Shown: piece by piece, positions 1 to 64,000 of the stretch
Layout of the letters: the number at the start of each line of letters is the position of its first letter
How positions within the stretch are numbered: the first letter of the stretch is position 1
From: Deltaproteobacteria bacterium GWB2_55_19
GTDB taxonomy: Bacteria > Desulfobacterota > GWC2-55-46
Length of the DNA: 64,000 nucleotides
Reading direction: 5' to 3'
Assembly: GCA_001797465.1 (NCBI GenBank)
Contig: MGPQ01000012.1
Span: forward strand, 1 to 64,000
Made by a program: the position numbers and the translations under genes
The notes under the pieces: generated by a model
Database searches by the model: none
What the model was told of the DNA's origin: nothing
The model's input: only the letters and a program-made list of their open reading frames with translations

Positions 1-154
1 AAATTTTGTTCATAGTGAGGTGTAGATGTCCAAGAAAGAGTAATTTTAGATCCGGAAGGGAGCCTAATGAAAAGATGGGCGGTTTTTTGCGTGTTTTAGC
101 CGGTGCAGGTTAAGCTTAAAAAGCTCAAAAAAAAAACACCATAAAAAACAAAAA

Positions 155-174
155 GGTTGGACATGGGTTGGACA
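155..174. repeat. Left pair of putative integrase arm sites
   Basis: The nonamer GGTTGGACA occurs at 155-163 and again at 166-174, an 11-bp step. A related pair in the opposite orientation (TGTCCCAA) lies at the other end of the integrase gene. One-turn-spaced, inverted pairs are what the arm-binding domain of a tyrosine recombinase would use. Their role is inferred from position and spacing. The rest of 1-244 holds no gene; a 7-bp hairpin (ACAGGGT/ACCCTGT, 200-227) is the only other structure I see. Confidence 0.4.
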
Positions 175-244
175 AATTGGTAATTAAAGAAAAAAGGCTA
201 CAGGGTAAGACCTTTACAAAACCCTGTAACCACTTGATTTTATC

Positions 245-296
245 GGTGCCGGAGGCGGGGGTCGAACCCGCACGGGATCGCTCCTACGGGATTTTT
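245..296 (-). other. tRNA-Leu 3' fragment, attachment core of integrated element
   Basis: Read on the minus strand, this stretch is the 3' half of a class II tRNA. It shows the 3' side of the anticodon loop and stem (AAAAATCCC), a long variable arm with a GGA/TCC stem, a T arm GCGGG-TTCGACC-CCCGC, and the acceptor strand CTCCGGC followed by ACC. The long variable arm and anticodon-loop remnant fit tRNA-Leu(UAA). No 5' half is present, so this is a displaced 3' end as left by tRNA-targeted integration. The integrase stop codon (296-298) falls at its edge. Confidence 0.7.
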
Positions 297-1540
297 TAGC
301 CCTTCATTTTTATGACTTTAGCCGCCACCGGCTTATCAAGTCCAACTATCAGCCGGAGTTTCTTTTCCCACTTCTTAAGGGCATCTCGCTTTTCCTTGTC
401 ATAGCCGTGCCGGTTGTAGACGGCCAACATCCCTTGAAGCTTGTGCCCAATTACCTTTTCGGCAACTATGTCAGATACCCCAAGCTCGGCAAGCCGTGTG
501 CGAAGGGTTCGCCTGAGATCGTGTGGGGTGAAGGGCTCCTCTATGCCCATTATTTTCCAGTGACGAACGACGGCGCGGGATAGGGCCGCTCGGGTCACTG
601 GTGAGGCGTCCTTGTAGGAGCTTCTAAATACATAATGGCAGTCACTTGAAAATGTCTCGGCCTCCTCTATTACCTCCCTTGCCATAGGGCAGAGCGGGAC
701 CGTGTGAGTCTCTGCCTCTTTCATCCTCCCTGCCGGTATGGTCCAGAAGCCATCCGGGGTGAGTTCTTCCCATGTCATACCGCAGACCTCGCCGGACCTC
801 TGTCCGGTAAGTAGAATCGTTTTAAGGGCCAGTTTTGTAATAACGTATATGTCGACTGCCTTGTTTTTAGTATCCAGGGCAGCCCATACCAGCTTGATCT
901 CCTCATCCGATAAGACCCGGCTTCTGGATTTCTCTTTAGGCTTCCTGATACGAGTGCAAGGTGAGTCCTCGATAATGCCGCGCTCGGCAGCGAAGTTGAA
1001 CAGCCTGCTAAGGACGCTGTGAACGTGGTTTCTTGTAGATTTTGAGCGCTTCTCGATATTGTCAAGAAGAAGGACTATGTCCCTTCGTTTGATATCGGCA
1101 ACCCTGCGCGTGCTCCATACCGAAGCTACATCCTTTTTTAGAATTCGCCGTCTATCTGCGCCTGATTTTTGTTTGCTTAGTTCAACCTCCCAAAACTCCT
1201 CGATGATTTCCTCGACGGTATGGGTTTTCTCCCGCCGTGCAGCGTTATCGAGGTCCCGCTTTTCTCTTAAGGTTCTCGGCCCTTCACCACGGCGCTTATT
1301 TTCAACAAGCTCAGCTCGTAAAGTAGCCGCTTTAATCTCTGTCCAACCCTCCGAGCTCCAACCAAGACCCTCCTCAATTGACTTTCCGTCCACGAAAAGT
1401 CGTATTATGAAATATCGGTCCGGCCGAACGCCATGCTTACGAATCGGGTGCTCGCGGTAACGAACACCCGGATGTTTGCATGACTGCCTCTTTGATATTT
1501 GTTTATCTCCAGTTTTATATTGATTGCCGTTTTGTCCCAA
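296..1540 (-). CDS. P4-type tyrosine recombinase / integrase
   Basis: This 414-residue site-specific recombinase probably integrates and excises a genomic island at a tRNA gene. It has an N-terminal arm-binding region with the usual DUF4102-like start, a central SAM-like core-binding domain, and a C-terminal catalytic domain. The catalytic residues appear complete: Arg in TGQRSGEV, Lys in GRMKEAET, HxxR in PHDLRRT, the second His in IGHKL and Tyr in AVYNRHGY. The gene ends at the tRNA-Leu fragment, the normal place for an integrase of a tRNA-borne element. The listed start is a TTG inside the right arm-type repeat without a clear ribosome site, so the true start may be further in. It looks intact, but no other element genes are nearby. 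Confidence 0.85.
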   Translation of the reverse strand: MGQNGNQYKTGDKQISKRQSCKHPGVRYREHPIRKHGVRPDRYFIIRLFVDGKSIEEGLGWSSEGWTEIKAATLRAELVENKRRGEGPRTLREKRDLDNAARREKTHTVEEIIEEFWEVELSKQKSGADRRRILKKDVASVWSTRRVADIKRRDIVLLLDNIEKRSKSTRNHVHSVLSRLFNFAAERGIIEDSPCTRIRKPKEKSRSRVLSDEEIKLVWAALDTKNKAVDIYVITKLALKTILLTGQRSGEVCGMTWEELTPDGFWTIPAGRMKEAETHTVPLCPMAREVIEEAETFSSDCHYVFRSSYKDASPVTRAALSRAVVRHWKIMGIEEPFTPHDLRRTLRTRLAELGVSDIVAEKVIGHKLQGMLAVYNRHGYDKEKRDALKKWEKKLRLIVGLDKPVAAKVIKMKG

Positions 1541-1551
1541 CTCTGTCCCAA
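1533..1551. repeat. Right pair of putative integrase arm sites
   Basis: TGTCCCAA occurs at 1533-1540 and 1544-1551, an 11-bp step like the left pair but in inverted orientation. The pair spans the proposed integrase start codon, so integrase binding here could also autoregulate the gene. That role is inferred. Confidence 0.4.
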
Positions 1552-1683
1552 GTTTTTAAGTGAAAGAAGGGGTTTTTAAGGGAAGCTATGGGAAGCAATA
1601 TATCGGGGAACCTATTGTTATGTCAAGAGTTTTGTGAAGTTTAAAGAAGGTATGGGAAATAACTTAAAAGTTTATGGGGTGCT

Positions 1684-1718
<35 letters not shown>

Positions 1719-1724
1719 GAATTA

Positions 1725-1760
1725 AAAAATGGGAGTTGGCTGTTGCCAGCTCCCATTTTT
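1725..1760. terminator. Bidirectional intrinsic terminator
   Basis: A 16-bp stem with one G-U pair (AAAAATGGGAGTTGGC against GCCAGCTCCCATTTTT) and a 4-base loop is flanked by A and T runs on the two sides. It would end transcription from the tRNA-Pro side on plus and from the LuxR-type gene on minus. Confidence 0.8.
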
Positions 1761-1820
1761 AATTTCAGGTGGCAGGATACGAAAGCATCCGAGCCGAGCA
1801 AGGGATAGAGAGGAGCGACG

Positions 1821-2366
1821 CTAAACCCCGGGGCTGTTCGAGAACTCGAAGACCTTGCACAGCACCATCGATCTGCTCTTTACGCCGAGTTTTCCCATTA
1901 TTTTTTTTACATGGTTCTTGACCGTATGCTCGCTCAAGGAGAGCGCCGAGGCTATGTCGTGGTTGGAGCCGCCTTTTATAAGCTCCCCGACGACCTGGGT
2001 CTCCCTGTCGGTAAGCCTGAATGAGTCTTGGATCCGCGTCATGTCGACGCCCCCGCGCTTCCTCTGCCTCTCGACTATGACCATCAGGTGGGAGGAGCCC
2101 GAACCCTTCAAAGACGCCCTGTGGAGGTCTACGGTCCTCGTCATCAGCAACTCTCCATGTAGGACGAAGCTTGAGGCAACGGAGCCGGTCTTCCCCCTCT
2201 TGCCGGAGAAGGATAGTATCTCGCGCGGCAGGGCCGCCTTTATCTCCTCTGGAGGGGCCTTGAGTATCTCTCCGGCCTCTCTGTTAAGGAATACAAGCTC
2301 GCCTTTGGCGTCGAATACGAGTATCCCCGGAGGCCTCTTCCTCTGGATTATTGGATCGAGGTCCAT
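1821..2366 (-). CDS. PAS-LuxR transcriptional regulator
   Basis: This small two-domain regulator has an N-terminal PAS-like sensor (PPGILVFDAKGELVFLNREA onwards) and a C-terminal GerE/LuxR helix-turn-helix. The HTH reads LTDRETQVVGELIKGGSNHD then SLSEHTVKNHVKKIM, with the conserved LTxRE and VKNH positions. There is no receiver domain, so it would sense a ligand or redox state directly in the cytoplasm. I chose ATG at 2366 because AAAGG lies 7 bases upstream; a GTG ten codons earlier (2396) has no ribosome site. It is divergent from the PilZ gene. The ligand and targets are unknown. Confidence 0.8.
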   Translation of the reverse strand: MDLDPIIQRKRPPGILVFDAKGELVFLNREAGEILKAPPEEIKAALPREILSFSGKRGKTGSVASSFVLHGELLMTRTVDLHRASLKGSGSSHLMVIVERQRKRGGVDMTRIQDSFRLTDRETQVVGELIKGGSNHDIASALSLSEHTVKNHVKKIMGKLGVKSRSMVLCKVFEFSNSPGV

Positions 2367-2454
2367 GCGATGGCCTTTGGCGAGGTTAGATTTCACAATA
2401 TATTCAATCTATGCCATGATGGATGTTGTGTCAAGGAAAACCCCGACTCACGGA

Positions 2455-2483
2455 TTGACATTTCAGGCAGGAAGTAATATAAA
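2455..2483 (+). promoter_or_regulatory. Sigma-70 promoter of the PilZ gene
   Basis: TTGACA (2455-2460), a 17-base spacer and TATAAA (2478-2483) make a near-consensus promoter about 50 bases ahead of the PilZ start. It lies between two divergent genes and faces plus. Confidence 0.65.
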
Positions 2484-2531
2484 CAACAGAGATGTGAATG
2501 CGATCCCTACGGCGTTGCCTGAGGAGGGCGA

Positions 2532-2798
2532 TTGAAAAAAAGGGCGTTTCCCCGCACCGAATATAACAGAAAAGGGCTCTGCGAGACCGGGCAGGGGGCT
2601 GATGTCTTCGAGACCGAGATAATCAACTTGAGCCAGGCCGGGGCCTGCATCAAGGCCGACAGGGACCTCGCTCCAGGCACCGTCGTCCGCCTCATGCTGA
2701 CGATAAAAGATTCCGTCATCCAGTACCCGTGCCTCGCCGAGGTGAAGTGGGCGAGCCAGGGGCGAGGATGCACGGCCGGGCTCGAGTTCCTCATATAG
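2532..2798 (+). CDS. PilZ-domain protein, likely c-di-GMP binding
   Basis: This 88-residue stand-alone PilZ domain carries the two ligand motifs: an RxxxR-type basic motif near the N terminus (KKRAFPRTEYNRKG) and NLSQAGACI for the D/NxSxxG motif. The last strands (AEVKWASQGRGCTAGLEFL) complete the barrel. The start is a TTG preceded by GAGGAGGG, a strong ribosome site. PilZ proteins bind cyclic di-GMP and act on motility or exopolysaccharide by protein contact. The partner cannot be told from the neighbours, although a type IV pilus cluster lies 41 kb away. Confidence 0.8.
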   Translation: MKKRAFPRTEYNRKGLCETGQGADVFETEIINLSQAGACIKADRDLAPGTVVRLMLTIKDSVIQYPCLAEVKWASQGRGCTAGLEFLI

Positions 2799-3084
2799 AA
2801 TCGGGTCCAAACCTGGTCCGCCTGTTGCTTGCTAATAAAAAAGCAGTGCCTTTCGTTTTTATTTCCTCTATTCATTTGATAATACCTGTCAAAGGCTATC
2901 TGAATTTTCCATCCATCGAAGTGAGCGTGAAGTCTTCTTCACACCTGCCCGGCCTTTAAGCCCTCCCTTTCTGCGTTAGTGCGCCTTGTCCCCGGCCTTG
3001 ACCCTCGCGTAGTTATAGTGTTAATATTTTTCGGCTCTTACGCCGATTGCACCTGTCATACTCAGATAAGGGAGGGGGCAGCGG

Positions 3085-5421
3085 ATGCCGGGGGGACCTC
3101 GGTCTCCAGCCTTTAAAATGTCCAAGCGAAACCACATCCTGAATGCCGTAGCGATAGCCGTCATTTTTATCGCGGGGGCGTGCATACGCCTCATCCCGTG
3201 GGATAACTTCGTTACCAGCACTGGCATTTACTTTCTGGAAGCCGACAACTACGAGCACTTCAGGAAGGTCCGCGTCCTCTTAGAGCAGTTCCCGAGCATA
3301 CCCGATCATGACTTCTACATGGGCTTCCCAATCGGCACCGGCAACATCTGGGCCCCGCTCACCGACTTTTCCTTCGCCGTCATAATAAAGCTCTTATCAC
3401 TGCTCCCGTCAATAAATGGCGACATAGCCTATATCCTCGCTGTCCTGCCGCCTTTCGTCGGCACGCTCGCCGTCATCCCGCTCTATTTATGGTGCAAAGA
3501 GACGTTCGGGTGCAAGGCCGCGCTTATCGCGTCAATCATATTCATATTGCTCCCGGCGCACATATTCACGACTGTCGTGGGGAGACCCGATAACGAGCTA
3601 TTCGAGCCGATATGGGCAGGTATAACCTTCTGCCTCTACGCGCTTTCCGCGTCGGAAGCTGAAAAAGGAGAACCCTCTGGGAAAAGGCTCGTCGTATTGT
3701 CCGCGCTCGCCGGGCTCTCCGCCGCAGTCTCGCTCTTGTATTGGAGGGGCGCCGTCATCTGGTGGTCGATACTCGGCCTCTATTCGGTTGCAATGGTATT
3801 CGGTTACTCATTCAAGGACGGGAAGAGGTGGGTCGGTTTCTTTATATCAGGCGCAGTCGCCTTCTTTACAATGGCCTTTGTTATAGCATTCGTCCTCGTC
3901 TTCAACCCGTTCAGCCTGAAGGGCGGGACAGAGTTTAATGTGGTCTCGTGGTTCCATGTCATAACCGCGCTCCTTGCCGTAGCGTCATTGGGCGCGCTCG
4001 CGCTTGCGGTCTACCTTAAAAAGGAAAGGTCAGCCGGGCTTGGAAAGGCCGCGGTTGCAGGGATAGCCCTCTTATCCGCCGTCATTATAATATTCGCCTT
4101 TGTCGCGCCTTCCTTTTTCAAAGGCATAACCGAAGGGCTCGGGGTCGTCGGAGGCGGAAACAAGTGGACCTCGACTATCGCGCAGTACAAGCCGCTTCTC
4201 TTTGCCAACGGACGGTTTGGCATAAAGGAGCCGCTGGTATTCTCGACCATATTCCTCTTCATTAGCCCGATAGCCCTTTTCTCGCTCTCCAGACAGTGGA
4301 GGCGTGCCTCCGCGGCATCTCTGTTCTTCGTCTTTGCCGGGTGGACGCTCCTTGCGGTTACGCTCATAAACGGCAGGTATGAGAACGTCTACACTTTGAT
4401 TGTAGCGGGCGCTGGCGGCGTCTTCCTAAGCTCTGTCGGAGGATTGATCGAGGCGCGTGTGGACGGCGCAAAGGGCAGGGCCGCAGGGACGAGCGCAATC
4501 GTTGCGCTTGTCATAGTCGGCCTGCTACCGTCCGTCTCATTCTACAAGGGCCTGCCGCATACCGGACCGTTCCTTATCCAGGGGGACCTCGAAGATACGC
4601 TCTTCTGGATCAGAGACAACACTTCTGCGACAAGCAACTACCTCTATCCCCAGGAGAAACCAGAGTACGGCGTCCTCGCCCAGTGGGAGTTCGGGGGCTG
4701 GATAGAGGCAATGGCAAAGAGGCCTTCCGTCGCGACTGTGATGGGGACCGAGACCCACGGCATGAAAGAGTCCGCCGGGTTTTATCTCGCTACCGACGAG
4801 CGAGAGTTCCTGAAAATTATCGACGACAACGGCGTTAAATATTTCATCCTCTCAAAGACGCTCGCTGACTTGCCGGAATACGCCGCTATCATCGGCGAGG
4901 ACCCGACTGGATACGTGAACAGGAAGGTCCTGCCCGACGGCTCTGAGACAATAGAGACAGGGCAGAGGTTTTTCGACCTCTTGACGACGAGCCTCTACCT
5001 TAACGACGGGCAGAGGGCGGCGTCTCCGATACCGTTTAGAAGCGTGCCCGGCGTAAGGCTCGTATACGAGTCCAACGGCCAGTCGGATTTCAAGGGCCTG
5101 CCTCAGGAGGTCAAGAAGTACAAGGTATTCGAGCGGGTCAAGGGCGCGATAGTAAAGGGCGCGGCGAGGCCCGGCGAGCCGGTTGCGATGGCCGGGCTCG
5201 TTATGACCAACACCGGCAGGAAGTTCTTCGTCACAGGCGATACCTCGGCCGACAGCGAGGGCGTCTTTTATCTCAGCTTTTTTTACCCTAACGTGGATAT
5301 GAGGGCCGGCAAGACCGGCATAGTAAGCGGCTACGTCGTGCAGGTCGGCAAAAAAAAGTACGACCTGCAGGTTTCTGAAAAAGACATCCTTGAGGGGAAT
5401 GTGATATTATTCGGGAAGTAA
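3085..5421 (+). CDS. STT3/PglB-like oligosaccharyltransferase
   Basis: This 778-residue integral membrane GT-C enzyme resembles the catalytic subunit of N-oligosaccharyltransferases, which move a lipid-linked glycan to Asn of exported proteins. The N-terminal half is hydrophobic, with an acidic motif in the first external loop (EADNYEH, Asp54) and a second at GRPDNE (Asp169). The C-terminal soluble part carries QWEFGGWI near residue 533 where the family has WWDYGYxI. Start ATG 3085 follows GGGAGGGGG; Met12 has no ribosome site. No glycan-assembly or flippase genes adjoin it. The family is clear at the motif level; substrate and whether it acts on proteins are unknown. The 286 bases before it (2799-3084) hold no gene. 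Confidence 0.75.
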   Translation: MPGGPRSPAFKMSKRNHILNAVAIAVIFIAGACIRLIPWDNFVTSTGIYFLEADNYEHFRKVRVLLEQFPSIPDHDFYMGFPIGTGNIWAPLTDFSFAVIIKLLSLLPSINGDIAYILAVLPPFVGTLAVIPLYLWCKETFGCKAALIASIIFILLPAHIFTTVVGRPDNELFEPIWAGITFCLYALSASEAEKGEPSGKRLVVLSALAGLSAAVSLLYWRGAVIWWSILGLYSVAMVFGYSFKDGKRWVGFFISGAVAFFTMAFVIAFVLVFNPFSLKGGTEFNVVSWFHVITALLAVASLGALALAVYLKKERSAGLGKAAVAGIALLSAVIIIFAFVAPSFFKGITEGLGVVGGGNKWTSTIAQYKPLLFANGRFGIKEPLVFSTIFLFISPIALFSLSRQWRRASAASLFFVFAGWTLLAVTLINGRYENVYTLIVAGAGGVFLSSVGGLIEARVDGAKGRAAGTSAIVALVIVGLLPSVSFYKGLPHTGPFLIQGDLEDTLFWIRDNTSATSNYLYPQEKPEYGVLAQWEFGGWIEAMAKRPSVATVMGTETHGMKESAGFYLATDEREFLKIIDDNGVKYFILSKTLADLPEYAAIIGEDPTGYVNRKVLPDGSETIETGQRFFDLLTTSLYLNDGQRAASPIPFRSVPGVRLVYESNGQSDFKGLPQEVKKYKVFERVKGAIVKGAARPGEPVAMAGLVMTNTGRKFFVTGDTSADSEGVFYLSFFYPNVDMRAGKTGIVSGYVVQVGKKKYDLQVSEKDILEGNVILFGK

Positions 5422-5447
5422 TGCCGTAAAGATTTCCATTTTATAAT

Positions 5448-5465
5448 CCCCCTTTAGAAAGGGGG
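5448..5465. repeat. C/G-run palindrome
   Basis: CCCCCTTT and AAAGGGGG form a near-perfect palindrome between the STT3 and pyrophosphatase genes. Similar C-run/G-run hairpins occur near 40.43 kb and 59.96 kb, so it is probably a dispersed repeat. It lacks a T run for termination on plus. Confidence 0.45.
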
Positions 5466-5488
5466 GGAGGAAGAGACATCGGACGCTT

Positions 5489-7129
5489 ATGCCGCTTAAA
5501 GACCAGACATTCGTAATAGGCCACAAGAACCCCGACACGGACTCGATCTGCTCGGCCATAGGCCTCGCTGAGCTTAAAAGGCTCGAAGGCCATTTAAACG
5601 TATGCGCCGCGAGGGCCGGCGACATAAACCCGCAAACGTCCTTCATACTCGATTACTTCAAGGCAGACGCCCCGAGATACCTCCCCAACGTATACCCGAA
5701 GGCCTCGGACGTCATGTCGACCGGTGTCGTTAAGGTCGGAGGTGCGACGCCGCTCCTCAAGGTCATGGACCTCATGAGGGAGGAGAAGATAAGGTTCATC
5801 CCTGTTGTCGACCCTGACGGGAGGCCCGAAGGCGCGCTGACGCTCATGGATCTCGCGAGAAAACACATGCTGGAAACCGACGGACAGCGGGAGGTGACTA
5901 CCACGCTCCCCAACATCGCCTCAACGCTCGACGCCGAGATAGCGCTCGACTTCATAGGGAGCGAGGACCGGACCTTTTCCTTCTTTGTCGGCGCTATGGG
6001 TGTGGAATCTTTCCTCAATATCCTCGGCAAGAGCGACCCGAGGGGTTCCGCCGTTATAGTCGGAGACAGGGCGGAGATACAGCGGACGTCCATTGAGAAG
6101 GGCGTCGGCCTACTCATCATAACCGGCGGGTTCAGGGCAGGCGCCGACGTACTCGATGAAGCCCGCGCCAAAGGCGTAAGCATTATAATAACGCCTTTGG
6201 ATACTGCTACGGCGGCCCAGCTCGTGCGCCTCTCCACCCCGGCGAGGAGGGTCGTCGGAAGATACGAGAGCGCGTCACCCGACGAGCTCGCAACCGACCT
6301 TAAACTCAGGCTCGGAAACTCGACAGGCATAATCGTAGTAGATTCAGACGGCAGGATGATAGGGATAGTGACGAAAACTAATATTCTGCGCCCGCCGTCC
6401 TTGAACCTCATACTCGTCGACCATAACGAATTATCGCAGGCCGTCGACGGCGCCGAGACCGTCAACATCATAGAGGTCATCGACCACCACAGGATCGGCA
6501 ACTTCCACACGGTCCACCCGATACCATTTATCTGCGCGCCGGTCGGCTCGACCTCAACGCTCGTAGCCGAGCTCTTCAGGAGAAAGGGCCTGTTGATAAG
6601 GAAGGAGATCGCCGGGTTGCTCCTCGGAGGCGTTCTCTCGGATACCGTCATACTGAAATCCCCCACTACGACCCAAAGGGACAGGGATATAGTCGGATGG
6701 CTTGAGGATAAAACAGGGCTCGACCACAGGGCCTTCGGGACCGCCATATTCTCATCGACCTCGAGCCTCAAGGGGAGAGGCGCCGAGGCGGCGGTTGGAG
6801 GGGACTTCAAGGTCTTTGAGGCGAAAGGGCGCAAGTTCGGGATAGGCCAGTTCGAGACCATAGGGTTCGAGGAGTTCCATGAGGAGAGGCTGAAACTAAA
6901 GGACGAGCTCCTCAAAATCAAGGACAAGAAGGACCTGAAGCTCTCGGCCGTGCTCGTAACCGACATAGTCATGGGCACTTCCCTCTTCCTCGCCGTAGGC
7001 GAAAAGGAGGTTATGCTGAAGCTCGACTACCCGAAGGTCGACGACGGCGTATATGAGCTTAAGAACGTCTTATCGAGAAAGAAGCAGGTCGTGCCGCACA
7101 TCCTCGGCGTATTCAACGCGGCCTATTGA
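5489..7129 (+). CDS. ppaC: CBS/DRTGG-domain manganese-dependent inorganic pyrophosphatase
   Basis: This cytoplasmic family II pyrophosphatase hydrolyses PPi to two phosphates and pulls biosynthetic reactions forward, including ATP sulfurylase in this window. The DHH catalytic domain begins with GHKNPDTDS (residues 11-19) and resumes with VDHNE and IDHHRIG (about 332), SDTVILKSPTTT and the C-terminal DHHA2 part (SRKKQ). Two CBS domains, split around a DRTGG domain, are inserted between these blocks (about residues 70-300). At 546 residues it is the long, nucleotide-regulated form, in which adenine nucleotides bound to the CBS pair inhibit or activate. The motifs look complete. Confidence 0.92.
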   Translation: MPLKDQTFVIGHKNPDTDSICSAIGLAELKRLEGHLNVCAARAGDINPQTSFILDYFKADAPRYLPNVYPKASDVMSTGVVKVGGATPLLKVMDLMREEKIRFIPVVDPDGRPEGALTLMDLARKHMLETDGQREVTTTLPNIASTLDAEIALDFIGSEDRTFSFFVGAMGVESFLNILGKSDPRGSAVIVGDRAEIQRTSIEKGVGLLIITGGFRAGADVLDEARAKGVSIIITPLDTATAAQLVRLSTPARRVVGRYESASPDELATDLKLRLGNSTGIIVVDSDGRMIGIVTKTNILRPPSLNLILVDHNELSQAVDGAETVNIIEVIDHHRIGNFHTVHPIPFICAPVGSTSTLVAELFRRKGLLIRKEIAGLLLGGVLSDTVILKSPTTTQRDRDIVGWLEDKTGLDHRAFGTAIFSSTSSLKGRGAEAAVGGDFKVFEAKGRKFGIGQFETIGFEEFHEERLKLKDELLKIKDKKDLKLSAVLVTDIVMGTSLFLAVGEKEVMLKLDYPKVDDGVYELKNVLSRKKQVVPHILGVFNAAY

Positions 7130-7252
7130 TTGCGTTCTCGCGCCGGAGGCCCGATACTCAAGTCACATCCGGTTAATCAAATCCTTTTTATAATCGCATG
7201 GACTGTGCTATAAAACCCTTAAAAATCGACAGGCTAGCTGAACCGTTCATTG

Positions 7253-7561
7253 ATGTCAAACGACCTTACGGCAAGGCAGAGGATAATCGAGGCGCTCAAG
7301 GGCGGGATGCTGACAGCAAAGGACATCTCGAAGGCAGTCGGCCTTAAGGAGAAGGAGGTCATCGACCACCTCCCGCACGTGGCGAAGTCCGTTGAGGCGA
7401 GGAAGGGCGAGTGGGGCTCATTTGTTGTCGAGCCAGCCAGGTGCCTTGACTGCGGGTTCGTATTCAGGAAGAGGGAAAGGCTTAAAAGCCCAGGCAAATG
7501 CCCTATATGCAGAGGGGAAGGCATAGCTGAAGCGCGCTACGGGATAGTCGATGAGGAATAG
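7253..7561 (+). CDS. HTH-zinc ribbon regulator
   Basis: This protein of about 102 residues starts with a winged-helix-like segment (LTARQRIIEALKGGMLTAKD, then ISKAVGLKEKEVIDHLPHV). It ends in a zinc ribbon with paired cysteines CLDCG and CPICRG. The architecture matches small predicted transcriptional regulators of the COG3357 type, whose targets are mostly unknown. A TTG precedes the ATG by one codon; I took the ATG. Its end overlaps the reading frame ahead of the outer-membrane protein gene, so the two may be co-transcribed. The preceding 120 bases hold no gene. Confidence 0.7.
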   Translation: MSNDLTARQRIIEALKGGMLTAKDISKAVGLKEKEVIDHLPHVAKSVEARKGEWGSFVVEPARCLDCGFVFRKRERLKSPGKCPICRGEGIAEARYGIVDEE

Positions 7562-7592
7562 GGCATCTTTAAACCTTAAAAAGGAGAGTTGG

Positions 7593-8510
7593 ATGAGACC
7601 GGGTCCAGGGAAGCTTCTACTGCCAATAGTCTTATTTTTAGTCTTCGCGACGGCCATGACCGCCTCGGCTGAAATAAAGCCGGAGTTCAAACTGAGCGCC
7701 GGGTACAGGTCTGACGAGCTTATGTGGAATATCTCAGGATACCCCTCAGGATGTTGTCCGAACATACTCTCGGAGTTGCAGTGGAAGGACCTCCAAAGCT
7801 TTAACGTCAAGGCCTCGATGAACGCCGATATCGGGAAACTCTTTTACGCGAGGGCCTCAGCCGACTACGGGTTCATGTTCGCCGGAGACAACCAGGACTC
7901 CGATTACGACGGCGACAACAGGACCTTTGAGTTCTCGCGCTCGGACAACGGAGCCGATGCCGGCAGTCTCTACGACCTCTCAGCCGGTGTCGGATATGTA
8001 ATAAGGCCGAGGAAGTCCGATACCGCGTTCATACCGATGATAGGGTACTCCTATCACAAGCAGGACCTGACCATTACCGACGGGTATCAGACCCGGCCTC
8101 CGACCGGCTCGTTCGCGGGCCTTGAGAGCTCATACGACGCGCGCTGGAAAGGCCCCTGGGCCGGTATTGACCTGATATTTTATAGGGACAGGTGGACGAT
8201 ATCAACGGCCTTCGAGTACCACGTCATCGACTACTACGCCGAGGCGGACTGGAACTTAAGGGACGACTTCGAACACCCCGTCAGCTTCGAGCACGTGGCC
8301 GACGGCGACGGCTTCGTAGCCTCGATAAACGCTGATTACAAACTCTCCAATAACTGGTCCTTTGGAGGCGCCTTCGACTACCAGGACTTCCAGACTGAGC
8401 CCGGAGTAGACAGGACGTTCATGACGGACGGGACTGAGCCGGAGACGCGGCTTAACGAGGTCGTCTGGTCCTCGTACGCGCTCCTCATGTCCATTAAATA
8501 CGCCTTCTGA
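7593..8510 (+). CDS. Outer-membrane beta-barrel protein
   Basis: A signal peptide (hydrophobic stretch LLLPIVLFLVFATAM, cleavage after TASA) precedes about 280 residues of alternating strands rich in Tyr, Trp, Asp and Gly. The protein ends in a terminal aromatic residue (SIKYAF), typical of BAM-assembled barrels. The early segment with CCPNILSELQWKDL recalls the Protochlamydia outer-membrane protein/omptin-like family, but I would not insist on that. Start ATG 7593 follows AAGGAGAG; a longer frame starting at 7551 has no ribosome site. The transported substrate or enzyme activity is unknown. Confidence 0.7.
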   Translation: MRPGPGKLLLPIVLFLVFATAMTASAEIKPEFKLSAGYRSDELMWNISGYPSGCCPNILSELQWKDLQSFNVKASMNADIGKLFYARASADYGFMFAGDNQDSDYDGDNRTFEFSRSDNGADAGSLYDLSAGVGYVIRPRKSDTAFIPMIGYSYHKQDLTITDGYQTRPPTGSFAGLESSYDARWKGPWAGIDLIFYRDRWTISTAFEYHVIDYYAEADWNLRDDFEHPVSFEHVADGDGFVASINADYKLSNNWSFGGAFDYQDFQTEPGVDRTFMTDGTEPETRLNEVVWSSYALLMSIKYAF

Positions 8511-8531
8511 GCCTTTTGAAAAGGAGGATAT

Positions 8532-8927
8532 ATGAATAACGCTTATCTGTCTGTTTTTTTTGCCTTAGCGTTTGCTGTCCCTGCTGTCTCATCTGCGGCG
8601 CCTTTGATAGACAAGGCCTCTGCCGAGTGCATGGGGTGTCACGAGGAGGTAGAGGGTGATTTTGAGCATACAGGCGGCGCCGGCCACGCGGTAGGCGACG
8701 ACTACTCGCTTGCGGCCTCAAAGAACCCAGGGCTCGTAAAGCCGTCAAAGTTGAGCGCGTCCATCAGGCTCGTCGGAGGCAACATCTCCTGCATAACCTG
8801 CCACATCGCCTATGACGAAGACACACACGAGGCCCTTGCCGCCCAAAGGGCCTCTTCAGCCGTAGACCCGATGCTCTCGGTCGATAATACGGCAAGCGGG
8901 CTTTGCGCCGCCTGCCACGCCAAGTGA
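8532..8927 (+). CDS. Triheme c-type cytochrome
   Basis: This exported protein of 131 residues has a signal peptide ending near VSSAA and three heme c attachment motifs: CMGCH (33-37), CITCH (87-91) and CAACH (125-129). Further histidines (HTGGAGHAV) could be distal ligands. The start has a strong AAAAGGAGG site. It would carry electrons in the periplasm, as small multihemes do in metal- and sulfur-respiring Deltaproteobacteria. The adjacent outer-membrane barrel is suggestive of a shared route across the envelope, but a porin-cytochrome pairing is only inference. Confidence 0.85.
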   Translation: MNNAYLSVFFALAFAVPAVSSAAPLIDKASAECMGCHEEVEGDFEHTGGAGHAVGDDYSLAASKNPGLVKPSKLSASIRLVGGNISCITCHIAYDEDTHEALAAQRASSAVDPMLSVDNTASGLCAACHAK

Positions 8928-8972
8928 CCCTCCGGCGGCGTTCAAATCAAGTGCGCCGCATTCCACATTGAA

Positions 8973-8997
8973 GCCTGACAAATCTAGGGTGTCAGGC
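8973..8997. other. Hairpin after the cytochrome gene
   Basis: GCCTGACA (8973-8980) and TGTCAGGC (8990-8997) form a perfect 8-bp stem with a 9-base loop, about 45 bases after the stop codon. No T run follows, so its use as a terminator is doubtful. Confidence 0.4.
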
Positions 8998-9041
8998 GGC
9001 ACGCTCGATTAAACACAGGCTTGGATAAAAGGAAAAAAAAC

Positions 9042-9070
9042 TTGACACGCACCTGATCTTATATTATAAG
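9042..9070 (+). promoter_or_regulatory. Sigma-70 promoter of the SAM-riboswitch operon
   Basis: TTGACA (9042-9047), a 17-base spacer and TATAAG (9065-9070) lie immediately ahead of the riboswitch aptamer, which would begin about 17 bases after the expected start of transcription. Confidence 0.7.
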
Positions 9071-9093
9071 TCGTAATACAACTGAATATTGGA

Positions 9094-9201
9094 TTCTTAT
9101 CCAGAGTGGCTGAGGGACTGGCCCGGTGAAGCCACAGCAACCGATACTTCGTGTATGTCAGGTGCTAAATCCAGCAAGGCGTGTAGCCTTGGAAGATAAG
9201 A
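9094..9201 (+). ncRNA. SAM-I (S-box) riboswitch aptamer
   Basis: The conserved SAM-I elements are all present in order: P1 strand TTCTTATC, AGAGTGGCTGAGGGACTGGC, the CCGGTGAAGCC...CAGCAACC block, the AGGTGCTAAATCC junction, and the closing GGAAGATAAGA. Bound S-adenosylmethionine would stabilise P1 and allow the terminator just downstream to form. Its presence ties the following operon to methionine supply. Confidence 0.93.
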
Positions 9202-9211
9202 CAGGAAACGT

Positions 9212-9250
9212 AACCTCTTCTTAGCTTCAAAACAGAAGAGGTTTTTTTTT
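9212..9250 (+). terminator. Riboswitch-controlled intrinsic terminator
   Basis: AACCTCTTCT (9212-9221) and AGAAGAGGTT (9234-9243) form a perfect 10-bp stem, followed by nine T residues. It sits 11 bases after the SAM-I aptamer and about 110 bases before the ThrC-like start, the expected expression platform: high SAM, termination. Confidence 0.9.
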
Positions 9251-9363
9251 GCCCGGACGCCGGGGCGGTTTCCGGGCAGTTGCAGAGGATGTTTAAGCGT
9301 TTGTTAAGCGTAAACGACGCATTCAAAAAGAGCTTAAGGTATCGATCGAGGGAGGTTTAAGCG

Positions 9364-10617
9364 ATGAGCTACATGAGGAGTTTGAAGTGCAGGGAGTGCG
9401 GGAAGGAATATCCGAAGGAGGCCTTGCACGTATGCGAGCTCTGCTTCGGCCCGCTTGAGGTCAACTACGAGTACGACAGGATAAAAGAGGCGCTCACAAG
9501 GCACGCGATAGAGAAGAGGGCGCCGAACATGTGGCGCTATAAAGAACTCCTGCCGCTCGACGGCGACCCGTCGGTCGGCGCGCAGGTCGGGTTTACGCCG
9601 CTCATCCGGGCCAAAAACCTCGGAAAGGCCCTCGGCGTAAAGGAGCTCTACATAAAGAACGACGCCGTCAACTTCCCTACGCTCTCTTTTAAGGACAGGG
9701 TCGTTTCGGTCGCCATCTCGAGAGCGAGGGAGCTGGGCTTCCAGATAGTCGCCTGCGCCTCGACCGGGAACCTCGCCAATTCGGTTGCCGCGAACGCCGC
9801 GGCCTGCGGCATGGAGAGCTATGTCTTCATCCCCCACGACCTTGAGCAGTCTAAGGTGCTCGGGACCCTCGTCTACGGGGCGACGGTCGTCAGCATAAAG
9901 GGCACCTATGACGAGGTCAACAGGCTCTGCAGCGAGATAGCCGGCAAATACGGCTGGGCCTTCGTTAATATCAACATACGCCCCTATTACGCGGAAGGCT
10001 CCAAGACCTTCGGGTACGAGATAGCCGAACAGCTCGGATGGAAGCTCCCGAAACACATCATCGTGCCGATGGCCGGGGGTTCCCTCATTACGAAGATATC
10101 GAAGGCCTTCAAGGAGTTCCAGAAGCTCGGGTTCGTCAAGCAGACGGATACGAGGATATACGGCGCGCAGGCGACCGGTTGCTGTCCCATCATCAACGCG
10201 GTAAAGGAAGGGACCGAGCTCATAAGGCCCGTTAAGCCGAACACCATCGCCAAATCGCTCGCTATCGGCAACCCCGCAGACGGGTACTACTCGGCGAAGG
10301 TCATAAGGGAGAGCGGCGGATGGGGCGAGAGCGCCTCTGACGAGGAGATAGTATCGGCTATGAAGCTCCTCGCGGAGACCGAGGGCATATTCGCCGAGAC
10401 CGCCGGAGGCGTCACGCTCGGCGTCACGAAAAAGCTCCTCGAGCAGGGCCGTATCCCGAAGGACGAGTCCATCGTCATCTCCGTAACCGGAAACGGCCTT
10501 AAGACCCAGGAGGCGCTCCACGGAAAGTTGAACGAGGTAACGGTTATAAACTCGCGCCTCGCCGAGTTCGACGAGCTCGTAAAGGCGAACGGCAAGGAGT
10601 ACGCGCTCAAGGCTTAA
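9364..10617 (+). CDS. thrC: Threonine synthase family protein, possibly homocysteine synthase
   Basis: This PLP enzyme of the ThrC fold has 417 residues. An N-terminal zinc ribbon (Cys9, Cys12, Cys24, Cys27) precedes the catalytic core, with the PLP lysine in LSFKDR (Lys110), the substrate loop ASTGNLANSV and the phosphate-binding glycines in PMAGGSLI. Classical ThrC converts O-phosphohomoserine to threonine. The control and company are unusual for that job: a SAM-I riboswitch upstream and sulfite reductase, TusA and a sulfur-carrier protein downstream. That points to methionine or sulfur metabolism. A thiocarboxylate-dependent homocysteine synthase acting on the same substrate is the alternative. 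The start follows GAGGGAGG. Confidence 0.8.
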   Translation: MSYMRSLKCRECGKEYPKEALHVCELCFGPLEVNYEYDRIKEALTRHAIEKRAPNMWRYKELLPLDGDPSVGAQVGFTPLIRAKNLGKALGVKELYIKNDAVNFPTLSFKDRVVSVAISRARELGFQIVACASTGNLANSVAANAAACGMESYVFIPHDLEQSKVLGTLVYGATVVSIKGTYDEVNRLCSEIAGKYGWAFVNINIRPYYAEGSKTFGYEIAEQLGWKLPKHIIVPMAGGSLITKISKAFKEFQKLGFVKQTDTRIYGAQATGCCPIINAVKEGTELIRPVKPNTIAKSLAIGNPADGYYSAKVIRESGGWGESASDEEIVSAMKLLAETEGIFAETAGGVTLGVTKKLLEQGRIPKDESIVISVTGNGLKTQEALHGKLNEVTVINSRLAEFDELVKANGKEYALKA

Positions 10618-10662
10618 GTTTAAAATTCACTACCAGAGGCTTGTTGTTTTCTGGTAATATAA

Positions 10663-10698
10663 GGTTACCTCTAAAAATTGTTATTTTTAGAGGTGGCC
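10663..10698. repeat. CCTCTAAAAAT palindrome, copy 1
   Basis: CCTCTAAAAAT (10668-10678) and ATTTTTAGAGG (10683-10693) form a perfect 11-bp stem with a TGTT loop, extended to 16 pairs by GGTTA/TGGCC with G-U pairs. It lies in the thrC-sulfite reductase gap. No T run follows on plus. Three further copies are in this window. Confidence 0.8.
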
Positions 10699-10751
10699 GT
10701 AAAAAAGACCGCCTTTGACGGATACTAACGAAGGGAGCCTGGTATTTCGAG

Positions 10752-11717
10752 ATGACCGACCATTTTATAGAGGACAAGACGACAAAGGTAAACGTAAACC
10801 TGGAGACGATCGGCGAGAGGGTTGATTTCAACGACCTTAAATCCGGCGGCTTCATAAAACAGAGACAGAAGGACCTCTTTACCGTGAGGCTCCGTTGCCC
10901 CGGCGGCAGGATGGAGACGAAAAAGCTCGTCGAGATATCGAAGATAGCGGACAAGTACAGCAAGAAGGGGGTCGTCCACTTCAGCTTCCGCCAGTCGCTC
11001 GAAATACTCTACGTCGACTATAAGGAGTTCAGGAACATAGTCTCTGAGCTTGAGAAGATCGGCCAGAAGGTCGCCTCCTGCGGCCCGAGGGTCAGGGTCC
11101 CTACGGCCTGCGGCGGGTGCGAGTACAACCCTAACGGCCTTACCGACACACAGGGTATGGCCGAGATGGTCGACCAGAAGTTCTTCGGGACCCCCACCCC
11201 GCACAAGTTCAAGACTTCCTTCTCAGGATGTCCGATAGACTGCTCCAGGACCAAGGAGATGGACTTCGGGTTCCAGGGCATCGTCGAGCCTGTCTGGGAA
11301 GACCCGCTCTGCACAGGGTGCACCATCTGCTCAGAGGCCTGCAAGGAGGACGCGATAGTATCGGACCCGGACACAGGGAAACCGATATTCGACCCTAAAA
11401 AATGCATATTCTGCGGGGACTGCATAAGGGCCTGCCCGACTGAGGCGTGGAAGGCGAAGCGCTACGGCCACATAGTGAGGATCGGCGGAAAGCACGGCAG
11501 GCACCCGATGGAGTCTATCGAGGTCTCCACGTTCCTTCCCGACGACAAGGTCGCCGATGCGATACAGAAGACCGTTGAGTGGTACAACGCCAACGGTAAG
11601 CGCGGGGAGAGGATAGGGAACACCATAAAGAGGGTCGGGATACAAAAGTACCTCGACTTCATGGAGCCTGTATTCAAGCACGGCTCTCCGGTAAACTACC
11701 TCGCGCCGGGGGTCTAA
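10752..11717 (+). CDS. Siroheme-[4Fe-4S] sulfite reductase with ferredoxin domain
   Basis: This single-subunit, 321-residue enzyme should reduce sulfite to sulfide with six electrons. The N-terminal part is a nitrite/sulfite reductase ferredoxin-like half domain. The siroheme-cluster cysteines follow as CGPRVRVPTACGGC and SGCPIDC. A two-cluster ferredoxin insert (CTGCTICSEACK and CIFCGDCIRACP) provides the electron entry. The short length and built-in ferredoxin match assimilatory, low-molecular-weight Dsr-like enzymes, not the large dissimilatory DsrAB complex. It lies between the ThrC-like gene and the sulfur-carrier genes, so its sulfide is probably loaded onto carrier proteins. Confidence 0.85.
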   Translation: MTDHFIEDKTTKVNVNLETIGERVDFNDLKSGGFIKQRQKDLFTVRLRCPGGRMETKKLVEISKIADKYSKKGVVHFSFRQSLEILYVDYKEFRNIVSELEKIGQKVASCGPRVRVPTACGGCEYNPNGLTDTQGMAEMVDQKFFGTPTPHKFKTSFSGCPIDCSRTKEMDFGFQGIVEPVWEDPLCTGCTICSEACKEDAIVSDPDTGKPIFDPKKCIFCGDCIRACPTEAWKAKRYGHIVRIGGKHGRHPMESIEVSTFLPDDKVADAIQKTVEWYNANGKRGERIGNTIKRVGIQKYLDFMEPVFKHGSPVNYLAPGV

Positions 11718-11728
11718 GGGGCGGGGTT

Positions 11729-11824
11729 GTCATTCCCGAGGGCTCTTATCGGGAATCCATGTTGTTACTGTTATCAAGCACGGCTAAAGGCACTGGGTCC
11801 TTGCTTGAAGCACGCTGGGATGAC
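11729..11824. repeat. Dispersed-repeat-like element (GTCATTCCC ends)
   Basis: The block begins with GTCATTCCC and ends with GGGATGAC, imperfect inverted ends. It contains a hairpin ATTCCCGA (11732-11739)/TCGGGAAT (11749-11756). Elements with ends of this kind are frequent dispersed repeats in bacterial genomes. It fills most of the gap between the sulfite reductase and tusA, and a short reading frame over it has no ribosome site or recognisable product. Confidence 0.5.
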
Positions 11825-11879
11825 GGATTTGATCTGCATATGTTGGTTATAGGTTGTCAGGCCGGTAAAAAGGAGCCTT

Positions 11880-12116
11880 ATGGGAGAGGTAAAAGCAAAC
11901 GCGCACCTGGATCTTCGGGGGGTCATGTGCCCCATAAACTTCGTAAAGGCCAAGCTCAAGCTTGAAACGCTTGAGGCAGGCGAAGTACTCGAACTCGTAC
12001 TCGACTCAGGAGAGCCTATCCAGAACGTGCCCAAGTCCATAAAGGAAGAGGGGCATAAGATTCTGGAAGTCAAAAAGGAAGGCGAGCACTTCCGGCTGAA
12101 GATTCAGAAAGGCTGA
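11880..12116 (+). CDS. tusA: TusA-family sulfur carrier
   Basis: This 78-residue SirA/TusA-fold protein has the signature DLRGVMCPINFVKAK, with the persulfide-carrying Cys17 next to Pro18. TusA proteins pass sulfane sulfur between sulfurtransferases and acceptors in the cytoplasm. The start has AAAAAGGAG. Placement between sulfite reductase and the ubiquitin-like carrier suggests sulfur relay within this assimilation operon, not tRNA thiolation, but that is inference. Confidence 0.88.
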   Translation: MGEVKANAHLDLRGVMCPINFVKAKLKLETLEAGEVLELVLDSGEPIQNVPKSIKEEGHKILEVKKEGEHFRLKIQKG

Positions 12117-12158
12117 TTTTTCAAAACATACATAAGGATTCCGAGGAGGATTGGAAAG

Positions 12159-12440
12159 ATGGCGATAAAGGTAAGGATCCCCACACCGCTCCGCAAACTT
12201 ACAAACGGCTCAGACGAGGTCTCAGCTGAGGGCAGGAACATCTCTGAGATTATCGAGAACCTCGAGAGTAACTTTCCGGGCCTTAAGGAGCGCATATGTG
12301 AGGCCGACGGCAAGCTCCGCCGTTTCGTGAACATCTATCTGAATGATGAGGACATCAGGTTCAAGAAGAACCTCGAGACCGAGCTCAATGAAAACGACGA
12401 GCTCTCGATCATACCCGCGATCGCCGGAGGCGCGTTTTGA
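12159..12440 (+). CDS. Ubiquitin-like sulfur-carrier protein ending Gly-Gly-Ala-Phe
   Basis: This 93-residue beta-grasp protein of the MoaD/ThiS/CysO type begins with VRIPTPLRKLTNG and has the C-terminal strand ELSIIPAIAGG. The diglycine is not terminal: Ala92 and Phe93 follow Gly90-Gly91. Sulfur carriers must end in GG to be adenylated and thiocarboxylated, so this one needs trimming. A JAMM protease (13976-14434) and a MoeB/ThiF activator (14595-15422) are encoded just downstream. The gene has GGAGG before its start and overlaps the NIL gene by 4 bases. CysO of Mycobacterium and HcyS of Wolinella are the closest functional models I know. Confidence 0.85.
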   Translation: MAIKVRIPTPLRKLTNGSDEVSAEGRNISEIIENLESNFPGLKERICEADGKLRRFVNIYLNDEDIRFKKNLETELNENDELSIIPAIAGGAF

Positions 12441-12673
12441 AGAAGAGGATCTATCTCACCTATCCGAAAGAACAGGTCAAGGAGCCGCTCCTTTACCACG
12501 TCGGCAGGCTTTTTAAGGTCGTGACCAATATCCGCCAGGCCTCGGTCTCCGATAAGATCGGCCTCGTGGCGCTCGAGCTCGACGGTGAGCCTGATGAGAT
12601 AGACAAGGCGATAAAGTACCTGATAGACAAGGGCGTCAAGGTAGAGCCCATAGAGCTCGATATAATCGAATAA
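12437..12673 (+). CDS. NIL-domain protein
   Basis: This 78-residue protein consists of one NIL domain (MKKRIYLTYPKEQVKEPLLY at the start, ending VEPIELDII). NIL domains bind methionine at the end of MetN ABC ATPases and occur next to ferredoxin domains in an alternative homocysteine pathway. Here it stands alone. It starts with TTG that overlaps the carrier stop (TTGA), with GGAGG upstream, so the two are translationally coupled. A methionine-sensing or sulfur-transfer accessory role is likely, in line with the SAM riboswitch at the head of the operon, but is not shown by the sequence. Confidence 0.78.
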   Translation: MKKRIYLTYPKEQVKEPLLYHVGRLFKVVTNIRQASVSDKIGLVALELDGEPDEIDKAIKYLIDKGVKVEPIELDIIE

Positions 12674-12698
12674 GCCGGTACTTAAACACCCCATTTGC

Positions 12699-12725
12699 CC
12701 CGCCTCCTCTGGCGGGTTTTTTTTT
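12699..12725 (+). terminator. Intrinsic terminator of the riboswitch operon
   Basis: CCCGCC (12699-12704), a 6-base loop, GGCGGG (12711-12716) and nine T residues follow the NIL gene. The SAM-controlled unit therefore probably ends here, with cysM in a separate transcript. Confidence 0.85.
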
Positions 12726-12776
12726 ACAAAACCTCTAGATAATAAGGTTATTCTTGTGATTTCATGCCTCAAAAAA

Positions 12777-12830
12777 TTCTTGACAGGTTCACTAAGGTAT
12801 TATAAACTTGATTAGCTTACTAAGGTATTT
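12777..12830 (+). promoter_or_regulatory. Tandem Rrf2/IscR-like operator over the cysM promoter
   Basis: Two copies of a CTTGA-N7-ACTAAGGTATT box lie 28 bp apart (CTTGA at 12779 and 12807; ACTAAGGTATT at 12791 and 12819). The first contains the best -35 element (TTGACA, 12780-12785), with TAAACT as a 17-base-spaced -10 (12803-12808). The pattern resembles type 1 sites of IscR and related Rrf2 regulators that control cysteine or Fe-S genes. Binding would block polymerase, so cysteine- or cluster-dependent repression is inferred. Confidence 0.5.
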
Positions 12831-12908
12831 TTTGTGTCCTGAACACGGGCCAAAGGGCGTGCTACCGAAGGGCCTGACAAAAATTTTCATATCGTCGGAG
12901 ACAACAGC

Positions 12909-13868
12909 ATGAGAGGACATAAATTCCTGGATGCCGCGGAGCCGGATAAGGCCCTTGTATCCCCTGTGAAACGCTCGGTTTTGGACCTCGTCGGAAATAC
13001 GCCGCTCGTAAGGATAAACAACATCACAAAGGACCTCCCGGCGGGTGTCGAGATATACGCGAAGCTCGAGGGCTACAATCCAGGCGGGTCGGTCAAGGAC
13101 CGCGCGGCGCTCTCCATGATACTCGACGCCGAGAACAGCGGGAGGCTCACAAAAGACAAGATAATACTCGATTCCACCTCCGGCAACACCGGCATAGCAT
13201 ACGCGTGGATAGGGGCGGTCAAGGGATACAGGGTCGAGCTCGTCGTTCCCGCCAACGTGAGCGAGGAGAGGAAGAAGATACTCCACGCCTTCGGCGCGCA
13301 CGTCATATTCTCCAACCCGCTTGAGGGCTCGGACGGCGCCATACGACTCGCCTGGAAGTTATACGTCGACTCACCCGACAAATACTGCAAGCTCGACCAG
13401 TACAACAACCCCTCCAACCCGCTCGCCCATTACAACGGCACAGCCGCCGAGATAATCGAGCAGACCGAGGGGCGCATAACGCACTTCGTCGCCTCTATCG
13501 GTACAGGCGGCACGATCATGGGCACGGGCAGGCGCCTTAAGGAGCACAGAGAGGATATTCAGGTAATAGCCGTGGAACCGGAGAACGCGTTCCACGGCCT
13601 TGAAGGCTTGAAGCACATGGCCTCATCGATCGTACCCGGCATCTACCACGAAGAGGAGCTCGACTCCAAGGTGCCGGCCCCGACCGAGGACTCCTACAAC
13701 ATGGCCAAGAGGCTCGCCAGAGAAGAGGGGCTCCTCGTCGGGCAGTCTTCCGGCGCGGCCATGTGGGGGGCGCTCGAAGTGGCCAAGAAGCTGAAGAAGG
13801 GCGTAGTCGTAGTCATCTTCCCGGACGGCGGGGACAAGTACCTCTCCACCCGGCTCTGGGAGATTTAA
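12909..13868 (+). CDS. cysM: CysM-like cysteine synthase
   Basis: This fold-type II PLP enzyme has 319 residues. The PLP lysine is Lys63 in GGSVKDRAA, with the substrate-binding loop STSGNTGIA and the PLP-phosphate loop SIGTGGTIMGTG. Its internal sequence (QYNNPSNPLAHYNGT, ITHFVASIGT) resembles mycobacterial CysM, which takes sulfur from thiocarboxylated CysO and not from free sulfide. The next gene encodes a Mec-like JAMM protease, as in that system, and a carrier is encoded just upstream. It may use O-phosphoserine or O-acetylserine; the sequence alone does not settle this. It follows the tandem operator and its own promoter. Confidence 0.85.
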   Translation: MRGHKFLDAAEPDKALVSPVKRSVLDLVGNTPLVRINNITKDLPAGVEIYAKLEGYNPGGSVKDRAALSMILDAENSGRLTKDKIILDSTSGNTGIAYAWIGAVKGYRVELVVPANVSEERKKILHAFGAHVIFSNPLEGSDGAIRLAWKLYVDSPDKYCKLDQYNNPSNPLAHYNGTAAEIIEQTEGRITHFVASIGTGGTIMGTGRRLKEHREDIQVIAVEPENAFHGLEGLKHMASSIVPGIYHEEELDSKVPAPTEDSYNMAKRLAREEGLLVGQSSGAAMWGALEVAKKLKKGVVVVIFPDGGDKYLSTRLWEI

Positions 13869-13879
13869 ATAAATTACCC

Positions 13880-13915
13880 CCTCCCGCCCTTGACGCGGGA
13901 CAGGGGATGGGGATT
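13880..13915. repeat. C-run/G-run imperfect palindrome
   Basis: Just after cysM, a C-rich stretch with CCCGC pairs with GCGGG and G runs follow. It resembles the other C-run/G-run palindromes in this window. There is no T run. Confidence 0.35.
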
Positions 13916-13975
13916 TAAGTCTATCCGCCGGGCATCAGACCATAAGAAGAAAATACAAAAACGAAGGGGATTGTA

Positions 13976-14434
13976 ATGGCGCTTTTCGGACTCGACAAAG
14001 TTCTCAGCAAGCCCACCATAAAGATATCGCAGGCGATATACGACCAGATCGTAGAGCACGCGAAGGACTCGTACCCGGACGAGTGTTGCGGCATACTCAT
14101 AGGCGCGACGATGAGGGTCAGGTGCGTCCTCTACATCCACCCGACCGTCAACACGAACAAGGAAAGGTCGCAGGACCGCTACATCATCGACCCCCGCGAG
14201 ATCTTCCTCATGGACAAGGAGGCGAAGGCCCAGGGCGCGGAGATAGTCGGCTTTTATCATTCGCACCCGGACCACCCGGACAAGCCCTCGGCGACCGACA
14301 GGGAGTGGGGCCAGGCCGGGTACTCCTACATGATAGCCTCGGTGAACGGAGGCAAGGACGTATCGGTTAAATCGTGGATATTCCACGACGAGAACGAGGC
14401 CTTCAAGGAAGAGAAGATAAAGATATCCGAGTAG
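13976..14434 (+). CDS. JAMM/MPN+ (M67) metalloprotease, Mec-like
   Basis: This 152-residue zinc protease has a complete JAMM motif: Glu36 in PDECCG, His95 and His97 in YHSHP, Ser105 and Asp108 in SATD. In Mycobacterium, Mec removes newly made cysteine from the CysO C terminus; in Wolinella, HcyD trims the tail residue of its carrier. The neighbouring carrier ends GGAF, so either role, or both, could apply: clearing Ala-Phe to expose GG, and releasing the amino acid product. It is in line with cysM, 107 bases downstream, and followed by a terminator. Eukaryote-like deubiquitination is not implied. Confidence 0.87.
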   Translation: MALFGLDKVLSKPTIKISQAIYDQIVEHAKDSYPDECCGILIGATMRVRCVLYIHPTVNTNKERSQDRYIIDPREIFLMDKEAKAQGAEIVGFYHSHPDHPDKPSATDREWGQAGYSYMIASVNGGKDVSVKSWIFHDENEAFKEEKIKISE

Positions 14435-14499
14435 GGCCTTGAGATTATCCCTTTTCAGGACCGGCAAAACCGAAGGATTCCATCGAACGCGGAATCATT

Positions 14500-14526
14500 G
14501 CCCCTTTTCCGAAGGGGCTTCTTTTT
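14500..14526 (+). terminator. Intrinsic terminator after the JAMM gene
   Basis: GCCCCTT (14500-14506), loop TTCCG and AAGGGGC (14512-14518) are followed by a T-rich tract. It separates cysM-JAMM from the MoeB/ThiF gene. Confidence 0.75.
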
Positions 14527-14594
14527 ATCCCTGTTTTTTTGTTGGCATGCAAGGACACTTGAAAAGATAAGCGCGAGGAGGGTTGCAAAGCCGT

Positions 14595-15422
14595 ATGGAT
14601 TTCACAGAAGAGCAGATAGAAAGGTACTCAAGGCACATAATACTCCCCGAGGTCGGCGGCAAGGGGCAGGCGAAGCTCTTGAAGGGCAGGGTCTTTGTCC
14701 TCGGCGCCGGAGGGCTCGGCTCCCCGTCTCTGCTTTATCTTGCCGCGGCGGGTGTCGGTACCATAGGCATCGCCGACGGCGACTGCGTGGACTTGAGCAA
14801 CCTCCAGAGGCAGGTCATACACAATACCGAGAGGATCGGGAAACCCAAGGTATTATCGGCTAAAGAAACGATAAACGCCCTTAACCCCGACGTTAATGTC
14901 GTCGCCCACCACGGAAGGCTCACCGTCGATAACATCAGGGAGATAATCCGCGACTACGACGTCGTGCTCGACGGTAGCGACAACTTCCCGACGCGGTTCC
15001 TCATGAACGACGCCGCGTTCTTTGAGCAAAAGACGCTCGTCTCAGGCTCGATGTTCAGGTTCGACGGACAGGTTGCGGTATTCAAGCCCGCGAAGGGTCT
15101 GCCGTGTTACAGGTGCCTGTATCCCGAGCCGCCTCCGAAGGGGCTTGTCCCGAGCTGTCAGGAGGCCGGCGTCCTTGGGGCGCTCGCGGGCGTCATAGGC
15201 GTACTGCAGGCTGTCGAGACCGTAAAGGAGATACTCGGCATAGGGGACTCCCTTGCCGGGCACCTACTGATATTCGACGCCCTCAAGATGGCCTTCAGGA
15301 AGGTTAAGGTCAGGAAGGACCCCGAGTGCGCGCTCTGCGGCGAGAACGCGACTATTAAAGAACTCGTCCAGTACGAGGAACAGGCCTGCGAGTTAAGGGC
15401 GCCTTCGGCGTGCGAGCGGTGA
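14595..15422 (+). CDS. moeB: MoeB/ThiF/HesA-type E1-like activating enzyme
   Basis: This enzyme adenylates the C-terminal glycine of a ubiquitin-like sulfur carrier, the first step of thiocarboxylate formation. The Rossmann motif is VLGAGGLGSP, followed by the catalytic Arg region (NLQRQVIHN) and DGSDNFPTRF with the conserved aspartates. Zinc cysteines are CYRC and CALC near the end. There is no rhodanese domain, so another protein supplies the sulfur. I start at ATG 14595 because family members begin just so; a TTG at 14583 abuts GGAGGG too closely. It may serve the GGAF carrier here, MoaD or ThiS. Confidence 0.87.
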   Translation: MDFTEEQIERYSRHIILPEVGGKGQAKLLKGRVFVLGAGGLGSPSLLYLAAAGVGTIGIADGDCVDLSNLQRQVIHNTERIGKPKVLSAKETINALNPDVNVVAHHGRLTVDNIREIIRDYDVVLDGSDNFPTRFLMNDAAFFEQKTLVSGSMFRFDGQVAVFKPAKGLPCYRCLYPEPPPKGLVPSCQEAGVLGALAGVIGVLQAVETVKEILGIGDSLAGHLLIFDALKMAFRKVKVRKDPECALCGENATIKELVQYEEQACELRAPSACER

Positions 15423-15495
15423 GCTAAACTAAAGGCATACGCACTACCTGAATAGCGGCGTGCGGATAAAGAATGCCCTTGTTGTAAGAGCCAGC

Positions 15496-15521
15496 GGGTT
15501 CAGGTCTGCAAACCTGAACCC
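15496..15521. repeat. GGGTTCAGGT palindrome, copy 1
   Basis: GGGTTCAGGT (15496-15505) and ACCTGAACCC (15512-15521) form a perfect 10-bp stem with a 6-base loop, 15 bases before the radical SAM gene. A second copy lies at 40384-40408, so it is probably a dispersed repeat. Confidence 0.7.
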
Positions 15522-15536
15522 TAAGAGATCCAATAA

Positions 15537-16733
15537 ATGAAAAAAAAGAACTACCTCCATAACCCGGCTACCCTTAAGATCGACCTCATGCTCCGGGGCA
15601 CGCGCATCGACGACCCGGTTGTGAAGGCGTGGGCGTGCGGCTCATCGGGCGTTGACATAATGCTCCCTGAAAAGACGCTCGTGAACATCCCGTGCAGTGA
15701 GGAGTTCACGAGGAACTCCCCTTACCTCATAAAAAAGAAGGGGAGCGGGTATCTCATAACCGACGGCGCGTCCGAAGTCGAGGTCTCGCTCGTCGAGCGC
15801 CCGGCCTTTTACAACAGGCGTACTGCTTCAGGCGTCCCGTTATCCAGCATAGCGGTCGTCCACGGCAGTTATACGGTCATTACGCCGTCTCAGAGGTGCG
15901 ATTTTTTCAACAGGTCGATAGAGTGCAAGTACTGCGCCGGGAACTTCAACGTAACGGGCAGGGACGGCGTCGTCTATTCGGTTGAAGAGGTTCTTGAGGC
16001 GGTCGAGGCTGTCCTGAAGGAGAAGGCATCCGAGATAATATACTTTTCCATCGGTTTCAGCGACTCCGACGACGGCGGCATAGAGTTCCTGAAACCCTAT
16101 ATCCTCGCCGTAAAGAAGAACTTCAACTGCCTCGTTGCGGTAGAGGCCCTGCCGCCCAAGAAGAACCGCTGGATAGACGAGACATACGCCCTCGGGGCTG
16201 ATTCCGTCCTCTATAACCTTGAGATATTCGACAAGGAGCTCTTCGAGATAATATGCCCGGGGAGAGCGACCCTCATCGGGCATAAGAGGTATCTGGAGGC
16301 GCTCGAGCACGCGGCAAAGGTGTTCCCGAGCGGCACGGTCGCCTCCCACCTTATCGTCGGGCTCGAACCCCCTGGCTCTACCTGCATGGGCATAGATTAC
16401 CTGACGGGCATCGGGGTCGTGCCGATACTGCCGATATACAGGCCGTCGGCTAACAGGGCGCTCCGGATAGAGCCGCTCGATACCGAGATAATACTCCCGG
16501 TCTACAAGCACCTGTACAAGTCGATAAAGAAGAACAGGATAAACGTCAACTGGGTCCGGGACATAAGCATGGTGACGACCCCGGTCGAGCTGAAGGCCAT
16601 AGTGAACGGCCCCAGGCAGAGGTCTATCGTCGACGGGTTCTACAAGTCAAGGCTCGGGAAAAAGACCGCCTGGGGCCTGGCCACGCTCCGGAGGAAGCTC
16701 CGGGTCATAGACAGGGAGGACGACTCTGAGTAG
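15537..16733 (+). CDS. Radical SAM protein with CX8CX2C cluster motif
   Basis: This 398-residue enzyme has an unusual cluster motif, Cys121-X8-Cys130-X2-Cys133 (QRCDFFNRSIECKYCAGN), in place of CX3CX2C. A TIM-barrel-like run follows with IIYFSIGFSDSDD, AVEALPP and SHLIVGLEPPGST. About 110 residues precede the cluster, another departure from simple family members. It lies between the carrier-activating enzyme and the sulfate permease, 36 bases before the latter. The reaction is unknown to me; cofactor or sulfur chemistry is guessed from context only. Confidence 0.65.
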   Translation: MKKKNYLHNPATLKIDLMLRGTRIDDPVVKAWACGSSGVDIMLPEKTLVNIPCSEEFTRNSPYLIKKKGSGYLITDGASEVEVSLVERPAFYNRRTASGVPLSSIAVVHGSYTVITPSQRCDFFNRSIECKYCAGNFNVTGRDGVVYSVEEVLEAVEAVLKEKASEIIYFSIGFSDSDDGGIEFLKPYILAVKKNFNCLVAVEALPPKKNRWIDETYALGADSVLYNLEIFDKELFEIICPGRATLIGHKRYLEALEHAAKVFPSGTVASHLIVGLEPPGSTCMGIDYLTGIGVVPILPIYRPSANRALRIEPLDTEIILPVYKHLYKSIKKNRINVNWVRDISMVTTPVELKAIVNGPRQRSIVDGFYKSRLGKKTAWGLATLRRKLRVIDREDDSE

Positions 16734-16768
16734 GGCTTTTTTAAAAAAAATCGTTACAGGGGCGCACG

Positions 16769-18202
16769 GTGTCCGTTGAGATAGACACAAGGCCCATATG
16801 GGTGATACTCCTCCTTAAGGCATCGAGGCCCGCTTTTTATCTGGCGGTCGTTCTTATCTTCTGGGGCCTCATAGCGATGCCGACGCCGGAGGGGCTCTCA
16901 ATCGGGGGCCAGAGGGCGATTGCGATATTCGCGGTCTGCCTCATCCTCTGGGTCTCGAACATCGTGCCGCTCGCGATAACGAGCCTCTTCGCCATCGTGC
17001 TCGTGCCGGTACTCGGGGTGTTGCCAAAGAAAGAGACTTATGCGCTCTTCGGCAACGAGGCGGTCTTTTTCATACTCGGCGCCTTCATACTCGCCGGGGC
17101 CGTCATGCATTCGGGGATATCCAACAGGGTAGCCCTGAACATAATGAAGAGGTTTGGCGGCTCTCCGAGGACGCTCGTCATCTCGATATTCCTGTTATCC
17201 GCCTTTCTATCGTTCTTCATGTCCGAGCACGCGGTAGCGGCGATGCTCTTTCCCATAGTGCTCGAGATAGCCAAGGGCCTCGGCTTGAAGCCCGGAAAGT
17301 CCAACTACGGCAAGCTCCTCTTCTTCGCGCTCGCCTGGGGGTGCGTCATAGGCGGGGTCGCCACTTTCCTCGGAGGCGCGAGGGTCCCTCTCGCCGTCGG
17401 GATGCTCAAGGAGACGACAGGCGACTCAATCGGGTTCCTTGAGTACTCGGTAGCGGTCTTTCCGCTCGTAGTCATACTGCTTGCCGCCGGCTACCTGATA
17501 TTGACGAAGTTCTTCCCGATAGACATAGAAGGCGTGGGCTCGGCCAGAGCCGTGCTCGAACGGAGGATCAAGGGGCTCGGCAAGTTCTCGATCAACGAGT
17601 ACGCGACAGGCACGGTCCTTTTATTCACCATCATCGGCTGGATAGCGTTTGGAGAGGGCTTAGGGCTCGCGACTGTCGCGCTTAGTTCCGTCGTCGTTTT
17701 ATTCGTATTCAGGCTCGTGAAATGGAAGGACATAGAGGAGTACGTCAACTGGGGTATAATACTTATGTACGGAGGCGCCATCGTCCTCGGCGCGGCGCTC
17801 GATAAGAGCGGGGCCGCCTCGTGGCTGGTGAAATCATCGGTGGGCGACTGGGCAGGGTCCCCCTGGATGGCCTTCGCGCTCTTTTCGTTCCTCTCTATAC
17901 TCCTTACGGCGGCGATGAGCAACGCGGCGGTCATAGCGGTGCTGTTGCCTGTGAGCCTGGGGCTCGCCTCCAAGCTCTCGATGGACCCGGTGGTCCTCAC
18001 CTACGCCATAGCCGTCCCCGCCGGGCTCGATTTTATGTTCCCGATGGGGACCCCCGCGATCGCGATAGCCGCGTCGTCGAACTACATTAACGTAAAGGAG
18101 TCGGCCAAGGGCGGGTTTATCATGTTCGTGACCGCATGGGCCGTCTTCAACCTCGTCGCGGCATGGTGGTGGCCGCTCTTAGGCATGGGGTATTCGCGAT
18201 GA
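16769..18202 (+). CDS. SLC13/DASS-family anion permease, probable sulfate importer
   Basis: This 477-residue inner-membrane protein has about 11-12 hydrophobic segments and the two pseudo-symmetric DASS halves. Conserved stretches are ILGAFILAGAVMHSG, SEHAVAAMLFPIV and TAAMSNAAVIAVLLPV, with PMGTPAIAIA near the end. The family moves dicarboxylates, sulfate or phosphate with sodium. Its position ahead of APS reductase, CysQ and Sat-CysC makes sulfate the likely substrate. The start is GTG with AGGGG upstream. Its stop overlaps the next ATG (ATGA). Confidence 0.8.
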   Translation: MSVEIDTRPIWVILLLKASRPAFYLAVVLIFWGLIAMPTPEGLSIGGQRAIAIFAVCLILWVSNIVPLAITSLFAIVLVPVLGVLPKKETYALFGNEAVFFILGAFILAGAVMHSGISNRVALNIMKRFGGSPRTLVISIFLLSAFLSFFMSEHAVAAMLFPIVLEIAKGLGLKPGKSNYGKLLFFALAWGCVIGGVATFLGGARVPLAVGMLKETTGDSIGFLEYSVAVFPLVVILLAAGYLILTKFFPIDIEGVGSARAVLERRIKGLGKFSINEYATGTVLLFTIIGWIAFGEGLGLATVALSSVVVLFVFRLVKWKDIEEYVNWGIILMYGGAIVLGAALDKSGAASWLVKSSVGDWAGSPWMAFALFSFLSILLTAAMSNAAVIAVLLPVSLGLASKLSMDPVVLTYAIAVPAGLDFMFPMGTPAIAIAASSNYINVKESAKGGFIMFVTAWAVFNLVAAWWWPLLGMGYSR

Positions 18203-18666
18203 AAAAGGTGCTGATAGTGCTCTCGACCTCCGGGACCTCGGAGGAGGCGATTGACTACGCGGTAAAGAGGGCTAAAAAGGACGGCGCAGGGCTCGTCGCG
18301 CTCTACCTCCTTGAGATGGGGCTCGCCAGCGAGATCTTTGACAAGTTCTCTGACATAGGCTTTATCGGCGACAAGCCCTCGACGCAGTTATCCGAGTCCA
18401 TAATGAAGGAGTACCGCCAGAGGGGGTACGAGGAACTCGGCAAGGTGCAGATAAGGGCGATGGAAGAGGGTGTTGACTTCGAGCCCCTGATGGAGCAGGG
18501 CGACTTCATGCAGAGGGTCCTCTCCCTTATAAAGACTATGGACGTTTCGACCGCCGTGTTAGTAAAGAGGCGGAAGAGGAGCTTTGTAAAGTACTTTTCC
18601 AGGTCCATGGCCGACGAGGTCAAGGAAAAGGCCTTGTGCGAGGTCGTGCTCTTCGAGGAGGGTTAG
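18199..18666 (+). CDS. Universal stress protein-like protein
   Basis: This 155-residue protein has a UspA-like alpha/beta fold: KKVLIVLSTSGTSEEAIDYA for strand 1 and helix 1, and a final strand EVVLFEE. The usual ATP-binding GX2GX9G(S/T) block is replaced by a basic stretch (KRRKRSFVKYFSRS), so nucleotide binding is doubtful. It overlaps the permease by 4 bases and abuts the APS reductase start, with no spacer at all. Such Usp-like partners often sit beside transporters and may regulate them, which is what I would propose here. Confidence 0.65.
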   Translation: MKKVLIVLSTSGTSEEAIDYAVKRAKKDGAGLVALYLLEMGLASEIFDKFSDIGFIGDKPSTQLSESIMKEYRQRGYEELGKVQIRAMEEGVDFEPLMEQGDFMQRVLSLIKTMDVSTAVLVKRRKRSFVKYFSRSMADEVKEKALCEVVLFEEG

Positions 18667-19356
18667 ATGGATAAGGCTTGGACTGAAGAGGAATTGAAAG
18701 AGGTCAACGCGTCGCTCGAGGGTAAGGGGCCGGAGGCCGCGATAAAATGGGTCGTCGAAAATTTCAGGCGCGACGAGTTCGCGCTCGCCTGCAGTTTCGC
18801 GGAGCTGACGCTCCTTGACATGATCGTCAAGATAAAGCCGGACGCGAGGATATTCTACCTCGACACCGGGCACCTTTTTAAGGAAACGCTTGACGTCGTA
18901 AAGAGGGCTGAGGCGAAGTACGGGATAAAGGTCGAGAGGCACACGGCGTGTATCTCGGCAAAAGAGATGGATGAGAAGTACGGCCCTGAGCTCTGGAAGA
19001 CCGACCCGGACAGGTGTTGCGAGATATTGAAGGTAGAGCCCTTGAAGAAGGTGTTGTCCGGGCTTAAGTGCTGGATGACGGGCCTCCGGCGTACAGAGGC
19101 CTCTACGAGGGCGGGGGCGCCAATCGTCGCGTGGGACAGGAAGTTCAACCTCGTAAAGGTGAACCCCATAGTCGACTGGACCGAGAAGCAGGTCTGGGAC
19201 TATATCGCGGCGAACGGCGTCCCGTACAACAGACTCATCGACGAGGGATACCCTTCTATCGGGTGTGAGCCCTGCACGAGGCAGGTCGCCCCGGGAGAGG
19301 ACCCGCGTAGCGGCAGGTGGGCTGGCAAGAAGACCGAATGCGGCCTGCATAAATAG
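18667..19356 (+). CDS. cysH: APS reductase (CysH family, iron-sulfur type)
   Basis: This 229-residue cytoplasmic enzyme reduces adenylylsulfate to sulfite and AMP with thioredoxin. Besides the P-loop-like start (FALACSFAEL), it has both cysteine pairs that hold a [4Fe-4S] cluster, Cys117-Cys118 and Cys200/Cys203. It ends with the nucleophile motif ECGLH (Cys225). The cluster cysteines mark the APS-using group as opposed to the PAPS-only E. coli type. It starts directly after the stop of the Usp-like gene and is followed three bases later by cysQ. Confidence 0.9.
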   Translation: MDKAWTEEELKEVNASLEGKGPEAAIKWVVENFRRDEFALACSFAELTLLDMIVKIKPDARIFYLDTGHLFKETLDVVKRAEAKYGIKVERHTACISAKEMDEKYGPELWKTDPDRCCEILKVEPLKKVLSGLKCWMTGLRRTEASTRAGAPIVAWDRKFNLVKVNPIVDWTEKQVWDYIAANGVPYNRLIDEGYPSIGCEPCTRQVAPGEDPRSGRWAGKKTECGLHK

Positions 19357-19359
19357 GTC

Positions 19360-20157
19360 ATGGGACTTATTACCCTCGCAAAAGAGACGCTCTTAATTGC
19401 GCTGAAGGCCGGTGAAGAGATATTAAGGGTCTACGAGGGGGGCGACCTCAAGACGACCTGCAAGGAAGACAGCTCGCCTCTGACAGCCGCAGACGAGGCG
19501 GCGGATAAGGTAATAGGCGAGGGGTTTAAAAAAATCACCCCTGGTATCCCGGTCCTCTCTGAAGAGACGAAGGCCGAGCCGTATGAAGTGCGCAAGTCCT
19601 GGAAGCGCCTCTGGATAGTAGACCCGCTCGACGGCACAAAGGAGTTTATAAAAAAGAACGGCGAGTTCACGGTGAATATCGCGCTCATCGAGGACGGAAG
19701 CCCTGTATTAGGTATAGTCCACGCGCCCGCGTTCGGCGTGAGCTACTGCGGGATAGTCGGCGAGGGGGCGTTCAGGATTGACAAGGACGGCGAGACCGTG
19801 ATAAGGGTCGCGGATTACAGGGGGCAAGGGCTTAAGGTCGTGGGCTCGCGCTCACACGCAACTCCGGAGCTTGGGGAATTTGTAAAAAAAATCGGCGAAG
19901 CGGATTTTATCTCAATGGGGAGTTCTCTTAAGTTCTGCCTCGTCGCCGAAGGGAGCGCGCACCTGTATCCGAGGTTCGGCCCGACGATGGAGTGGGACAC
20001 GGCCGCGGCCCATGCGGTGGTAAAAGCCGCCGGCGGGTCTGTTACAGACCTGGAGGGCAGGGAGCTTGTTTATAATAAGGAATATCTCTTGAACCCGTTT
20101 TTCATGGTCACCGGGTCGCCGCCGTTCCCGTGGCAGGGGTATCTAAAAAATAGTTAA
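19360..20157 (+). CDS. cysQ: CysQ, 3'(2'),5'-bisphosphate nucleotidase
   Basis: This 265-residue member of the inositol monophosphatase fold has the metal-binding motifs DPLDGTKEFI and EWDTAAAHAV and the early EDSSPLTAADEAAD. CysQ removes the 3' phosphate of PAP or PAPS and so controls the sulfate activation pool. It is in line with cysH (3-base gap) and followed by sat-cysC. PAP arises only if PAPS is made, which fits the APS kinase domain next door but is not needed by an APS-type reductase. Confidence 0.88.
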   Translation: MGLITLAKETLLIALKAGEEILRVYEGGDLKTTCKEDSSPLTAADEAADKVIGEGFKKITPGIPVLSEETKAEPYEVRKSWKRLWIVDPLDGTKEFIKKNGEFTVNIALIEDGSPVLGIVHAPAFGVSYCGIVGEGAFRIDKDGETVIRVADYRGQGLKVVGSRSHATPELGEFVKKIGEADFISMGSSLKFCLVAEGSAHLYPRFGPTMEWDTAAAHAVVKAAGGSVTDLEGRELVYNKEYLLNPFFMVTGSPPFPWQGYLKNS

Positions 20158-20174
20158 AATTTAACATAAATAAT

Positions 20175-20210
20175 GGCTCCCTCTAAAAATTAGGGATTTT
20201 TAGAGGTGCC
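20175..20210. repeat. CCTCTAAAAAT palindrome, copy 2
   Basis: CCTCTAAAAAT (20180-20190) and ATTTTTAGAGG (20196-20206) pair perfectly around a TAGGG loop; the GGCTC/TGCC flanks pair in part. It sits between cysQ and sat-cysC, just upstream of the strong ribosome site of the latter. Confidence 0.8.
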
Positions 20211-20238
20211 TCAAATAGGAAAAAGGAGGATTTGTATT

Positions 20239-21951
20239 GTGTCGAATATCACCGCGCCGCATGGAGGAGTTTTAAAGGAGTTGATCGTACCCGAAGCCGA
20301 GGCCGAACAGCTTAAAAAAGAGGCCCGCGATTTCGCGTCCTGGGACTTAACCGAACGCCAGCTCTGGGACATAGAGATGCTCTTGAACGGCGGGTTCTCT
20401 CCGCTCGACGGTTTCATGGGGAAGGCCGACTATGATTCCGTCGTAAAGAAGATGAGGCTCGCCTCAGGCACTGTCTGGACGATGCCCATAACGCTCGACG
20501 TGACAGAGGCGTTCGCGGAAAAGATCGGCGCCGGCAAAAACATCGCGCTCCGCGATCCAGAGGGCGTCCTCATCGCCGTCATTGCGGTCTCCGACGTCTG
20601 GAGGCCGGATAAGAAGGATGAGGCGTTGAACGTTTTCAAGTCCGACGACGTTGTCCATCCCGGTGTAAACTACCTCTTCAACAGGGCACACCCGGTATAC
20701 GTCGGCGGAAAGCTCAAAGGCGTGGAGCTCCCGTCCCATTATGACTTCAAGACTCTAAGGAACACGCCGAGGGATCTGCGCGAGAAGTTCAAGAAGCAGG
20801 GCTGGCACAAGGTCGTCGCCTTCCAGACGAGAAACCCCATGCACAGGGCGCACCAGGAGCTTACCTTCAGGGCCGCGCAGATGGTCGAATCCAACCTCCT
20901 CATCCACCCGGTCGTCGGCATGACAAAGCCCGGCGACATCGATCATTACTCCAGGATCCGTTGCTACGAGCACCTCGTTAAGCAGTACCCCGAGCAGACT
21001 ACGATGCTCTCGCTCCTTCCGCTCGCCATGAGGATGGGCGGGCCCAGGGAAGCCGTATGGCACTCGATAATAAGGAAGAACTACGGTTGCACGCACTTTA
21101 TCGTCGGCAGGAACCACGCCGACCCCGGCAAGAACTCGAAGGGCGAGGAGTTCTACGGGCCGTACGATGCGCAGGAACTCCTCGGCAGTCTCCAGGCCGA
21201 GATTGGCATTCAGATGGTCCCGTTCCAGGAGATGGTCTACGTGGAGGAGAGGGCCCAGTACTTCCCGGCCGACGAGATAGAAAAGGACATGACGGTGCTT
21301 AACATCTCCGGGACCGAATTCAGGAGGAGGCTCATGCTGGGCCTCGACATACCGGAGTGGTTCTCGTACTCCGAGGTGGTGAATGAGCTCAGGAGGACAC
21401 ATCCGCCGAGGCACAAACAGGGCTTCACGGTATTCTTTACGGGACTCTCCGGATCCGGCAAATCCACGATAGCCAACGCCCTCATGGTTAAGCTCATGGA
21501 GTCCGGCGGAAGGCCGGTAACGCTCCTTGACGGCGACCTCGTCAGAAAAAATCTCTCGAGTGAGCTTGGTTTTTCCAGGGAGCACAGGGACCTGAACATC
21601 CAGAGGATCGGGTTCGTCGCCGGGCAGATAACGAAGAACGGTGGGGCCGCGATATGCGCGCCAATAGCCCCGTACGCGGGGACGAGGAAGGCCGTAAGGG
21701 AGGAGATATCGAAGTCCGGCGGCTTTATCGAGGTCCATGTCGCTACTCCCATAGAGGTCTGCGAGGAGCGTGACAGGAAAGGCCTTTACGCCAAGGCGCG
21801 CGCCGGCATCATAAAGGAGTTCACCGGCATAAGCGACCCCTACGAGGCCCCGGAGAACGCGGAGCTCGTCATCGACACACGCGATTGCTCCCCTGACGAG
21901 GCGTCGCAGAGGATAATCTTGAAACTCGAACAGATGGGGTTTATAAAGTAG
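20239..21951 (+). CDS. sat-cysC: Bifunctional sulfate adenylyltransferase / APS kinase
   Basis: The protein activates sulfate in two steps. The N-terminal ATP sulfurylase (about residues 1-385) makes APS, with the active-site QTRNPMHRAHQE near residue 196 and GRNHADPG. The C-terminal APS kinase (about 395-571) makes PAPS, with the P-loop GLSGSGKST near 401 and LDGDLVRKNLSSELGFS. I start at GTG 20239, which has AAGGAGGA eight bases upstream; an upstream in-frame GTG lies inside the palindrome and has none. It completes a full assimilation set: permease, Sat, APS reductase and sulfite reductase. Confidence 0.92.
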   Translation: MSNITAPHGGVLKELIVPEAEAEQLKKEARDFASWDLTERQLWDIEMLLNGGFSPLDGFMGKADYDSVVKKMRLASGTVWTMPITLDVTEAFAEKIGAGKNIALRDPEGVLIAVIAVSDVWRPDKKDEALNVFKSDDVVHPGVNYLFNRAHPVYVGGKLKGVELPSHYDFKTLRNTPRDLREKFKKQGWHKVVAFQTRNPMHRAHQELTFRAAQMVESNLLIHPVVGMTKPGDIDHYSRIRCYEHLVKQYPEQTTMLSLLPLAMRMGGPREAVWHSIIRKNYGCTHFIVGRNHADPGKNSKGEEFYGPYDAQELLGSLQAEIGIQMVPFQEMVYVEERAQYFPADEIEKDMTVLNISGTEFRRRLMLGLDIPEWFSYSEVVNELRRTHPPRHKQGFTVFFTGLSGSGKSTIANALMVKLMESGGRPVTLLDGDLVRKNLSSELGFSREHRDLNIQRIGFVAGQITKNGGAAICAPIAPYAGTRKAVREEISKSGGFIEVHVATPIEVCEERDRKGLYAKARAGIIKEFTGISDPYEAPENAELVIDTRDCSPDEASQRIILKLEQMGFIK

Positions 21952-21995
21952 CTACTCTAAAAATTGTTATTTTCCCCGGATTTTTAGAGGTAGCC
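21951..21995. repeat. CCTCTAAAAAT palindrome, copy 3 (expanded loop)
   Basis: GCTACTCTAAAAAT (21951-21964) and ATTTTTAGAGGTAGC (21980-21994) pair with one base missing on the left arm. The 15-base loop is longer than in the other copies. The left arm begins on the last base of the sat-cysC stop codon. Confidence 0.75.
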
Positions 21996-22039
21996 ACTGA
22001 TTTGAAGTTAAGGTCCCGAAGGGGGGATTAACGAATGCA

Positions 22040-22212
22040 GTCATTGCGAGCCGAGGCGAAGCAATCTCATCTTTAGATTAATCATCCGGCTTGAGATTGC
22101 TTCGTCGCCTGCTCGGAGCGCGGCAAAAGCCTAATCTGTGCAAGTAGCGTTTTCCGGGCACAGCCGCTTGATATGGATTTGCCGGTCCGGCGAGGACGCT
22201 CCTCGCAATGAC
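22040..22212. mobile_element. MITE-like repeat with GTCATTGCGAG inverted ends
   Basis: The 173-bp block is bounded by perfect 11-bp inverted ends, GTCATTGCGAG (22040-22050) and CTCGCAATGAC (22202-22212). It has an inner inverted pair CGAAGCAATCTCA/TGAGATTGCTTCG around 22058-22105. It has no coding capacity. Its right end overlaps the first ATG of the M20 amidohydrolase frame. The end sequence is of a kind widely seen as dispersed repeats in bacterial genomes. Confidence 0.65.
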
Positions 22213-23425
22213 AGATGACAGAATGCCCATGACTAACCTAAATGCACTAAAAATAGAGTTCATCGCCTCAGCCGAATCGCTCAAGCCCGGGATACTCGAC
22301 TTGAGCGACTCAATCTTCAGGAACCCGGAGCTGGGGCTTAAAGAGTACAAGACCTCTTCCTCGATGCAGGCGCTCCTTAAAGAGGCGGGGTTCGTAGTCC
22401 AGGCCGGCATAGCCGGGATGGAGACGGCCTTCAGGGCGGCCCTCGGCTCAGGCGCTCCGGCTGTCGCGCTACTTGCCGAGATGGACGCTTTGCCAGGCAT
22501 AGGCCACGGGTGCGGGCACAATATCGCAGGCATGGCGTCGATCGGCGCGGCGATCTCCCTCGCCCCGCTCCTCAAAAAGCATCTTAAGTCCGGAGACGGC
22601 TCCCTCGTCGTACTCGGCACGCCCGCCGAAGAGCTCGGCAAGGGCAAAATAGAGATGGTGAAGCACGGCGTCCTCGAAGGCATCGACGCCGCCATGATGG
22701 TCCACGGGTCGTCCAGGAGGACGGTCGTAAAGCATTTTCTGGGGCTCGTCCGCCTGAACTTCGTCTTTCACGGGAGGTCATCCCACGCCTCCGCCTATCC
22801 AGAAGAGGGCGTAAACGCTCTCGACGCCGTCATACAGACCTTTAACGCCATATCCGCCTTAAGACAGCAGTTACGCGGCGACGTCAGAGTCCACGGCATA
22901 ATAACTGACGGCGGAAAGGCCCCGAATATAATCCCGGAGAGGAGTGAGGCGAGCTTCTACGTGAGGGCGAAGGACTTGGATGAGCTCGCCTCTGCACGGG
23001 AGCGCGTACTGAACTGCGCCAGGGGTGCGGCCATCGCCGCCGGTTGCACGCTTGAAGCGAAAGAGGTCGGCGATCTCAACGCCCCAATGAAGTTGAACGA
23101 CGCCTTCGCTTCCGTATACCGGGACTCGCTCGCCTTCCTCGGCCTTGCCGAAGACTTATCCCCGGTCGAGAAGAACGTCGGGTCGTCGGACGTAGGCAAC
23201 GTCTCCCAGGTAGTCCCCACCATCCACCCGCATGTGCCGATAAGGGACGGCATCAACATCCACACGAGAGAGTTCGCCGAGGCGACCGTCACCCTTGACG
23301 GCCACCGCGCCCTCATGGAAGGCGTAAAGGCCCTGGGGCTTACCGCCGTCGACCTCATGTTTGATAAGAAGAAGCTCGCCCTCGTAAAGGCGGACTTCAA
23401 GTCCTCGGCCTTCGGCCCCTCTTGA
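22208..23425 (+). CDS. M20-family amidohydrolase / peptidase
   Basis: This cytoplasmic metallohydrolase of about 400 residues resembles aminoacylase-like AbgB/ACY1L2 proteins. Metal-site motifs are AEMDALPGIGHGCGHN, GTPAEELGKG and GSSDVGNVSQVVPTIHP, with the dimerisation insert between. The family cleaves N-acyl or peptide-like amide bonds; the substrate is not clear. Three in-frame ATGs (22208, 22223, 22229) are possible starts. The first lies within the inverted end of the upstream repeat and none has a good ribosome site, so the exact N terminus is open. Sulfur genes precede it, but no functional link is visible. Confidence 0.82.
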   Translation: MTDDRMPMTNLNALKIEFIASAESLKPGILDLSDSIFRNPELGLKEYKTSSSMQALLKEAGFVVQAGIAGMETAFRAALGSGAPAVALLAEMDALPGIGHGCGHNIAGMASIGAAISLAPLLKKHLKSGDGSLVVLGTPAEELGKGKIEMVKHGVLEGIDAAMMVHGSSRRTVVKHFLGLVRLNFVFHGRSSHASAYPEEGVNALDAVIQTFNAISALRQQLRGDVRVHGIITDGGKAPNIIPERSEASFYVRAKDLDELASARERVLNCARGAAIAAGCTLEAKEVGDLNAPMKLNDAFASVYRDSLAFLGLAEDLSPVEKNVGSSDVGNVSQVVPTIHPHVPIRDGINIHTREFAEATVTLDGHRALMEGVKALGLTAVDLMFDKKKLALVKADFKSSAFGPS

Positions 23426-23463
23426 TAAAAAGGCCGTAATCGCATATGATTTCAACCATGCGG

Positions 23464-23485
23464 CTGTGTGCGTTCACTCACAGCA
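23464..23485. other. Hairpin after the M20 gene
   Basis: GCTGTG and CACAGC pair around a 10-base loop, nested in a looser inverted repeat CATATGAT/ATCATATG (about 23441-23513). No T run follows. The rest of the 167-base gap shows nothing else. Confidence 0.35.
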
Positions 23486-23592
23486 TTTCCCGCGCCTCCA
23501 TGCGATCATATGCAGCCGCGGTCCTCGTCCGATTTTACGTCCGGCTTCTCATCAAGGCCGGACCTTAACGAAATTGAGAACGGAGAGTGTTG

Positions 23593-24159
23593 ATGGCGTT
23601 TACCCGCAAAAAGATCATCATAAACCCGTACCAGATAAGGCTCGCCATGAGCCTCTTCATCTACATCATCGTATATTCGATAATACTCGGGTTCATAATA
23701 TTCTATCCGCTCTATCAGGACCTCAACTACGCGACCGGCCTTGAGGAGCAGACGCGGATATCGGCGACCGTCCTTTACCTCCATAAGCGCGTCTGGATCG
23801 GGCTCTTTGTCGCCGCGGCGCTCGCCGCCGTCCACGCTATATTCTCCTCCCACAAGGTCGTCGGCCCGGTGTACAGGTTCGAGATAGCGCTCAAGGACCT
23901 TATAGCCGGGAATTACAGCTCGCGTGTAAGGATAAGGAAGGACGACGAGTTCAAGGAGATGGAGGGGTTCTTGAACGAGCTTTCCGCCGCTTTGGAGCTT
24001 AAGAGGAACAGGGACGCCCAGTCCTTCGAGGACACAAAAAACAGGCTCGAAACCGTCCAGGCCATGCTTGACGCCGAGGGCGCCAGATACCCCGAGGACG
24101 TCAAGCTCCACATCAGGTCCATAATAACCGGATTGAACAGCAGGGGATTCCGGAAATGA
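23593..24159 (+). CDS. Two-TM HAMP-domain protein
   Basis: This protein of about 188 residues has a first membrane helix (LFIYIIVYSIILGFIIFYPL), a short periplasmic loop, a second helix (IGLFVAAALAAVHAIF), and then a HAMP linker (VVGPVYRFEIALKDLIAGNY). A coiled-coil tail follows, but no kinase, cyclase or MCP signalling domain. I took ATG 23593, with GGAG seven bases upstream. The stop overlaps the next ATG (ATGA), coupling it to a pilin-like protein. A HAMP protein with no output domain suggests that the pilin-like protein or a membrane partner is its effector, which is unproven. Confidence 0.7.
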   Translation: MAFTRKKIIINPYQIRLAMSLFIYIIVYSIILGFIIFYPLYQDLNYATGLEEQTRISATVLYLHKRVWIGLFVAAALAAVHAIFSSHKVVGPVYRFEIALKDLIAGNYSSRVRIRKDDEFKEMEGFLNELSAALELKRNRDAQSFEDTKNRLETVQAMLDAEGARYPEDVKLHIRSIITGLNSRGFRK

Positions 24160-24632
24160 CGGTAAGCCGTCCAGGACTGCCCCTCAAAGGGGCTTTAAGC
24201 AAAAGGGGTTTTACGGTCGTGGAGCTCCTTTTCGTCATGGGCATACTCGGCATACTCGCGGTCATTGCCATCCCGGCGTACACTTCCTTCATACAGAAGG
24301 CGAGGGAGACGGCGGTAGTAACGACGCTCTCCAAGATAAAGAGGGGCCAGGAGGTGTACAGGCTCGCGGATTCCGTGGGACTTTACACGGGCGACTTCCA
24401 GGCCCTCGTCGCGACAGGTGTTTTGTCGCCTGCGCCGGGGGGTGCGACGCGCGACGAGCACGATTACAGGTTCACGCTCGCCGCGGGCGTATCAGGCGGC
24501 GTTCCTTACTGGACGGTAAACGCCAACCCCCTCGATGCAAGCGCCTCGGCCAAGTGGTTTTACATCGACGACGCCGGTGTGGCGAGGTTCGAGACTGGCG
24601 CCCCAGCGAACTCCGGGAGCCCGTTGTTCTGA
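24156..24632 (+). CDS. Type IV pilin-like / pseudopilin protein
   Basis: This 158-residue protein has a prepilin signature: basic leader ending SKRG, then FTVVELLFVMGILGILAVIA, with Phe at +1 and Glu at +5 of the mature chain. The C-terminal part carries the G-secretin type beta region (DYRFTLAAGVSGG, WTVNANPLDASASAKWFYID), as in minor pilins and type II pseudopilins. PilD would cleave and methylate it. It overlaps the HAMP gene by 4 bases and is far from the main pil cluster (43.9-55.8 kb), so it may serve as a minor pilin. Confidence 0.8.
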   Translation: MTVSRPGLPLKGALSKRGFTVVELLFVMGILGILAVIAIPAYTSFIQKARETAVVTTLSKIKRGQEVYRLADSVGLYTGDFQALVATGVLSPAPGGATRDEHDYRFTLAAGVSGGVPYWTVNANPLDASASAKWFYIDDAGVARFETGAPANSGSPLF

Positions 24633-24747
24633 CCGTCGCCTGCGATGGACTTGCGTCTGGAAATGTGATATATACTCCGTAACGAGGGCCGTTGCCAGGG
24701 TGAGCGGGACCATCGCCGACCAAAGGCCAAAACATTACGGAGGTCTT

Positions 24748-25974
24748 ATGCAACACGGGTCCGAAAGGCCTGCAAGTCTCCTTCTTAAACGCGCTTCACT
24801 CGTCCTTATACTGGCAATACTCGCCTCCTTCTCAATCACATACGCCTCGTTTGCCGATGATGCCGGCGAAAGGACCGTTGAGTCTACCGGCATAGCCTCT
24901 GTCTCAGGCGGAAACCTCGCGCTCGCGAGGGACTCAGCCATTGCCGACGCTCTTAGGAAGGCCGTCGAGCAGGCCGTGGGCACGCTCGTAGCCTCTGAGA
25001 CGCTCGTTGAGAACTACCAGCCGCTCCGGGACAACGTCTACACGAAGACCGCCGGGTACATCCGCTCTTATACCGTAATACGCGAAGGCCAGTCCCCTGG
25101 GCTCTATCAGGCGACTGTAAGCGCGGTCGTGGCCATAGGCAACATAAAGGACGACCTCGGGGCGATGGGGCTCCTCCACGCCAAGGCCGAGCGCCCGAGG
25201 GTCCTCTTCATGATAGCCGAGAAGAGCATCGGCAGGAGGTACTACGCCTTCTGGTGGTGGGGGAGAAGCGAGTTCAAGGGGGAGGCCATAGACATGTCTT
25301 CCGCCGAGGCGTCGCTCAAAGAGAGGTTCCTAGAAAAGGGTTTCAATGTGGTCGACTCATCCGCAGGCACCGTCGTCATACAGGACGCCTTCAGGGTGGA
25401 GGACCTCTCCAGAGAGGGGGCCGCGAGGGTCGGGAGAGACCTTAACGCCGAGGTCGTTGTATTCGGCAAGGCGTTGGCGACCGAGGGCCCTCGCATGTCC
25501 GGGAGCGCCGTCGGGTCTTATATCGCCGACATCACGGCGCAGGCCGTCAGGGTGGACGACGGGGTTGTCCTCGGCTCCGCGAAAGGCCACGGGGTCTCAA
25601 GGCACATTTCAGAGGTGACGGGCGGGACAGAGGCGTTGTCAAAGGCGGCGATTGATTTAAGCGACAAGCTCATCACCCAGATAGCGGCGAAGTGGTCGCT
25701 CGGGCCTCAGCCCGTGACCTTGAAGATAGACAACATAAACGATTACAAGAGGCTCTCGGATATCAAGAACGCCCTCAAGGGCAGAGTCCGCGGGGTCTCC
25801 GGGGTCTACCAGAGGAAGTTCGAGGGCGGCTCGGCCACACTCGAACTCGATTCCAGGCTCACGGCCCAGAACATAGCGGACGAGATATCCAGGCTCGGGC
25901 TGAAACTCAAGGTGACGAGGACGACCGCTAACACGATTGAAGCCGCGTTGGAAGACGAACCGCAAAGGCCTTAA
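24748..25974 (+). CDS. FlgT-N-domain exported protein
   Basis: An N-terminal signal helix (SLVLILAILASFSITYA) is followed by a FlgT N-terminal-like domain (RTVESTGIASVSGGNLALAR, DSAIADALRKAVEQAV). A middle domain of TolB/CsgG-like character follows (VLFMIAEKSIG, AEVVVFGKALATEG), then a C-terminal alpha/beta module (TLKIDNINDYKRLSDIKNAL). In Vibrio, FlgT builds a flagellar outer ring, but there are no flagellar genes here. Start ATG 24748 follows ACGGAGG; longer frames upstream lack ribosome sites. It opens a run of four to five exported proteins and may form a periplasmic ring or scaffold. Confidence 0.7.
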   Translation: MQHGSERPASLLLKRASLVLILAILASFSITYASFADDAGERTVESTGIASVSGGNLALARDSAIADALRKAVEQAVGTLVASETLVENYQPLRDNVYTKTAGYIRSYTVIREGQSPGLYQATVSAVVAIGNIKDDLGAMGLLHAKAERPRVLFMIAEKSIGRRYYAFWWWGRSEFKGEAIDMSSAEASLKERFLEKGFNVVDSSAGTVVIQDAFRVEDLSREGAARVGRDLNAEVVVFGKALATEGPRMSGSAVGSYIADITAQAVRVDDGVVLGSAKGHGVSRHISEVTGGTEALSKAAIDLSDKLITQIAAKWSLGPQPVTLKIDNINDYKRLSDIKNALKGRVRGVSGVYQRKFEGGSATLELDSRLTAQNIADEISRLGLKLKVTRTTANTIEAALEDEPQRP

Positions 25975-26014
25975 GAACGTGGCAGGATTTTTGCTGGCAA
26001 TAAGGGAGTAAGTG

Positions 26015-26857
26015 ATGAGTAAGAGGTTTTTTGTCCTGTTAGCGATACTGCTATTCCTCGCGGCGGCCTGCGTAGCGCCGCAAAGACGCGTGCGGCCTGA
26101 CCCGTCGAACCCGGTCTATACGGTCGCGCTCCTTCCCATGTACAACGCGACTAACGACGTCGACGGGCCCAGGGCCGTGAGGGAGGCGTTCTTCAAAAGG
26201 CTGGATAACATGAACTACCTGCCGAAGGCCCTCTCCGAGGTCGACCAGACCCTCATGGACAGGATGGGCATTACCCTCGGGAGCCAGCTTGAGATGACAA
26301 GCCCCAGGGAGCTTGGAGAGACGCTCGGGGTAGACGGCGTTATATACGGGTATCTCCTTAATTTTGACGATGTGACGACCGGCCTCTATAATATGAAAAA
26401 GGTAAGGGCGGCCTTTAAGCTTGTGGATGCGAGGACAGGCAGGGTCGTCTGGGCGCGGGCGCTCGGCGTTAAGAGCGGGCTCGCCGGCGGCGATGTGGGC
26501 GTTGGGGTGACGCTCCTTAAGGAGCTGAAAGGGGACGGCCTGGAGGATTTGAAAAACATAAAGGGGCTCTCTGATATCCCGGGCCTTGCCGACTGGCATC
26601 TGCTCCGGGCCGGGAAGACCGAGAAGGTCGAGGACGCCGCCATGCTAGCCATAGGGGAGAAGCTCTTCTCAAAGGCCCTCGGCGTGCACCTGAAATTCGA
26701 GACCGATGAAATGATAGACAAGCTCATGGCCGGCTTCCCGGCAGGCCCTGGGACGGCAAGTAGAGGAGAGCCCGCAGTGGCGGACGAGGCGAGGCCGAGG
26801 TACAGGGACCCCGCGCCTCCTCCCCCGGGAAGGCCCCTCCCGCCGCCGTGGAGATGA
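26015..26857 (+). CDS. DUF799-like lipoprotein
   Basis: This 280-residue protein has a lipoprotein signal (LLAILLFLAAACVAP, lipobox AAAC). The core resembles the DUF799/GNA1162 lipoprotein family (VYTVALLPMYNATNDVDGP; GVDGVIYGYLLNFDD), which shares a fold with the CsgG N domain. A proline-rich tail (PPPPGRPLPPPW) ends the protein. Start ATG 26015 follows GGGAG. GNA1162 relatives are found with CsgG-like partners, as here with the next gene. Function is unknown; an outer-membrane-anchored subunit of a secretion or envelope complex is the best inference. Confidence 0.7.
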   Translation: MSKRFFVLLAILLFLAAACVAPQRRVRPDPSNPVYTVALLPMYNATNDVDGPRAVREAFFKRLDNMNYLPKALSEVDQTLMDRMGITLGSQLEMTSPRELGETLGVDGVIYGYLLNFDDVTTGLYNMKKVRAAFKLVDARTGRVVWARALGVKSGLAGGDVGVGVTLLKELKGDGLEDLKNIKGLSDIPGLADWHLLRAGKTEKVEDAAMLAIGEKLFSKALGVHLKFETDEMIDKLMAGFPAGPGTASRGEPAVADEARPRYRDPAPPPPGRPLPPPWR

Positions 26858-26900
26858 GGCTGGCGGAGACCGAAAAAACATGGCAAACGGAGGCATACCT

Positions 26901-27866
26901 ATGATAAAAAACCTGAAGGCCGGCTATGCCGCGCTCTTCGCACTCGCCATATTGCAGACGCCGTTTCTCGGCGGTTGCACCCCGACGACGACAGGCGCTG
27001 TAAAGGACGACGTAAGCATCACGGGCCAGACGCAGAGGCTTGAAGCGACAGGGGGTTTATATCGCGGCCCCGAGTACAACATAGCCATACTCCACTTCGA
27101 TAACAGGACGCCGTCGAGGGTCATAGGCGTGGGAGAGGCGGCGGCCGAGATATTGAGGACCATCGTCAAGCAGTCGGGGCTGGAACCCGTGACGCTTACA
27201 CGGGACGAGATGCGGGCGCAGGAGAGGTTGATCGAACTACAACAGTCCGGCGCTGTGAAGACCGGCAAGAAGGACGCGGCAGAGGGTTTCGCGTCCGTGG
27301 ACTTCAGGATCTCCGGCGCGATAACCTCGTACTCTGAGCTTGAGGAGTCCTCCGACGTGCTCCTGGCGCAATCCAAGACACATGTGGCGCGCGTGCAGGT
27401 CGATTATTCTCTTGTTGACGTCGCAACCGGCATGAGCCTCGTTTCCGAATCCGGCGTGGGCGAGTACAGGAAAAAGACCGGCGGCCTCCTCGGCCTGGGG
27501 TCGAGGTCCACTTCCGACGCGTCGCTTCGCGACGGCGCGTTAAGGGACGCGCTCTCCAAGGCCATGACGAAGATGATAGAGAAGCTCAACGCCATCCCCT
27601 TTACGACAAGGGTTGTCCTTGTCGAGCCGGGCGCAATCGTCATAAGGGCCGGCACGAAGTCCCGCCTTGAGCCGGGGACCGTCCTCGGCGTATACAGGCC
27701 AGGGGCCGAGCTCATAGACCCGGATACAGGCAGATCCCTCGGCAAAAGGGACAGGCTCATAGGCGAAGTGATACTCACGATGCACCAGAACGAGAAGATA
27801 TCTGAAGCGTCCGTAAAGTCCGGCGCTGGGTTCCAGGCCGGTGACATAGTAAAGGCCCTAAAATAG
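26901..27866 (+). CDS. CsgG-family lipoprotein
   Basis: This 321-residue lipoprotein (lipobox LGGC) has a CsgG-like core: YNIAILHFDNRTPSRVIGVG, DFRISGAITSYSELEES, and VQVDYSLVDVATGMSLVSES. A C-terminal domain, EPGTVLGVYRPGAELIDPDT, is of the FlgT-C kind. CsgG itself forms the nonameric curli export pore in the outer membrane. No curlin-like gene is seen here. Start ATG 26901 follows GGAGG by seven bases; an earlier ATG at 26880 has no site. It forms an operon with the preceding and following exported proteins. Confidence 0.72.
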   Translation: MIKNLKAGYAALFALAILQTPFLGGCTPTTTGAVKDDVSITGQTQRLEATGGLYRGPEYNIAILHFDNRTPSRVIGVGEAAAEILRTIVKQSGLEPVTLTRDEMRAQERLIELQQSGAVKTGKKDAAEGFASVDFRISGAITSYSELEESSDVLLAQSKTHVARVQVDYSLVDVATGMSLVSESGVGEYRKKTGGLLGLGSRSTSDASLRDGALRDALSKAMTKMIEKLNAIPFTTRVVLVEPGAIVIRAGTKSRLEPGTVLGVYRPGAELIDPDTGRSLGKRDRLIGEVILTMHQNEKISEASVKSGAGFQAGDIVKALK

Positions 27867-27875
27867 GAGGTTTTG

Positions 27876-29087
27876 ATGAAGAAGCTCTTGGCCGCATTTT
27901 CACTCCTCCTGCTCTCCGCCTTTGTTTTTTCGGGGTGCGCGAAGCAACTGCCGAAGTGCGACGGCGTAGAGGACAACCCTATCCACCACTACCGTATGGG
28001 CATGGAGTTGCTTGACCAGAAGAAGACCGACGAGGCGGCCTCTAAATTCGAGCGCGCCTCCTATTGCGACGATAATTACGGGCCCGCGCACGCCGGGCTC
28101 GCCATAGTGGAGGCTATGAGGGCCACAGCCAAGAAGGACAACTCCTACAAGAAGGTGGACGCCGAGCGCGCCAGCGAGCACCTGAAGGCCGCGTACAAGA
28201 ACGCGTCAAGGCCCGAGGACGAGTTCGCCTATTACCTCGCCTCCATGCGCGTGTTCACGATACTCAAGGCCTCGAAGGGGTGGCTTGGGGAGGTCGAGGA
28301 CGACTACAAGGACGCCATGAAGCTCAAGGTGGATGAGAGGAAGCTCATATATTACGACGGCAGGGAGGCCGCGAGCTACTTCATGGGCATCGCCTTTCTC
28401 GAGGCCCGGGAGTTTCAGAGGGCGCGGGACATGTTCGGAAACGTCCTTGGCGAGAGGGCCGAGTCCAAATGGGCCGCGCGCGCGGACAAGGCATGGAAGA
28501 AGGTCGATAAGATCGTAAGGGCCCTTGCCGGGATCACATTAGGCGACGTCGGCAGGGAAATAGCGGTAAAGGATTCCGTCGGCAGGGCCGACATGGCCGC
28601 TCTCCTTATAGACGAGCTTAAGGTCGACAAGCTCTTCGCTGGCAGGATACCGCTTGCGATGGCGGATAAAAAGAAGGCCGAGTTCGTCCCGGCCGATATG
28701 CTCAATAACCCGTTCAGGGAAGAGGCCGAGACCCTAATGAAGTGGAACGTCAGGGGCCTTGAGCCGATATACGATGAAATGACGAAGGCCTACCTCTTCA
28801 AGCCCGATAACCAGGTGACGAGAAAGGAGCTCGCCTTCGTAATCGAGGACGTCCTCATGAAGATAACGGGTGACGAGGGGCTGGCAACTGCATACTTCGG
28901 CCACGAGAAGTCCCCGTTCCCGGACGTCGCCCCGTCGTCGGCATGGTACAACGCCATCATGAACGTGGCTACGAGGAACATCATGGAAGGTGAGCTCTCA
29001 GGGGAGTTCAGGCCGAACGACAGCGTCGACGGGGCCGAGGCGATCCTTGCCGTACGCGTCCTCAGACAGCACCTGAACATACATTAA
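27876..29087 (+). CDS. Lipoprotein with TPR-like repeats and SLH domain
   Basis: This 403-residue lipoprotein (lipobox FSGC) has an alpha-helical TPR-like middle (HYRMGMELLDQKKTDEAASK and later YFMGIAFLEAREFQRARDMF). A C-terminal S-layer-homology-like region follows (SPFPDVAPSSAWYNAIMNVA, then FRPNDSVDGAEAILAV). SLH domains bind cell-wall polymers, so this lipoprotein could tie the outer membrane to peptidoglycan. Start ATG 27876 follows TAGGAGG; a TTG one codon earlier is less likely. It ends the closely spaced operon begun at 24748 and is followed by a CCTCTAAAAAT palindrome. Confidence 0.75.
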   Translation: MKKLLAAFSLLLLSAFVFSGCAKQLPKCDGVEDNPIHHYRMGMELLDQKKTDEAASKFERASYCDDNYGPAHAGLAIVEAMRATAKKDNSYKKVDAERASEHLKAAYKNASRPEDEFAYYLASMRVFTILKASKGWLGEVEDDYKDAMKLKVDERKLIYYDGREAASYFMGIAFLEAREFQRARDMFGNVLGERAESKWAARADKAWKKVDKIVRALAGITLGDVGREIAVKDSVGRADMAALLIDELKVDKLFAGRIPLAMADKKKAEFVPADMLNNPFREEAETLMKWNVRGLEPIYDEMTKAYLFKPDNQVTRKELAFVIEDVLMKITGDEGLATAYFGHEKSPFPDVAPSSAWYNAIMNVATRNIMEGELSGEFRPNDSVDGAEAILAVRVLRQHLNIH

Positions 29088-29099
29088 TGGCTATCTCAA

Positions 29100-29138
29100 G
29101 GGCTACCTCTAAAAATTCCTTATTTTTGGAGGTAGCCC
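29100..29138. repeat. CCTCTAAAAAT palindrome, copy 4
   Basis: GGGCTACCTCTAAAAAT (29100-29116) and ATTTTTGGAGGTAGCCC (29122-29138) pair over 17 positions with one G-U wobble and a 5-base loop. It is the longest stem of the four copies and lies between the SLH lipoprotein and LPP20-like genes. Confidence 0.85.
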
Positions 29139-29193
29139 TAAAGTCACTGAACAAATCCAGGTTTGAGGGTATAAGCCCTGTTAAGGAGGAAGG

Positions 29194-30033
29194 ATGAGAA
29201 TACTCAAGGTCCTTATCGTACCCGTGGTCCTGTTCCTTTTTGCCGTCGTTGCCTGGGCCGAGGTCATGCCGCAGGTGACGACCGACCAGAGGCAGGCGTT
29301 TGTGACAGGCTCGATAGTAGTAAAAGGCGAGGCTGTCGCTGACAGGGCCCTCCCTGCCGGACAGAGGAGGCTCATGGCCCTTAGAGGCGCTAAGGTCGTG
29401 GCCTTCAGGGAAGTGGCGGAGATAATGGAAGGCGTGACCGTCACTGGCGAGACAATGGTTGTGAACATGGCCGCGGAATCCGATACCATACGCTCTACTG
29501 TGCAGGGGATAGTCAAGGGGGCGCAGATAGTCAAGGAGGGCTATGACCCCTTAAGCGAGACCGCCGTGGTATATCTCTCGGTGCCGCTGACCGGCCCCAA
29601 CGGCATCTTCGCCCAGCTCCTTCCCCAGGTGGTGCAGATGTTGCCGCCCCCGGCATTCCTCCCGTACCAGCCGCAACCAGACGTCATGCAGGCGAGGCAC
29701 GACGGCCTCATAATAGATTGCAGGTCGCAGGCCTTCAAGCCCGCGCTTATAAACAGGATAGTGACGAAGAACGGAGAGATGATCTACGACCCGGCGCGGG
29801 TCGCGCAGGAGATCCTTGTCGAGAGGGGCGCGGCAGAGTACACGAACGACGTGGGCAAGGCCAAGGCGCTGCTCTCCGAGCGGGGCTCTTCGAACCCGCT
29901 TGTCGTGAAGGCCGGGGGCGTTGTAAAGGGGACCGACGTCGAGGTGGCGCCCGAGGACGCGTCACAGATATTCTCATCGAACCAGTCGGCCAATTACCTC
30001 GAGGGCGCGAAGGTCGTATTCGTCCTCAGATAG
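29194..30033 (+). CDS. LPP20/FlgT-N-like exported protein
   Basis: This 279-residue protein has a signal peptide (VLIVPVVLFLFAVVAWA) and an LPP20-like domain related to FlgT-N (GQRRLMALRGAKVVAFREVA, VNMAAESDTIRSTVQGIV). A proline-rich linker (PPPAFLPYQPQP) and a C-terminal alpha/beta domain (DGLIIDCRSQAFKPALINRI) follow. A Lys-Ala-rich stretch with the repeat YTNDVGKAKALLSERG follows. There is a GGAGG start site. It is probably part of the same envelope module as the CsgG and DUF799 proteins, a second LPP20/FlgT-N protein within 4.5 kb. The molecular function is unknown. Confidence 0.68.
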   Translation: MRILKVLIVPVVLFLFAVVAWAEVMPQVTTDQRQAFVTGSIVVKGEAVADRALPAGQRRLMALRGAKVVAFREVAEIMEGVTVTGETMVVNMAAESDTIRSTVQGIVKGAQIVKEGYDPLSETAVVYLSVPLTGPNGIFAQLLPQVVQMLPPPAFLPYQPQPDVMQARHDGLIIDCRSQAFKPALINRIVTKNGEMIYDPARVAQEILVERGAAEYTNDVGKAKALLSERGSSNPLVVKAGGVVKGTDVEVAPEDASQIFSSNQSANYLEGAKVVFVLR

Positions 30034-30143
30034 GGGCAGGCCGTCTTTTGACACTCCCTTTTTATCTGACGGGAGGGGATAGCCGGGGGCGAAGTCTTTC
30101 GCCATCGCCAGCCCTTCCCCCATAAAGGGGTAGTGGATTAAGG

Positions 30144-30159
30144 CCGCGGCAAGCCGCGG
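30144..30159. other. GC-rich hairpin
   Basis: CCGCGGC and GCCGCGG pair around an AA loop in the 175-base gap between the LPP20-like protein and the barrel gene. There is no T run; the role is unknown. Confidence 0.4.
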
Positions 30160-30208
30160 CGCATCAACCTTGAGAGAGAAGCAAGATAAATCCATTCCGG
30201 AGGTGTAT

Positions 30209-30958
30209 GTGAAAAAGTTTCTCGCGGCTTCTTTGGTCTTTGCGGCAACACTGGCTACCGCCGCTACCGCTTCGGCGGTAGTGGACGTAGAGGGCAGGTA
30301 CTGGTTTACGAACATGGACGGCACGGTCCAGGTCTCGAACGGGGCGGTCGGCACCGAACTCGACATCGTCGACGACCTCGGCATGGAGGACAAAAACTTC
30401 TTCGAGGGCAGGGTAACGCTCGAGCTCGGGAGCCACAAGCTCAGGTACGGGTACATGCCGCTTAAGTGGAGCGGATCAACGACCTTAACCGAGTCCGTCA
30501 CCTTCGCCGGGCAGACCTACACCGCCAGCGCCGACGTGGATTCCGAATTGAACCTTGCGTACCACAGGCTCGGGTATGAGTACGACTTCATAGACCTGCT
30601 TAACAACAAGCTCGGGGTGATAGTGGAGCTTAAGTACTTCGACGGCGACGCCTCGCTCGCCTCCGCCGCACTCGGCCTTGACGAGTCGGAGACGTTCAAG
30701 CTCCCGATACCGACCGTCGGCGTCGCCGCGCAGGTAGGCCTGCCGATGATATTCTCCGTAGGCGGCGAGATCACCGGCATATCGCTCGGGTCCTCGGCGT
30801 ATCTCGTAGACGCCGAGGCGGCGGTGAATCTAAAGCCCGCGCCGTTTGTCATAATCTCCGGCGGGTACAGGATATTCAAGATGCACGCCGAGAGCGACAA
30901 CGACCTCGCCGAGGTCTCTCTATCCGGCCCGTTCTTGTCTTTAAGGGCGGACTTCTGA
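30209..30958 (+). CDS. Outer-membrane beta-barrel protein
   Basis: This protein of about 249 residues has a signal peptide (FLAASLVFAATLATAATASA) and eight or so amphipathic strands (VDVEGRYWFTNMDGTV, KLRYGYMPLKWSGS, LAYHRLGYEYDFID, YRIFKMHA) ending in LRADF, a terminal aromatic residue. This is the form of a small OmpA/OprF-like or OMP_b-brl barrel. I start at GTG 30209, preceded by GGAGG; the frame from 30170 has no site. It closes the envelope-protein run and is followed by a strong terminator. Substrate unknown. Confidence 0.7.
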   Translation: MKKFLAASLVFAATLATAATASAVVDVEGRYWFTNMDGTVQVSNGAVGTELDIVDDLGMEDKNFFEGRVTLELGSHKLRYGYMPLKWSGSTTLTESVTFAGQTYTASADVDSELNLAYHRLGYEYDFIDLLNNKLGVIVELKYFDGDASLASAALGLDESETFKLPIPTVGVAAQVGLPMIFSVGGEITGISLGSSAYLVDAEAAVNLKPAPFVIISGGYRIFKMHAESDNDLAEVSLSGPFLSLRADF

Positions 30959-30995
30959 TCCTTTGACCGCCAGTTTTCAGGCTGGGGTAAACGAG

Positions 30996-31036
30996 GGGGG
31001 ACTTCCGCGTCAGGGAAGTCCCCCTGGAATTTTTTT
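30996..31036 (+). terminator. Strong intrinsic terminator
   Basis: GGGGGACTTCC (30996-31006) and GGAAGTCCCCC (31014-31024) form an 11-bp stem with a 7-base loop, followed by a T run (31030-31036). It ends the envelope module ahead of the Mla operon. The 170 bases after it hold nothing I recognise. Confidence 0.85.
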
Positions 31037-31207
31037 ATAGGACTCTCCCGGAGCCCTTCTGCTTCGCTGGAATCAAGGCCCTGGGCGCAGGCGTTCAGGA
31101 TAAGGACGCCGGATTAACATCGCCTCTCGGCGTCTCGCGCCCGGCGTTTATTTGAGGCCCGGGTGATTTTATGGTTTTTGAGCGGCCTGTCAAGGCAAAA
31201 AAAATGA

Positions 31208-31993
31208 ATGGAAACGCTTAAAACGTTAGGCAGGGAGCTCCTGGAGAGGGCGAAGGTCCTCTTTGAGTTCTGGAAGATAATCGTCTCAACGGCGGAATCC
31301 GTCCTTTTCCGGTTCAACCTCGGACGCAAGGCGACGCTTGACGTCCTCCTTAAGCAGGTCTATTTCACGGCCTTTGAGGCGCTCCCGATAATATCCTGGA
31401 TAGCCCTGATCATCGGGCTCATCATCGTCACCCAGGCCTTGAGCATCCTGCCGAGGCTCGGAGGCGAGGGGCTCATCGGCGAGATACTCGTCTGGGTACT
31501 CATAAGGGAGCTCGGGCCCGTGTTCGCCTCCGTCATAGTGATTGCGAGGAGCGGCACCGCCATGGCTTCCGAGCTCGGGCTGATGAAGAGCTCGAATGAG
31601 GTCTCGGCGCTCGAGGTGATGGGCATAGACCCCATGCACTATCTAATCGCGCCGAGGGTCCTCGGGACGATGATAAGCGTCTTTGTCCTCACCTTTTATT
31701 TTGAGGCGATATCGATACTCGGCGGCTACCTGCTCGCCGGTTTCGGAAAGAACATCGCCTTTTCCGTCTTTGTCGATTCCATCATGCAGGCCATGGGTTT
31801 TGTCGAGGTCTCGGTCTCGCTCCTTAAGAGTCTCCTCTTCGGGCTGATTATCGGGACCGTCAGCTCTTATTACGGCCTGAGGGTTAAGAGGTCGATAACA
31901 GAGATACCGCAGGCTACCACGAAGGCGGTCATGGGGAGCCTCAGGCTCGTTTTCGTAACCGACGCGGTCATAACCATCCTCTTTTTCATCTGA
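31208..31993 (+). CDS. mlaE: MlaE-type ABC transporter permease
   Basis: This 261-residue inner-membrane permease of the MCE/Mla phospholipid transport systems has five or so hydrophobic segments. The family signatures are VLIRELGPVFASVIVIARSG (with the RELGP motif), SALEVMGIDPMHYLIAPRVL and the C-terminal TTKAVMGSLRLVFVTD. MlaE forms the membrane part that passes phospholipid between inner membrane and the MCE protein. The mlaF-like and mlaD-like genes follow at once. Confidence 0.9.
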   Translation: METLKTLGRELLERAKVLFEFWKIIVSTAESVLFRFNLGRKATLDVLLKQVYFTAFEALPIISWIALIIGLIIVTQALSILPRLGGEGLIGEILVWVLIRELGPVFASVIVIARSGTAMASELGLMKSSNEVSALEVMGIDPMHYLIAPRVLGTMISVFVLTFYFEAISILGGYLLAGFGKNIAFSVFVDSIMQAMGFVEVSVSLLKSLLFGLIIGTVSSYYGLRVKRSITEIPQATTKAVMGSLRLVFVTDAVITILFFI

Positions 31994-31998
31994 ATATT

Positions 31999-32688
31999 AT
32001 GGGAACGCTTGTCGATATAAAGTCCGTATCCTGCTACAACGAGGCGGGCCGTCCGCTTTTTGAGGACGCGAGCCTTTCTTTCTCAGGCGGGGAAAGGGTG
32101 CTCATCATCGCGCCCGTGGCCTCTGGAAAAAGCGTCCTCATAAGGATGCTCGCCGGACTCTCCATGCCCGATAAGGGTACGGTCAGGGTCTTCGGCGAGG
32201 ATATCGCTTCGCTTACGAAGGACGGGCTCAATAAGCTCAGACAGAGGATGGGGTTCGTCTTTCACGACTCCGTCCTCATAAGCAATTTGAAGGTCATTGA
32301 AAACGTCGCGTTGCCGCTCATATATCATCGCGCCGCGCTGTCTTATGAGGATGCCATGCAGAAGGCGGCGAGGCTCCTGGAGGGGACCGGCTTCAGGGGC
32401 GACCTGTGGGGCCTGCCTGGGATGCTCCCGCTTTACGCGAAAAAGGAAATCGCGCTCGCGAGGGCGCTTGTCCTGAGGCCTGAGATAATCGTCTGCGAGA
32501 ACCTCTGGGACGGCCTTACGGACACGGAAAAGACGGGTCTCTCGTCGCTCCTACTCCAGTACCATAAGTCGAACCCCGGGGGCCTCCTTGTCTTTACGGC
32601 CCTGTCCGACGCGGACGCGCCGCACGTGCGGCCCCATCGCGTAATAAGAATAGAGGGTTGCATGATATCAGAGGAATTAAGGGCTTAG
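31999..32688 (+). CDS. mlaF: Degenerate MlaF-type ABC ATPase
   Basis: This 229-residue protein aligns with MlaF along its whole length, but most catalytic signatures are altered. Walker A reads APVASGKS in place of GPSGxGKT. The Q-loop Gln is His (FVFHDS). The LSGGx signature is replaced by LPLYAKKEIALARAL. Walker B reads IIVCENL instead of IIFDEP. The H-loop His is absent (VFTALSDADAP). Only SGKS and the glutamate-like position remain. It is in frame, coupled to its neighbours and free of stops, so it is a pseudoenzyme more than a decayed gene, or depends on a second ATPase. Confidence 0.78.
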   Translation: MGTLVDIKSVSCYNEAGRPLFEDASLSFSGGERVLIIAPVASGKSVLIRMLAGLSMPDKGTVRVFGEDIASLTKDGLNKLRQRMGFVFHDSVLISNLKVIENVALPLIYHRAALSYEDAMQKAARLLEGTGFRGDLWGLPGMLPLYAKKEIALARALVLRPEIIVCENLWDGLTDTEKTGLSSLLLQYHKSNPGGLLVFTALSDADAPHVRPHRVIRIEGCMISEELRA

Positions 32689-32689
32689 G

Positions 32690-33712
32690 ATGACGATAAG
32701 GCAGAAAGACCCGAGGTTTAAAAACCTCGAGATCAAAACCGGAATAATGGTCGTGATAGCCATTTTGGGTGTCGCGCTCGTCATGGCCTTCATAGGCCTT
32801 GAGAAGGACCTTTTCTCAGCGAAGTACAGGGTGTATTTCATATCCGAAAGCGGGTCCGGGTTTGTCGAAGGGATGCCCGTAAAGCTCTCAGGCTTCAGGA
32901 TCGGAAGGGTTAAAAAGATAGAGCTCACCGAGGACGCGAGGGTCAGGATAGTCGCTGAGCTGAACAGGAAGTACGAGCGCTGGATAAGGGACGATTCAGT
33001 CGCGCGCCTTTCCAAGGAAGGTCTGATAGGAGACCCGTACGTCGAGGTAACGGCAGGCAACGCGGAGCGGCGCATGCTCGTCAACAACGACGCGATCCAG
33101 TACGTAAAAGAGGGCGGGATGGAGGAGCTTGTAGAGAAGGCGAAGCCTGTGCTGAACGAGATAAAGGACATCATACATTACGTCAACGACCCCGATGGCG
33201 ACATAAAGGTGATGCTCTCGAACCTGAAGGAACTCTCGGTAGAGGTGAGGGAGACGAGGCGGGCGGTTGACGCGACACTAAAGGACGCCGGAAAGTCTAT
33301 AAGGGACGCCGACAGGCTCGTACTCGACTTGAACGACAGGACGAAGTCGCTTATTGATAACGCCGACAGGACCATAACGCGTCTCGACCCGGTCATAACG
33401 AGGATAGAAGACGCGGCCGGCAAGGCCGGGGCCGCAATCGACAGGTTCCCTGAGACGATGGAAAAGGTAGAGCGCATAGCCGACAATGTGAGGCTCTTGA
33501 CCGACGCGCTCGCAAAAGAGACCCCGAGGATACGGGAGATGCTCGTCAACGCGGATGAGACGCTCTGGGAGAGCAAGGAGATGGTAAAGGGCGTAAAAGA
33601 GAGCTGGCCCGTGAGGCTTATGATCCCTCCGGCGAAGGGGCCGGAGCTCGTCCCTTTAGACGGCTACCTGCTTAACAACGGCAAGTCCGCGCCGATGAAA
33701 AAGGCCGAATGA
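32690..33712 (+). CDS. mlaD: MlaD-type MCE-domain protein
   Basis: This 340-residue protein is anchored by one N-terminal helix (TGIMVVIAILGVALVMAFIG). It then has an MCE domain (AKYRVYFISESGSGFVEGMP, VKLSGFRIGRVKKIEL, DPYVEVTAG). A long helical tail follows with repeated amphipathic heptads (IRDADRLVLDLNDRTKSLID...), able to form the needle or barrel that carries lipid across the periplasm. It is longer than E. coli MlaD (about 180 residues), closer to YebT/PqiB-like tails. It starts two bases after the ATPase stop and ends overlapping the TPR lipoprotein. Confidence 0.87.
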   Translation: MTIRQKDPRFKNLEIKTGIMVVIAILGVALVMAFIGLEKDLFSAKYRVYFISESGSGFVEGMPVKLSGFRIGRVKKIELTEDARVRIVAELNRKYERWIRDDSVARLSKEGLIGDPYVEVTAGNAERRMLVNNDAIQYVKEGGMEELVEKAKPVLNEIKDIIHYVNDPDGDIKVMLSNLKELSVEVRETRRAVDATLKDAGKSIRDADRLVLDLNDRTKSLIDNADRTITRLDPVITRIEDAAGKAGAAIDRFPETMEKVERIADNVRLLTDALAKETPRIREMLVNADETLWESKEMVKGVKESWPVRLMIPPAKGPELVPLDGYLLNNGKSAPMKKAE

Positions 33713-34647
33713 TGAAGTTTAAGAAGTTTATGGTGTTGATGTCGGCCGCAGGCCTCGTCTACGGGTGCGCCCCGCGCGTGGAGGACGCACGCCTGGCGTC
33801 AAAGTCCGCTGAGGCGAGGATGAAAGGGGTGGCCTGGTACGCGGATGGGGACTACCCCCGCGCGCTCGCGCGGTTCAGCGAGGCCTTGAGCATGGACAGG
33901 GCCTCTGACGACAGAAAATCCGAGGCCCTTGACCTCGTGGACATAGGCAGGGTATATATATCGGTCAACGACGCGGTGTCAGCCAGGCGCTTTCTCGGCG
34001 AGACTGTGAGGCTCTCGACGACCGAAGGCTTCCACGAGGTCCTCTCAGAGGCCTATGCGACGCTCGCCAAGGTTGAGCTCATGGAGAACGATAGGCCCTC
34101 TGCCATGAAATACATCGATGAATCGATTAAGACGGACGCCTCGCTCTCAAGGAAAGAGTCCGGCGGAAAGCTCAACCTTAAGGCATCCATAGTTTTATCC
34201 GATGACAGGGCGGGTGAGGCCGTCGCGCTCTTTGAGAGGGCGCTCTCTATCAATGAGTCCGCCGGCGACGATGGCGAGGCCGCCAACTCTTTACGGGGCC
34301 TCGGGGACGCCGCGTTCGCTTCAGGCGACCACGCTGGCGCGTTCAGACACTACGAGGCCGCTTACTCGAAGGACAAAAGGCTCGGCCTCTCGACCAGGAT
34401 AGCGCGAGACCTGTACGGTATGGCTGAGGCCCAACTTGTAATGGGCAGGAAGGACGAAGCGCTTTATCTCCTTGAGCGCTCCTATTACGTCAGCCTGAGC
34501 GGAAAGGACGCGGCCTTCGCGGCGAAGAGCCTCGGGGGGATGATATCCATCTTGGAAGGCTCCGGCGACATTGAAAAGGCCCGCGGTCTCAAGGAAATAA
34601 AAGACGGGCTTGAGTCTAAAGAAAATACGGGCGAAACTCTCAGATGA
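33709..34647 (+). CDS. TPR lipoprotein of the Mla operon
   Basis: This 312-residue protein has a lipobox (MSAAGLVYGC) and about six TPR-like helix pairs (GVAWYADGDYPRALARFSEA, AYATLAKVELMENDRPSAMK, SLRGLGDAAFASGDHAGAFR, LYLLERSYYVSL). It takes the place of the soluble MlaC or outer-membrane MlaA, neither of which is seen here. It could form a scaffold or receive lipid at the outer membrane, but that is inference. Overlaps by 4 bases on both sides (ATGA) show strong coupling to mlaD and to the kinase. Confidence 0.72.
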   Translation: MMKFKKFMVLMSAAGLVYGCAPRVEDARLASKSAEARMKGVAWYADGDYPRALARFSEALSMDRASDDRKSEALDLVDIGRVYISVNDAVSARRFLGETVRLSTTEGFHEVLSEAYATLAKVELMENDRPSAMKYIDESIKTDASLSRKESGGKLNLKASIVLSDDRAGEAVALFERALSINESAGDDGEAANSLRGLGDAAFASGDHAGAFRHYEAAYSKDKRLGLSTRIARDLYGMAEAQLVMGRKDEALYLLERSYYVSLSGKDAAFAAKSLGGMISILEGSGDIEKARGLKEIKDGLESKENTGETLR

Positions 34648-35711
34648 AACCAAGGGTACTTGCGGTAGACGACGACGAAAGAAACCTCTCGCTCCTCTCA
34701 GCCAAGCTCGAAAGGGAGGGCTACGAGGTCACGAGCGCGAGAAACGGGATAGAGGCGCTCGCGAAGGTCAGGCAGAACCCGCCGGACCTGATCCTCATGG
34801 ACGTCATGATGCCGCAGATGGACGGGTATGAGGCCTTAAGACAGCTCAAGTCCCGCGAGGATACGCGCTACATCCCGGTAATAATGCTCACGGGGAGGAC
34901 CGAGATAGAGGACAAGGTCCTCGGCTTCGAGGTCGGCGCCGAGGACTACATAAACAAGCCTTACAGCCTCCAGGAGGTGGCGGCGAGGGTAAAGTCGCTT
35001 CTCCGCATGAGGGCGCTTCAAACGCGCCTGCGCGACACCGAGAAGATGGCGGCGCTCGGAGGCATGGTCGACGGAATAGCCCACGAGATCAGGAACCCGC
35101 TTACCGCCATAGGCGGCATGGCAAGGCGGCTCTTTGAGGGCGAGACCGACCCCCAGCACAAGGAGTACGCCCAGTGGATCATAAAGTCAGTCGAGCGCCT
35201 TGAAAGGATGCTCCAGAGGATAGACGAGTACAAGCGCATACTCTCATCCACGCTCTCCCCCGGGGACGTTAACAAGGTCATAAACGACGCGGTAAAGGAA
35301 ATAGAGGAGTTCATCGAGGTCAAGGGCAAGGACATCAAGGTCTTGAAGCTCCTCATGCCTGATCCGCCGGTTGTGAAACTCGACTACGGCAATTTCAAGA
35401 GCGCCCTTTACAACATACTCCAGAACTCGGTGGAGGCGATAGACAATAAGGGAGAAATAAGGGTGGAGACCCTGCCGTCCCCGGACTCGGTCCTCGTTAT
35501 CAGGATAATCGACACCGGAGGAGGCATAAGCCCGGACGATATCAGGAAGATATTCAACCCGTTCCAGTCCTCGAAGTTCGAGGGCGCGGGGCTCGGCCTC
35601 ACCATCACCTACAGGATAGTAATCGACCACGGCGGCGACATAGAGGTCGAAAGCAAGAAGGGTGAGGGGACGACCGTCACGATAAAACTCCACCCGGTCC
35701 CGGCGAGATAG
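34644..35711 (+). CDS. REC-histidine kinase hybrid
   Basis: This 355-residue cytoplasmic signalling protein has an N-terminal receiver (VLAVDDDERN, phospho-acceptor DLILMDVMMP near Asp52, switch Lys in INKPYS). It then has a HisKA dimer domain (GIAHEIRNPLTAIGG) and HATPase_c (NILQNSVEAID, DTGGGISPDDI, GAGLGLTI). There is no transmembrane segment, so input must come through the receiver, and output would be phosphotransfer to an unknown response regulator. It is translationally coupled to the lipid-transport operon by ATGA, suggesting envelope-linked signalling. Confidence 0.87.
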   Translation: MKPRVLAVDDDERNLSLLSAKLEREGYEVTSARNGIEALAKVRQNPPDLILMDVMMPQMDGYEALRQLKSREDTRYIPVIMLTGRTEIEDKVLGFEVGAEDYINKPYSLQEVAARVKSLLRMRALQTRLRDTEKMAALGGMVDGIAHEIRNPLTAIGGMARRLFEGETDPQHKEYAQWIIKSVERLERMLQRIDEYKRILSSTLSPGDVNKVINDAVKEIEEFIEVKGKDIKVLKLLMPDPPVVKLDYGNFKSALYNILQNSVEAIDNKGEIRVETLPSPDSVLVIRIIDTGGGISPDDIRKIFNPFQSSKFEGAGLGLTITYRIVIDHGGDIEVESKKGEGTTVTIKLHPVPAR

Positions 35712-35719
35712 TCTTGTAA

Positions 35720-35736
35720 GGTGCGCACGGCGCACC
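35720..35736. repeat. GGTGCGC palindrome between convergent genes
   Basis: GGTGCGC and GCGCACC pair around ACG. It lies in the 51-base gap between the convergent kinase and nadB genes; no T run. The GTGCGCACGGCGCACC context is of a frequent dispersed-repeat type. Confidence 0.45.
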
Positions 35737-35762
35737 CTACCCGGCTACGGCTTCCTATCAAA

Positions 35763-37379
35763 TCAGGCCTTCGTGGGGTGGGGGAGCCGGAGGACCGTGT
35801 CCTTGAGGAAGTTCGCGTCGTCCTTCTCCGGGTAGTCGATGTTGTAGTGGAGGCCGCGGGACTCCTTCCTCAGCCGCGCGGACTTTATGATTAGCTCGGC
35901 GACGGTTGAGATGTTCCTTAGCTCTATCAGGTTGTTCGTAATCTTGAAGTCCCAGTAGTAGTCGTTGATCTCGTCCTTTAGGAGATTGATCCTTCTTTCC
36001 GCCCTCTCAAGCCTCTTATCCGACCTTACGATCCCGACGTAGTTCCACATGAAGCGCCTTATCTCGTCCCAGTTCTGGGTGATGACTACCGCCTCGTCGC
36101 TGACGACAGCGCCGCCAGGCTCCCATGCGGGTATCGAGGGGACGGCGTCTTTCGTCGCCTTTACGACCTCTCCGGCGTGCCTGGAGGCCCTCTCGGCTAT
36201 GACGAGAGATTCAAGCAAAGAGTTCGAGGCGAGCCTGTTCGCGCCGTGCAACCCGGTGCAGGCGCTCTCTCCGGCGACGTAGAGCCTTTTTAAAGTGGAT
36301 AGGCCGTCTGCGCCGGTCACAACCCCGCCGCAGGTATAGTGGGCGGCCGGTACGACCGGTATCGGCTCCTTTGTCATGTCGATGCCGAATTCGAGGCACT
36401 TGGTGTGGATGTTGGGGAATCGATCCCTTAAAAAGCCCGCCGGCTTTGATGTCATGTCGAGGTAGACGCAGTCGTCGCCGCTCTTCTTCAACTCGAAGTC
36501 TATGGCGCGGGCCACTATGTCCCTCGGCGCGAGGTCGGCCATGGGGTGGTGCCTCTTCATGAAGGGGTCGTTGTCCTTGAGCCTTAAGACCCCGCCTTCG
36601 CCTCTAAGCGCTTCTGATATAAGAAAGCTCTTGGCCTTCGAGTGATAGAGGCAGGTCGGGTGGAACTGGATGAACTCCATGTTCGCTATGTCCGCGCCGG
36701 CCCTGTATGCCATCGCGATGCCGTCGCCGGTCGCTATATCCGGGTTGCTGGTGTACAGGTAGACCTTGCCCGCGCCTCCGGTTGCGAGTAGCGTAGCCTT
36801 CGCGAGAAATGTATTCACCTCGCCCGTAGTTTTATCGAGCGCGTACGCCCCCCATATCCCCTCCTCGTCGGTAGGCCCGACGAACTTGGCGTGGGAGAGG
36901 AGGTCGATAGCGATGTGGTTTTCAAATACCTTTATATTGGGGTTAGTCTCGACGGAGGCGACGAGCGCTTCCTCCACTGCCTTGCCGGTAAGGTCCTCTG
37001 CGTGCACTATACGCCTCTTCGAGTGGCCGCCCTCTCTTCCGAGATCGAGCTCGCGCTCGTGCCCGTTAACCCTGCTTGAGAACTTTACGCCGAGCTCAAT
37101 GAGCTCGTGGATGCGCGCCGGCCCGTCTTTTACTACAAGCGCGACTATGTCCTCGCGGCAGAGCCCGGCCCCGGCGTATAAGGTGTCTTTTATGTGCGAA
37201 TCGAAGGTGTCTTCCTTGCTTATGACCGAGGCGATGCCGCCCTGGGCGTAGAAGGTAGCGGATTCCCTTATGGCGCGTTTGGTTATGATTGACACGGTCC
37301 CGTTTTGGGCGGCCTTGAGCGCGAAGCTCAATCCCGCGATGCCGCTCCCGATAACCAGAAAATCGCTTCTTTTCTCCAC
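35763..37379 (-). CDS. nadB: L-aspartate oxidase
   Basis: This 538-residue flavoenzyme oxidises L-aspartate to iminoaspartate, the first step of de novo NAD synthesis, with oxygen or fumarate as electron acceptor. The FAD Rossmann motif VIGSGIAGLSFALKA is at residues 9-23. Flavin-binding and active-site stretches follow (ATFYAQGGIASV, GREGGHSKRRIVHAEDLTG, FIQFHPTCL, GEGGVLRLKD, HYTCGGVVT) and the helical cap ends with KESRGLHYNIDYP. It begins with GTG after AGGGGCGGAT. No nadA or nadC adjoins it; it stands alone on minus. Confidence 0.93.
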   Translation of the reverse strand: MEKRSDFLVIGSGIAGLSFALKAAQNGTVSIITKRAIRESATFYAQGGIASVISKEDTFDSHIKDTLYAGAGLCREDIVALVVKDGPARIHELIELGVKFSSRVNGHERELDLGREGGHSKRRIVHAEDLTGKAVEEALVASVETNPNIKVFENHIAIDLLSHAKFVGPTDEEGIWGAYALDKTTGEVNTFLAKATLLATGGAGKVYLYTSNPDIATGDGIAMAYRAGADIANMEFIQFHPTCLYHSKAKSFLISEALRGEGGVLRLKDNDPFMKRHHPMADLAPRDIVARAIDFELKKSGDDCVYLDMTSKPAGFLRDRFPNIHTKCLEFGIDMTKEPIPVVPAAHYTCGGVVTGADGLSTLKRLYVAGESACTGLHGANRLASNSLLESLVIAERASRHAGEVVKATKDAVPSIPAWEPGGAVVSDEAVVITQNWDEIRRFMWNYVGIVRSDKRLERAERRINLLKDEINDYYWDFKITNNLIELRNISTVAELIIKSARLRKESRGLHYNIDYPEKDDANFLKDTVLRLPHPTKA

Positions 37380-37533
37380 ATCCGCCCCTTAAAAGAGTAA
37401 AGTCGACGCCCGATACATCCGATAAGAATACGGGGCCTTATGAGAGATTAAGACAAGAGGTTTGCTTTGTCAAATTTTTATTACAGGGACGGCCGATTAT
37501 GCCCTGTTCCTATGTGCGGCGTGACTTAGGTGC

Positions 37534-37562
37534 TTGCCAAATCGTGTAATAAGTAATACACT
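37534..37562 (+). promoter_or_regulatory. Possible sigma-70 promoter of the transglycosylase gene
   Basis: TTGCCA (37534-37539), 17 bases and TACACT (37557-37562) lie about 50 bases ahead of the start, and a GTGTA/TACAC inverted repeat spans the spacer. Neither hexamer is strong, so this is tentative. Confidence 0.4.
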
Positions 37563-37610
37563 TTAGTCGGGGAGAGTTCCTTTTGATGGAGTGTCTCCAG
37601 AGGGTGTTAA

Positions 37611-38243
37611 ATGTTTAAGAGAATGATAACCTCAGTTTTTTTCGCGGCGGTCGTTGTATTCATGCTCTCCGGCGCCGCATCGGCGGACTTTTACAGGTAT
37701 GTGGATGAGGACGGGGTCGTGCATATAACGAACGTCCCGACCACGACCAGATACAAGTGGATGATGTCAGAGAAGAAGCCTAAGGCGGGAAACTCAACTG
37801 AATCCGCCTCATACAAGAAGACCGCCTATTCGACGAAGATACCCGTAAACGGCAAGTACGAGGATATCATCTATAACGCCGCACAGCGCTACGGCATAGA
37901 CCCGAAGCTCGTAAAGGCGATAGTAAAGGCCGAGAGCGATTTTGATTCCGCCGCCGTGTCTGTCGCCGGGGCCAGGGGCCTCATGCAGTTAATGCCTGAG
38001 ACGGCGAGGATCATGGGGGTGCGCGACGTCCACGACCCCGAGGACAACGTCGAAGGGGGCATCAGGTACTTGAGCAAGCTGCTTAAGATGTTCGACTGGA
38101 AGATACCTCTGGCCGTCGCCGCGTACAACGCGGGAGAGAACGCTGTATTGAAGTACGGCACGATCCCGCCATATTCGGAGACGCAGACCTATGTGAAAAG
38201 GGTGCTCTATTATTACGGACAGTATAAGGGGACAGGGGCTTAA
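37611..38243 (+). CDS. Lytic transglycosylase with DUF4124 domain
   Basis: This 210-residue exported protein has a signal peptide (VFFAAVVVFMLSGAASA) and an N-terminal DUF4124 domain (DFYRYVDEDGVVHITNVPTT). The SLT/Slt70-type catalytic domain follows: KAIVKAESDFDSAAVS with the presumed catalytic Glu108, then GARGLMQLMPETA, GIRYLSKLLKMF and VAAYNAGENAV. It cleaves the glycan strands of peptidoglycan in the periplasm, making space for envelope machines or turnover. It is a single-gene unit with its own terminator 110 bases on. Confidence 0.9.
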   Translation: MFKRMITSVFFAAVVVFMLSGAASADFYRYVDEDGVVHITNVPTTTRYKWMMSEKKPKAGNSTESASYKKTAYSTKIPVNGKYEDIIYNAAQRYGIDPKLVKAIVKAESDFDSAAVSVAGARGLMQLMPETARIMGVRDVHDPEDNVEGGIRYLSKLLKMFDWKIPLAVAAYNAGENAVLKYGTIPPYSETQTYVKRVLYYYGQYKGTGA

Positions 38244-38355
38244 GGCCACAGAGCGCCGGAATACCGCATACCAGTGTAGCTCCCCGGCCTTGTCGTAGCG
38301 CTTATGTCCGTTGTGTCCTGACGTCCTGTATTTTTTCTGTTTAACTTTTAGATAG

Positions 38356-38389
38356 ACCCCATAAATCAGAAGATTTATGGGGTTTTTTT
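38356..38389 (+). terminator. Intrinsic terminator after the transglycosylase gene
   Basis: ACCCCATAAATC (38356-38367) and GATTTATGGGGT (38372-38383) form a perfect 12-bp stem with a 4-base loop, followed by seven T residues. Confidence 0.9.
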
Positions 38390-38483
38390 AGTAGTGCGGG
38401 CTGTGTTAGTGTAGCGTAACCCGACTGTGATGCCCCTCGGACGCGCTAAACAATTTTGATAAAATACCGGTGAAAGGACGAAA

Positions 38484-40031
38484 GTGGCTGAAAAGCTGAA
38501 AGAAGAATTCCGGTTCCTTAACCGTTGGGCTATCCCTCTGCTTTTGTTGTTCATCGCCTCGCGTTTTTTATGGCTCCTTAATTTCCCCATATTCAACGAC
38601 GAGGCCCTTTACATCAACTACTCCCAGCTGATGCACGCGGATTGGGACGGCGCGAAGTTCATCTCTGTCGCAAACCCGAACCATGACTGGAAGCCGCCGC
38701 TCCTGTACTGGTTTTGCGCGCCTTTTATCGGATCGGCCGGAGACCCGTTGCTCACGGCGAGGCTGGTCTCGGCATCTGTCTCTGTAACAGGTTTTTTGTC
38801 GGTATATTATTTCGCGGGATATTATTTTAATGATAAAAGGGCCGCCTTCTGGGCCGGCCTTCTCTGGATACTCAATCCGTTGGTGATCTTTTATGACAGG
38901 GCGTTTTTAGCCGAGACGTTCGTCTATTCATTTTCAGCGGCGGCCCTCTTATTCACATATCTTGCCGTCTCAAAGAACAGGATATTCATATTCCTCGCAG
39001 TGCCTTTCGGCGCTTTCGCGCTCTTATCCAAGCAGTCTGGTCAATTAACCGTCATCTCGCTATTATTTCTCGCCTTCCTTGATTTCAAAAAAGCGGATAC
39101 CGGGCATAAAGGCCGCCTGAATATAGACTTCAAGAGCGCCCTCCTGGCCGCCATTGCCGCTCTACTCGCATATCTTCTCTACCGGGCGATAATACCCGCG
39201 GAATATTTCAGCGATTATGGGGTGTTCATCGGGAGATGGACCTTTTCGCTTGCGGATTTATTAAAGTTTCCGGTTGGAAGCTGGCTGAACAACCTTGGAA
39301 TGGTGTATCTGCTCTATTCGCATTATTACACCTTTATTGCGTTGGCCGCCGTGGTGTTGTTTATCTTCTGCGCTTATGGCGGAGGCAGGCGTCATCTGAT
39401 ACTCCTTGCCCTGTTCCTCTTTAACTCCTTTGCGGTCATATTCGGTATGAGGTCCTTCAACGAGTATATATACAACACTTCAAACGCGGTCTATCTGACG
39501 CTTATACTCGGTTTTTCAGCCGGCCATATTATGGGCTTCGCCGAAAGGAGAGGCAGGCCTCTCTTTAAATATATTTGCAAAAGTTCCGTGGCCGTATTGC
39601 CGGCCCTGTGGATATCCGTCTTACCCTGGTACTACGGCCCGGCTGAATCCTATATCGATAAATACGGCACGCCCTGGATGAAAGAGAATTTTCTTCTTGG
39701 CTGGCCAAGCGGCTTTGGGGTAAAAGAGGCGGTTGCTCTCCTGGAAAAGGAGAGCGGCAAGACCGTCTATCTCGATCCTCAGCCTGGAAACCCCCGCACG
39801 GCCATACTTGTTTACAGGCAGAGATACCCTTCTCTGGAATTCGTACCAATAGACCGGAACGTGATCGACGGCCTGTATGAAATCGACGCGAAGAAGGCGA
39901 TATTCTTGTTCAGAAACAGGCCTGGACTCGACTGGTCTGATAAGGTATTAAGGCATGATGTCTGTAAGGAAAAGATTATATTCAAAACGGTTGACCGGCA
40001 GGTCCCGCTCGTTTTCTGTAAAGGGGAATAG
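38484..40031 (+). CDS. GT39/ArnT-like membrane glycosyltransferase
   Basis: This 515-residue GT-C fold membrane protein has 10-12 hydrophobic segments. The first external loop has the acidic motif FNDEALYINY, equivalent to the DE/DD catalytic motif of PMT and ArnT proteins, and is followed by WKPPLLYW. It would transfer a sugar from a polyprenyl-phosphate donor to lipid A, protein or glycan on the periplasmic face. GTG start after AAAGGA. It stands alone between two long intergenic stretches, so the acceptor is not shown by context. Confidence 0.78.
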   Translation: MAEKLKEEFRFLNRWAIPLLLLFIASRFLWLLNFPIFNDEALYINYSQLMHADWDGAKFISVANPNHDWKPPLLYWFCAPFIGSAGDPLLTARLVSASVSVTGFLSVYYFAGYYFNDKRAAFWAGLLWILNPLVIFYDRAFLAETFVYSFSAAALLFTYLAVSKNRIFIFLAVPFGAFALLSKQSGQLTVISLLFLAFLDFKKADTGHKGRLNIDFKSALLAAIAALLAYLLYRAIIPAEYFSDYGVFIGRWTFSLADLLKFPVGSWLNNLGMVYLLYSHYYTFIALAAVVLFIFCAYGGGRRHLILLALFLFNSFAVIFGMRSFNEYIYNTSNAVYLTLILGFSAGHIMGFAERRGRPLFKYICKSSVAVLPALWISVLPWYYGPAESYIDKYGTPWMKENFLLGWPSGFGVKEAVALLEKESGKTVYLDPQPGNPRTAILVYRQRYPSLEFVPIDRNVIDGLYEIDAKKAIFLFRNRPGLDWSDKVLRHDVCKEKIIFKTVDRQVPLVFCKGE

Positions 40032-40565
40032 GCAGTGGTAGTGGTAAGTTGGGCTGAGCGCAGTGAAGCCCAACAATCAAAAAGACCAGACCTGCAAGAC
40101 CGTTGGGTTACGCTTCGCTAACCCAACCTACCCTGCTCACCCATGCCTGGGGAGTTTTGAAAAACAAAAAAGATGTTTTCGTTCTGTCTTTACAAACACA
40201 CCGGCGCATGGCGGAGAGCGCCTAAGGGAGGGAGAGGCGAGCGCGCCGGGGTAGATTAGACGCGAAGCGCCGTCGGTGCGCGCGAGCGGGTGGAGGAGGA
40301 AGAAAGCGCTAGGAGCCATGCGAATGAGCGCGCGGAGCGCGCAAAAGGGCTTTAGGCAGAGACTAATATGTCACGAATTTAATGGGTTCAGGTTTGTAGC
40401 CTGAACCCGCGAAACTTCACACCCTCCCCTTAATCCCCTCCCATCAAGGGGGGAAGATAATAAGTGGGGCTCAGTTGCCCCTTCCTCCCTCCATTCCCGT
40501 TTTTCCTTGAATTCCCGCCGCTTTTTGGTATAAATAGATTTTAAACAAAGTGAGACGGAAAAGCC
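40032..40565. repeat. Repeat-rich intergenic region
   Basis: No credible gene lies in these 534 bases. There are two tandem hairpins, GTTGGGCT/AGCCCAAC (40048-40074) and GTTGGGTTA/TAACCCAAC (40102-40127), a type frequent as dispersed repeats. A GC-rich patch follows at 40200-40350, then a second copy of the GGGTTCAGG palindrome (40384-40408) and C-run/G-run pairing at 40425-40455. It may be a sink for small repeats. I see no RNA gene. Confidence 0.6.
40384..40408. repeat. GGGTTCAGG palindrome, copy 2
   Basis: GGGTTCAGG (40384-40392) and CCTGAACCC (40400-40408) pair around a 7-base loop. It matches the hairpin at 15496-15521, whose stem is one base pair longer. Confidence 0.7.
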
Positions 40566-41123
40566 GTGAGCCAGATATTAAACCTGCCAAATAGCCTCTC
40601 CTTAGCGAGGATCGGGGCGGCGCCAGTCTTCGCCTTCCTCCTCCTCTATCCGGGAGAGACGATGAGCATCGTGACAGCGGTCATCTTCATACTGGTGTGC
40701 ATCACCGACTGGCTCGACGGCTACTTCGCGAGAAAACTGGGGGTCATCACCACATTAGGGAAGTTCCTCGACCCTCTGGCGGACAAGCTCCTCATAACGA
40801 CGGCGTTTATCATGCTCATACCGCTCGGAAGGGTCCCTGCGTGGATCGTTGCGCTCATGATATCGAGGGAGATGGCTGTAACGGGCCTCCGCGCCATCGC
40901 TTCGAACATGGGGGTCGTCATATCGGCGTCGAAACTCGGCAAGCTCAAGACCGTCTCCCAGATCGTATGCATCGTCCCGCTCCTCCTGCACTATCCCTTC
41001 ATGGGTTTCGACTTCCACCTCATCGGCACGGTCCTCCTCCTTGTGTCCTTCATGCTCACCATCTGGTCCGGTGTCGATTACTTCTGGAGTTTCTTCAGGA
41101 ACTACAGCCTCTCGGGCAATTGA
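40566..41123 (+). CDS. pgsA: CDP-diacylglycerol-glycerol-3-phosphate phosphatidyltransferase
   Basis: This 185-residue inner-membrane enzyme makes phosphatidylglycerophosphate, the committed step to phosphatidylglycerol and cardiolipin. The CDP-alcohol phosphotransferase motif DG-x2-AR-x8-G-x3-D-x3-D is complete: DWLDGYFARKLG (Asp48, Asp51, Arg56) then GKFLDPLADK (Asp69, Asp73). Several hydrophobic helices and the PNSLSLARIG lead-in are typical. GTG start. It could also act on another glycerol-phosphate alcohol, but the sequence is close to standard PgsA. Confidence 0.9.
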   Translation: MSQILNLPNSLSLARIGAAPVFAFLLLYPGETMSIVTAVIFILVCITDWLDGYFARKLGVITTLGKFLDPLADKLLITTAFIMLIPLGRVPAWIVALMISREMAVTGLRAIASNMGVVISASKLGKLKTVSQIVCIVPLLLHYPFMGFDFHLIGTVLLLVSFMLTIWSGVDYFWSFFRNYSLSGN

Positions 41124-41227
41124 CGGAATCCGCGCTGTAGGGTAATATTTAAGCGGCCTGCGCACCGGGGACCACTGCCGACGATAAGCTGTCGCCGGGA
41201 TATTATCCTTAAAAGGCATAGGTAAGG

Positions 41228-43189
41228 ATGAGGCTCAAGCTCACCAACAGGTTCGCCATTTATATCGGCGGGATACTCCTTGCCGGCATACTCTCTCTTA
41301 TAGCCTACGACATATATTCCAGTTCCGTTCTGCTGAGGGACATCGGCAGGAACGAGGCCGGAGAGTTCCTCAATACCGTCTCCGATGAGCTCTTCACCGC
41401 CATGCTCTCCGGCAAAGGCAGGGCAGGCAACAGGGCCGTAATCGACAGGCTCAAAAAACGCCCTGGCGTCGACGATCTCCGGATAATCCACGGCCCGAGC
41501 CTCGATAAGCAGTACGGCATAGAGGAGGGCGAGATACCGGTGGATGCCATGGACAGGAAGGCCCTCGAAGGGACGCCCGCGTTCGGCCTGGAGTACAGGG
41601 ACGGGCACAAGGCCGCGAGGCTTGTCATGTCCATAACCATGAAGGAGGATTGCACCGGGTGCCATATCTCCCATCCCGGACAGGTGATCGGGGCGCTCTC
41701 TGCCAGCATTTCCCTCGGCAAATTTGAGGGCCTGATAGCCGGGCACACGAGGAAGTTTATTTACTGGGGCGGCGGCATACTCGCGCTTACCTCCATCGCC
41801 GCCTTCGTCCTGACGAGGAAAAGGCTCCTTGAGCCGCTGGATAAGCTCAAGGAGGCCGCCCTTTCGATCGCCGCCGGGGACTTGGGCTTCAGGGTGAGGT
41901 TGAAAACCGGGGACGAGATAGAGGAACTCGGCATGGCCTTTGACGAAATGGCGGAGTCTCTCTCCGAGGCTACGGAGAGGCTCAAGTACCTGAACGAGAG
42001 GCACTCAAGGCTCGTGCAAAGCGCGGCGGACGCCATCGTGTTGAAGGACATCGGGACGAAGATGATAGTGGAGGCGAACCCTGCCGCGGCCGTCCTCACC
42101 GGGTATCCCGTGGAGGAACTCCTCGATCTGCCCTCCGAGCGGCTCTACCAGCCGGGGAGACAGGAAGAGTACAGGGCGGTCTTCAAAAGGTGGGTGCATG
42201 ACGGAAAGGGATACCTCCACGGCGGGGCTATCATAAAAAAGGACGGCTTCGAGGTGCCGATAGAGATAGCCGCCTCCGTGTTGACGCTCGACGGCAGACC
42301 CATGATGCAGGAGATATGGCGGGATTTGACCGAGCGCCAGGGTTTCGAAGACACCATCAGGCGGCAGGTCGCAGAGCTCGAGGGGACGGTAAAAGAGAGG
42401 ACGCTCGAGCTGAACAACTCCCTTAAGGAGCTCGGGGAGGCGTACGGGAAGCTCAAGGAATCCGAACAGAAGCTGATAGAGTCTGCCAAGCTCGTCTCAC
42501 TGGGCGAGATGGGAGCCGGGATCGCCCACGAGCTCAACAGCCCCATAGCCGGGATATTGTCCATAACTGAGGCACTCATCAAAAGGACCGCCGAAGACCA
42601 CCCGAACCGCCATCTCCTCATGAAGGTGAGGGAGGCGGCCGTACGCTCCAAGTACATCATCATGGACATGCTCACCTACGCGAGGCCTGCGAAGGGCGCC
42701 TTCGCCCCCATGTACCTGAACGAGACGGTCAAGGCGACTTTGGCGCTCTTCGCCTCAGAGATAAACGTCGGCGCCATAACAATCGTAGCCGATTACGACC
42801 CGGCGCTACCCGAGGTCTTCGGCAACCAGGGTCAGATGATGCAGGTCATACTGAACATCATAAAGAACGCGAGGGATGCCGCTGGCCCGGGCGGCACCAT
42901 CTTTATCTCCACGAGGTCAGTGAGCGATGGATACGGCGAGTTCTCCGCAGTCGAGGTCCGCGACACCGGCCCCGGCATAAGGGCCGATGCCAGGGACAGG
43001 ATATTCGACCCGTTCTTTACTACCAAGGAGAAGGGAGGGGGGCTTAACATCGGGCTCGGCCTCTCCATAGCAAGGTCCATAGTGAAGGAGCACGGCGGCA
43101 GGATCGAGTCCTTCAACCATGAGGCAGGGGGGGCGGTCTTCAGGATACACATACCTGCCTATAAAAAGGGGTTGACGGTCTTGTCCTGA
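41228..43189 (+). CDS. Membrane histidine kinase with periplasmic c-type heme
   Basis: This 653-residue sensor kinase has a first membrane helix at about 10-28 and a periplasmic domain of about 145 residues. That domain carries a heme c motif, CTGCH (Cys142-His146), followed by ISHPG, as in the DUF3365/Tll0287-like sensor family. A second helix (about 178-195), HAMP, PAS (about 262-370), a coiled-coil, HisKA (GIAHELNSPIAGI) and HATPase_c (NIIKNARDAAG, DTGPGIRADA, GLGLSIA) follow. It probably reads redox state or a gas ligand such as NO through the heme. The receiver gene 130 bases downstream is its likely partner. Confidence 0.87.
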   Translation: MRLKLTNRFAIYIGGILLAGILSLIAYDIYSSSVLLRDIGRNEAGEFLNTVSDELFTAMLSGKGRAGNRAVIDRLKKRPGVDDLRIIHGPSLDKQYGIEEGEIPVDAMDRKALEGTPAFGLEYRDGHKAARLVMSITMKEDCTGCHISHPGQVIGALSASISLGKFEGLIAGHTRKFIYWGGGILALTSIAAFVLTRKRLLEPLDKLKEAALSIAAGDLGFRVRLKTGDEIEELGMAFDEMAESLSEATERLKYLNERHSRLVQSAADAIVLKDIGTKMIVEANPAAAVLTGYPVEELLDLPSERLYQPGRQEEYRAVFKRWVHDGKGYLHGGAIIKKDGFEVPIEIAASVLTLDGRPMMQEIWRDLTERQGFEDTIRRQVAELEGTVKERTLELNNSLKELGEAYGKLKESEQKLIESAKLVSLGEMGAGIAHELNSPIAGILSITEALIKRTAEDHPNRHLLMKVREAAVRSKYIIMDMLTYARPAKGAFAPMYLNETVKATLALFASEINVGAITIVADYDPALPEVFGNQGQMMQVILNIIKNARDAAGPGGTIFISTRSVSDGYGEFSAVEVRDTGPGIRADARDRIFDPFFTTKEKGGGLNIGLGLSIARSIVKEHGGRIESFNHEAGGAVFRIHIPAYKKGLTVLS

Positions 43190-43318
43190 TGCCAAAGGGT
43201 GCTTTATATGTTTTTTAACGGGTTCGGAGCGTTTATCTGAGGAACACCAAGTACCAAAAATTACATATTTTTTAAGATTTCCCCTGATCGTCCGATAAAT
43301 TAAATATGGCAGGTAGTT

Positions 43319-43702
43319 ATGAGCGGCGTTAAAATAAGAGGCAATGTCCTCATAGTCGATGACGAGGAGACCGTGGGCATCGGTATGTCCGAAATGCTTA
43401 AGGACGCGGGATTCCACGCCGTCTATGTGACAAATGGCGCCGAAGCTGTCAGAGAAGCTCAAAAGTCACAGTATTCACTTGTATTTATGGATATGGTAAT
43501 GCCCGGGATGAACGGGCTTGAGACGTTCAGGGATATCAAAAAGGTAAGCCCCGGGTCGAGGGTCGTCCTTTTCACCGGCTTTTTCATAGACGCCGAGAAC
43601 GTCATATACCAGGGCATAAGGGAAGGGATGATAGACGAGTTCATAAGAAAACCCTTCTTTGCCGACGAAATAATCACGACCGCGAGGAAGTACGCGTCCT
43701 AA
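43319..43702 (+). CDS. Stand-alone response regulator receiver
   Basis: This 127-residue single receiver domain has the acidic pair in LIVDDEETVG, the phospho-acceptor Asp in LVFMDMVMPGMNG, Thr in VLFTGFF and the switch Lys in IRKPFF. It has no output domain. It probably takes phosphate from the heme-kinase just upstream and acts by protein contact, CheY- or Spo0F-like. The 130-base gap holds no terminator, so co-transcription is plausible. Confidence 0.82.
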   Translation: MSGVKIRGNVLIVDDEETVGIGMSEMLKDAGFHAVYVTNGAEAVREAQKSQYSLVFMDMVMPGMNGLETFRDIKKVSPGSRVVLFTGFFIDAENVIYQGIREGMIDEFIRKPFFADEIITTARKYAS

Positions 43703-43804
43703 GCCTTGAAGGAGAGGCGTTCTCGCTCCTCTATGCCCTTAAAACCATAGCTTTTCCAATTGGTTATCTTGCCTGCCCCGTACATCCGGCAGGGCCTATT
43801 TACC

Positions 43805-43831
43805 TTGACATAAAAAGTTAATTTTTATAAG
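43805..43831 (+). promoter_or_regulatory. Candidate promoter of the pil operon
   Basis: TTGACA (43805-43810) and TATAAG (43826-43831) lie about 50 bases ahead of pilB. The 15-base spacer is shorter than ideal. No sigma-54 motif is visible here. Confidence 0.45.
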
Positions 43832-43843
43832 ATAGCCGAAGAC

Positions 43844-43858
43844 CGACAATTTTTGTCA
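43844..43858. promoter_or_regulatory. TGACAA-N3-TTGTCA box ahead of pilB
   Basis: CGACAATTTTTGTCA matches, with one change, the perfect palindrome TGACAAAAATTGTCA found upstream of pilA (55230-55244). It lies downstream of the putative -10 and 22 bases before the pilB start, so a bound protein would repress. A shared pilin-pathway regulator, perhaps PilR, is inferred. Confidence 0.5.
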
Positions 43859-43880
43859 CCCATGAAAAGCGGAATTTTAA

Positions 43881-45578
43881 ATGACCGACCGGATAGGCGA
43901 GCTTCTATTAAGGGAACGGCTCATTACGCCCGAGCAGTTGAAGAAGGCGATAGAAGAGCAGAAAAAAAGCGGCGGCAGGCTTGGGTTCAACCTTACGAAG
44001 CTCGGTTTTATTACCGAGAAGGACCTTACCGCTTTCCTAAGCCGCCAGTACGGCATACCAACCATTGACCTCTCCTCTCAGGAAATAGACCACGAGATAA
44101 TAAAGCTCATCCCCGAGGACGTCGCCCAGAAGTACCAGGTCATACCCATAAGCAGGACCGGGTCCACGCTCGTCGTGGCAATGGCCGACCCTTCGAACAT
44201 CTTCGCCATAGACGACATAAAGTTCCTGACCGGCTACAACGTGGAGCCTCTCGTAGCCTCTGACGCCGCCATCAAGACCGCCATAGAAAAACTCTATGAG
44301 ACGCCGGAGATGGGGCTCGAAGGCGTGCTTACCGAGTTCGACGAGGGCGAGATGGAGGTCATAAAGGAAGAGGAAGAGGTCGATATAACGGACCTTAAGA
44401 AGGCGGTCGAGGACGCGCCTGTCGTAAAGCTCGTGAACCTCATCCTCACGGACGCCATCAAGCGCGGCGCGAGCGACATCCACATAGAGCCGTACGAGAA
44501 GCACTTCCGCGTAAGGTACAGGATAGACGGTATCCTCCAGGAGGTGATGAAGCCTCCGATGAAGCTCAAGAATGCGATAGTGTCAAGGATCAAAATAATG
44601 AGCAACCTCGATATCGCCGAACGCAGGCTCCCGCAGGACGGCAGGATAAAGCTCAAGCTCTCAAAGAACAAGGAGATGGACTACAGGGTCTCGGTCCTCC
44701 CGACGCTCTTCGGCGAGAAGGTCGTATTGAGGTTGCTCGACAAGAGCAACCTCCAGCTCGACATGACCAAGCTCGGCTTCGAGGAAAAGCCGCTCAAAGA
44801 CTTCATGACCGCCATACACAAGCCCTGGGGCATAGTCCTCGTCACGGGCCCCACCGGGTCCGGCAAGACCACGACCCTGTACTCCGCGCTCTCCGAGCTC
44901 AACAAGATAAGCGAGAACATTTCGACCGCCGAAGACCCGGTGGAATTCAACCTCATGGGCATAAACCAGGTCCAGATGCACGAGGATATCGGCCTTAACT
45001 TCGCGGCGTCGCTCCGTAGCTTCCTCAGGCAGGACCCGGACATAATAATGGTCGGGGAGATAAGGGACTATGAGACCGCCGAGATCGCCATAAAGGCGGC
45101 GCTTACCGGACATATGGTCCTGTCCACCCTCCACACGAACGACGCGCCTTCTACCGTAAACAGGCTCCTTAACATGGGCATCGAGCCCTTCCTCGTCTCC
45201 TCGTCCTGCAACCTCATACTCGCGCAGAGGCTCGCGAGGAAGATATGCAAGGAATGCAGGGTTAAACTGCCGATTGCCGAGAAGGTCCTCATGGACCTCG
45301 GCGTTTCTCAGCAGGAGGCGCAGAAGATGGAGTGCTTCAAGGGGAGCGGGTGCGCCGTCTGCGCCGGCACGGGATACAAGGGCAGGATAGCGCTTTACGA
45401 GGTCATGCCGTTCACGGAGTCCATAAAGGAGTTCGTCTTGAACGGCGCCTCAACGGCCGAGATAAAGCGCGCGGCCATAAAGGACGGTATGAAGTCTCTG
45501 CGCATGAGCGGCATTACAAAGGTAGCAGAGGGCGTGACAACCATAGAGGAGATATTGAGGGTCACGATGGCGGATTAG
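43881..45578 (+). CDS. pilB: Type IV pilus extension ATPase PilB
   Basis: This 565-residue secretion ATPase of the GspE family powers pilus assembly. The N-terminal MshEN/T2SSE_N domain (LLLRERLITPEQLKKAIEEQ), where c-di-GMP binds in some members, precedes a linker. The catalytic domain has Walker A GPTGSGKTT near residue 323, an Asp box, Walker B (DIIMVGEIRDYETA) and His box (TLHTNDA). A zinc tetracysteine follows (CKEC near 455, CAVC near 486). It leads the cluster pilBTCSR. PilA is 10 kb on with its own promoter. Confidence 0.93.
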   Translation: MTDRIGELLLRERLITPEQLKKAIEEQKKSGGRLGFNLTKLGFITEKDLTAFLSRQYGIPTIDLSSQEIDHEIIKLIPEDVAQKYQVIPISRTGSTLVVAMADPSNIFAIDDIKFLTGYNVEPLVASDAAIKTAIEKLYETPEMGLEGVLTEFDEGEMEVIKEEEEVDITDLKKAVEDAPVVKLVNLILTDAIKRGASDIHIEPYEKHFRVRYRIDGILQEVMKPPMKLKNAIVSRIKIMSNLDIAERRLPQDGRIKLKLSKNKEMDYRVSVLPTLFGEKVVLRLLDKSNLQLDMTKLGFEEKPLKDFMTAIHKPWGIVLVTGPTGSGKTTTLYSALSELNKISENISTAEDPVEFNLMGINQVQMHEDIGLNFAASLRSFLRQDPDIIMVGEIRDYETAEIAIKAALTGHMVLSTLHTNDAPSTVNRLLNMGIEPFLVSSSCNLILAQRLARKICKECRVKLPIAEKVLMDLGVSQQEAQKMECFKGSGCAVCAGTGYKGRIALYEVMPFTESIKEFVLNGASTAEIKRAAIKDGMKSLRMSGITKVAEGVTTIEEILRVTMAD

Positions 45579-45709
45579 CCCGGACGCGCTCACGCGGGGC
45601 TTATTTTCGGGTTTACGGCCTTCCAGGCAATGTAACTTTAGTCCTTACGCCTGTCGTAAGGATGGTTTAGGATTTCAGAGGCGCCAGGGTAAGGCGCATG
45701 GAGGCTTTA

Positions 45710-46834
45710 ATGGCGGTAGAAGGCGGCAGTCCAAAACTCAGCCTGCAGGAACTCCTAAGGGTTATGGTCGACCAGGGCGGCTCCGACCTCCACATCGCGG
45801 CGGGCTCCGCCCCGAGGATAAGGCTCCACGGCAAGCTCTCGCCGATGAACACCCCGGCAATGAACGGGGTCGAGACAAAACAGCTCTGTTACTCCATCCT
45901 TACCGACATACAGAAGCACAAGTTCGAGGAGGAGAACGAACTCGACTTCTCATTCGGCATAAAGGGCTTGAGCCGGTTCAGGGGAAACCTCTTCGTCCAG
46001 CGCGGCACCGTCGCAGGCGTCTTCAGGACCATACCCTTCAAGATCAAGTCTTTCCAGGAGCTCGGCCTGCCGAACATACTCGACGACCTCTGTAATAAAC
46101 CCCGCGGGCTCGTCCTTGTGACAGGCCCCACGGGAAGCGGCAAGTCAACGACGCTCGCCTCGATGATAGACAAAATAAACACGGAGAGGGCCGAGCACAT
46201 AATCACCGTCGAGGACCCCATAGAGTACCTCCACAACTCCAAGACCGCGCTCGTTAACCAGCGCGAGGTCGGCTACGACACCCACGCCTTCAAGAAGGCG
46301 TTGAAGTACATCCTCCGCCAGGACCCTGACGTCGTCCTTTTGGGGGAGCTCCGCGACATGGACACCATAGAGACCGCGCTCACCATAGCCGAGACCGGGC
46401 ACCTATGTTTCGCGACACTGCATACGAATTCCTGCGTCCAGACCATCAACAGGGTCGTCGACGTCTTTCCATCGAACCAGCAGCCGCAGGTGAGGGCCGA
46501 GCTCTCGTTCGTCCTCGAAGGTGTCATCTCACAGCTCCTCGTGCCCAGGGCCGACGGAAAGGGCAGGGTCGTGGCGCTCGAGATCATGATACCTAACGCG
46601 GCCATAAGGAACCTCATAAGGGAGGATAAAATCCACCAGATATATTCGCAGATGCAGGTCGGACAGACCAAGTTCGGGATGCAGACTATGAACCAGAGCT
46701 TCATGAACCTTTACATGAGGAGGCTCATATCGCTCGAAGAGGCGATAGGCAGGAGCTCCGAGCCTGACGAGCTCCGGCAGATGCTCTCGAGCGCGGGCGT
46801 ATTGAGGGGGGGACAGCCTCCCGGGAGGACCTGA
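45710..46834 (+). CDS. pilT: Type IV pilus retraction ATPase PilT
   Basis: This 374-residue retraction motor begins with the PAS-like VMVDQGGSDLHIAAGSAPRI. It then has Walker A GPTGSGKSTT near residue 138, Walker B VVLLGELRDMDTI, His box TLHTNS and the family-specific AIRNLIREDK (AIRNLIRE motif). I chose ATG 45710 with GGAGG five bases upstream; ATG 45698 has a poor site. It follows pilB by 131 bases and precedes pilC by 3. It drives twitching and DNA uptake by disassembling pilin. Confidence 0.93.
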   Translation: MAVEGGSPKLSLQELLRVMVDQGGSDLHIAAGSAPRIRLHGKLSPMNTPAMNGVETKQLCYSILTDIQKHKFEEENELDFSFGIKGLSRFRGNLFVQRGTVAGVFRTIPFKIKSFQELGLPNILDDLCNKPRGLVLVTGPTGSGKSTTLASMIDKINTERAEHIITVEDPIEYLHNSKTALVNQREVGYDTHAFKKALKYILRQDPDVVLLGELRDMDTIETALTIAETGHLCFATLHTNSCVQTINRVVDVFPSNQQPQVRAELSFVLEGVISQLLVPRADGKGRVVALEIMIPNAAIRNLIREDKIHQIYSQMQVGQTKFGMQTMNQSFMNLYMRRLISLEEAIGRSSEPDELRQMLSSAGVLRGGQPPGRT

Positions 46835-46837
46835 TAA

Positions 46838-48058
<1,221 letters not shown>

Positions 48059-48059
48059 C

Positions 48060-48092
48060 AAAGGCGCTTGAGAATGTCTGAGTCGCCTTTTT
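48060..48092 (+). terminator. Weak intrinsic terminator after pilC
   Basis: AAAGGCG (48060-48066) and CGCCTTT (48084-48090) pair around a 17-base loop, followed by a short T tract. It may partly separate pilBTC from pilSR. Confidence 0.4.
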
Positions 48093-48135
48093 AAAAAAAG
48101 GTCTTCTCAGGTATTTTCCAAATCTTACAACAAAA

Positions 48136-49788
48136 ATGCTCGTAGCACCGACAAATGCCTTAAGGCAGAAGATCCTGGCCATGATGGTCCTCCGGGTGGT
48201 GCTTGCGCTCGCCTTCCTCGGTATAACCACGTGGTTCCAGATAAAGGTCTACTCGTTCGCCCATCTTAACTTCTATCCGCTCTACGGGATAGTCGTGACG
48301 GTCGGGTTCCTTACCATTCTTTACGCGCTCGCGCTAAAGAGGGTGGAGAACCACAGCCTCTTTGCGTACCTCCAGGTGACGGTCGACATAGCGCTCGTGA
48401 CCGTCATCGTCTATGTCACGGGCGGGACCGAGAGCTACCTCCACACGCTCTACCCGCTCTCCATTTTAGGCGCTTCGACGCTCTTGAGCAGGCGCGGCGG
48501 GCTCTACGCGGCGTCTCTGGCGTCGATCGCATACGGGGTCCTCATCGACATGGACTTCTACGGGATGCTCCCGCAGAGGTTCAAGGTGATACGCGCGATA
48601 CCCGTGCAGGGCTGGGAAGAGGTCTTCACAACCGTCGCGACAAACATACTCGCCTTCTTTACGGTCGCGTACCTGACGGGTTATCTGGCCGAGAAGACAG
48701 CGAGGGTCGAAAGGGAGCTCGAGGAGAAGGAGATAGACTTCGACGCGCTCGAACAGCTCAACAGGCATATCGTCGAGAACATATCGAGCGGCATAATGAC
48801 ACTCGACGAGAGGCTCCGGATAACGTCTTTTAACCGGGAGGCCGAGAACGTCACGGGCTACGCCTTGAAAGACGTCTATTACAGGCCGGTCGAGGCGATT
48901 TTCCCGGGCATGACGGAAGGCCTCATGTCGCCAGGCGCGAGGATCGAGAGGGAGTTCAGGAAAAAGGGCGGGAGCGAGATATACCTGGGGTTCACCATCT
49001 CGGAGGGACAGGGCGCCGACGCCTCCTCAATAATCATATTCCAGGACCTGACCCAGCTGAAGGCGATGGAGGAACAGCTCCGGAGGGACGAGAGGCTCAA
49101 GGCGCTCGGCGAGCTTTCCGTCGGCATCGCGCATGAGATAAGGAACCCGCTTGCATCGATCAGCGGCTCCATACAGCTCCTCAAAGACGACCTGGACCTC
49201 CATGGCGAGGACTTGAGGCTCATGGAGATAGTGCTCCGGGAGACCGAGAGGCTGAACTATCTTATAACCGACTACCTCCTCTTCGCGAAACCGGCGCAGG
49301 AGAAGAGGGAGACCGTTGACTTAAGCTCAGTCGCGGCCGGCGCCGCGGCCCTTTTCAGGAACTCGCCCGAGGGCGCGTCAATCGCGCTCCGGACCGACGT
49401 AAGGGACGGCATATTCGTCAAGGGAGACCAGCGTCAGCTCGGGCAGATCTTCTGGAACCTGTTTTTAAACGCCGCCCACGCGATGGAGGATGGCGGCGTC
49501 CTCGCCGTCTCCTCAAGGGTTGAATGGGGAGACGGGCCCGATGCCGCCAGGAGGCCTTATGCCGTAATAGAGGTGGCGGACACCGGCAAGGGCATAAGCG
49601 CGGAGCTCCTGGGCAGGATATTCGACCCGTTCTTCTCGACAAAGGACTTCGGCACAGGACTCGGGCTATCGATAGTCCACAGGATCGTGGAGAGCCACGG
49701 CGGGACGATTGCGGTTAAGAGCGTTGTCGGAAGCGGCACGGTCTTTACCATAAGGATACCCGTGGAAACGCAAGGGGCGCTCAGATAA
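48136..49788 (+). CDS. pilS: PilS-type sensor histidine kinase
   Basis: This 550-residue kinase has six hydrophobic helices in the first 190 residues, as in PilS. A coiled-coil, PAS domain (NISSGIMTLDERLRITSFN), HisKA (SVGIAHEIRNPLASISGSIQ) and HATPase_c (NLFLNAAHAMED, DTGKGISAELLG, GTGLGLSIVH) follow. In Pseudomonas, PilS senses PilA in the membrane and controls PilR. The pilR gene follows by 4 bases. The start ATG lacks an obvious ribosome site. Confidence 0.9.
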   Translation: MLVAPTNALRQKILAMMVLRVVLALAFLGITTWFQIKVYSFAHLNFYPLYGIVVTVGFLTILYALALKRVENHSLFAYLQVTVDIALVTVIVYVTGGTESYLHTLYPLSILGASTLLSRRGGLYAASLASIAYGVLIDMDFYGMLPQRFKVIRAIPVQGWEEVFTTVATNILAFFTVAYLTGYLAEKTARVERELEEKEIDFDALEQLNRHIVENISSGIMTLDERLRITSFNREAENVTGYALKDVYYRPVEAIFPGMTEGLMSPGARIEREFRKKGGSEIYLGFTISEGQGADASSIIIFQDLTQLKAMEEQLRRDERLKALGELSVGIAHEIRNPLASISGSIQLLKDDLDLHGEDLRLMEIVLRETERLNYLITDYLLFAKPAQEKRETVDLSSVAAGAAALFRNSPEGASIALRTDVRDGIFVKGDQRQLGQIFWNLFLNAAHAMEDGGVLAVSSRVEWGDGPDAARRPYAVIEVADTGKGISAELLGRIFDPFFSTKDFGTGLGLSIVHRIVESHGGTIAVKSVVGSGTVFTIRIPVETQGALR

Positions 49789-49792
49789 AAGT

Positions 49793-51193
49793 ATGGCGAA
49801 GCGGAAGATACTCATAGTAGACGATGAAAAAGACATGCGGGACTTCCTCGAGATCATGCTCCGGAAAGAGGGCTACGAGGCTACCGCTTTTGCGAGCCCC
49901 AGGGCCGCGCTGGACTTCTGCAAGTGCGGGAAGGTAGACCTCGTCATAAGCGACATAAAGATGCCCGAGATGGGCGGGGTCGAGTTTCTGAAAGCCCTTA
50001 AGGAGCTCGACCCGGACGTACTTGTCATAATGATAACCGCGTACGCCTCCGTAGAGACGGCGATAGAGGCGATGAAGTCGGGCGCGTACGATTACTTCAC
50101 CAAGCCGTTCAACATCGAGGAGATAAGGCTCAACATCAGGAAGGCGCTCAAACTCAAGAGCCTCGAGGAGGAGAACAGGCTCTTAAAGACCGACCTCAAG
50201 ACCAAGTACGGCTTCGCGAACATCATCGGCACGAGCCCTAAGATGGCTGAGGTCTATGGGTTTATAATGAGCATCGCGAGGACGAAGTCCAACGTCCTCA
50301 TAACCGGGGAGTCCGGGACGGGCAAGGAGCTCGTCGCGAGAGCCATACACATGGAAAGCGAACGCAAGGACGGCCCGTTCATAGCCATAAACTGCGGGGC
50401 GATCCCTGAGAACCTCCTTGAGAGCGAGCTCTTCGGCCACCAGAAGGGCGCGTTCACCGGGGCCCACGCGAGCAAGGCGGGGCTCGCCGAGGAGTCCGAC
50501 AAAGGCACTCTCTTTCTGGACGAGATAACGGAACTCCCGCTCCATCTCCAGGTAAAGCTCCTCCGGTTCATACAGGAGAGGAACTTCAGAAGGGTCGGCG
50601 GCACAACCGACATATCGGTGGATATCCGCCTAATAGCGGCGACGAACAAGGACCCCGAGGCCGAGGTGAAGGCCTCGCGCTTCAGGGAGGACCTCTTCTA
50701 CAGGCTGAACGTCATAAGGATAAATCTCCCGCCGCTCCGCGAGCGCAAGGAGGATATCCCCATGCTCGCCCGCTACTTCATGGAGAGGTTCGGCAGGGAG
50801 CACGGCAAGTCCATAAAAAAGATAACGGAAGGGGCGCTTAAATGCCTCATCGCGTACGACTACTCGGGCAACGTCCGCGAGCTTGAGAACATAATGGAAA
50901 GGGCCGTGACCCTTGAGACCACAGAGGCCGTTACCATGGAGGCGCTCCCCCCGGCGCTTAAGGAGAGGGCGGGCGAGGGCGCTATCCCGGCTGAGGCGCG
51001 CCCTGTGGCAGGCGCTGAGACGGCGCCTGCGGGCGCGGTCGACCTCGATAAGACTGTCGCGGAGTTCGAGAAGGCGATAATAATGGACGCCCTCAGGAAG
51101 ACCGGGGGCGTAAAGAAGAGGGCCGCCGAGCTCCTTGGCCTCTCCTTCAGGTCCATGAGGTACAAACTCAGTAAATATGACATCCCCGAATAG
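49793..51193 (+). CDS. pilR: PilR-type sigma-54 activator
   Basis: This 466-residue NtrC-family regulator has a receiver (LIVDDEKDMRDF; phospho-acceptor Asp in DLVISDIKMPEM). An AAA+ domain follows with Walker A GESGTGKE, the sigma-54 contact loop GAFTGA (KGAFTGAHASK), Walker B GTLFLDEI and Arg fingers. The Fis-type helix-turn-helix is at the C terminus (GGVKKRAAELLGLSFRSMRY). It should activate pilA from the -24/-12 promoter at 55307 after phosphorylation by PilS. Its last 17 bases overlap the next gene. Confidence 0.93.
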   Translation: MAKRKILIVDDEKDMRDFLEIMLRKEGYEATAFASPRAALDFCKCGKVDLVISDIKMPEMGGVEFLKALKELDPDVLVIMITAYASVETAIEAMKSGAYDYFTKPFNIEEIRLNIRKALKLKSLEEENRLLKTDLKTKYGFANIIGTSPKMAEVYGFIMSIARTKSNVLITGESGTGKELVARAIHMESERKDGPFIAINCGAIPENLLESELFGHQKGAFTGAHASKAGLAEESDKGTLFLDEITELPLHLQVKLLRFIQERNFRRVGGTTDISVDIRLIAATNKDPEAEVKASRFREDLFYRLNVIRINLPPLRERKEDIPMLARYFMERFGREHGKSIKKITEGALKCLIAYDYSGNVRELENIMERAVTLETTEAVTMEALPPALKERAGEGAIPAEARPVAGAETAPAGAVDLDKTVAEFEKAIIMDALRKTGGVKKRAAELLGLSFRSMRYKLSKYDIPE

Positions 51194-53465
51194 GCCTTTT
51201 TCCCGCGCGTTGGCGGCAATTTTTCTCGCGGCGCTCGGCGCGCTCATCCTCGTCATCTCATTCCAGAAACAACACTGGGACTCCGACATCCTCTGGGCGT
51301 TGAAGAGCGGCGAGTGGATACTCGAGCGTTTCGAGGTCCCGTTGACCGACCCGTTCTCGTATACGTTCGGGGGCAAGCCCTGGGTGGATTTCACCTGGGG
51401 GTTCCAGGTCCTTGCCAGGCTCTTCTACGACTATCTCGGCAAATGGGCAGGGCTCTACGTCCTTCAGGCAGGGCTCATCTCCGCGACTTTCGCCTTCATG
51501 TACGTGACCCTCAGGCGGACGATCGAGGGGGTCTGGCCCGCAATCGCGCTCCTGTACCTCGCGTTCATCACAGCGCACACGAGGTTCATCATCAGGCCGC
51601 ACCTCTTCGAGTACTTCTTCGTCTCCCTTTATTTCATGCTCTTTACGCTCTATGAGAGGAAAAACAGGCCTGTTTATCTCTATGCCCTGATACCGCTTCA
51701 GGTCGTATGGGTCAACGTCCATTCAAGCGCAATACTCGGCCTTTTTATGGCCGGCTCTTATGCCGCGGGTGAAGTTATAGACGCTCTGCGCGAAAAGAGG
51801 CTCAAGCGCGCGCTTGATGGCGATATAAAAAGGTATTCGTTTATCGCGGCGGTCCTCCCCATAGCATCGCTCCTGAACCCGTACGGGCTAAAGCTCGTAG
51901 TATTCGCGTTCATACATAACAGCGTGGACAACAAGGACGCCTTGAGGCACATCGGAGAGTGGACCAAGCCGCACTTGAAAGAGCTGTTTTTTTACTTCTA
52001 CCCTTTCCCCCCGGACCGCTTCGCGTTTGCCCTGCTCGCGGCCTTAACCGCGATAGCTATTCTGCTGAACTTGAGGAGGCTCAAGGCGAGGTCTGTCTTT
52101 CTAATGCTTGCGGCCGTGTACATGGCCGTCTCACATGTAAGGTGGATCGCGCTCTTCGCGTTTTTCGCGGTCCCGGTCATCGCGTTAAATATCGCCGGGG
52201 CGCTCGATGAAAAGAAAGACAGGCCGATACTCAAGACAGCCGCCTTTCTGCTCTCGCTTTGTCTCGCTGTCGCGCTCGTCTACGACATCGCGAGCCCTGG
52301 TTTCAGGAGGCACCTGGGCCTCGGCCTGAGTGAAGGGCAGTTCCCCTCAGGGACCGTGGATTTCATGAGGAGGAACAATATCAGGGGGAACATCTATAAC
52401 GAGTACGTCTTCGGCGGATATCTCATTAACGAGTACCCTGAGGTCAAGGTTTTCATAGACGGCAGGACGCCGACGGTTTACTCGTCGTATTTCTTCTGGA
52501 CCAGCAGGCTTGTGAACGACAGGAAGCTATGGGACAAGGTCGTGGAAGAGCACTCGATAGACATGGCGCTCGTAAAGCTTGACAGCGCGTTTTGCGGCAA
52601 GCTCCGCGAAAACGACGAGTGGGCCCCGGTGAGCTTCGACCAGACGTCGGCCCTCTTCCTCAAGAAAGGCGGCCAATTCAAAGAGGTAGTCTCAAGGCAC
52701 GCCTTCAAGGAGCTTAACCCGTGTTCGGACTCATCCAGGTATACGCTCCCCGATGATATGTCGAAGCTCAAGGCCATAAGGCTTGAGCTTCGAAGGGCTA
52801 TATCCGAAGGCGCCGACGGGTTCGGAAGGCCCCACAGGATACTCGGGCTAGTGGACTTGAAGCTCGCGGGCGTTTATCTCGATGAAGGGGCCGGAGAGCT
52901 TAAAAGGGCCTCTGAGATAGCCAGGGACGCGCACACCTGGCACGACTACGGGACGATCCTCGGTAGGCTCAAAAAAAAGGCGGAGGCGGTTGAGGCGTTC
53001 AAGAACGCCATCAGCATCGACAAGGGGTTCAAGGACTCCTACCTCGGCCTCGGGCTCGCTTACCACGACATGAAGGTACACAAGGAGGCGGTCTGCTATC
53101 TGTTGAAGTATATCGAGATGGCCGACGACAAGGCTGATTTGGAGGCGTACAGGGCGCTCGGGCTCTCTTACTTCGAGCTCTCGAAGTTCGAAGAGGCGGG
53201 TGCGTACCTCAAGAGGGCCGCGTTCCTTGAGAACGTCCCAAAGGAGGCGGGGAACCTAAACTACTTTACGGCGAACGCGCTCATTGAGAGCGGGGAATTT
53301 GAAGAAGCGGCCATTTTTTACGAAAAGGCATTGAGGCAGGACCCTGAATACAGGGCTGTTTTCACAAACCTCAAAGACAGGTTCAAGGGGCAGAAAAAGG
53401 GCGCGATAATAAAAGGCGTCCTTGAAAAAACCGCCTTGACAGGCAAACGGCCAGATGGGCGATAA
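51177..53465 (+). CDS. Polytopic membrane protein with C-terminal TPR repeats (GT-C-like)
   Basis: This 762-residue protein's first half has about 10-12 membrane helices and resembles GT-C glycosyltransferases. The early external loop holds DSDILWALKSGEW and FSYTFGGKPWVDFTWGFQ, and later NEYVFGGYLINEYPEVKVFI, DGRTP as in the PMT/PglC-like C-terminal set. The second half carries TPR units (AEAVEAFKNAISIDKGFKDS, SYLGLGLAYHDMKVHKEAV, AIFYEKALRQDPEYRAVF). The start overlaps pilR by 17 bases and the stop overlaps the next gene, so it is co-expressed with pilSR. Pilin glycosylation is inferred from context. Confidence 0.65.
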   Translation: MTSPNRPFSRALAAIFLAALGALILVISFQKQHWDSDILWALKSGEWILERFEVPLTDPFSYTFGGKPWVDFTWGFQVLARLFYDYLGKWAGLYVLQAGLISATFAFMYVTLRRTIEGVWPAIALLYLAFITAHTRFIIRPHLFEYFFVSLYFMLFTLYERKNRPVYLYALIPLQVVWVNVHSSAILGLFMAGSYAAGEVIDALREKRLKRALDGDIKRYSFIAAVLPIASLLNPYGLKLVVFAFIHNSVDNKDALRHIGEWTKPHLKELFFYFYPFPPDRFAFALLAALTAIAILLNLRRLKARSVFLMLAAVYMAVSHVRWIALFAFFAVPVIALNIAGALDEKKDRPILKTAAFLLSLCLAVALVYDIASPGFRRHLGLGLSEGQFPSGTVDFMRRNNIRGNIYNEYVFGGYLINEYPEVKVFIDGRTPTVYSSYFFWTSRLVNDRKLWDKVVEEHSIDMALVKLDSAFCGKLRENDEWAPVSFDQTSALFLKKGGQFKEVVSRHAFKELNPCSDSSRYTLPDDMSKLKAIRLELRRAISEGADGFGRPHRILGLVDLKLAGVYLDEGAGELKRASEIARDAHTWHDYGTILGRLKKKAEAVEAFKNAISIDKGFKDSYLGLGLAYHDMKVHKEAVCYLLKYIEMADDKADLEAYRALGLSYFELSKFEEAGAYLKRAAFLENVPKEAGNLNYFTANALIESGEFEEAAIFYEKALRQDPEYRAVFTNLKDRFKGQKKGAIIKGVLEKTALTGKRPDGR

Positions 53466-55209
53466 GACCCAAGGCAGGCTCGCAAGGTATCTGCCTCTTT
53501 TACTCATACCCTTCGGGTTTATCCTTTATTCAAACGTGCTCGGAGCGCCGTTCGTCTACGACGACGAAGGCTACATTGTAACGAACCTCCAGATAACCTC
53601 CCTCAGGAACTTCCTCGACTTCTCCGGCACAAGATATGTGGGGTTTTTAAGCTTCGCCCTCAATTACGCGGTGGGCGGCCTCGTGCCCTTTGATTTTCAC
53701 CTTACTAACATAGTCATACATATCGCGAACGCGCTCCTCGTTTATGCGCTTGTGTTGACGGTCTTCAGGACGCCTGCCATGCACGGCGCGTGGGAAAAGG
53801 GCGTGGCGGTCTTCGCGGCCTTTACAGCCTCCGTCATATTCCTCTCTCACCCCATAGAGTCGCAGGCCGTCTCCTACGTGACCCAGAGGTTCACATCCCT
53901 CTGTACGTTCTTCTATCTGCTCTCGTTGTTTTTTTACGCTAAGTGCAGGATGGCGCGGGAAGGGGGCAGGGGGTGGCTCGTCCTGTACGTCGCCTCGCTC
54001 GTTGCTACTGTCGTTGCCATGAAGACAAAGGAGATAAGCTTTACTATACCTTTTATGATCGTCCTCCTTGATCTCGTTTTTTTCAGTGACGGGTTCAGGG
54101 AAGGCAGGTGGATGAGGGTCCCGTTCTATCTTACGCTTCTCATAATACCGCTCTCTGTCCTCGGCCCCGATATCGGCCTCTTTGCAGACCACGGCACGAA
54201 CGCCGAGCACTTGAGGGGCCTGCAGGTCCGCGACATCGGGAATCTTTCCAAGACCACATATTTACTTACCGAGTTCAGCGTTGTCGTCACATATTTAAGG
54301 CTCCTCTTTTTCCCGGTGAACCAGACCCTTGAATACGATTATCTTCTGTCGTATTCGCTCTTCGAGCCTGCGACACTCCTTTCGTTTCTCTTCCTGCTCT
54401 CTATCTCAGGGGTTGGTATATACGCGCTCTTCAAGTCGAGAAGGGGTGGTAGCGCCTGGGGAGCCCTCTTCTCGTTCGGCATCTTCTGGTTCTTCCTGGC
54501 GTTGTCGGTGGAATCCACGATTATACCGATCCAGGACGTCATCTACGAGCACAGGGTATATCTGCCGTCCATCGGGATAATGATCTCGTTCACGGCGGCG
54601 TTCTTTTATATTATGGACAGGGTCTCTTTGAAAATAGGCAGGGAGGTGTCAAGGGTGGCCGCGACTTTTATCCTCCTTCTTATCATCTGCCCGCCGTTAT
54701 TTACTGCTCTTTATCTGAGGAACCGGGTTTGGACGGACGAGGAGGCGCTTATAAACGATTCGATTTCAAAAGCCCCCGGAAAGACAAGGCTATATTACGC
54801 GAGGGGGCTTCTCTATCTTAAGAAGGGCAGGTACGGGGACGCCCTCGTGGACGCCAACGAGATACTTACACGTGAGCCGGGGGTGGCGGAGGCGCACAAT
54901 CTTAAGGGGGTAGCGTATTCCGGCCTCGGAGACCACGAAAACTCGGCCAGGTCGTTTTCCGCGGCGCTCTCTATCAACCGCGGCTACGAAGTAGTCTATC
55001 TCAACCGGGCCATCTCCTACGCCGCCTCAGGCAGGTACATGGAGGCGTTGAAGGACCTCTCAAAGGCCGCCGAGATATATCCGGGGTTTTCGGAGTTCAT
55101 GACCTCCTCCATGGCCGGCAAGGCCTTCAAGGACCTTATAAGGGAATGCGAAAGGGCCGCCCTCCCCGGCTGTGAAAACCTTTTGACGGTCTCAAATAGT
55201 AAAAAGTGA
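53455..55209 (+). CDS. TMTC/GT-C-like membrane protein with TPR repeats
   Basis: This 584-residue protein resembles TMTC-type O-mannosyltransferases. The acidic external loop FVYDDEGYIVTN has the catalytic DDE-like group, followed by about ten hydrophobic helices and HPIESQAVSYVTQRF. Two or three TPR units end the protein (LYYARGLLYLKKGRYGDALV, NLKGVAYSGLGDHENSARSF, VYLNRAISYAASGRYMEALK). It overlaps the preceding gene by 11 bases and lies just before pilA, so the pair probably modifies pilin or another surface protein. No sugar-donor genes are adjacent. Confidence 0.68.
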   Translation: MGDKTQGRLARYLPLLLIPFGFILYSNVLGAPFVYDDEGYIVTNLQITSLRNFLDFSGTRYVGFLSFALNYAVGGLVPFDFHLTNIVIHIANALLVYALVLTVFRTPAMHGAWEKGVAVFAAFTASVIFLSHPIESQAVSYVTQRFTSLCTFFYLLSLFFYAKCRMAREGGRGWLVLYVASLVATVVAMKTKEISFTIPFMIVLLDLVFFSDGFREGRWMRVPFYLTLLIIPLSVLGPDIGLFADHGTNAEHLRGLQVRDIGNLSKTTYLLTEFSVVVTYLRLLFFPVNQTLEYDYLLSYSLFEPATLLSFLFLLSISGVGIYALFKSRRGGSAWGALFSFGIFWFFLALSVESTIIPIQDVIYEHRVYLPSIGIMISFTAAFFYIMDRVSLKIGREVSRVAATFILLLIICPPLFTALYLRNRVWTDEEALINDSISKAPGKTRLYYARGLLYLKKGRYGDALVDANEILTREPGVAEAHNLKGVAYSGLGDHENSARSFSAALSINRGYEVVYLNRAISYAASGRYMEALKDLSKAAEIYPGFSEFMTSSMAGKAFKDLIRECERAALPGCENLLTVSNSKK

Positions 55210-55244
55210 CAAAAATTGCCAGCTAATTGTGACAAAAATTGTCA
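55207..55244. promoter_or_regulatory. Paired TGACAAAAATTGTCA boxes upstream of pilA
   Basis: TGACAAAAATTGCCA (55207-55221) and the perfect palindrome TGACAAAAATTGTCA (55230-55244) lie 23 bp apart. They are about 65-100 bases upstream of the sigma-54 promoter, the usual distance for enhancer sites. PilR of Pseudomonas recognises TGTC-containing repeats, so these are likely PilR enhancers. Confidence 0.6.
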
Positions 55245-55306
55245 GTATAAGCGCAGGCAAGCCAGCCTCCGATTTTAACCAGTTGAATAGTAAGGATTTT
55301 TTACTT

Positions 55307-55321
55307 TGGCACGCTCGTTGC
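55307..55321 (+). promoter_or_regulatory. Sigma-54 (-24/-12) promoter of pilA
   Basis: TGGCAC-GCTCG-TTGC matches the sigma-54 consensus exactly, with GG at -24 and GC at -12. It is about 90 bases before the pilA start. Together with pilR upstream it shows that pilin expression is PilR- and RpoN-dependent. Confidence 0.92.
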
Positions 55322-55413
55322 AAAGTAATACATGCAAGTAATTAAAGTTTTCCAGGTAACTGACGAAAACAATAAGAAAGCTTCTCATCAAAAGTAAAAA
55401 GGAGGATGAAAAA

Positions 55414-55818
55414 ATGTTACAGCAGATGCTAAAAAGGATCAAGAGGGAGGAAGGCTTCACGCTCGTCGAGCTCTTGATAGTCGTGGCCATCATAGCGATA
55501 CTCGCGGCCATAGCCATCCCGCAGTTCACTAAGTACAGGCTCCGCGGCTACAAGTCGGAGATCGACTCTGACGCGAAGAACGCCTACACCGCCGCACAGG
55601 CGTATCTTACGGACAACCCGGGCGGCACCGTTGACTCCCTCGCCAAGCTGAAGACCGCCGGGTATCAGAAGTCGACTAACGTCCACTTCGAGTCCGCCAC
55701 CATGACCCTTGCACTCGGCAACATAAAGTTTACCAGCAACGCGCTCAACTCCGCCGCAAAGGAAAATAACGCGGTGGTCTTCTTCAACGGCAAGCTTAAC
55801 CTCCCGGCCTCGCCCTGA
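55414..55818 (+). CDS. pilA: Type IV major pilin PilA
   Basis: This 134-residue prepilin has a 14-residue basic leader ending REEG, and a mature chain beginning FTLVELLIVVAIIAILAAIA, with Glu5. Mature length is about 120 residues, longer than the 61-residue Geobacter sulfurreducens pilin, with a C-terminal globular part (NVHFESATMTLALGNIKFTS). Aromatic residues at mature F1, F24, Y27 and Y32 match the Geobacter positions. There is no C-terminal cysteine pair. Strong AAGGAGG site, sigma-54 promoter upstream, terminator downstream. Confidence 0.92.
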   Translation: MLQQMLKRIKREEGFTLVELLIVVAIIAILAAIAIPQFTKYRLRGYKSEIDSDAKNAYTAAQAYLTDNPGGTVDSLAKLKTAGYQKSTNVHFESATMTLALGNIKFTSNALNSAAKENNAVVFFNGKLNLPASP

Positions 55819-55840
55819 CGCAAGCCTGGAATTTATGGAA

Positions 55841-55874
55841 AAAGGAGGGACCTCATGGTCCCTCCTTTTTTTTT
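55841..55874 (+). terminator. Strong terminator after pilA
   Basis: AAAGGAGGGACC (55841-55852), loop TCAT and GGTCCCTCCTTT (55857-55868) form a 12-bp stem running into nine T residues. Confidence 0.93.
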
Positions 55875-56050
55875 GCTTCGGCCCGATGGCTTTGCCAATC
55901 TCTGAACCTATACGAAGGATTCGGCGTGCGCTGCCGGAGGTTCACTGAAAACAGTTGTCTTATCTTGAGAGATTTATGATTATAAATATGGAAGAGAAAA
56001 GGACAGGGGAACTAGGCCGGTACTTACAACCCCGCCGTGTTCTGAAATGT

Positions 56051-56935
56051 CTATTTGCGCTCCAGGTCTATGTCCTTGATATCAACGGATGTATGCCCGA
56101 ACTCCTGGAGCCTGTTCGTCTTGACCTTTATGTCGCAGGGGTTGCAATGGCCGTAGACGTGGCAGGGCCTGTATATGTCCTCGATGTCGAAGGCCGGGTC
56201 TATGATGTTGCCTACGGGAGTTCTGCCTTCATAGAGGTCGCTGTGGCACCTGTAAACAGAGCCGTCCGAGCCCATGATGAGCTCGGTCGTCTTGCATAGG
56301 ACGGATTTTTCGAACTCCTTGTCGCAGGCCCCTTCGTATTTATAGGTCCCGTACATCCTGCCGTCGTGCTCGCCAAGAAATTCCTTGAAACGGAAGTCGA
56401 TGCCGAGCGCCTCGCATTTTTTCTGCGCCTCGCGCACAATTGCCTCCTGGGAAGGGTGGAGCACGCCCCATATGCCTATCGAGTAACCTGCGTTCTGGAG
56501 CTTCAAGACCTTCTCTACGAGCGGATCGAGGACCATCGTCTCCGGGTGAAAGCTTACGCGGATGGAGGCGTAGGGAGAGTCTCTTTTTATTCGATTAGGG
56601 TCGACATTTTTCATGAACTCGTCCACGTCGAACTGGAGGTTCGTGAGGATGTCGATGTTCAGAGAGGGCTTTATGTGGTTGATAATGTAGATGAAGTCCT
56701 TATGCAGGCTCGGCTCGCCGCCCTGGAAGGTTATGGGCAGGTCGTCACGCGAGATTATCCTGTTTATGCCGCGCACCCACTCCTCGCCGGAGAGACGCTT
56801 TTTGACGAACCCGTCTCTTCCGAATTTGTTTATGCAGTAAGAGCAGGACAGGTTGCAGGCGAGCGTGAAAAAAGCGGCTATGTAGTTGTAGTGTCCGGGT
56901 ATCCTTATGGGTTTCAGGTCAGTCATATTCGTCAC
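56051..56935 (-). CDS. Radical SAM protein with SPASM-like C terminus
   Basis: This 294-residue radical SAM enzyme has the cluster motif ACNLSCSYC (CX3CX2C) near residue 27, ITFQGGEPSLHKDF and SIRVSFHPE in the barrel. The C-terminal cysteines (VLCKTTELIMGSDGSVYRC, CHVYGHCNPCDIK) suggest an auxiliary cluster. The start lies four bases inside the end of the glycosyltransferase gene, so the two are coupled. It is the last gene of the minus-strand glycan-like cluster. Modification of a sugar, lipid or peptide is possible; the substrate is not evident. Confidence 0.75.
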   Translation of the reverse strand: MTNMTDLKPIRIPGHYNYIAAFFTLACNLSCSYCINKFGRDGFVKKRLSGEEWVRGINRIISRDDLPITFQGGEPSLHKDFIYIINHIKPSLNIDILTNLQFDVDEFMKNVDPNRIKRDSPYASIRVSFHPETMVLDPLVEKVLKLQNAGYSIGIWGVLHPSQEAIVREAQKKCEALGIDFRFKEFLGEHDGRMYGTYKYEGACDKEFEKSVLCKTTELIMGSDGSVYRCHSDLYEGRTPVGNIIDPAFDIEDIYRPCHVYGHCNPCDIKVKTNRLQEFGHTSVDIKDIDLERK

Positions 56936-57864
56936 TCCTGAAGCAGTTTGTCGATTTCAGTCAAGACCCTCTGGGGCTTTATCTCATACATGCACGGCGT
57001 TTCCTTGACGCATGTCGTCGATAAGCACGGCAGACAGTCGTATTCCTTGGATGGCAGGAGTTTTACGCCGTTTTTTACATAGACCTCGCTGGAAAGGGTC
57101 GGGCCGAAGAGGGCGACTATCTTTTTATCGAGCGCGTGGGCTATGTGGAGGCCGAGGCTGTCGTTCGTGACGAGCAACCTGCACGAGCTTATCCACTCGA
57201 TGTACTCTTCTATCGATTTAAGGCCCTGTTGCCAGGATATCGTGTACCTGGTCCCTATAAGGGTTTCAAGCTCCTTCCAGTATTCCGGCGGCCATGCCTT
57301 TATCGGCCACTTCTCTCCTACATTGTGGTTAAAACCTATATCGTATATCTCCTCAGACGAGGGCCGGTAGCCGATTGTGGGTATCTCGCCCTGCCACTTG
57401 GAGCCTATCATCTCAAAGAGGAAGTCTTCCCAGTACTTCTTGTTAGCGAGTTTGTCCTTCTGGCTTAAGCACAGTTCGAGGACATGTTCGCTCCCGTCGT
57501 AAGCGAGCGCCGAGCCTGTGTCAGGGTCGAACCTGAAGCCGTACCTCCTCCACGCCGTAAGGGAATCGGCGAAGGCGCAGATGCCCGCAACCTTTTCGAG
57601 GTTCACGACGGTATCGAAGCGCTCCGCGCGTAACTGCAGGACGGTCGTCAGGTCATAGGGCATGATCCTGTGGATATAGGGGTTGCCCTTAAGGAGCGAT
57701 ATCGCCTTCTCGTCCACGAGCCACGTGACATGCGCGTCCTTGAACCTGTTAAGAAGGACGGTCGAGCGGAGCACGTCGCCGAGGCTCGTCTTCCTGCTTA
57801 TCTCGCCTACGAGTGTTTCCGAGTAGCCGAGTTTTATTATAAGGACCCTTTGCACGTTACCCAT
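56932..57864 (-). CDS. Glycosyltransferase family 9 (heptosyltransferase-like)
   Basis: This 310-residue GT-B enzyme resembles ADP-heptose:LPS heptosyltransferases. It has RVLIIKLGYSETL and TSLGDVLRSTVLLNRFKDAH at the N terminus, HVTWLVDEKA, and the donor-site block LLVTNDSLGLHIAHALDKKI VALFGPT. A cysteine-rich end (YDCLPCLSTTCVKETPCMYE) is typical of family members that bear a D-glycero-heptose donor site. It is cytoplasmic, at the inner face of the membrane, and adds a sugar to a core or glycan intermediate. Overlaps the next gene by 4 bases. Confidence 0.83.
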   Translation of the reverse strand: MGNVQRVLIIKLGYSETLVGEISRKTSLGDVLRSTVLLNRFKDAHVTWLVDEKAISLLKGNPYIHRIMPYDLTTVLQLRAERFDTVVNLEKVAGICAFADSLTAWRRYGFRFDPDTGSALAYDGSEHVLELCLSQKDKLANKKYWEDFLFEMIGSKWQGEIPTIGYRPSSEEIYDIGFNHNVGEKWPIKAWPPEYWKELETLIGTRYTISWQQGLKSIEEYIEWISSCRLLVTNDSLGLHIAHALDKKIVALFGPTLSSEVYVKNGVKLLPSKEYDCLPCLSTTCVKETPCMYEIKPQRVLTEIDKLLQE

Positions 57865-57892
57865 CGTGAAAACCCCTTCCGCAAAAATTATC

Positions 57893-58408
57893 TCATTTTT
57901 CGGCTAATCCATCCACAATCTTTAAGCGCGATATTCCCTTGAGCGCGTCCTCGTGGACGGCGGCCGGGCGCAGACCCATCCTCTCGAAGCGCTTTTTTCT
58001 AATGATGTATTCGATGATGGAGTTCGCCCTGAGCCTGAATATGTTGAGGCGGAGCAAAAAGGCCATATCGCAGATAACGTGCAATACGAGCCCGAGAAAG
58101 ACAGCGAAGAGGGGCGCAGAGCCAGTCCAGAGAGAAACAACGAAGAGCGCCATGACGAATTCTGCGGTGTGGAACGCCTCGAAGTTAAGGAAGTCGGGCC
58201 TCCCCCAGGAGTGCATAAGCGCCCCGTGGTAGCGGAACATCTTCGTAACGCTGAAATCCCTGAAGCCGTTGTGATAGAGGTATTCGAGGTAGTGGTCAAC
58301 GTCTATGAGTACCGATCCAACGAAAAGGAAGGCCGCGTCCACGCCGATTGCAGGGTACAGGACGACGGAGGCAAAGCCCCCCAGTATCACGTGGTCCGTG
58401 AGCCTCAT
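57893..58408 (-). CDS. Small membrane protein, DUF457-like predicted hydrolase
   Basis: This 171-residue protein has about four hydrophobic segments and conserved polar groups between them: SVLIDVDHYLEYLYH, YHGALMHSWGRPD, EAFHTAEFV and LVLHVICDM. The Asp/His spacing recalls membrane-bound metal-dependent hydrolases of the DUF457/YdjM kind. It overlaps the B12-binding radical SAM gene by 4 bases (ATGA) and may act on a lipid intermediate. Function is unknown; the assignment rests on the His/Asp pattern only. Confidence 0.55.
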   Translation of the reverse strand: MRLTDHVILGGFASVVLYPAIGVDAAFLFVGSVLIDVDHYLEYLYHNGFRDFSVTKMFRYHGALMHSWGRPDFLNFEAFHTAEFVMALFVVSLWTGSAPLFAVFLGLVLHVICDMAFLLRLNIFRLRANSIIEYIIRKKRFERMGLRPAAVHEDALKGISRLKIVDGLAEK

Positions 58409-59901
58409 TTTCCCTTGAGGGTTTTAAGCCCCTCATCCTTCGCCAGTATCTCTTCCGAGTGCTTGAAGTTCTCGAGGACGAAGCTCTCATATATGCCGCG
58501 TAGCGTATTCAGGAACGAGAACTTCATCGGGTATATCTTTGTCTTCACCATATAGGCCTTCACGAGATAGTACATGAGGAAGTAGAGCCTCGGGAATGGG
58601 AGTTTTATGAGGGTGTTCACGATAAAGTCCCTCGTCCACGGCTTCCATAGGCAGACGGTGGAGAGCAGAGAGAGGTTCCTCTGGAGGAGCTTTTCTCCTT
58701 CCGTAAAGCACTTCAAAGGCGATGTGGACTGGTAGCTCATGTGGAGCTTGTCGAAGTCCCCGTCGAAGTCGCCCCTTTTTATCGCGTAATTGGCGAGCTC
58801 TGTGCCGGGGTAGGGGAAGAAGAGCGGAAATTCGCCCAACGCAACCCTGCACCTCAGATTAAGGTCCAATGATTCAATGTCCTCGGCGAGCGAGGTGCCT
58901 GGTATGGCGAAGATGGTGTTAGAGAAGGTCGGGACATTGTACTTATGGCAGAGATCAAAGGCGTCGGTCATCGTCTCCTTCGTCATGTTCCGCTTCAATA
59001 CATCGTTACGCACCTTGTCGTTCCCGCTCTCAATGGACATCGATAGCGACGCGAGCCCGGCCTTCTTGAGCTTCTTCATGATGGATTCGGTCAAGAGGTT
59101 GGCGCGCATGAGGCAGTGGAACGGCACGCCGATCTCCTTTGGGTATCTCTCGGAGAACTCATCGAGCCACTCGTCGTCCTTCAAGACGAATATGTCGTCG
59201 TAGAACTTTATGAACTGCGTCTCGTAGTTACTCTTCAAGTGCTTGAGCTCGGATATCACCCTTTCAACGCTCATGCGCGAGGCGAGCGGCCCTTTGCCCT
59301 TGTACAGCAAGTTATATTTGTGGTTGAAACAGTAGGTGCACTTGTAGGGGCACCCCCGGCCCACCATGAACGAGCGCATGGGGAAGCGCCCGAGGCGCGT
59401 TGAGGAGTAGAAGAGGTCGCGGTCCAGGAACGGCAGATCGTCGAGGGCGCGCCTCCTCTCCCTCATAAAGGGCGGCTGATTCTTCTTGAAGTTGTTCCGG
59501 GTTACGATATTCGGAATATTATCAAATGGAGAGCCGCGCTCGATCGCATCCAACAGCTCCGGCCACGCGTCGTCGCCCTCGCCGGTGCAGAGCGCGTCGA
59601 ATGGGTGCCGCTCGATTATCTCCGGGAAGAATGTCGCGTGCGGGCCGCCTATGACGCTCTTTATGCCGGGCTTCATACCCTTTATGAAGTCGTTTGCCGC
59701 GATGTAGTACTTGTGCTCGCCGGTCTTCGCGCTGAAGGCGACGATGTCGGGGGAGAAGCCATTGACCTTCTTTTCGAGGTCGCCGTCGGCGAGTACCGCG
59801 ATGGCTGTTTTATGCCCCTTTTCCTTGGCGAGGGCAGAGAGGAGCATGATGCCCATCGGGTCTATGTACTCTACATCCTTTATGACAAAGAGTATCTTCA
59901 A
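58405..59901 (-). CDS. B12-binding-domain radical SAM protein
   Basis: This 498-residue protein has an N-terminal cobalamin-binding-like Rossmann domain (ILFVIKDVEYIDPMGIMLLS, GPHATFFPEII, CTGEGDDAWPELLDA). It has the radical SAM motif GCPYKCTYCFNHK near residue 190, TQFIKFYDDIF, and IESGNDKVRNDVLKRNMT typical of B12 radical SAM enzymes. A long C-terminal helical tail contains LLSTVCLWKPW. Such enzymes methylate unactivated carbon or rearrange rings. In a cluster with two glycosyltransferases the target may be a sugar or lipid, which is inferred. Confidence 0.82.
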   Translation of the reverse strand: MKILFVIKDVEYIDPMGIMLLSALAKEKGHKTAIAVLADGDLEKKVNGFSPDIVAFSAKTGEHKYYIAANDFIKGMKPGIKSVIGGPHATFFPEIIERHPFDALCTGEGDDAWPELLDAIERGSPFDNIPNIVTRNNFKKNQPPFMRERRRALDDLPFLDRDLFYSSTRLGRFPMRSFMVGRGCPYKCTYCFNHKYNLLYKGKGPLASRMSVERVISELKHLKSNYETQFIKFYDDIFVLKDDEWLDEFSERYPKEIGVPFHCLMRANLLTESIMKKLKKAGLASLSMSIESGNDKVRNDVLKRNMTKETMTDAFDLCHKYNVPTFSNTIFAIPGTSLAEDIESLDLNLRCRVALGEFPLFFPYPGTELANYAIKRGDFDGDFDKLHMSYQSTSPLKCFTEGEKLLQRNLSLLSTVCLWKPWTRDFIVNTLIKLPFPRLYFLMYYLVKAYMVKTKIYPMKFSFLNTLRGIYESFVLENFKHSEEILAKDEGLKTLKGK

Positions 59902-60066
59902 GTCAGCTTGGACCTTTTTAAGATTTTATTCTCTCTTAGGCTCTAATATAAATCTCCTCCCCCTTTACGGGGGAGGCTGGGTGGGGTGAAAAATTTCACC
60001 ATCCCCTCCCGTCGAGAGAGGGGAGGTATAAGATAGATGCCCGCGGTCTTTTGCGGGGTAGTGCAG
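59902..60066. repeat. Palindrome-rich gap inside the glycan cluster
   Basis: The 165-base gap contains CCTCCCCC/GGGGGAGG (59956-59976), GGTGAAA/TTTCACC (59985-60000) and a further C-run/G-run pair at 60002-60027. These belong to the C/G-run repeat type seen elsewhere in the window. Transcription from the GT2 gene may end here, splitting the cluster into two units. No gene is visible. Confidence 0.55.
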
Positions 60067-60837
60067 TTATTCAGCAATAACGGCCCTTCTCGAAGGGGTG
60101 CCGTACTTGGCGCGCTCGGTTACGCGCACCTCCCAGAAGAGCGCTAAAATGGCGTTGGCAACGCTTAAGATGTTCTTAATTCTAAAGGCCTTGGTCTTGC
60201 CCGTCGCCCTTGCGGTTATATCGACCCCGACTTCGACGAAGCTTGAACCTGAGCGGAGCAACCTTACGAGTATTGCGGCCATGTAGGCGAAACCCCAGGT
60301 CTTTAACGGGACTTTCTTCAAGAGCGAGCTCTTAAGGAGGCAGGTGCCGTTATAGTACCGGACGTTCAGCCCGAAGAGCGCGTTTATGAAGATTACGAAT
60401 ACCCGCGATATGACGCGCCTCGATAATGCGCGGACCTCGGTATTTGCGGTGTACGGTATTATGCAGTCGGCCTCTCCGGCCCTGCTTATGACGCGCGTTA
60501 TGGCCTCAGCAGGTATCTCATTGTCGCCGGGGACCATTATTATATAGTCCATCGCGGCCCTCCTTACGCCTTCCGAGTAATTATAGCCGAAGCCCATGTT
60601 ACGGGGGTTGTGTATGACCTTCACGCCCTTTTCTTTCTTCTTTATTTCCTCGGCGAGAGCGCCTGTGCCGTCGGTCGAAAAATCATTGAATATTAGTATC
60701 TCGTAGTCGCTGAACCTCTTCGAGGATGAGAGGGCGGCCTTTATCGCCTCTATCGTCTCCCTTAAGTTGCCTTCTTCATTCAGGCAGGGGACAATGACCG
60801 TTATGGAGGGTTTTTTCCCGTTCGCCTTGGTCCCCAT
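60067..60837 (-). CDS. Glycosyltransferase family 2
   Basis: This 256-residue GT-A enzyme resembles dolichyl-phosphate mannosyltransferase/undecaprenyl-phosphate glycosyltransferases. Its start is ITVIVPCLNEEGNLRETIEA, followed by ILIFNDFSTDGTGALAEE (the nucleotide-binding Asp), PRNMGFGYNYSEGVRRA and MVPGDNEIP (the metal-binding DxD-like motif). The hydrophobic C-terminal segment around RVFVIFINALFGL suggests membrane contact. It starts 3 bases after the E1 beta gene and may prime or extend a lipid-linked glycan. Confidence 0.85.
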   Translation of the reverse strand: MGTKANGKKPSITVIVPCLNEEGNLRETIEAIKAALSSSKRFSDYEILIFNDFSTDGTGALAEEIKKKEKGVKVIHNPRNMGFGYNYSEGVRRAAMDYIIMVPGDNEIPAEAITRVISRAGEADCIIPYTANTEVRALSRRVISRVFVIFINALFGLNVRYYNGTCLLKSSLLKKVPLKTWGFAYMAAILVRLLRSGSSFVEVGVDITARATGKTKAFRIKNILSVANAILALFWEVRVTERAKYGTPSRRAVIAE

Positions 60838-60840
60838 CGC

Positions 60841-61887
60841 TCAACCCTTGTTGACGGCCCTTCTGACGGCCGCGGCGATTTCAAATTTTCCCGGGTAATA
60901 GGCCTTTTCGAGCGCGGGGCTCGCAGGCGTGGGCGCCTCCGGGAGGTTAACCCTCTCAGGCGCGCTCTTCAGCGCGCCGAACCCGTCTTCGACGACCCTC
61001 GCGATTATCTCAGCGCCTATGCCGGTCTCCTTCCATCCGGTGTCGGCTATGACGAGGCGGCCTGTCTTGGAGACCGATTCGAGTATGAGCGGAGCGTCCA
61101 GCGGCTTCAAGGTCCGCAGATCGATGACTTCGCACTCTATCCCTTCGTTCTTAAGGATATCCGCCGCGCTCATCGCCTCATAGACCATGTAGGATACGGC
61201 GACGATGGTCGCGTCGCTCCCCGTCCGTCTTATAATTGCCTTTCCAAGCGGCACTGTGTACGGTTCAGAGGGGACGTGCCCCATGTGCTCATATAACCAG
61301 CGGTGCTCGATGAAGACTACGGGGTTGCCGTCATAGACCGAGGCCCTTAGCAACCCCTTTGCGTCGTACGGGGTAGCGGGCATTACGACCTTGAGGCCGG
61401 GGATGTTAGTGAAGAGCGACTGAAGGGACTGTGAGTGCTGTGCGGCGGAGCCCCAGCCCCTGCCTATCATCGACCTTATCACTATCGGGACCGAGACCTT
61501 GCCCCCGAACATATAGCGCCACTTCGCCGCGTGGTTTATTATCTGGTCAAGGGACAGAGGGATGAAGTCGACGCGCATGTGGACGAGTATCGGACGCATA
61601 CCGGCCACAGCCGCGCCTATTGCGATCCCCGTTATGCCGTTTTCGGCAAGAGGCGAGTCCATGACGCGCTCCCTCCCGAATTTGAGGTGCAACCCCTTTG
61701 TCGAGCCGAAGACCCCGCCGGAGTCGTCTATGCCCTCGCCGATGACAAATACCGTCTCGTCGGCCTCGAGCAGTTGGGAGGTCGCCTCCAGGAGCGCGTC
61801 TTTATAGGCGAGGCCACGGAGTTCCCTGTTATCCGAGAGGGCGCTTTCGAACTCGGCCTTGTTGCTGTAAACCTTTGTCCACGGCAT
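60841..61887 (-). CDS. TPP-dependent E1 beta-like subunit
   Basis: This 348-residue protein resembles the E1 beta subunit of pyruvate or branched-chain 2-oxoacid dehydrogenases. It has TVFVIGEGIDDSGGVFGSTK and the TPP-binding DSPLAENGITGIAIGAAVAG. A conserved His-rich part reads WGSAAQHSQSLQSLF, and the C-terminal transketolase domain has EVIDLRTLKPLD. It starts two bases after the alpha gene. E2 and E3 genes are absent, so a decarboxylating-ligating role in glycan-precursor synthesis is more likely than energy metabolism. The partner for lipoyl transfer could be elsewhere. Confidence 0.82.
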   Translation of the reverse strand: MPWTKVYSNKAEFESALSDNRELRGLAYKDALLEATSQLLEADETVFVIGEGIDDSGGVFGSTKGLHLKFGRERVMDSPLAENGITGIAIGAAVAGMRPILVHMRVDFIPLSLDQIINHAAKWRYMFGGKVSVPIVIRSMIGRGWGSAAQHSQSLQSLFTNIPGLKVVMPATPYDAKGLLRASVYDGNPVVFIEHRWLYEHMGHVPSEPYTVPLGKAIIRRTGSDATIVAVSYMVYEAMSAADILKNEGIECEVIDLRTLKPLDAPLILESVSKTGRLVIADTGWKETGIGAEIIARVVEDGFGALKSAPERVNLPEAPTPASPALEKAYYPGKFEIAAAVRRAVNKG

Positions 61888-61889
61888 GG

Positions 61890-62906
61890 TTAGAGAGGCT
61901 CCTTTACCGGAGCGTAGACGTCCGTGAGGAGGTCTGAGAGAGGCGGGTACTCGCTCTCTTTCGCGAATTTTACCGCGTCGTCTATTTCATCAGTTATGGA
62001 AGCGGCAATCTCGGCAAGCTCGTCTTTGGTAGCGGCGTTCCTTGAGAGGATGAATTCCCTCATTACCTTTACAGGGCACCTCTCCATCCAGTAGAGGAGC
62101 TCTTCCTTAGGCCTGCATCCCTTCTCGTAATCGGCGTCAGGCCCGACGTGCCCCTTCCACCTGTATGTCTTGGCCTCTATGAGGGACGGGCCGCCGCCCT
62201 TCCTGGCGCGGTTGATGGAATCCTCTGCGGCCTTGTAGACCTCGATCGCGTCGTTGCCGTCTATGCAGACGCCGTGCGAGTCGAAGGCGGAGGCGGCGTC
62301 CGATATCCTGCAGGCGGACTGCCTCGCCGACTGGTGGGAGTTTGTCGCGTAGAAGTTGTTTTCGCAGAAGAAGACGACAGGGAGCTTCTTTAAAGAAGCG
62401 AAGTTGAAGGACTCGTAGAGCGCGCCTTCGTCATACGCCCCGTCCCCGAAGAAGATGACCGTTACGCGGTCTTCTTTCCTGATGGATGAGGCGAGCGCCG
62501 CGCCGACCCCCATGGGTATGCCGCCCGCGACTATCGCGGAGGTCCCGAGTATCCCGTTCTCGACGTCTATTATGTGCATCGAGCCGCCCTTGCCCCTGGA
62601 GCATCCCGTTACCTTGCCGTAGAACTCGGCCATGAGCGGCCTCATCGCGCTCCCCTTGGCGAGCGCGTGTCCGTGCCCCCTGTGGTTCGAGAAGACGTAG
62701 TCGTCTTTTCGAAGATTAAGGCAGACCCCCGTCGCTATCGCCTCCTGGCCTATGCAGAGGTGGACCGGGCACTTCATTTCCTGCTCCGGGTAGAGGTCGA
62801 CGATCCTTTCCTCGAACATGCGTATGCGGAGCATCATCGCATACATGTCGATGAGCGTCTTCCGTGTCAATGTCGGGAGTCCGTATTTAAGGATATCTTC
62901 TTTCAT
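61890..62906 (-). CDS. TPP-dependent E1 alpha-like subunit
   Basis: This 338-residue protein resembles E1 alpha of pyruvate or acetoin dehydrogenase. The early block has HLCIGQEAIATGVCLNLRKD and VFSNHRGHGHALAKG. The TPP-magnesium motif starts at GDGAYDEGALYESF and closes with the conserved NN in FFCENNFYATNSH, the correct GDG-X26-NN spacing. The phospho-loop region RQSACRISDAA is kept. It is coupled to the beta gene (2-base gap) and follows a radical SAM gene. Substrate unknown. Confidence 0.82.
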   Translation of the reverse strand: MKEDILKYGLPTLTRKTLIDMYAMMLRIRMFEERIVDLYPEQEMKCPVHLCIGQEAIATGVCLNLRKDDYVFSNHRGHGHALAKGSAMRPLMAEFYGKVTGCSRGKGGSMHIIDVENGILGTSAIVAGGIPMGVGAALASSIRKEDRVTVIFFGDGAYDEGALYESFNFASLKKLPVVFFCENNFYATNSHQSARQSACRISDAASAFDSHGVCIDGNDAIEVYKAAEDSINRARKGGGPSLIEAKTYRWKGHVGPDADYEKGCRPKEELLYWMERCPVKVMREFILSRNAATKDELAEIAASITDEIDDAVKFAKESEYPPLSDLLTDVYAPVKEPL

Positions 62907-62922
62907 GGGGCTAAGGGCGTCC

Positions 62923-63990
62923 TCAGATGAAGTTGACGTGGAGGGAGGGGTTCTTGAGCTCCCAGAGGTAGCGGTTCACCTCGTCCATCCTGCAGTTCCT
63001 CCTGCACTCGGCTGTGTCGAGCTCTCTGGAGGCGAATTCCATCACTTTTTTTCTCTTCTCGCTCTTCCATATCGCCTCAAAACCCTCCTCGTTGATGTTC
63101 CCGAGGAGGAAGCGGTCGTCTCCTAAAAACGCGCTACACGCCCATACCCCGCCCCCGGCGTCTATATATGCCCAGAATGGGAGCGCCATGCAGTGCGAAT
63201 AGCTCCTGCCCTTTTCTTCGAGCTTCCTCATGGCGTTAGACCTGAATATGACATTAAAGCGCTTATCAGATATTTTTTTGAGCTCATCGTTCAAATGCAT
63301 GTAGTCCGCGTAGCTGAAATCCTCGTACTGGTGAGTCTTGGACTTCAAGTGCTGTGAGTAGGATTTTATCACGAGGTAGTCGGCGCCTATCTCCTTAGCT
63401 TTTTTTGCAAGCAGGACCGCTTCGTTCGCGTTCTCCGGCAGGAGTATCATCTGCATCCCGACGGTCGAGGTGAGGTGATTTTCGTCCCTGAACCTCGCCG
63501 CCTTCGAGATGTTCCCGATTACCTTATCGAAGTCCTCTTCCTTTGTCCTGTGGACTTTCGCATAGGTCTCCTTTGTGGCCCCGTTTATGGAGACCTTGAT
63601 CCATGTGATGGAGGCGAGCGTTGCCTCCATCAGTTTTTGCGTAAAAAGCACGCCGTTCGAGGTGATGGCGACGTCTATGCCTGAGGCTTTTGTGTGGTTT
63701 ATTATCCCGTCGATATCCTTATGGAGGAAGGGCTCGCCTTCGCCGGCGTACATGATCGACTTTACGCCCAAACGCCCCATTTCGGTCAGGCGGTCTTTGA
63801 GGATAGCGGCGTCCAGGTGCCTCGGGTTGTATTCCATGTAATCGAGGGCGCAGTAGGTGCACCTGTGGTTGCACGCGCCGATCGGAGAAACCTCCATATA
63901 TATCGGATAGATATCGGCGCCCTTGAGCCAACTTGCGACCCTGTCGACATGAAATATCAGTTTATGGCTGTCTATCCGGTATTCGTCCAT
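62923..63990 (-). CDS. Radical SAM protein with SPASM-like domain
   Basis: This enzyme of about 355 residues has ACNHRCTYCALDY (CX3CX2C) near residue 39. The barrel strands are SIMYAGEGEPFLHKDIDGII, DVAITSNGVL and ITWIKVSINGATKETYAKVH. A C-terminal SPASM-like cysteine set follows (SHCMALPFWAYIDAGGGVWA, DTAECRRNCRM). The first ATG is at 63990, near the window end, with no stop between it and the edge and no clear ribosome site, so the true start could lie beyond. It leads the E1 alpha/beta genes and is probably part of a glycan modification pathway. Confidence 0.78.
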   Translation of the reverse strand: MDEYRIDSHKLIFHVDRVASWLKGADIYPIYMEVSPIGACNHRCTYCALDYMEYNPRHLDAAILKDRLTEMGRLGVKSIMYAGEGEPFLHKDIDGIINHTKASGIDVAITSNGVLFTQKLMEATLASITWIKVSINGATKETYAKVHRTKEEDFDKVIGNISKAARFRDENHLTSTVGMQMILLPENANEAVLLAKKAKEIGADYLVIKSYSQHLKSKTHQYEDFSYADYMHLNDELKKISDKRFNVIFRSNAMRKLEEKGRSYSHCMALPFWAYIDAGGGVWACSAFLGDDRFLLGNINEEGFEAIWKSEKRKKVMEFASRELDTAECRRNCRMDEVNRYLWELKNPSLHVNFI

Positions 63991-64000
63991 GGAGTGGATA

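Follow-up and report, generated by a model that had tools for sequence, protein, structure and literature searches.

Six adjacent genes of Deltaproteobacteria bacterium GWB2_55_19, here called P1 to P6, form a conserved module that pairs homologues of the flagellar proteins FlgT and FlgP with outer-membrane lipoproteins, and the module is kept in genomes that have neither FliF nor FlhA. In this class of bacteria it is linked to a second, divergent MlaE permease. P1 to P5 and the barrel P6 may well make up a periplasmic ring or scaffold, associated with the outer membrane and belonging neither to the flagellum nor to curli, a reading that we regard as evenly poised. Its most likely job in this class would be the docking of a lipid-transport needle, which we put forward tentatively; the scaffold part of the reading is much the firmer of the two.

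The genes occupy positions 24748-30958 of the window, the whole 64,000-nucleotide stretch of DNA that was analysed, and all six lie on the + strand with gaps of 37, 22, 6, 106 and 136 bp from P1 to P6. The families and coordinates agree with those of the first-pass annotation, which had recognized FlgT-N/LPP20, DUF799, CsgG-family, SLH and barrel genes in one run. An intrinsic terminator with a 12-bp GC-rich stem and a T-run (30995-31025, + strand) closes the unit; the same element is found in locus L033 and a comparable one in L039, both from other members of the genus. The genus and a few other relatives have a type IV pilin-like gene (window 24156-24632) and a gene for a HAMP-like membrane protein immediately before P1. 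PADLOC gave no matches. No paper on the combined P1-P5 gene set was found in the literature searched, and the assembly appears, as first suspected, to be undescribed.

P1 (24748-25974) has a Sec signal and no lipobox. It combines an FlgT_N domain (Pfam, E=1.4e-5, just under the cut-off) with a TolB/GNA1162-like middle and an extra C-terminal alpha/beta domain. Over residues 42-318 it resembles Leptospira LipL46 (E=2e-9), with a score of 36.6 bits against that model's cut-off of 400, by which P1 is no orthologue. The best PDB match of its AlphaFold (AF2) model is FlgT (3w1e, E=2e-10), at a low TM of 0.28; the models of P1 (pTM 0.39) and P3 (pLDDT 66, pTM 0.52) are of moderate confidence.

P2 (26012-26857) is a lipoprotein with the lipobox AAAC and the only GNA1162 gene that a search of the genome returned. 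It falls in the GNA1162/DUF799 family (PF05643, E=2.6e-8, 34.1 bits, above the 25.9-bit cut-off), and its profile matches 4hrv at E=3e-9. It shares its Pfam family with Neisseria GNA1162, from which it differs in having P1, P4 and P5 as partners and, in many relatives, a C-terminal LolA-like DUF4412 domain fused to it. The source genus is without DUF4412, and the domain weakly resembles a lipoprotein-sorting protein (E=0.0018). P3 (26880-27866, with a Shine-Dalgarno sequence favouring the ATG at 26901) is a lipoprotein of the CsgG/FlgT fold, with the lipobox LGGC and an FlgT_C/TsaP-like C-terminal domain. Its AlphaFold model is matched best by FlgT (8z5n and 3w1e, E about 6e-16, TM about 0.5) and second by CsgG (4uv2, E~3e-9), with GNA1162 and PelC further down the Foldseek results. 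The PelC dodecamer of Pel export is likewise an outer-membrane lipoprotein ring of related fold; it works with other partners, and no Pel genes were recognized in the parts of the window examined.

P4 (27873-29087) is a lipoprotein with the lipobox FSGC, a TPR-like N-terminal half and an SLH C-terminal half (Pfam, E=4.6e-15, 55.8 bits). It is the only SLH protein found in the genome, and one PF04230 gene was found there in a search for a pyruvyl-transferase acting on the SLH wall ligand. P5 (29194-30033) is a secreted FlgP/LPP20-type SHS2 protein with a C-terminal domain as in 5jir. As a single sequence it matched no Pfam family and aligned to the solved FlgP structure at 3.2e-5. Its profile matched chain 9hmf_C, from a structure entry cited by the Campylobacter motor paper, at 2e-16, FlgP 8z5n at 4.8e-8 and 5jir at 1e-9 over almost its whole length. 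An insert reportedly goes together with ring formation in the FlgP family (PMC12222027), and the alignment of P5 to FlgP runs without a gap across that region. P6 (30170-30958) is an outer-membrane beta-barrel of the TIGR04219 type (E=5.4e-21, below the curated cut-off) and is conserved beside P5 in the loci of relatives. Some members of the class have a third FlgT_N protein between P5 and P6 (L042, 13215-14387; L052, 9586-10749).

The gene order is not a matter of chance, since dozens of genomes preserve both the gene set and its arrangement. P3 is found in 45 of 59 relatives, and most of the class carries P1 to P5 in the same order. Around P3, P2 lies upstream in 29 of the 30 loci read and P4 downstream in 28, one of the exceptions being a contig end. 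Other families of the phylum have the order P5-P4-P1-P2-P3 (three loci) or a bare P2-P3 pair (four further loci). Candidatus Nitrospira defluvii has P1-P2-P3 (L043); there the P1 gene (6619-9102) is without its FlgT_N part and has a transposase gene just upstream, and an insertion may have cost the protein its N-terminus. A Nitrospirae genome (L041) reads P5, P4, P5, a CHASE2-like/adenylate cyclase-type gene (5306-7252), P1, P2 and P3. In the distant families (L066 and L071) a gene for a FecR-like protein follows P3. Across the wider phylum, P3 occurs in 22 of 197 genomes at E<=1e-20 and is absent from most. This deep conservation of the P1-P5 core had been missed at first, as had the LolA-like fusion of P2 in relatives and the divergent MlaEFD genes downstream.

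The module is also independent of flagella. Ten high-quality genomes of the class and four more distant ones carry it in the absence of both FliF and FlhA, at 93-100% completeness, and three of the genomes without these genes (G008, G051 and G056) have the complete set including the transporter. The count takes in only genomes searched for FlhA and leaves out the FliF-negative, module-positive G027, G042 and G046. G049 is FliF-negative with FlhA present, probably through an assembly gap, and was not counted as aflagellate. Eight relatives have FliF without P3, and there is no association between P3 and FliF across the 59 relatives (p=0.52).

Beyond the terminator lies an Mla-type unit, also on the + strand. 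It comprises a divergent MlaE permease, MlaE2 (31208-31993, PF02405, E=3.4e-63), an MlaF-like ABC ATPase (31999-32688, ABC_tran, E=1e-15), an MlaD/MCE protein of 340 aa whose long helical tail makes it a candidate needle (32690-33712, MlaD E=5.6e-15 over residues 45-123) and a TPR lipoprotein (33709-34647, TPR_12, E=1.6e-21). Many relatives have two MlaE genes, one canonical (E about 1e-84) and one divergent (about 1e-60). MlaE2 is present in 29 of the 45 P3-positive genomes and in 0 of the 14 P3-negative ones (p=1.7e-5, by a test that ignores shared ancestry). Where MlaE2 and P3 share a contig (24 cases), MlaE2 always lies downstream on the strand of P3, at a distance of 3.2-5.6 kb. The second MlaE of G034, at 31% identity, was too distant to be counted confidently as the same paralogue. 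At its end the unit has a strongly conserved gene for a hybrid response regulator-histidine kinase (window 34644-35711), which is kept even where MlaEFD has been lost and is a possible regulator.

The two sets of genes can be parted. Since the terminator separates P6 from MlaE, they probably do not make up a single operon. The ring genes persist in G009, G024 and G010, which lack MlaEFD2, and more distant families have the core with no Mla genes nearby, so lipid transport by MlaEFD2 is not the only role of the core. In two of these genomes (L048 and L049, from G009 and G024) the stretch from P6 to the downstream genes has no MlaEFD2, in what looks like a clean loss, and G009 still keeps the TPR lipoprotein gene.

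The design that these genes call to mind is one in which a needle meets a ring. The outer-membrane lipoprotein PqiC of E. coli PqiABC assembles as an octamer into a ring that accepts the PqiB needle (PMC10897342), and Brucella Mpc joins MlaEF to the long MpcD (331 aa) and the PqiC-like lipoprotein MpcA in a needle-plus-ring design (PMC12436622). Here, too, outer-membrane lipoproteins broadly of that fold class are encoded near MlaEF and a long MCE protein. The differences are that no PqiC-family member (PF03886/ABC_trans_aux) was found in five genomes searched, that there are several ring-type proteins and an SLH anchor, and that the lipoproteins probably form a separate transcription unit.

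By analogy, the lipoproteins P2 and P3, of the GNA1162/CsgG/FlgT/PelC/PqiC fold class, would assemble into at least one ring beneath the outer membrane, and P1 and P5, with their FlgT_N/FlgP-type SHS2 domains, would add adjoining rings. P4 would tie the putative complex to peptidoglycan through its SLH region, and P6 would span the outer membrane. The ring could then receive or stabilize a trans-envelope needle, the long MlaD of MlaEFD2, as the PqiC ring does for PqiB, with lipid as the presumed cargo. Ring formation is extrapolated here from homologues. The ring or scaffold is favoured because proteins of the P2/P3 fold class sit beside a long MlaD, PqiC is absent from those five genomes, relatives of P2 carry DUF4412, and P5 aligns gaplessly over the FlgP insert. 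A bolder version, which we hold to be slightly more doubtful than the docking role itself, is a multi-ring, peptidoglycan-anchored docking machine of the outer membrane, built of non-flagellar FlgT/FlgP homologues and receiving a dedicated MCE needle, whose ancestors were maybe the source pool of flagellar T/H-ring parts.

Among the other readings, in one the lipoproteins would act like the activator LpoB, controlling peptidoglycan synthesis or the integrity of the envelope, and P4 would use its SLH region to read the wall. P3 does match LpoB weakly (E=0.0024, below the cut-off), and P4 as the genome's sole SLH protein would suit such a role; the fold of P3, however, fits FlgT and CsgG best, and no penicillin-binding protein was seen among the neighbouring genes examined. 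LpoB is not known to have an FlgT_C domain, which also counts against this reading of P3, and we think it improbable.

It is a little less probable again that P3 is a CsgG/HfaB-type secretion pore for some exported substrate, even with a CsgG match at the Pfam cut-off (E=2.7e-4), CsgG as the second-best fold and the conserved barrel gene P6 nearby. P3 shares the core fold and the lipoprotein anchor of the curli pore CsgG. It differs in its added FlgT_C-like domain, in a genome where a search found no CsgF, and in the segments corresponding to the two full-length transmembrane hairpins of CsgG, which are short and charged. In the alignment with E. coli CsgG, the hairpin 1 segment is 6 residues shorter, with E153, E156, D159, K166 and R171 invariant, and the counterpart of hairpin 2 is changed as well. 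The better structural match is FlgT, which belongs to a ring at the flagellar base and is not known to form a pore. Because of these hairpin segments and the closer fit to FlgT, a pore is disfavoured, and on sequence grounds a CsgG-like pore is unlikely. The first-pass annotation had proposed a non-flagellar ring or export pore anchored to peptidoglycan; a non-flagellar, outer-membrane-associated and probably anchored assembly stands, with its gene order kept in the aflagellate relatives where that annotation advised looking, and the pore finds no support.

That P3 might act like TsaP, as an accessory of a type IV pilus secretin, is very unlikely. Its C-terminus weakly matches a LysM/TsaP-type chain (E=0.0017, the sole match of the P3 profile in a search of PDB sequences), and the pilin-like gene lies just upstream of P1 in the genus and a few relatives; against this, most loci long enough to show that position have no pilin gene there, and the neighbourhoods examined gave no sign of a secretin.

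Least probable of all is that the P1-P6 run builds an H/T-ring or a basal-disk-like accessory of the bacterium's own flagellum, in the manner of FlgO/P/T: P1, P3 and P5 are relatives of FlgT or FlgP and the source genome has flagellin, FliF and FlhA, but these genes sit elsewhere than the module, P3 and FliF do not go together, and the module is not a flagellar accessory as a rule, since genomes without FliF and FlhA keep it. The first-pass annotation had seen no flagellar genes, which is right for the parts of the window examined, where neither flagellar nor curli genes were found, and wrong for the genome; flagellar genes elsewhere in the genome, one half of the refutation that it had named, do not refute a non-flagellar role, because other genomes carry the module and have no flagella. 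With the Vibrio FlgO/FlgP/FlgT proteins (H/T/LPHT ring) and the Campylobacter FlgP basal disk, the module shares FlgT_N and FlgP/LPP20 SHS2 domains, an association with the outer membrane and the alignment of the P3 model to FlgT. In place of a single FlgT with N, M and C domains, it has the N domain in P1 and an M/C-like fold in P3, and its partners are DUF799, SLH and barrel proteins.

FlgT and FlgP have been studied almost only as parts of the flagellum. A conserved operon that pairs their homologues with lipoproteins of the CsgG/GNA1162 fold, in genomes without flagella, opens the way to testing whether rings of the outer membrane preceded motors and were later taken over by them. For lineages that seemingly have no PqiC, the module is also a candidate for the outer-membrane partner of MCE lipid transporters.

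Follow-up and report, generated by a model that had tools for sequence, protein, structure and literature searches.

The locus and its neighbouring genes

The window (the whole stretch of DNA analysed, 64,000 nucleotides from Deltaproteobacteria bacterium GWB2_55_19) harbours at positions 31999-32688 an intact open reading frame for an MlaF-like nucleotide-binding domain (NBD) protein of 229 amino acids. This candidate pseudo-ATPase is designated psNBD, and its gene lies on the forward strand, as do the mlaE2, MCE, TPR, response regulator-kinase and beta-barrel genes and the hairpin described below; the opposite strand of 31999-32688 is interrupted by stop codons in the same register. The gene starts 5 bp past the end of a gene encoding an MlaE-family permease of 261 amino acids, MlaE2 (31208-31993; PF02405, 213.5 bits with a cut-off of 22.5). 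It is followed after 1 bp by a gene encoding an MCE protein of 340 amino acids with a long stretch C-terminal to the MCE domain (32690-33712; PF02470, 55.8 bits with a cut-off of 25.1). This spacing bears out the sequence-only reading, in which the gene was described as intact and tightly coupled to mlaE and the MCE (mlaD) gene. Overlaps of 4 bp connect the MCE gene to a gene encoding a TPR-repeat protein of 312 amino acids (33709-34647), with an N-terminus (LVYGC) that looks lipoprotein-like by eye, and the latter to a gene encoding a fusion of response regulator and histidine kinase (34644-35711), through which the lipid system may be tied to envelope sensing. Upstream of mlaE2 lies an outer-membrane beta-barrel gene (30170-30958), TIGR04219-like at 75 bits, under the cut-off of 105 of that model. 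The operon probably starts at mlaE2, because a terminator-like hairpin of 12 pairs with a T run (30995-31025) separates it from the barrel gene. Further upstream an S-layer homology domain protein (27873-29087) and a protein of 279 amino acids without Pfam or NCBIfam match (29194-30033) are encoded. Neither MlaB nor MlaC was recognized among the genes of the cluster with the list of open reading frames and Pfam.

Profile searches placed psNBD among the ABC proteins (PF00005, ABC_tran, 59 bits). Its score with NF008809, the curated equivalog model of MlaF, was 78.9 bits with a cut-off of 441, and its top NCBIfam match was FtsE with 98 bits, the cut-off of 265 not being reached. MlaE2 scored 174.6 bits with the TIGR00056 subfamily model (cut-off 212.2, not reached), and its profile matches the solved MlaE chains 7ch8, 6xbd and 6z5u. 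The structure model of the MCE protein (pLDDT 35) was too poor for use. The AlphaFold model of psNBD had a pLDDT of 90.3, with three of the five models at only ~60. Its best PDB match was MlaF of MlaFEDB (6xbd chain I; Z 29.6, 1.6 Å over 225 residues) in a second look with VIA-align at the matches of Foldseek, in which LolD, YbbA and others tied within 1 Z. As modelled, psNBD is a protein with the MlaF/ABC NBD fold.

Loss of catalytic motifs in psNBD

Each ATP site of an ABC protein combines the Walker A, Walker B, Gln and His contributed by one chain with the signature of its partner. The motif columns of psNBD were read by alignment to the genome's own intact MlaF (248 amino acids, contig 10). 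A remnant Walker A, APVASGKS at residues 38-45 (32110-32133), stands in place of GRSGEGKS; the first Gly is replaced by Ala38, while Lys44 and Ser45 are retained. In the Q-loop the Gln is changed to His89 (FQ to FH; 32263-32265), and at the signature position, residues 143-147, LSGGM is changed to LPLYA (32425-32439). The Walker B Asp is replaced by Glu167 and the catalytic Glu by Asn168 (LFDEP to VCENL; 32497-32502). The D-loop has GLTD for GLDP, its Asp being gone, and the H-loop region, residues 200-204 TALSD (32596-32610), lacks a His (ITHD to FTALSD). The two other histidines nearby, H209 and H213, were considered as a displaced H-loop His and rejected, since these columns are not conserved. 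The alignment thus confirmed all five alterations first seen in the letters of the window alone, i.e. of the first Gly of Walker A, the Q-loop Gln, the LSGGx signature, the Walker B Asp and the H-loop His; the losses of the catalytic Glu and of the D-loop Asp come in addition to these.

The other ABC proteins of the genome served as a control. A canonical Walker A is present in all 17 other ABC matches (L002-L018, of which L015 and L017 are one gene) and a simple Walker B pattern in 16 of these 17 (L004 was missed); both are absent in psNBD, whose losses are therefore not a matter of chance. This control is loose for the signature, the pattern of which was missed in L011, and for the H-loop, where the simple His pattern was missed in several matches. 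Loss of the first signature Gly was not relied on by itself, as LSYGQ occurs in one ABC protein of this genome (L016) that is normal in other respects. In E. coli MlaF, K47, T48 and S146 are reported to take part in ATP coordination, with E170 of Walker B as the catalytic base (PMC7784689). Judged by the residues left in psNBD, Lys44 and Ser45, the protein may still bind ATP, which could then serve as a switch.

Orthologues in the family and the class

An orthologue of psNBD was found in 16 of the 30 genomes of the family to which the organism belongs (46-100 % identity), and a matching MlaE2 in the same 16. The cassette is dispensable in some settings, because it is absent from the other 14 genomes of its own family. 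In the class, psNBD orthologues occur in 29 of the 63 genomes; they score at least 217 bits with NBD profile A1, cleanly separated from the next NBDs, which reach at most 141 bits. A profile search of contigs yielded six loci, three of them orthologues (Deltaproteobacteria groundwater MAGs) and three distant ABC proteins.

None of the 29 class orthologues has the catalytic Glu, the H-loop His or either of the two signature glycines. The Walker A Lys is retained in 25 of the 28 rows that include this region and a Ser or Thr next to it in 17 of 28, the position of Ser45 being Gly or Ala in eight rows. In three genomes (G040, G041 and G042) the whole Walker A is gone, Lys included. The same three genomes have three MlaE genes each. 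Glu167 at the Walker B position is constant across the own family, and it could conceivably act as a base, so that a residual, non-canonical ATPase activity with other residues standing in for the catalytic Glu and His might be imagined. However, the other families of the class have Asp-Arg or Asp-Lys at the Walker B and catalytic Glu positions, three further motifs are lost, and in E. coli MlaF the single substitution E170Q is reported to cut activity by ~80 % (PMC7784689). Such residual hydrolysis is considered very unlikely.

The gene order around psNBD is well kept in the class. The MCE and TPR genes adjoin the NBD gene in all 29 loci, and MlaE2 does so in 28, sitting on another contig in G016. 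The response regulator-kinase gene adjoins the cassette in 25 of the 29 loci and the beta-barrel gene is kept upstream in 24. Two loci have mlaE2 and the NBD gene set apart, by ~3.6 kb in G059 and by 0.9 kb in G055. In G059 (L132, 4686-7895) a caspase-like gene and a REP-type transposase-like gene, both recognized by eye, split the pair, and the NBD is intact.

The most conserved stretch of psNBD covers residues 93-110, LISNLKVIENVALPLIYH (32275-32328), and 12 of the 30 most conserved columns fall within residues 90-110, i.e. LISNLKVIENVALPLIYH and its neighbours; the top columns are mostly non-catalytic. In canonical NBDs the region past the Q-loop receives the coupling helix of the permease, and from its place in these proteins the stretch is expected to form the permease-binding groove. 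The part past the H-loop is short, with 20-30 residues in the class proteins versus 51 in the intact MlaF; in other bacteria the C-terminal extension of MlaF is reported to reach the adjacent subunit (PMC10665443).

Simple Nei-Gojobori counts, in which dS is partly saturated, gave dN/dS values within the genus of 0.13-0.18 for the NBD and of 0.02-0.08 for MlaE2. For the NBDs of the trio without Walker A (G040-G042) the value was 0.06-0.08, from the two of three pairs that were computable. Measured against the copies in the window, the MlaE2 proteins of the class are 57-100 % identical, more than the NBDs (36-93 %), and the reading frames of all 29 orthologues are free of stops. As judged from these codon comparisons, psNBD is under purifying selection. 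The sequence-only reading had suggested an alignment of orthologues and had named as its refutation intact motifs in these, with an isolated decay or a sequencing error in the window copy. That case does not hold, since all 29 orthologues share the losses; together with the dN/dS values they rule out isolated decay and sequencing error alike.

A slower, relaxed decay, in which the cassette is heading for loss and the NBD goes first, would agree with the absence of the cassette from four genera of the family (g2, g6, g11 and g13) and with the orphan MlaE2 genes of three genomes of family f37, which have no NBD or MCE gene nearby (see below). It does not agree with dN/dS values of 0.13-0.18, with 29 of 29 frames free of stops, with the conservation of residues 93-110 or with an operon kept across many families. 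Relaxed decay is strongly disfavoured by the purifying selection seen in the coding sequences, and we regard it as extremely improbable.

Cassettes outside the class

The MlaE2 profile, searched in 395 genomes of the phylum at E 1e-55, matched 38 genomes, 29 of these outside the class. Together with four more loci from the NBD profile, 33 loci outside the class were examined, and 28 of them harbour an NBD of the psNBD kind. The motif table holds 27 outside-class NBDs; that of L227, just under the score cut, was examined separately. Of the remaining five loci, two are short contigs with neither an NBD nor an MCE match (L228 and L232) and three have an orphan gene for an MlaE2-like permease in family f37 (L207, L210 and L211, in genomes G210, G157 and G257), the orphan status of L211 being established by profile only. 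In L207 and L210 the neighbours of the orphan gene, as recognized by eye, are a metallo-beta-lactamase-fold gene on one side and a fructose-bisphosphatase-like gene on the other. The orphan permeases may represent a final stage of motor loss or have another use.

A gradation is seen among the NBDs outside the class. The early forms, found in families f43 and f51 and in part of f31, have lost the H-loop His; Walker A, the Q-loop and a Ser-x-Gly signature are present in them, and in most the catalytic Glu is too. Intermediate forms occur in f24, and the NBDs of f29, f37, f39, f64 and f72 have no Walker A at all. Walker A, the Ser-x-Gly signature and the Walker B Asp are kept together in 12 of the 27 tabulated outside-class cassettes, and nine have the catalytic Glu as well. 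The wider group is not uniformly dead, and from their residues these 12 cassettes may still bind or slowly hydrolyse ATP. Over the 56 rows tabulated, the canonical residue is kept for the Walker A Lys in 43 of 55, the Gln in 21 of 56, the Walker B Asp in 34, the second signature Gly in 12, the catalytic Glu in 10, the His in one and the first signature Gly in none. All these residues are present in eight intact MlaF controls. The one His in the H-loop column (FLSPHQS, G428) was taken as chance, the protein having no Walker A, signature or catalytic Glu.

In a permease tree, the MlaE2 proteins form one side of a branch opposite 19 MlaE1 proteins with a support of 100. Loss of the whole Walker A requires three changes on this tree, i.e. 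at least three losses, in a count that assigned rows by family and left out those for which no NBD was seen. In the NBD tree, computed with the motifs masked and two Lol sequences as root, the psNBDs do not all fall in one clade, and a single clade is not rejected (p 0.248).

The uneven fate of Walker A bears on a further explanation, in which psNBD binds ATP through the Walker A Lys and Ser without hydrolysis and, as a gated switch, opens or closes the permease and senses the energy state of the cell. The retention of Lys in 25 and of Ser/Thr in 17 of the 28 class rows is in agreement with this, as is the intact fold around them. However, strong constraint (dN/dS 0.06-0.08) acts on the proteins of G040-G042, from which Walker A is wholly gone; it is likewise gone in f29, f37, f39, f64 and f72, the Ser45 position is Gly or Ala in eight class rows, and the loss of the signature removes the usual ATP sandwich. 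A switch of this kind is judged unlikely.

A second, intact Mla cluster in the same genome

A separate, intact MlaE-MlaF-MlaD cluster is located on contig 10 of the genome (L142, 4950-8163, reverse strand). Its MlaD has 517 amino acids, and by eye the C-terminus of this protein resembles the barrel-bearing Veillonella type. The search for a second MlaF gene that the sequence-only reading had called for therefore ended with an intact one, encoded in an MlaE-MlaF-MlaD cluster of its own. Most genomes with a psNBD cassette have a second MlaE. In one nearly complete genome (G010, 97 % complete) the psNBD cassette is present and no second MlaE was found, nor a second NBD match at E 1e-30. In five less complete genomes (79-88 %) no second MlaE was found either, which their incompleteness may explain.

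The intact MlaF and the second MlaE of most cassette-bearing genomes would allow a mixed dimer, in which the MlaF of the other cluster, or another NBD, pairs with psNBD and supplies ATP hydrolysis. In known ABC pairs with one working site, that site is completed by a signature retained in the degenerate chain. In psNBD, however, the catalytic Glu, the His and the signature are lost from the same chain, which leaves neither composite site whole. Since each psNBD of the class has lost both the catalytic residues and the signature, no complete ATP site is expected in a homodimer or in a pair with intact MlaF. Furthermore, the intact MlaF has a full cluster of its own, and its tail extends 51 residues past the H-loop versus 20-30. 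The genome of G010 also makes a borrowed ATPase seem unnecessary, because the cassette occurs there without a second MlaE or MlaF being found. The mixed dimer appears improbable, more so than the switch. The sequence-only reading had offered two possibilities, ATP-independent lipid movement or the use of another ATPase. The present comparison favours the first over the second, as the intact MlaF has its own cluster and the mixed dimer would be incomplete.

Comparison with known systems

MlaFEDB of E. coli, Pseudomonas and Acinetobacter has the same MlaE-family permease, an NBD of the MlaF fold and an MCE protein. Its MlaF has intact Walker A, Walker B and LSGG motifs, with Glu170 driving the ATPase (PMC7784689), whereas psNBD lacks the Glu, the signature and the His. 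The C-terminal tail found in MlaF of MlaFEDB is absent as well. The minimal MlaEFD system of Veillonella parvula, a trans-envelope bridge, shares the three-gene core, has a long MCE protein to which that of 340 amino acids in the window may correspond, and is described as being without MlaA and MlaC (PMC10665443). The same study reports that its MlaF closely resembles that of model diderms, while the NBD of the window is without catalytic motifs and a TPR lipoprotein gene is added. The other cluster of the genome, with its MlaD of 517 amino acids, is a closer match to V. parvula MlaEFD than the window cassette is. The Mpc system of Brucella abortus shares MlaE and MlaF homologues, a long needle-like MCE protein and an outer-membrane lipoprotein, all in one operon (PMC12436622). 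In Mpc the ABC transporter is described as well conserved and the lipoprotein as PqiC-like (PMC12436622); the lipoprotein of the window cassette is a TPR protein.

ABC exporters with one degenerate site, such as TAP and CFTR, likewise have an NBD without the catalytic Glu and His. ABC pairs of this type are well known, and TAP and CFTR keep one whole composite site by means of an intact partner and a signature. This is where psNBD differs from them, with the catalytic residues and the signature lost from the same chain. The membrane parts PqiA and LetA are not known to be related to MlaE. The PqiABC and LetAB systems share an MCE bridge and are described as working without an ATPase domain (PMC12436622); they have no NBD at all, unlike the window cassette.

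Proposed function and implications

On balance, the gene at 31999-32688 probably encodes a conserved pseudo-ATPase that acts as the non-hydrolysing scaffold of a second MlaE-MCE lipid-transfer complex. Two psNBDs would sit under an MlaE2 dimer and hold MlaE2 in one state, comparable to nucleotide-free MlaFEDB, in which the MlaE cavity is open toward the MCE ring (PMC10212509). With psNBD as a cytoplasmic scaffold, no ATP would be hydrolysed as lipids cross MlaE2 and the MCE protein, and the long MCE protein and the TPR lipoprotein would reach toward the outer membrane. Phospholipids would move down their gradient, most simply outward; without a motor, the system would be expected to leak in that direction or to equilibrate. 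Outward movement is proposed because transfer from MlaD to MlaC is reviewed as being spontaneous without ATP and stopped by ATP hydrolysis (PMC10212509). The direction of transport is inferred by analogy with other bacteria, which use the shuttle MlaC, not known to serve here. For the ordinary Mla system, biochemical work is reviewed as strongly supporting retrograde transport (PMC10212509). The ATP-driven work could fall to the intact MlaE-MlaF-MlaD cluster on contig 10.

A more far-reaching version is put forward tentatively, and we hold it to be somewhat doubtful. The NBD dimer might be a clamp that locks the permease open. The cassette would then be a permanently ATP-free conduit for phospholipids from the inner to the outer membrane, present in many bacteria beside an ATP-driven retrograde Mla system of the same cell, its nucleotide site having been erased independently in several lineages.

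A conserved NBD that is dead in both halves of its sites within an MlaE-MCE system appears to be new. No account of an MlaF without catalytic motifs was found in the open-licence PMC literature, which is weak evidence of absence. In a phylogenomic study of Mla systems, the annotation of MlaF is described as uncertain and MlaF was identified by synteny (PMC10665443). Annotation of this kind counts dead ATPases as live. The phospholipid route to the outer membrane and the direction of Mla-type systems are under dispute, with the role of ATP at the centre (PMC10212509). The window cassette would be a natural MlaE-MCE machine without ATP, with catalytic loss at the level of a class and under selection, and its direction could be measured in parallel with that of the intact paralogue which the genome also encodes. 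If lipids do move through it, ATP hydrolysis would be dispensable for MlaE-MCE transport.
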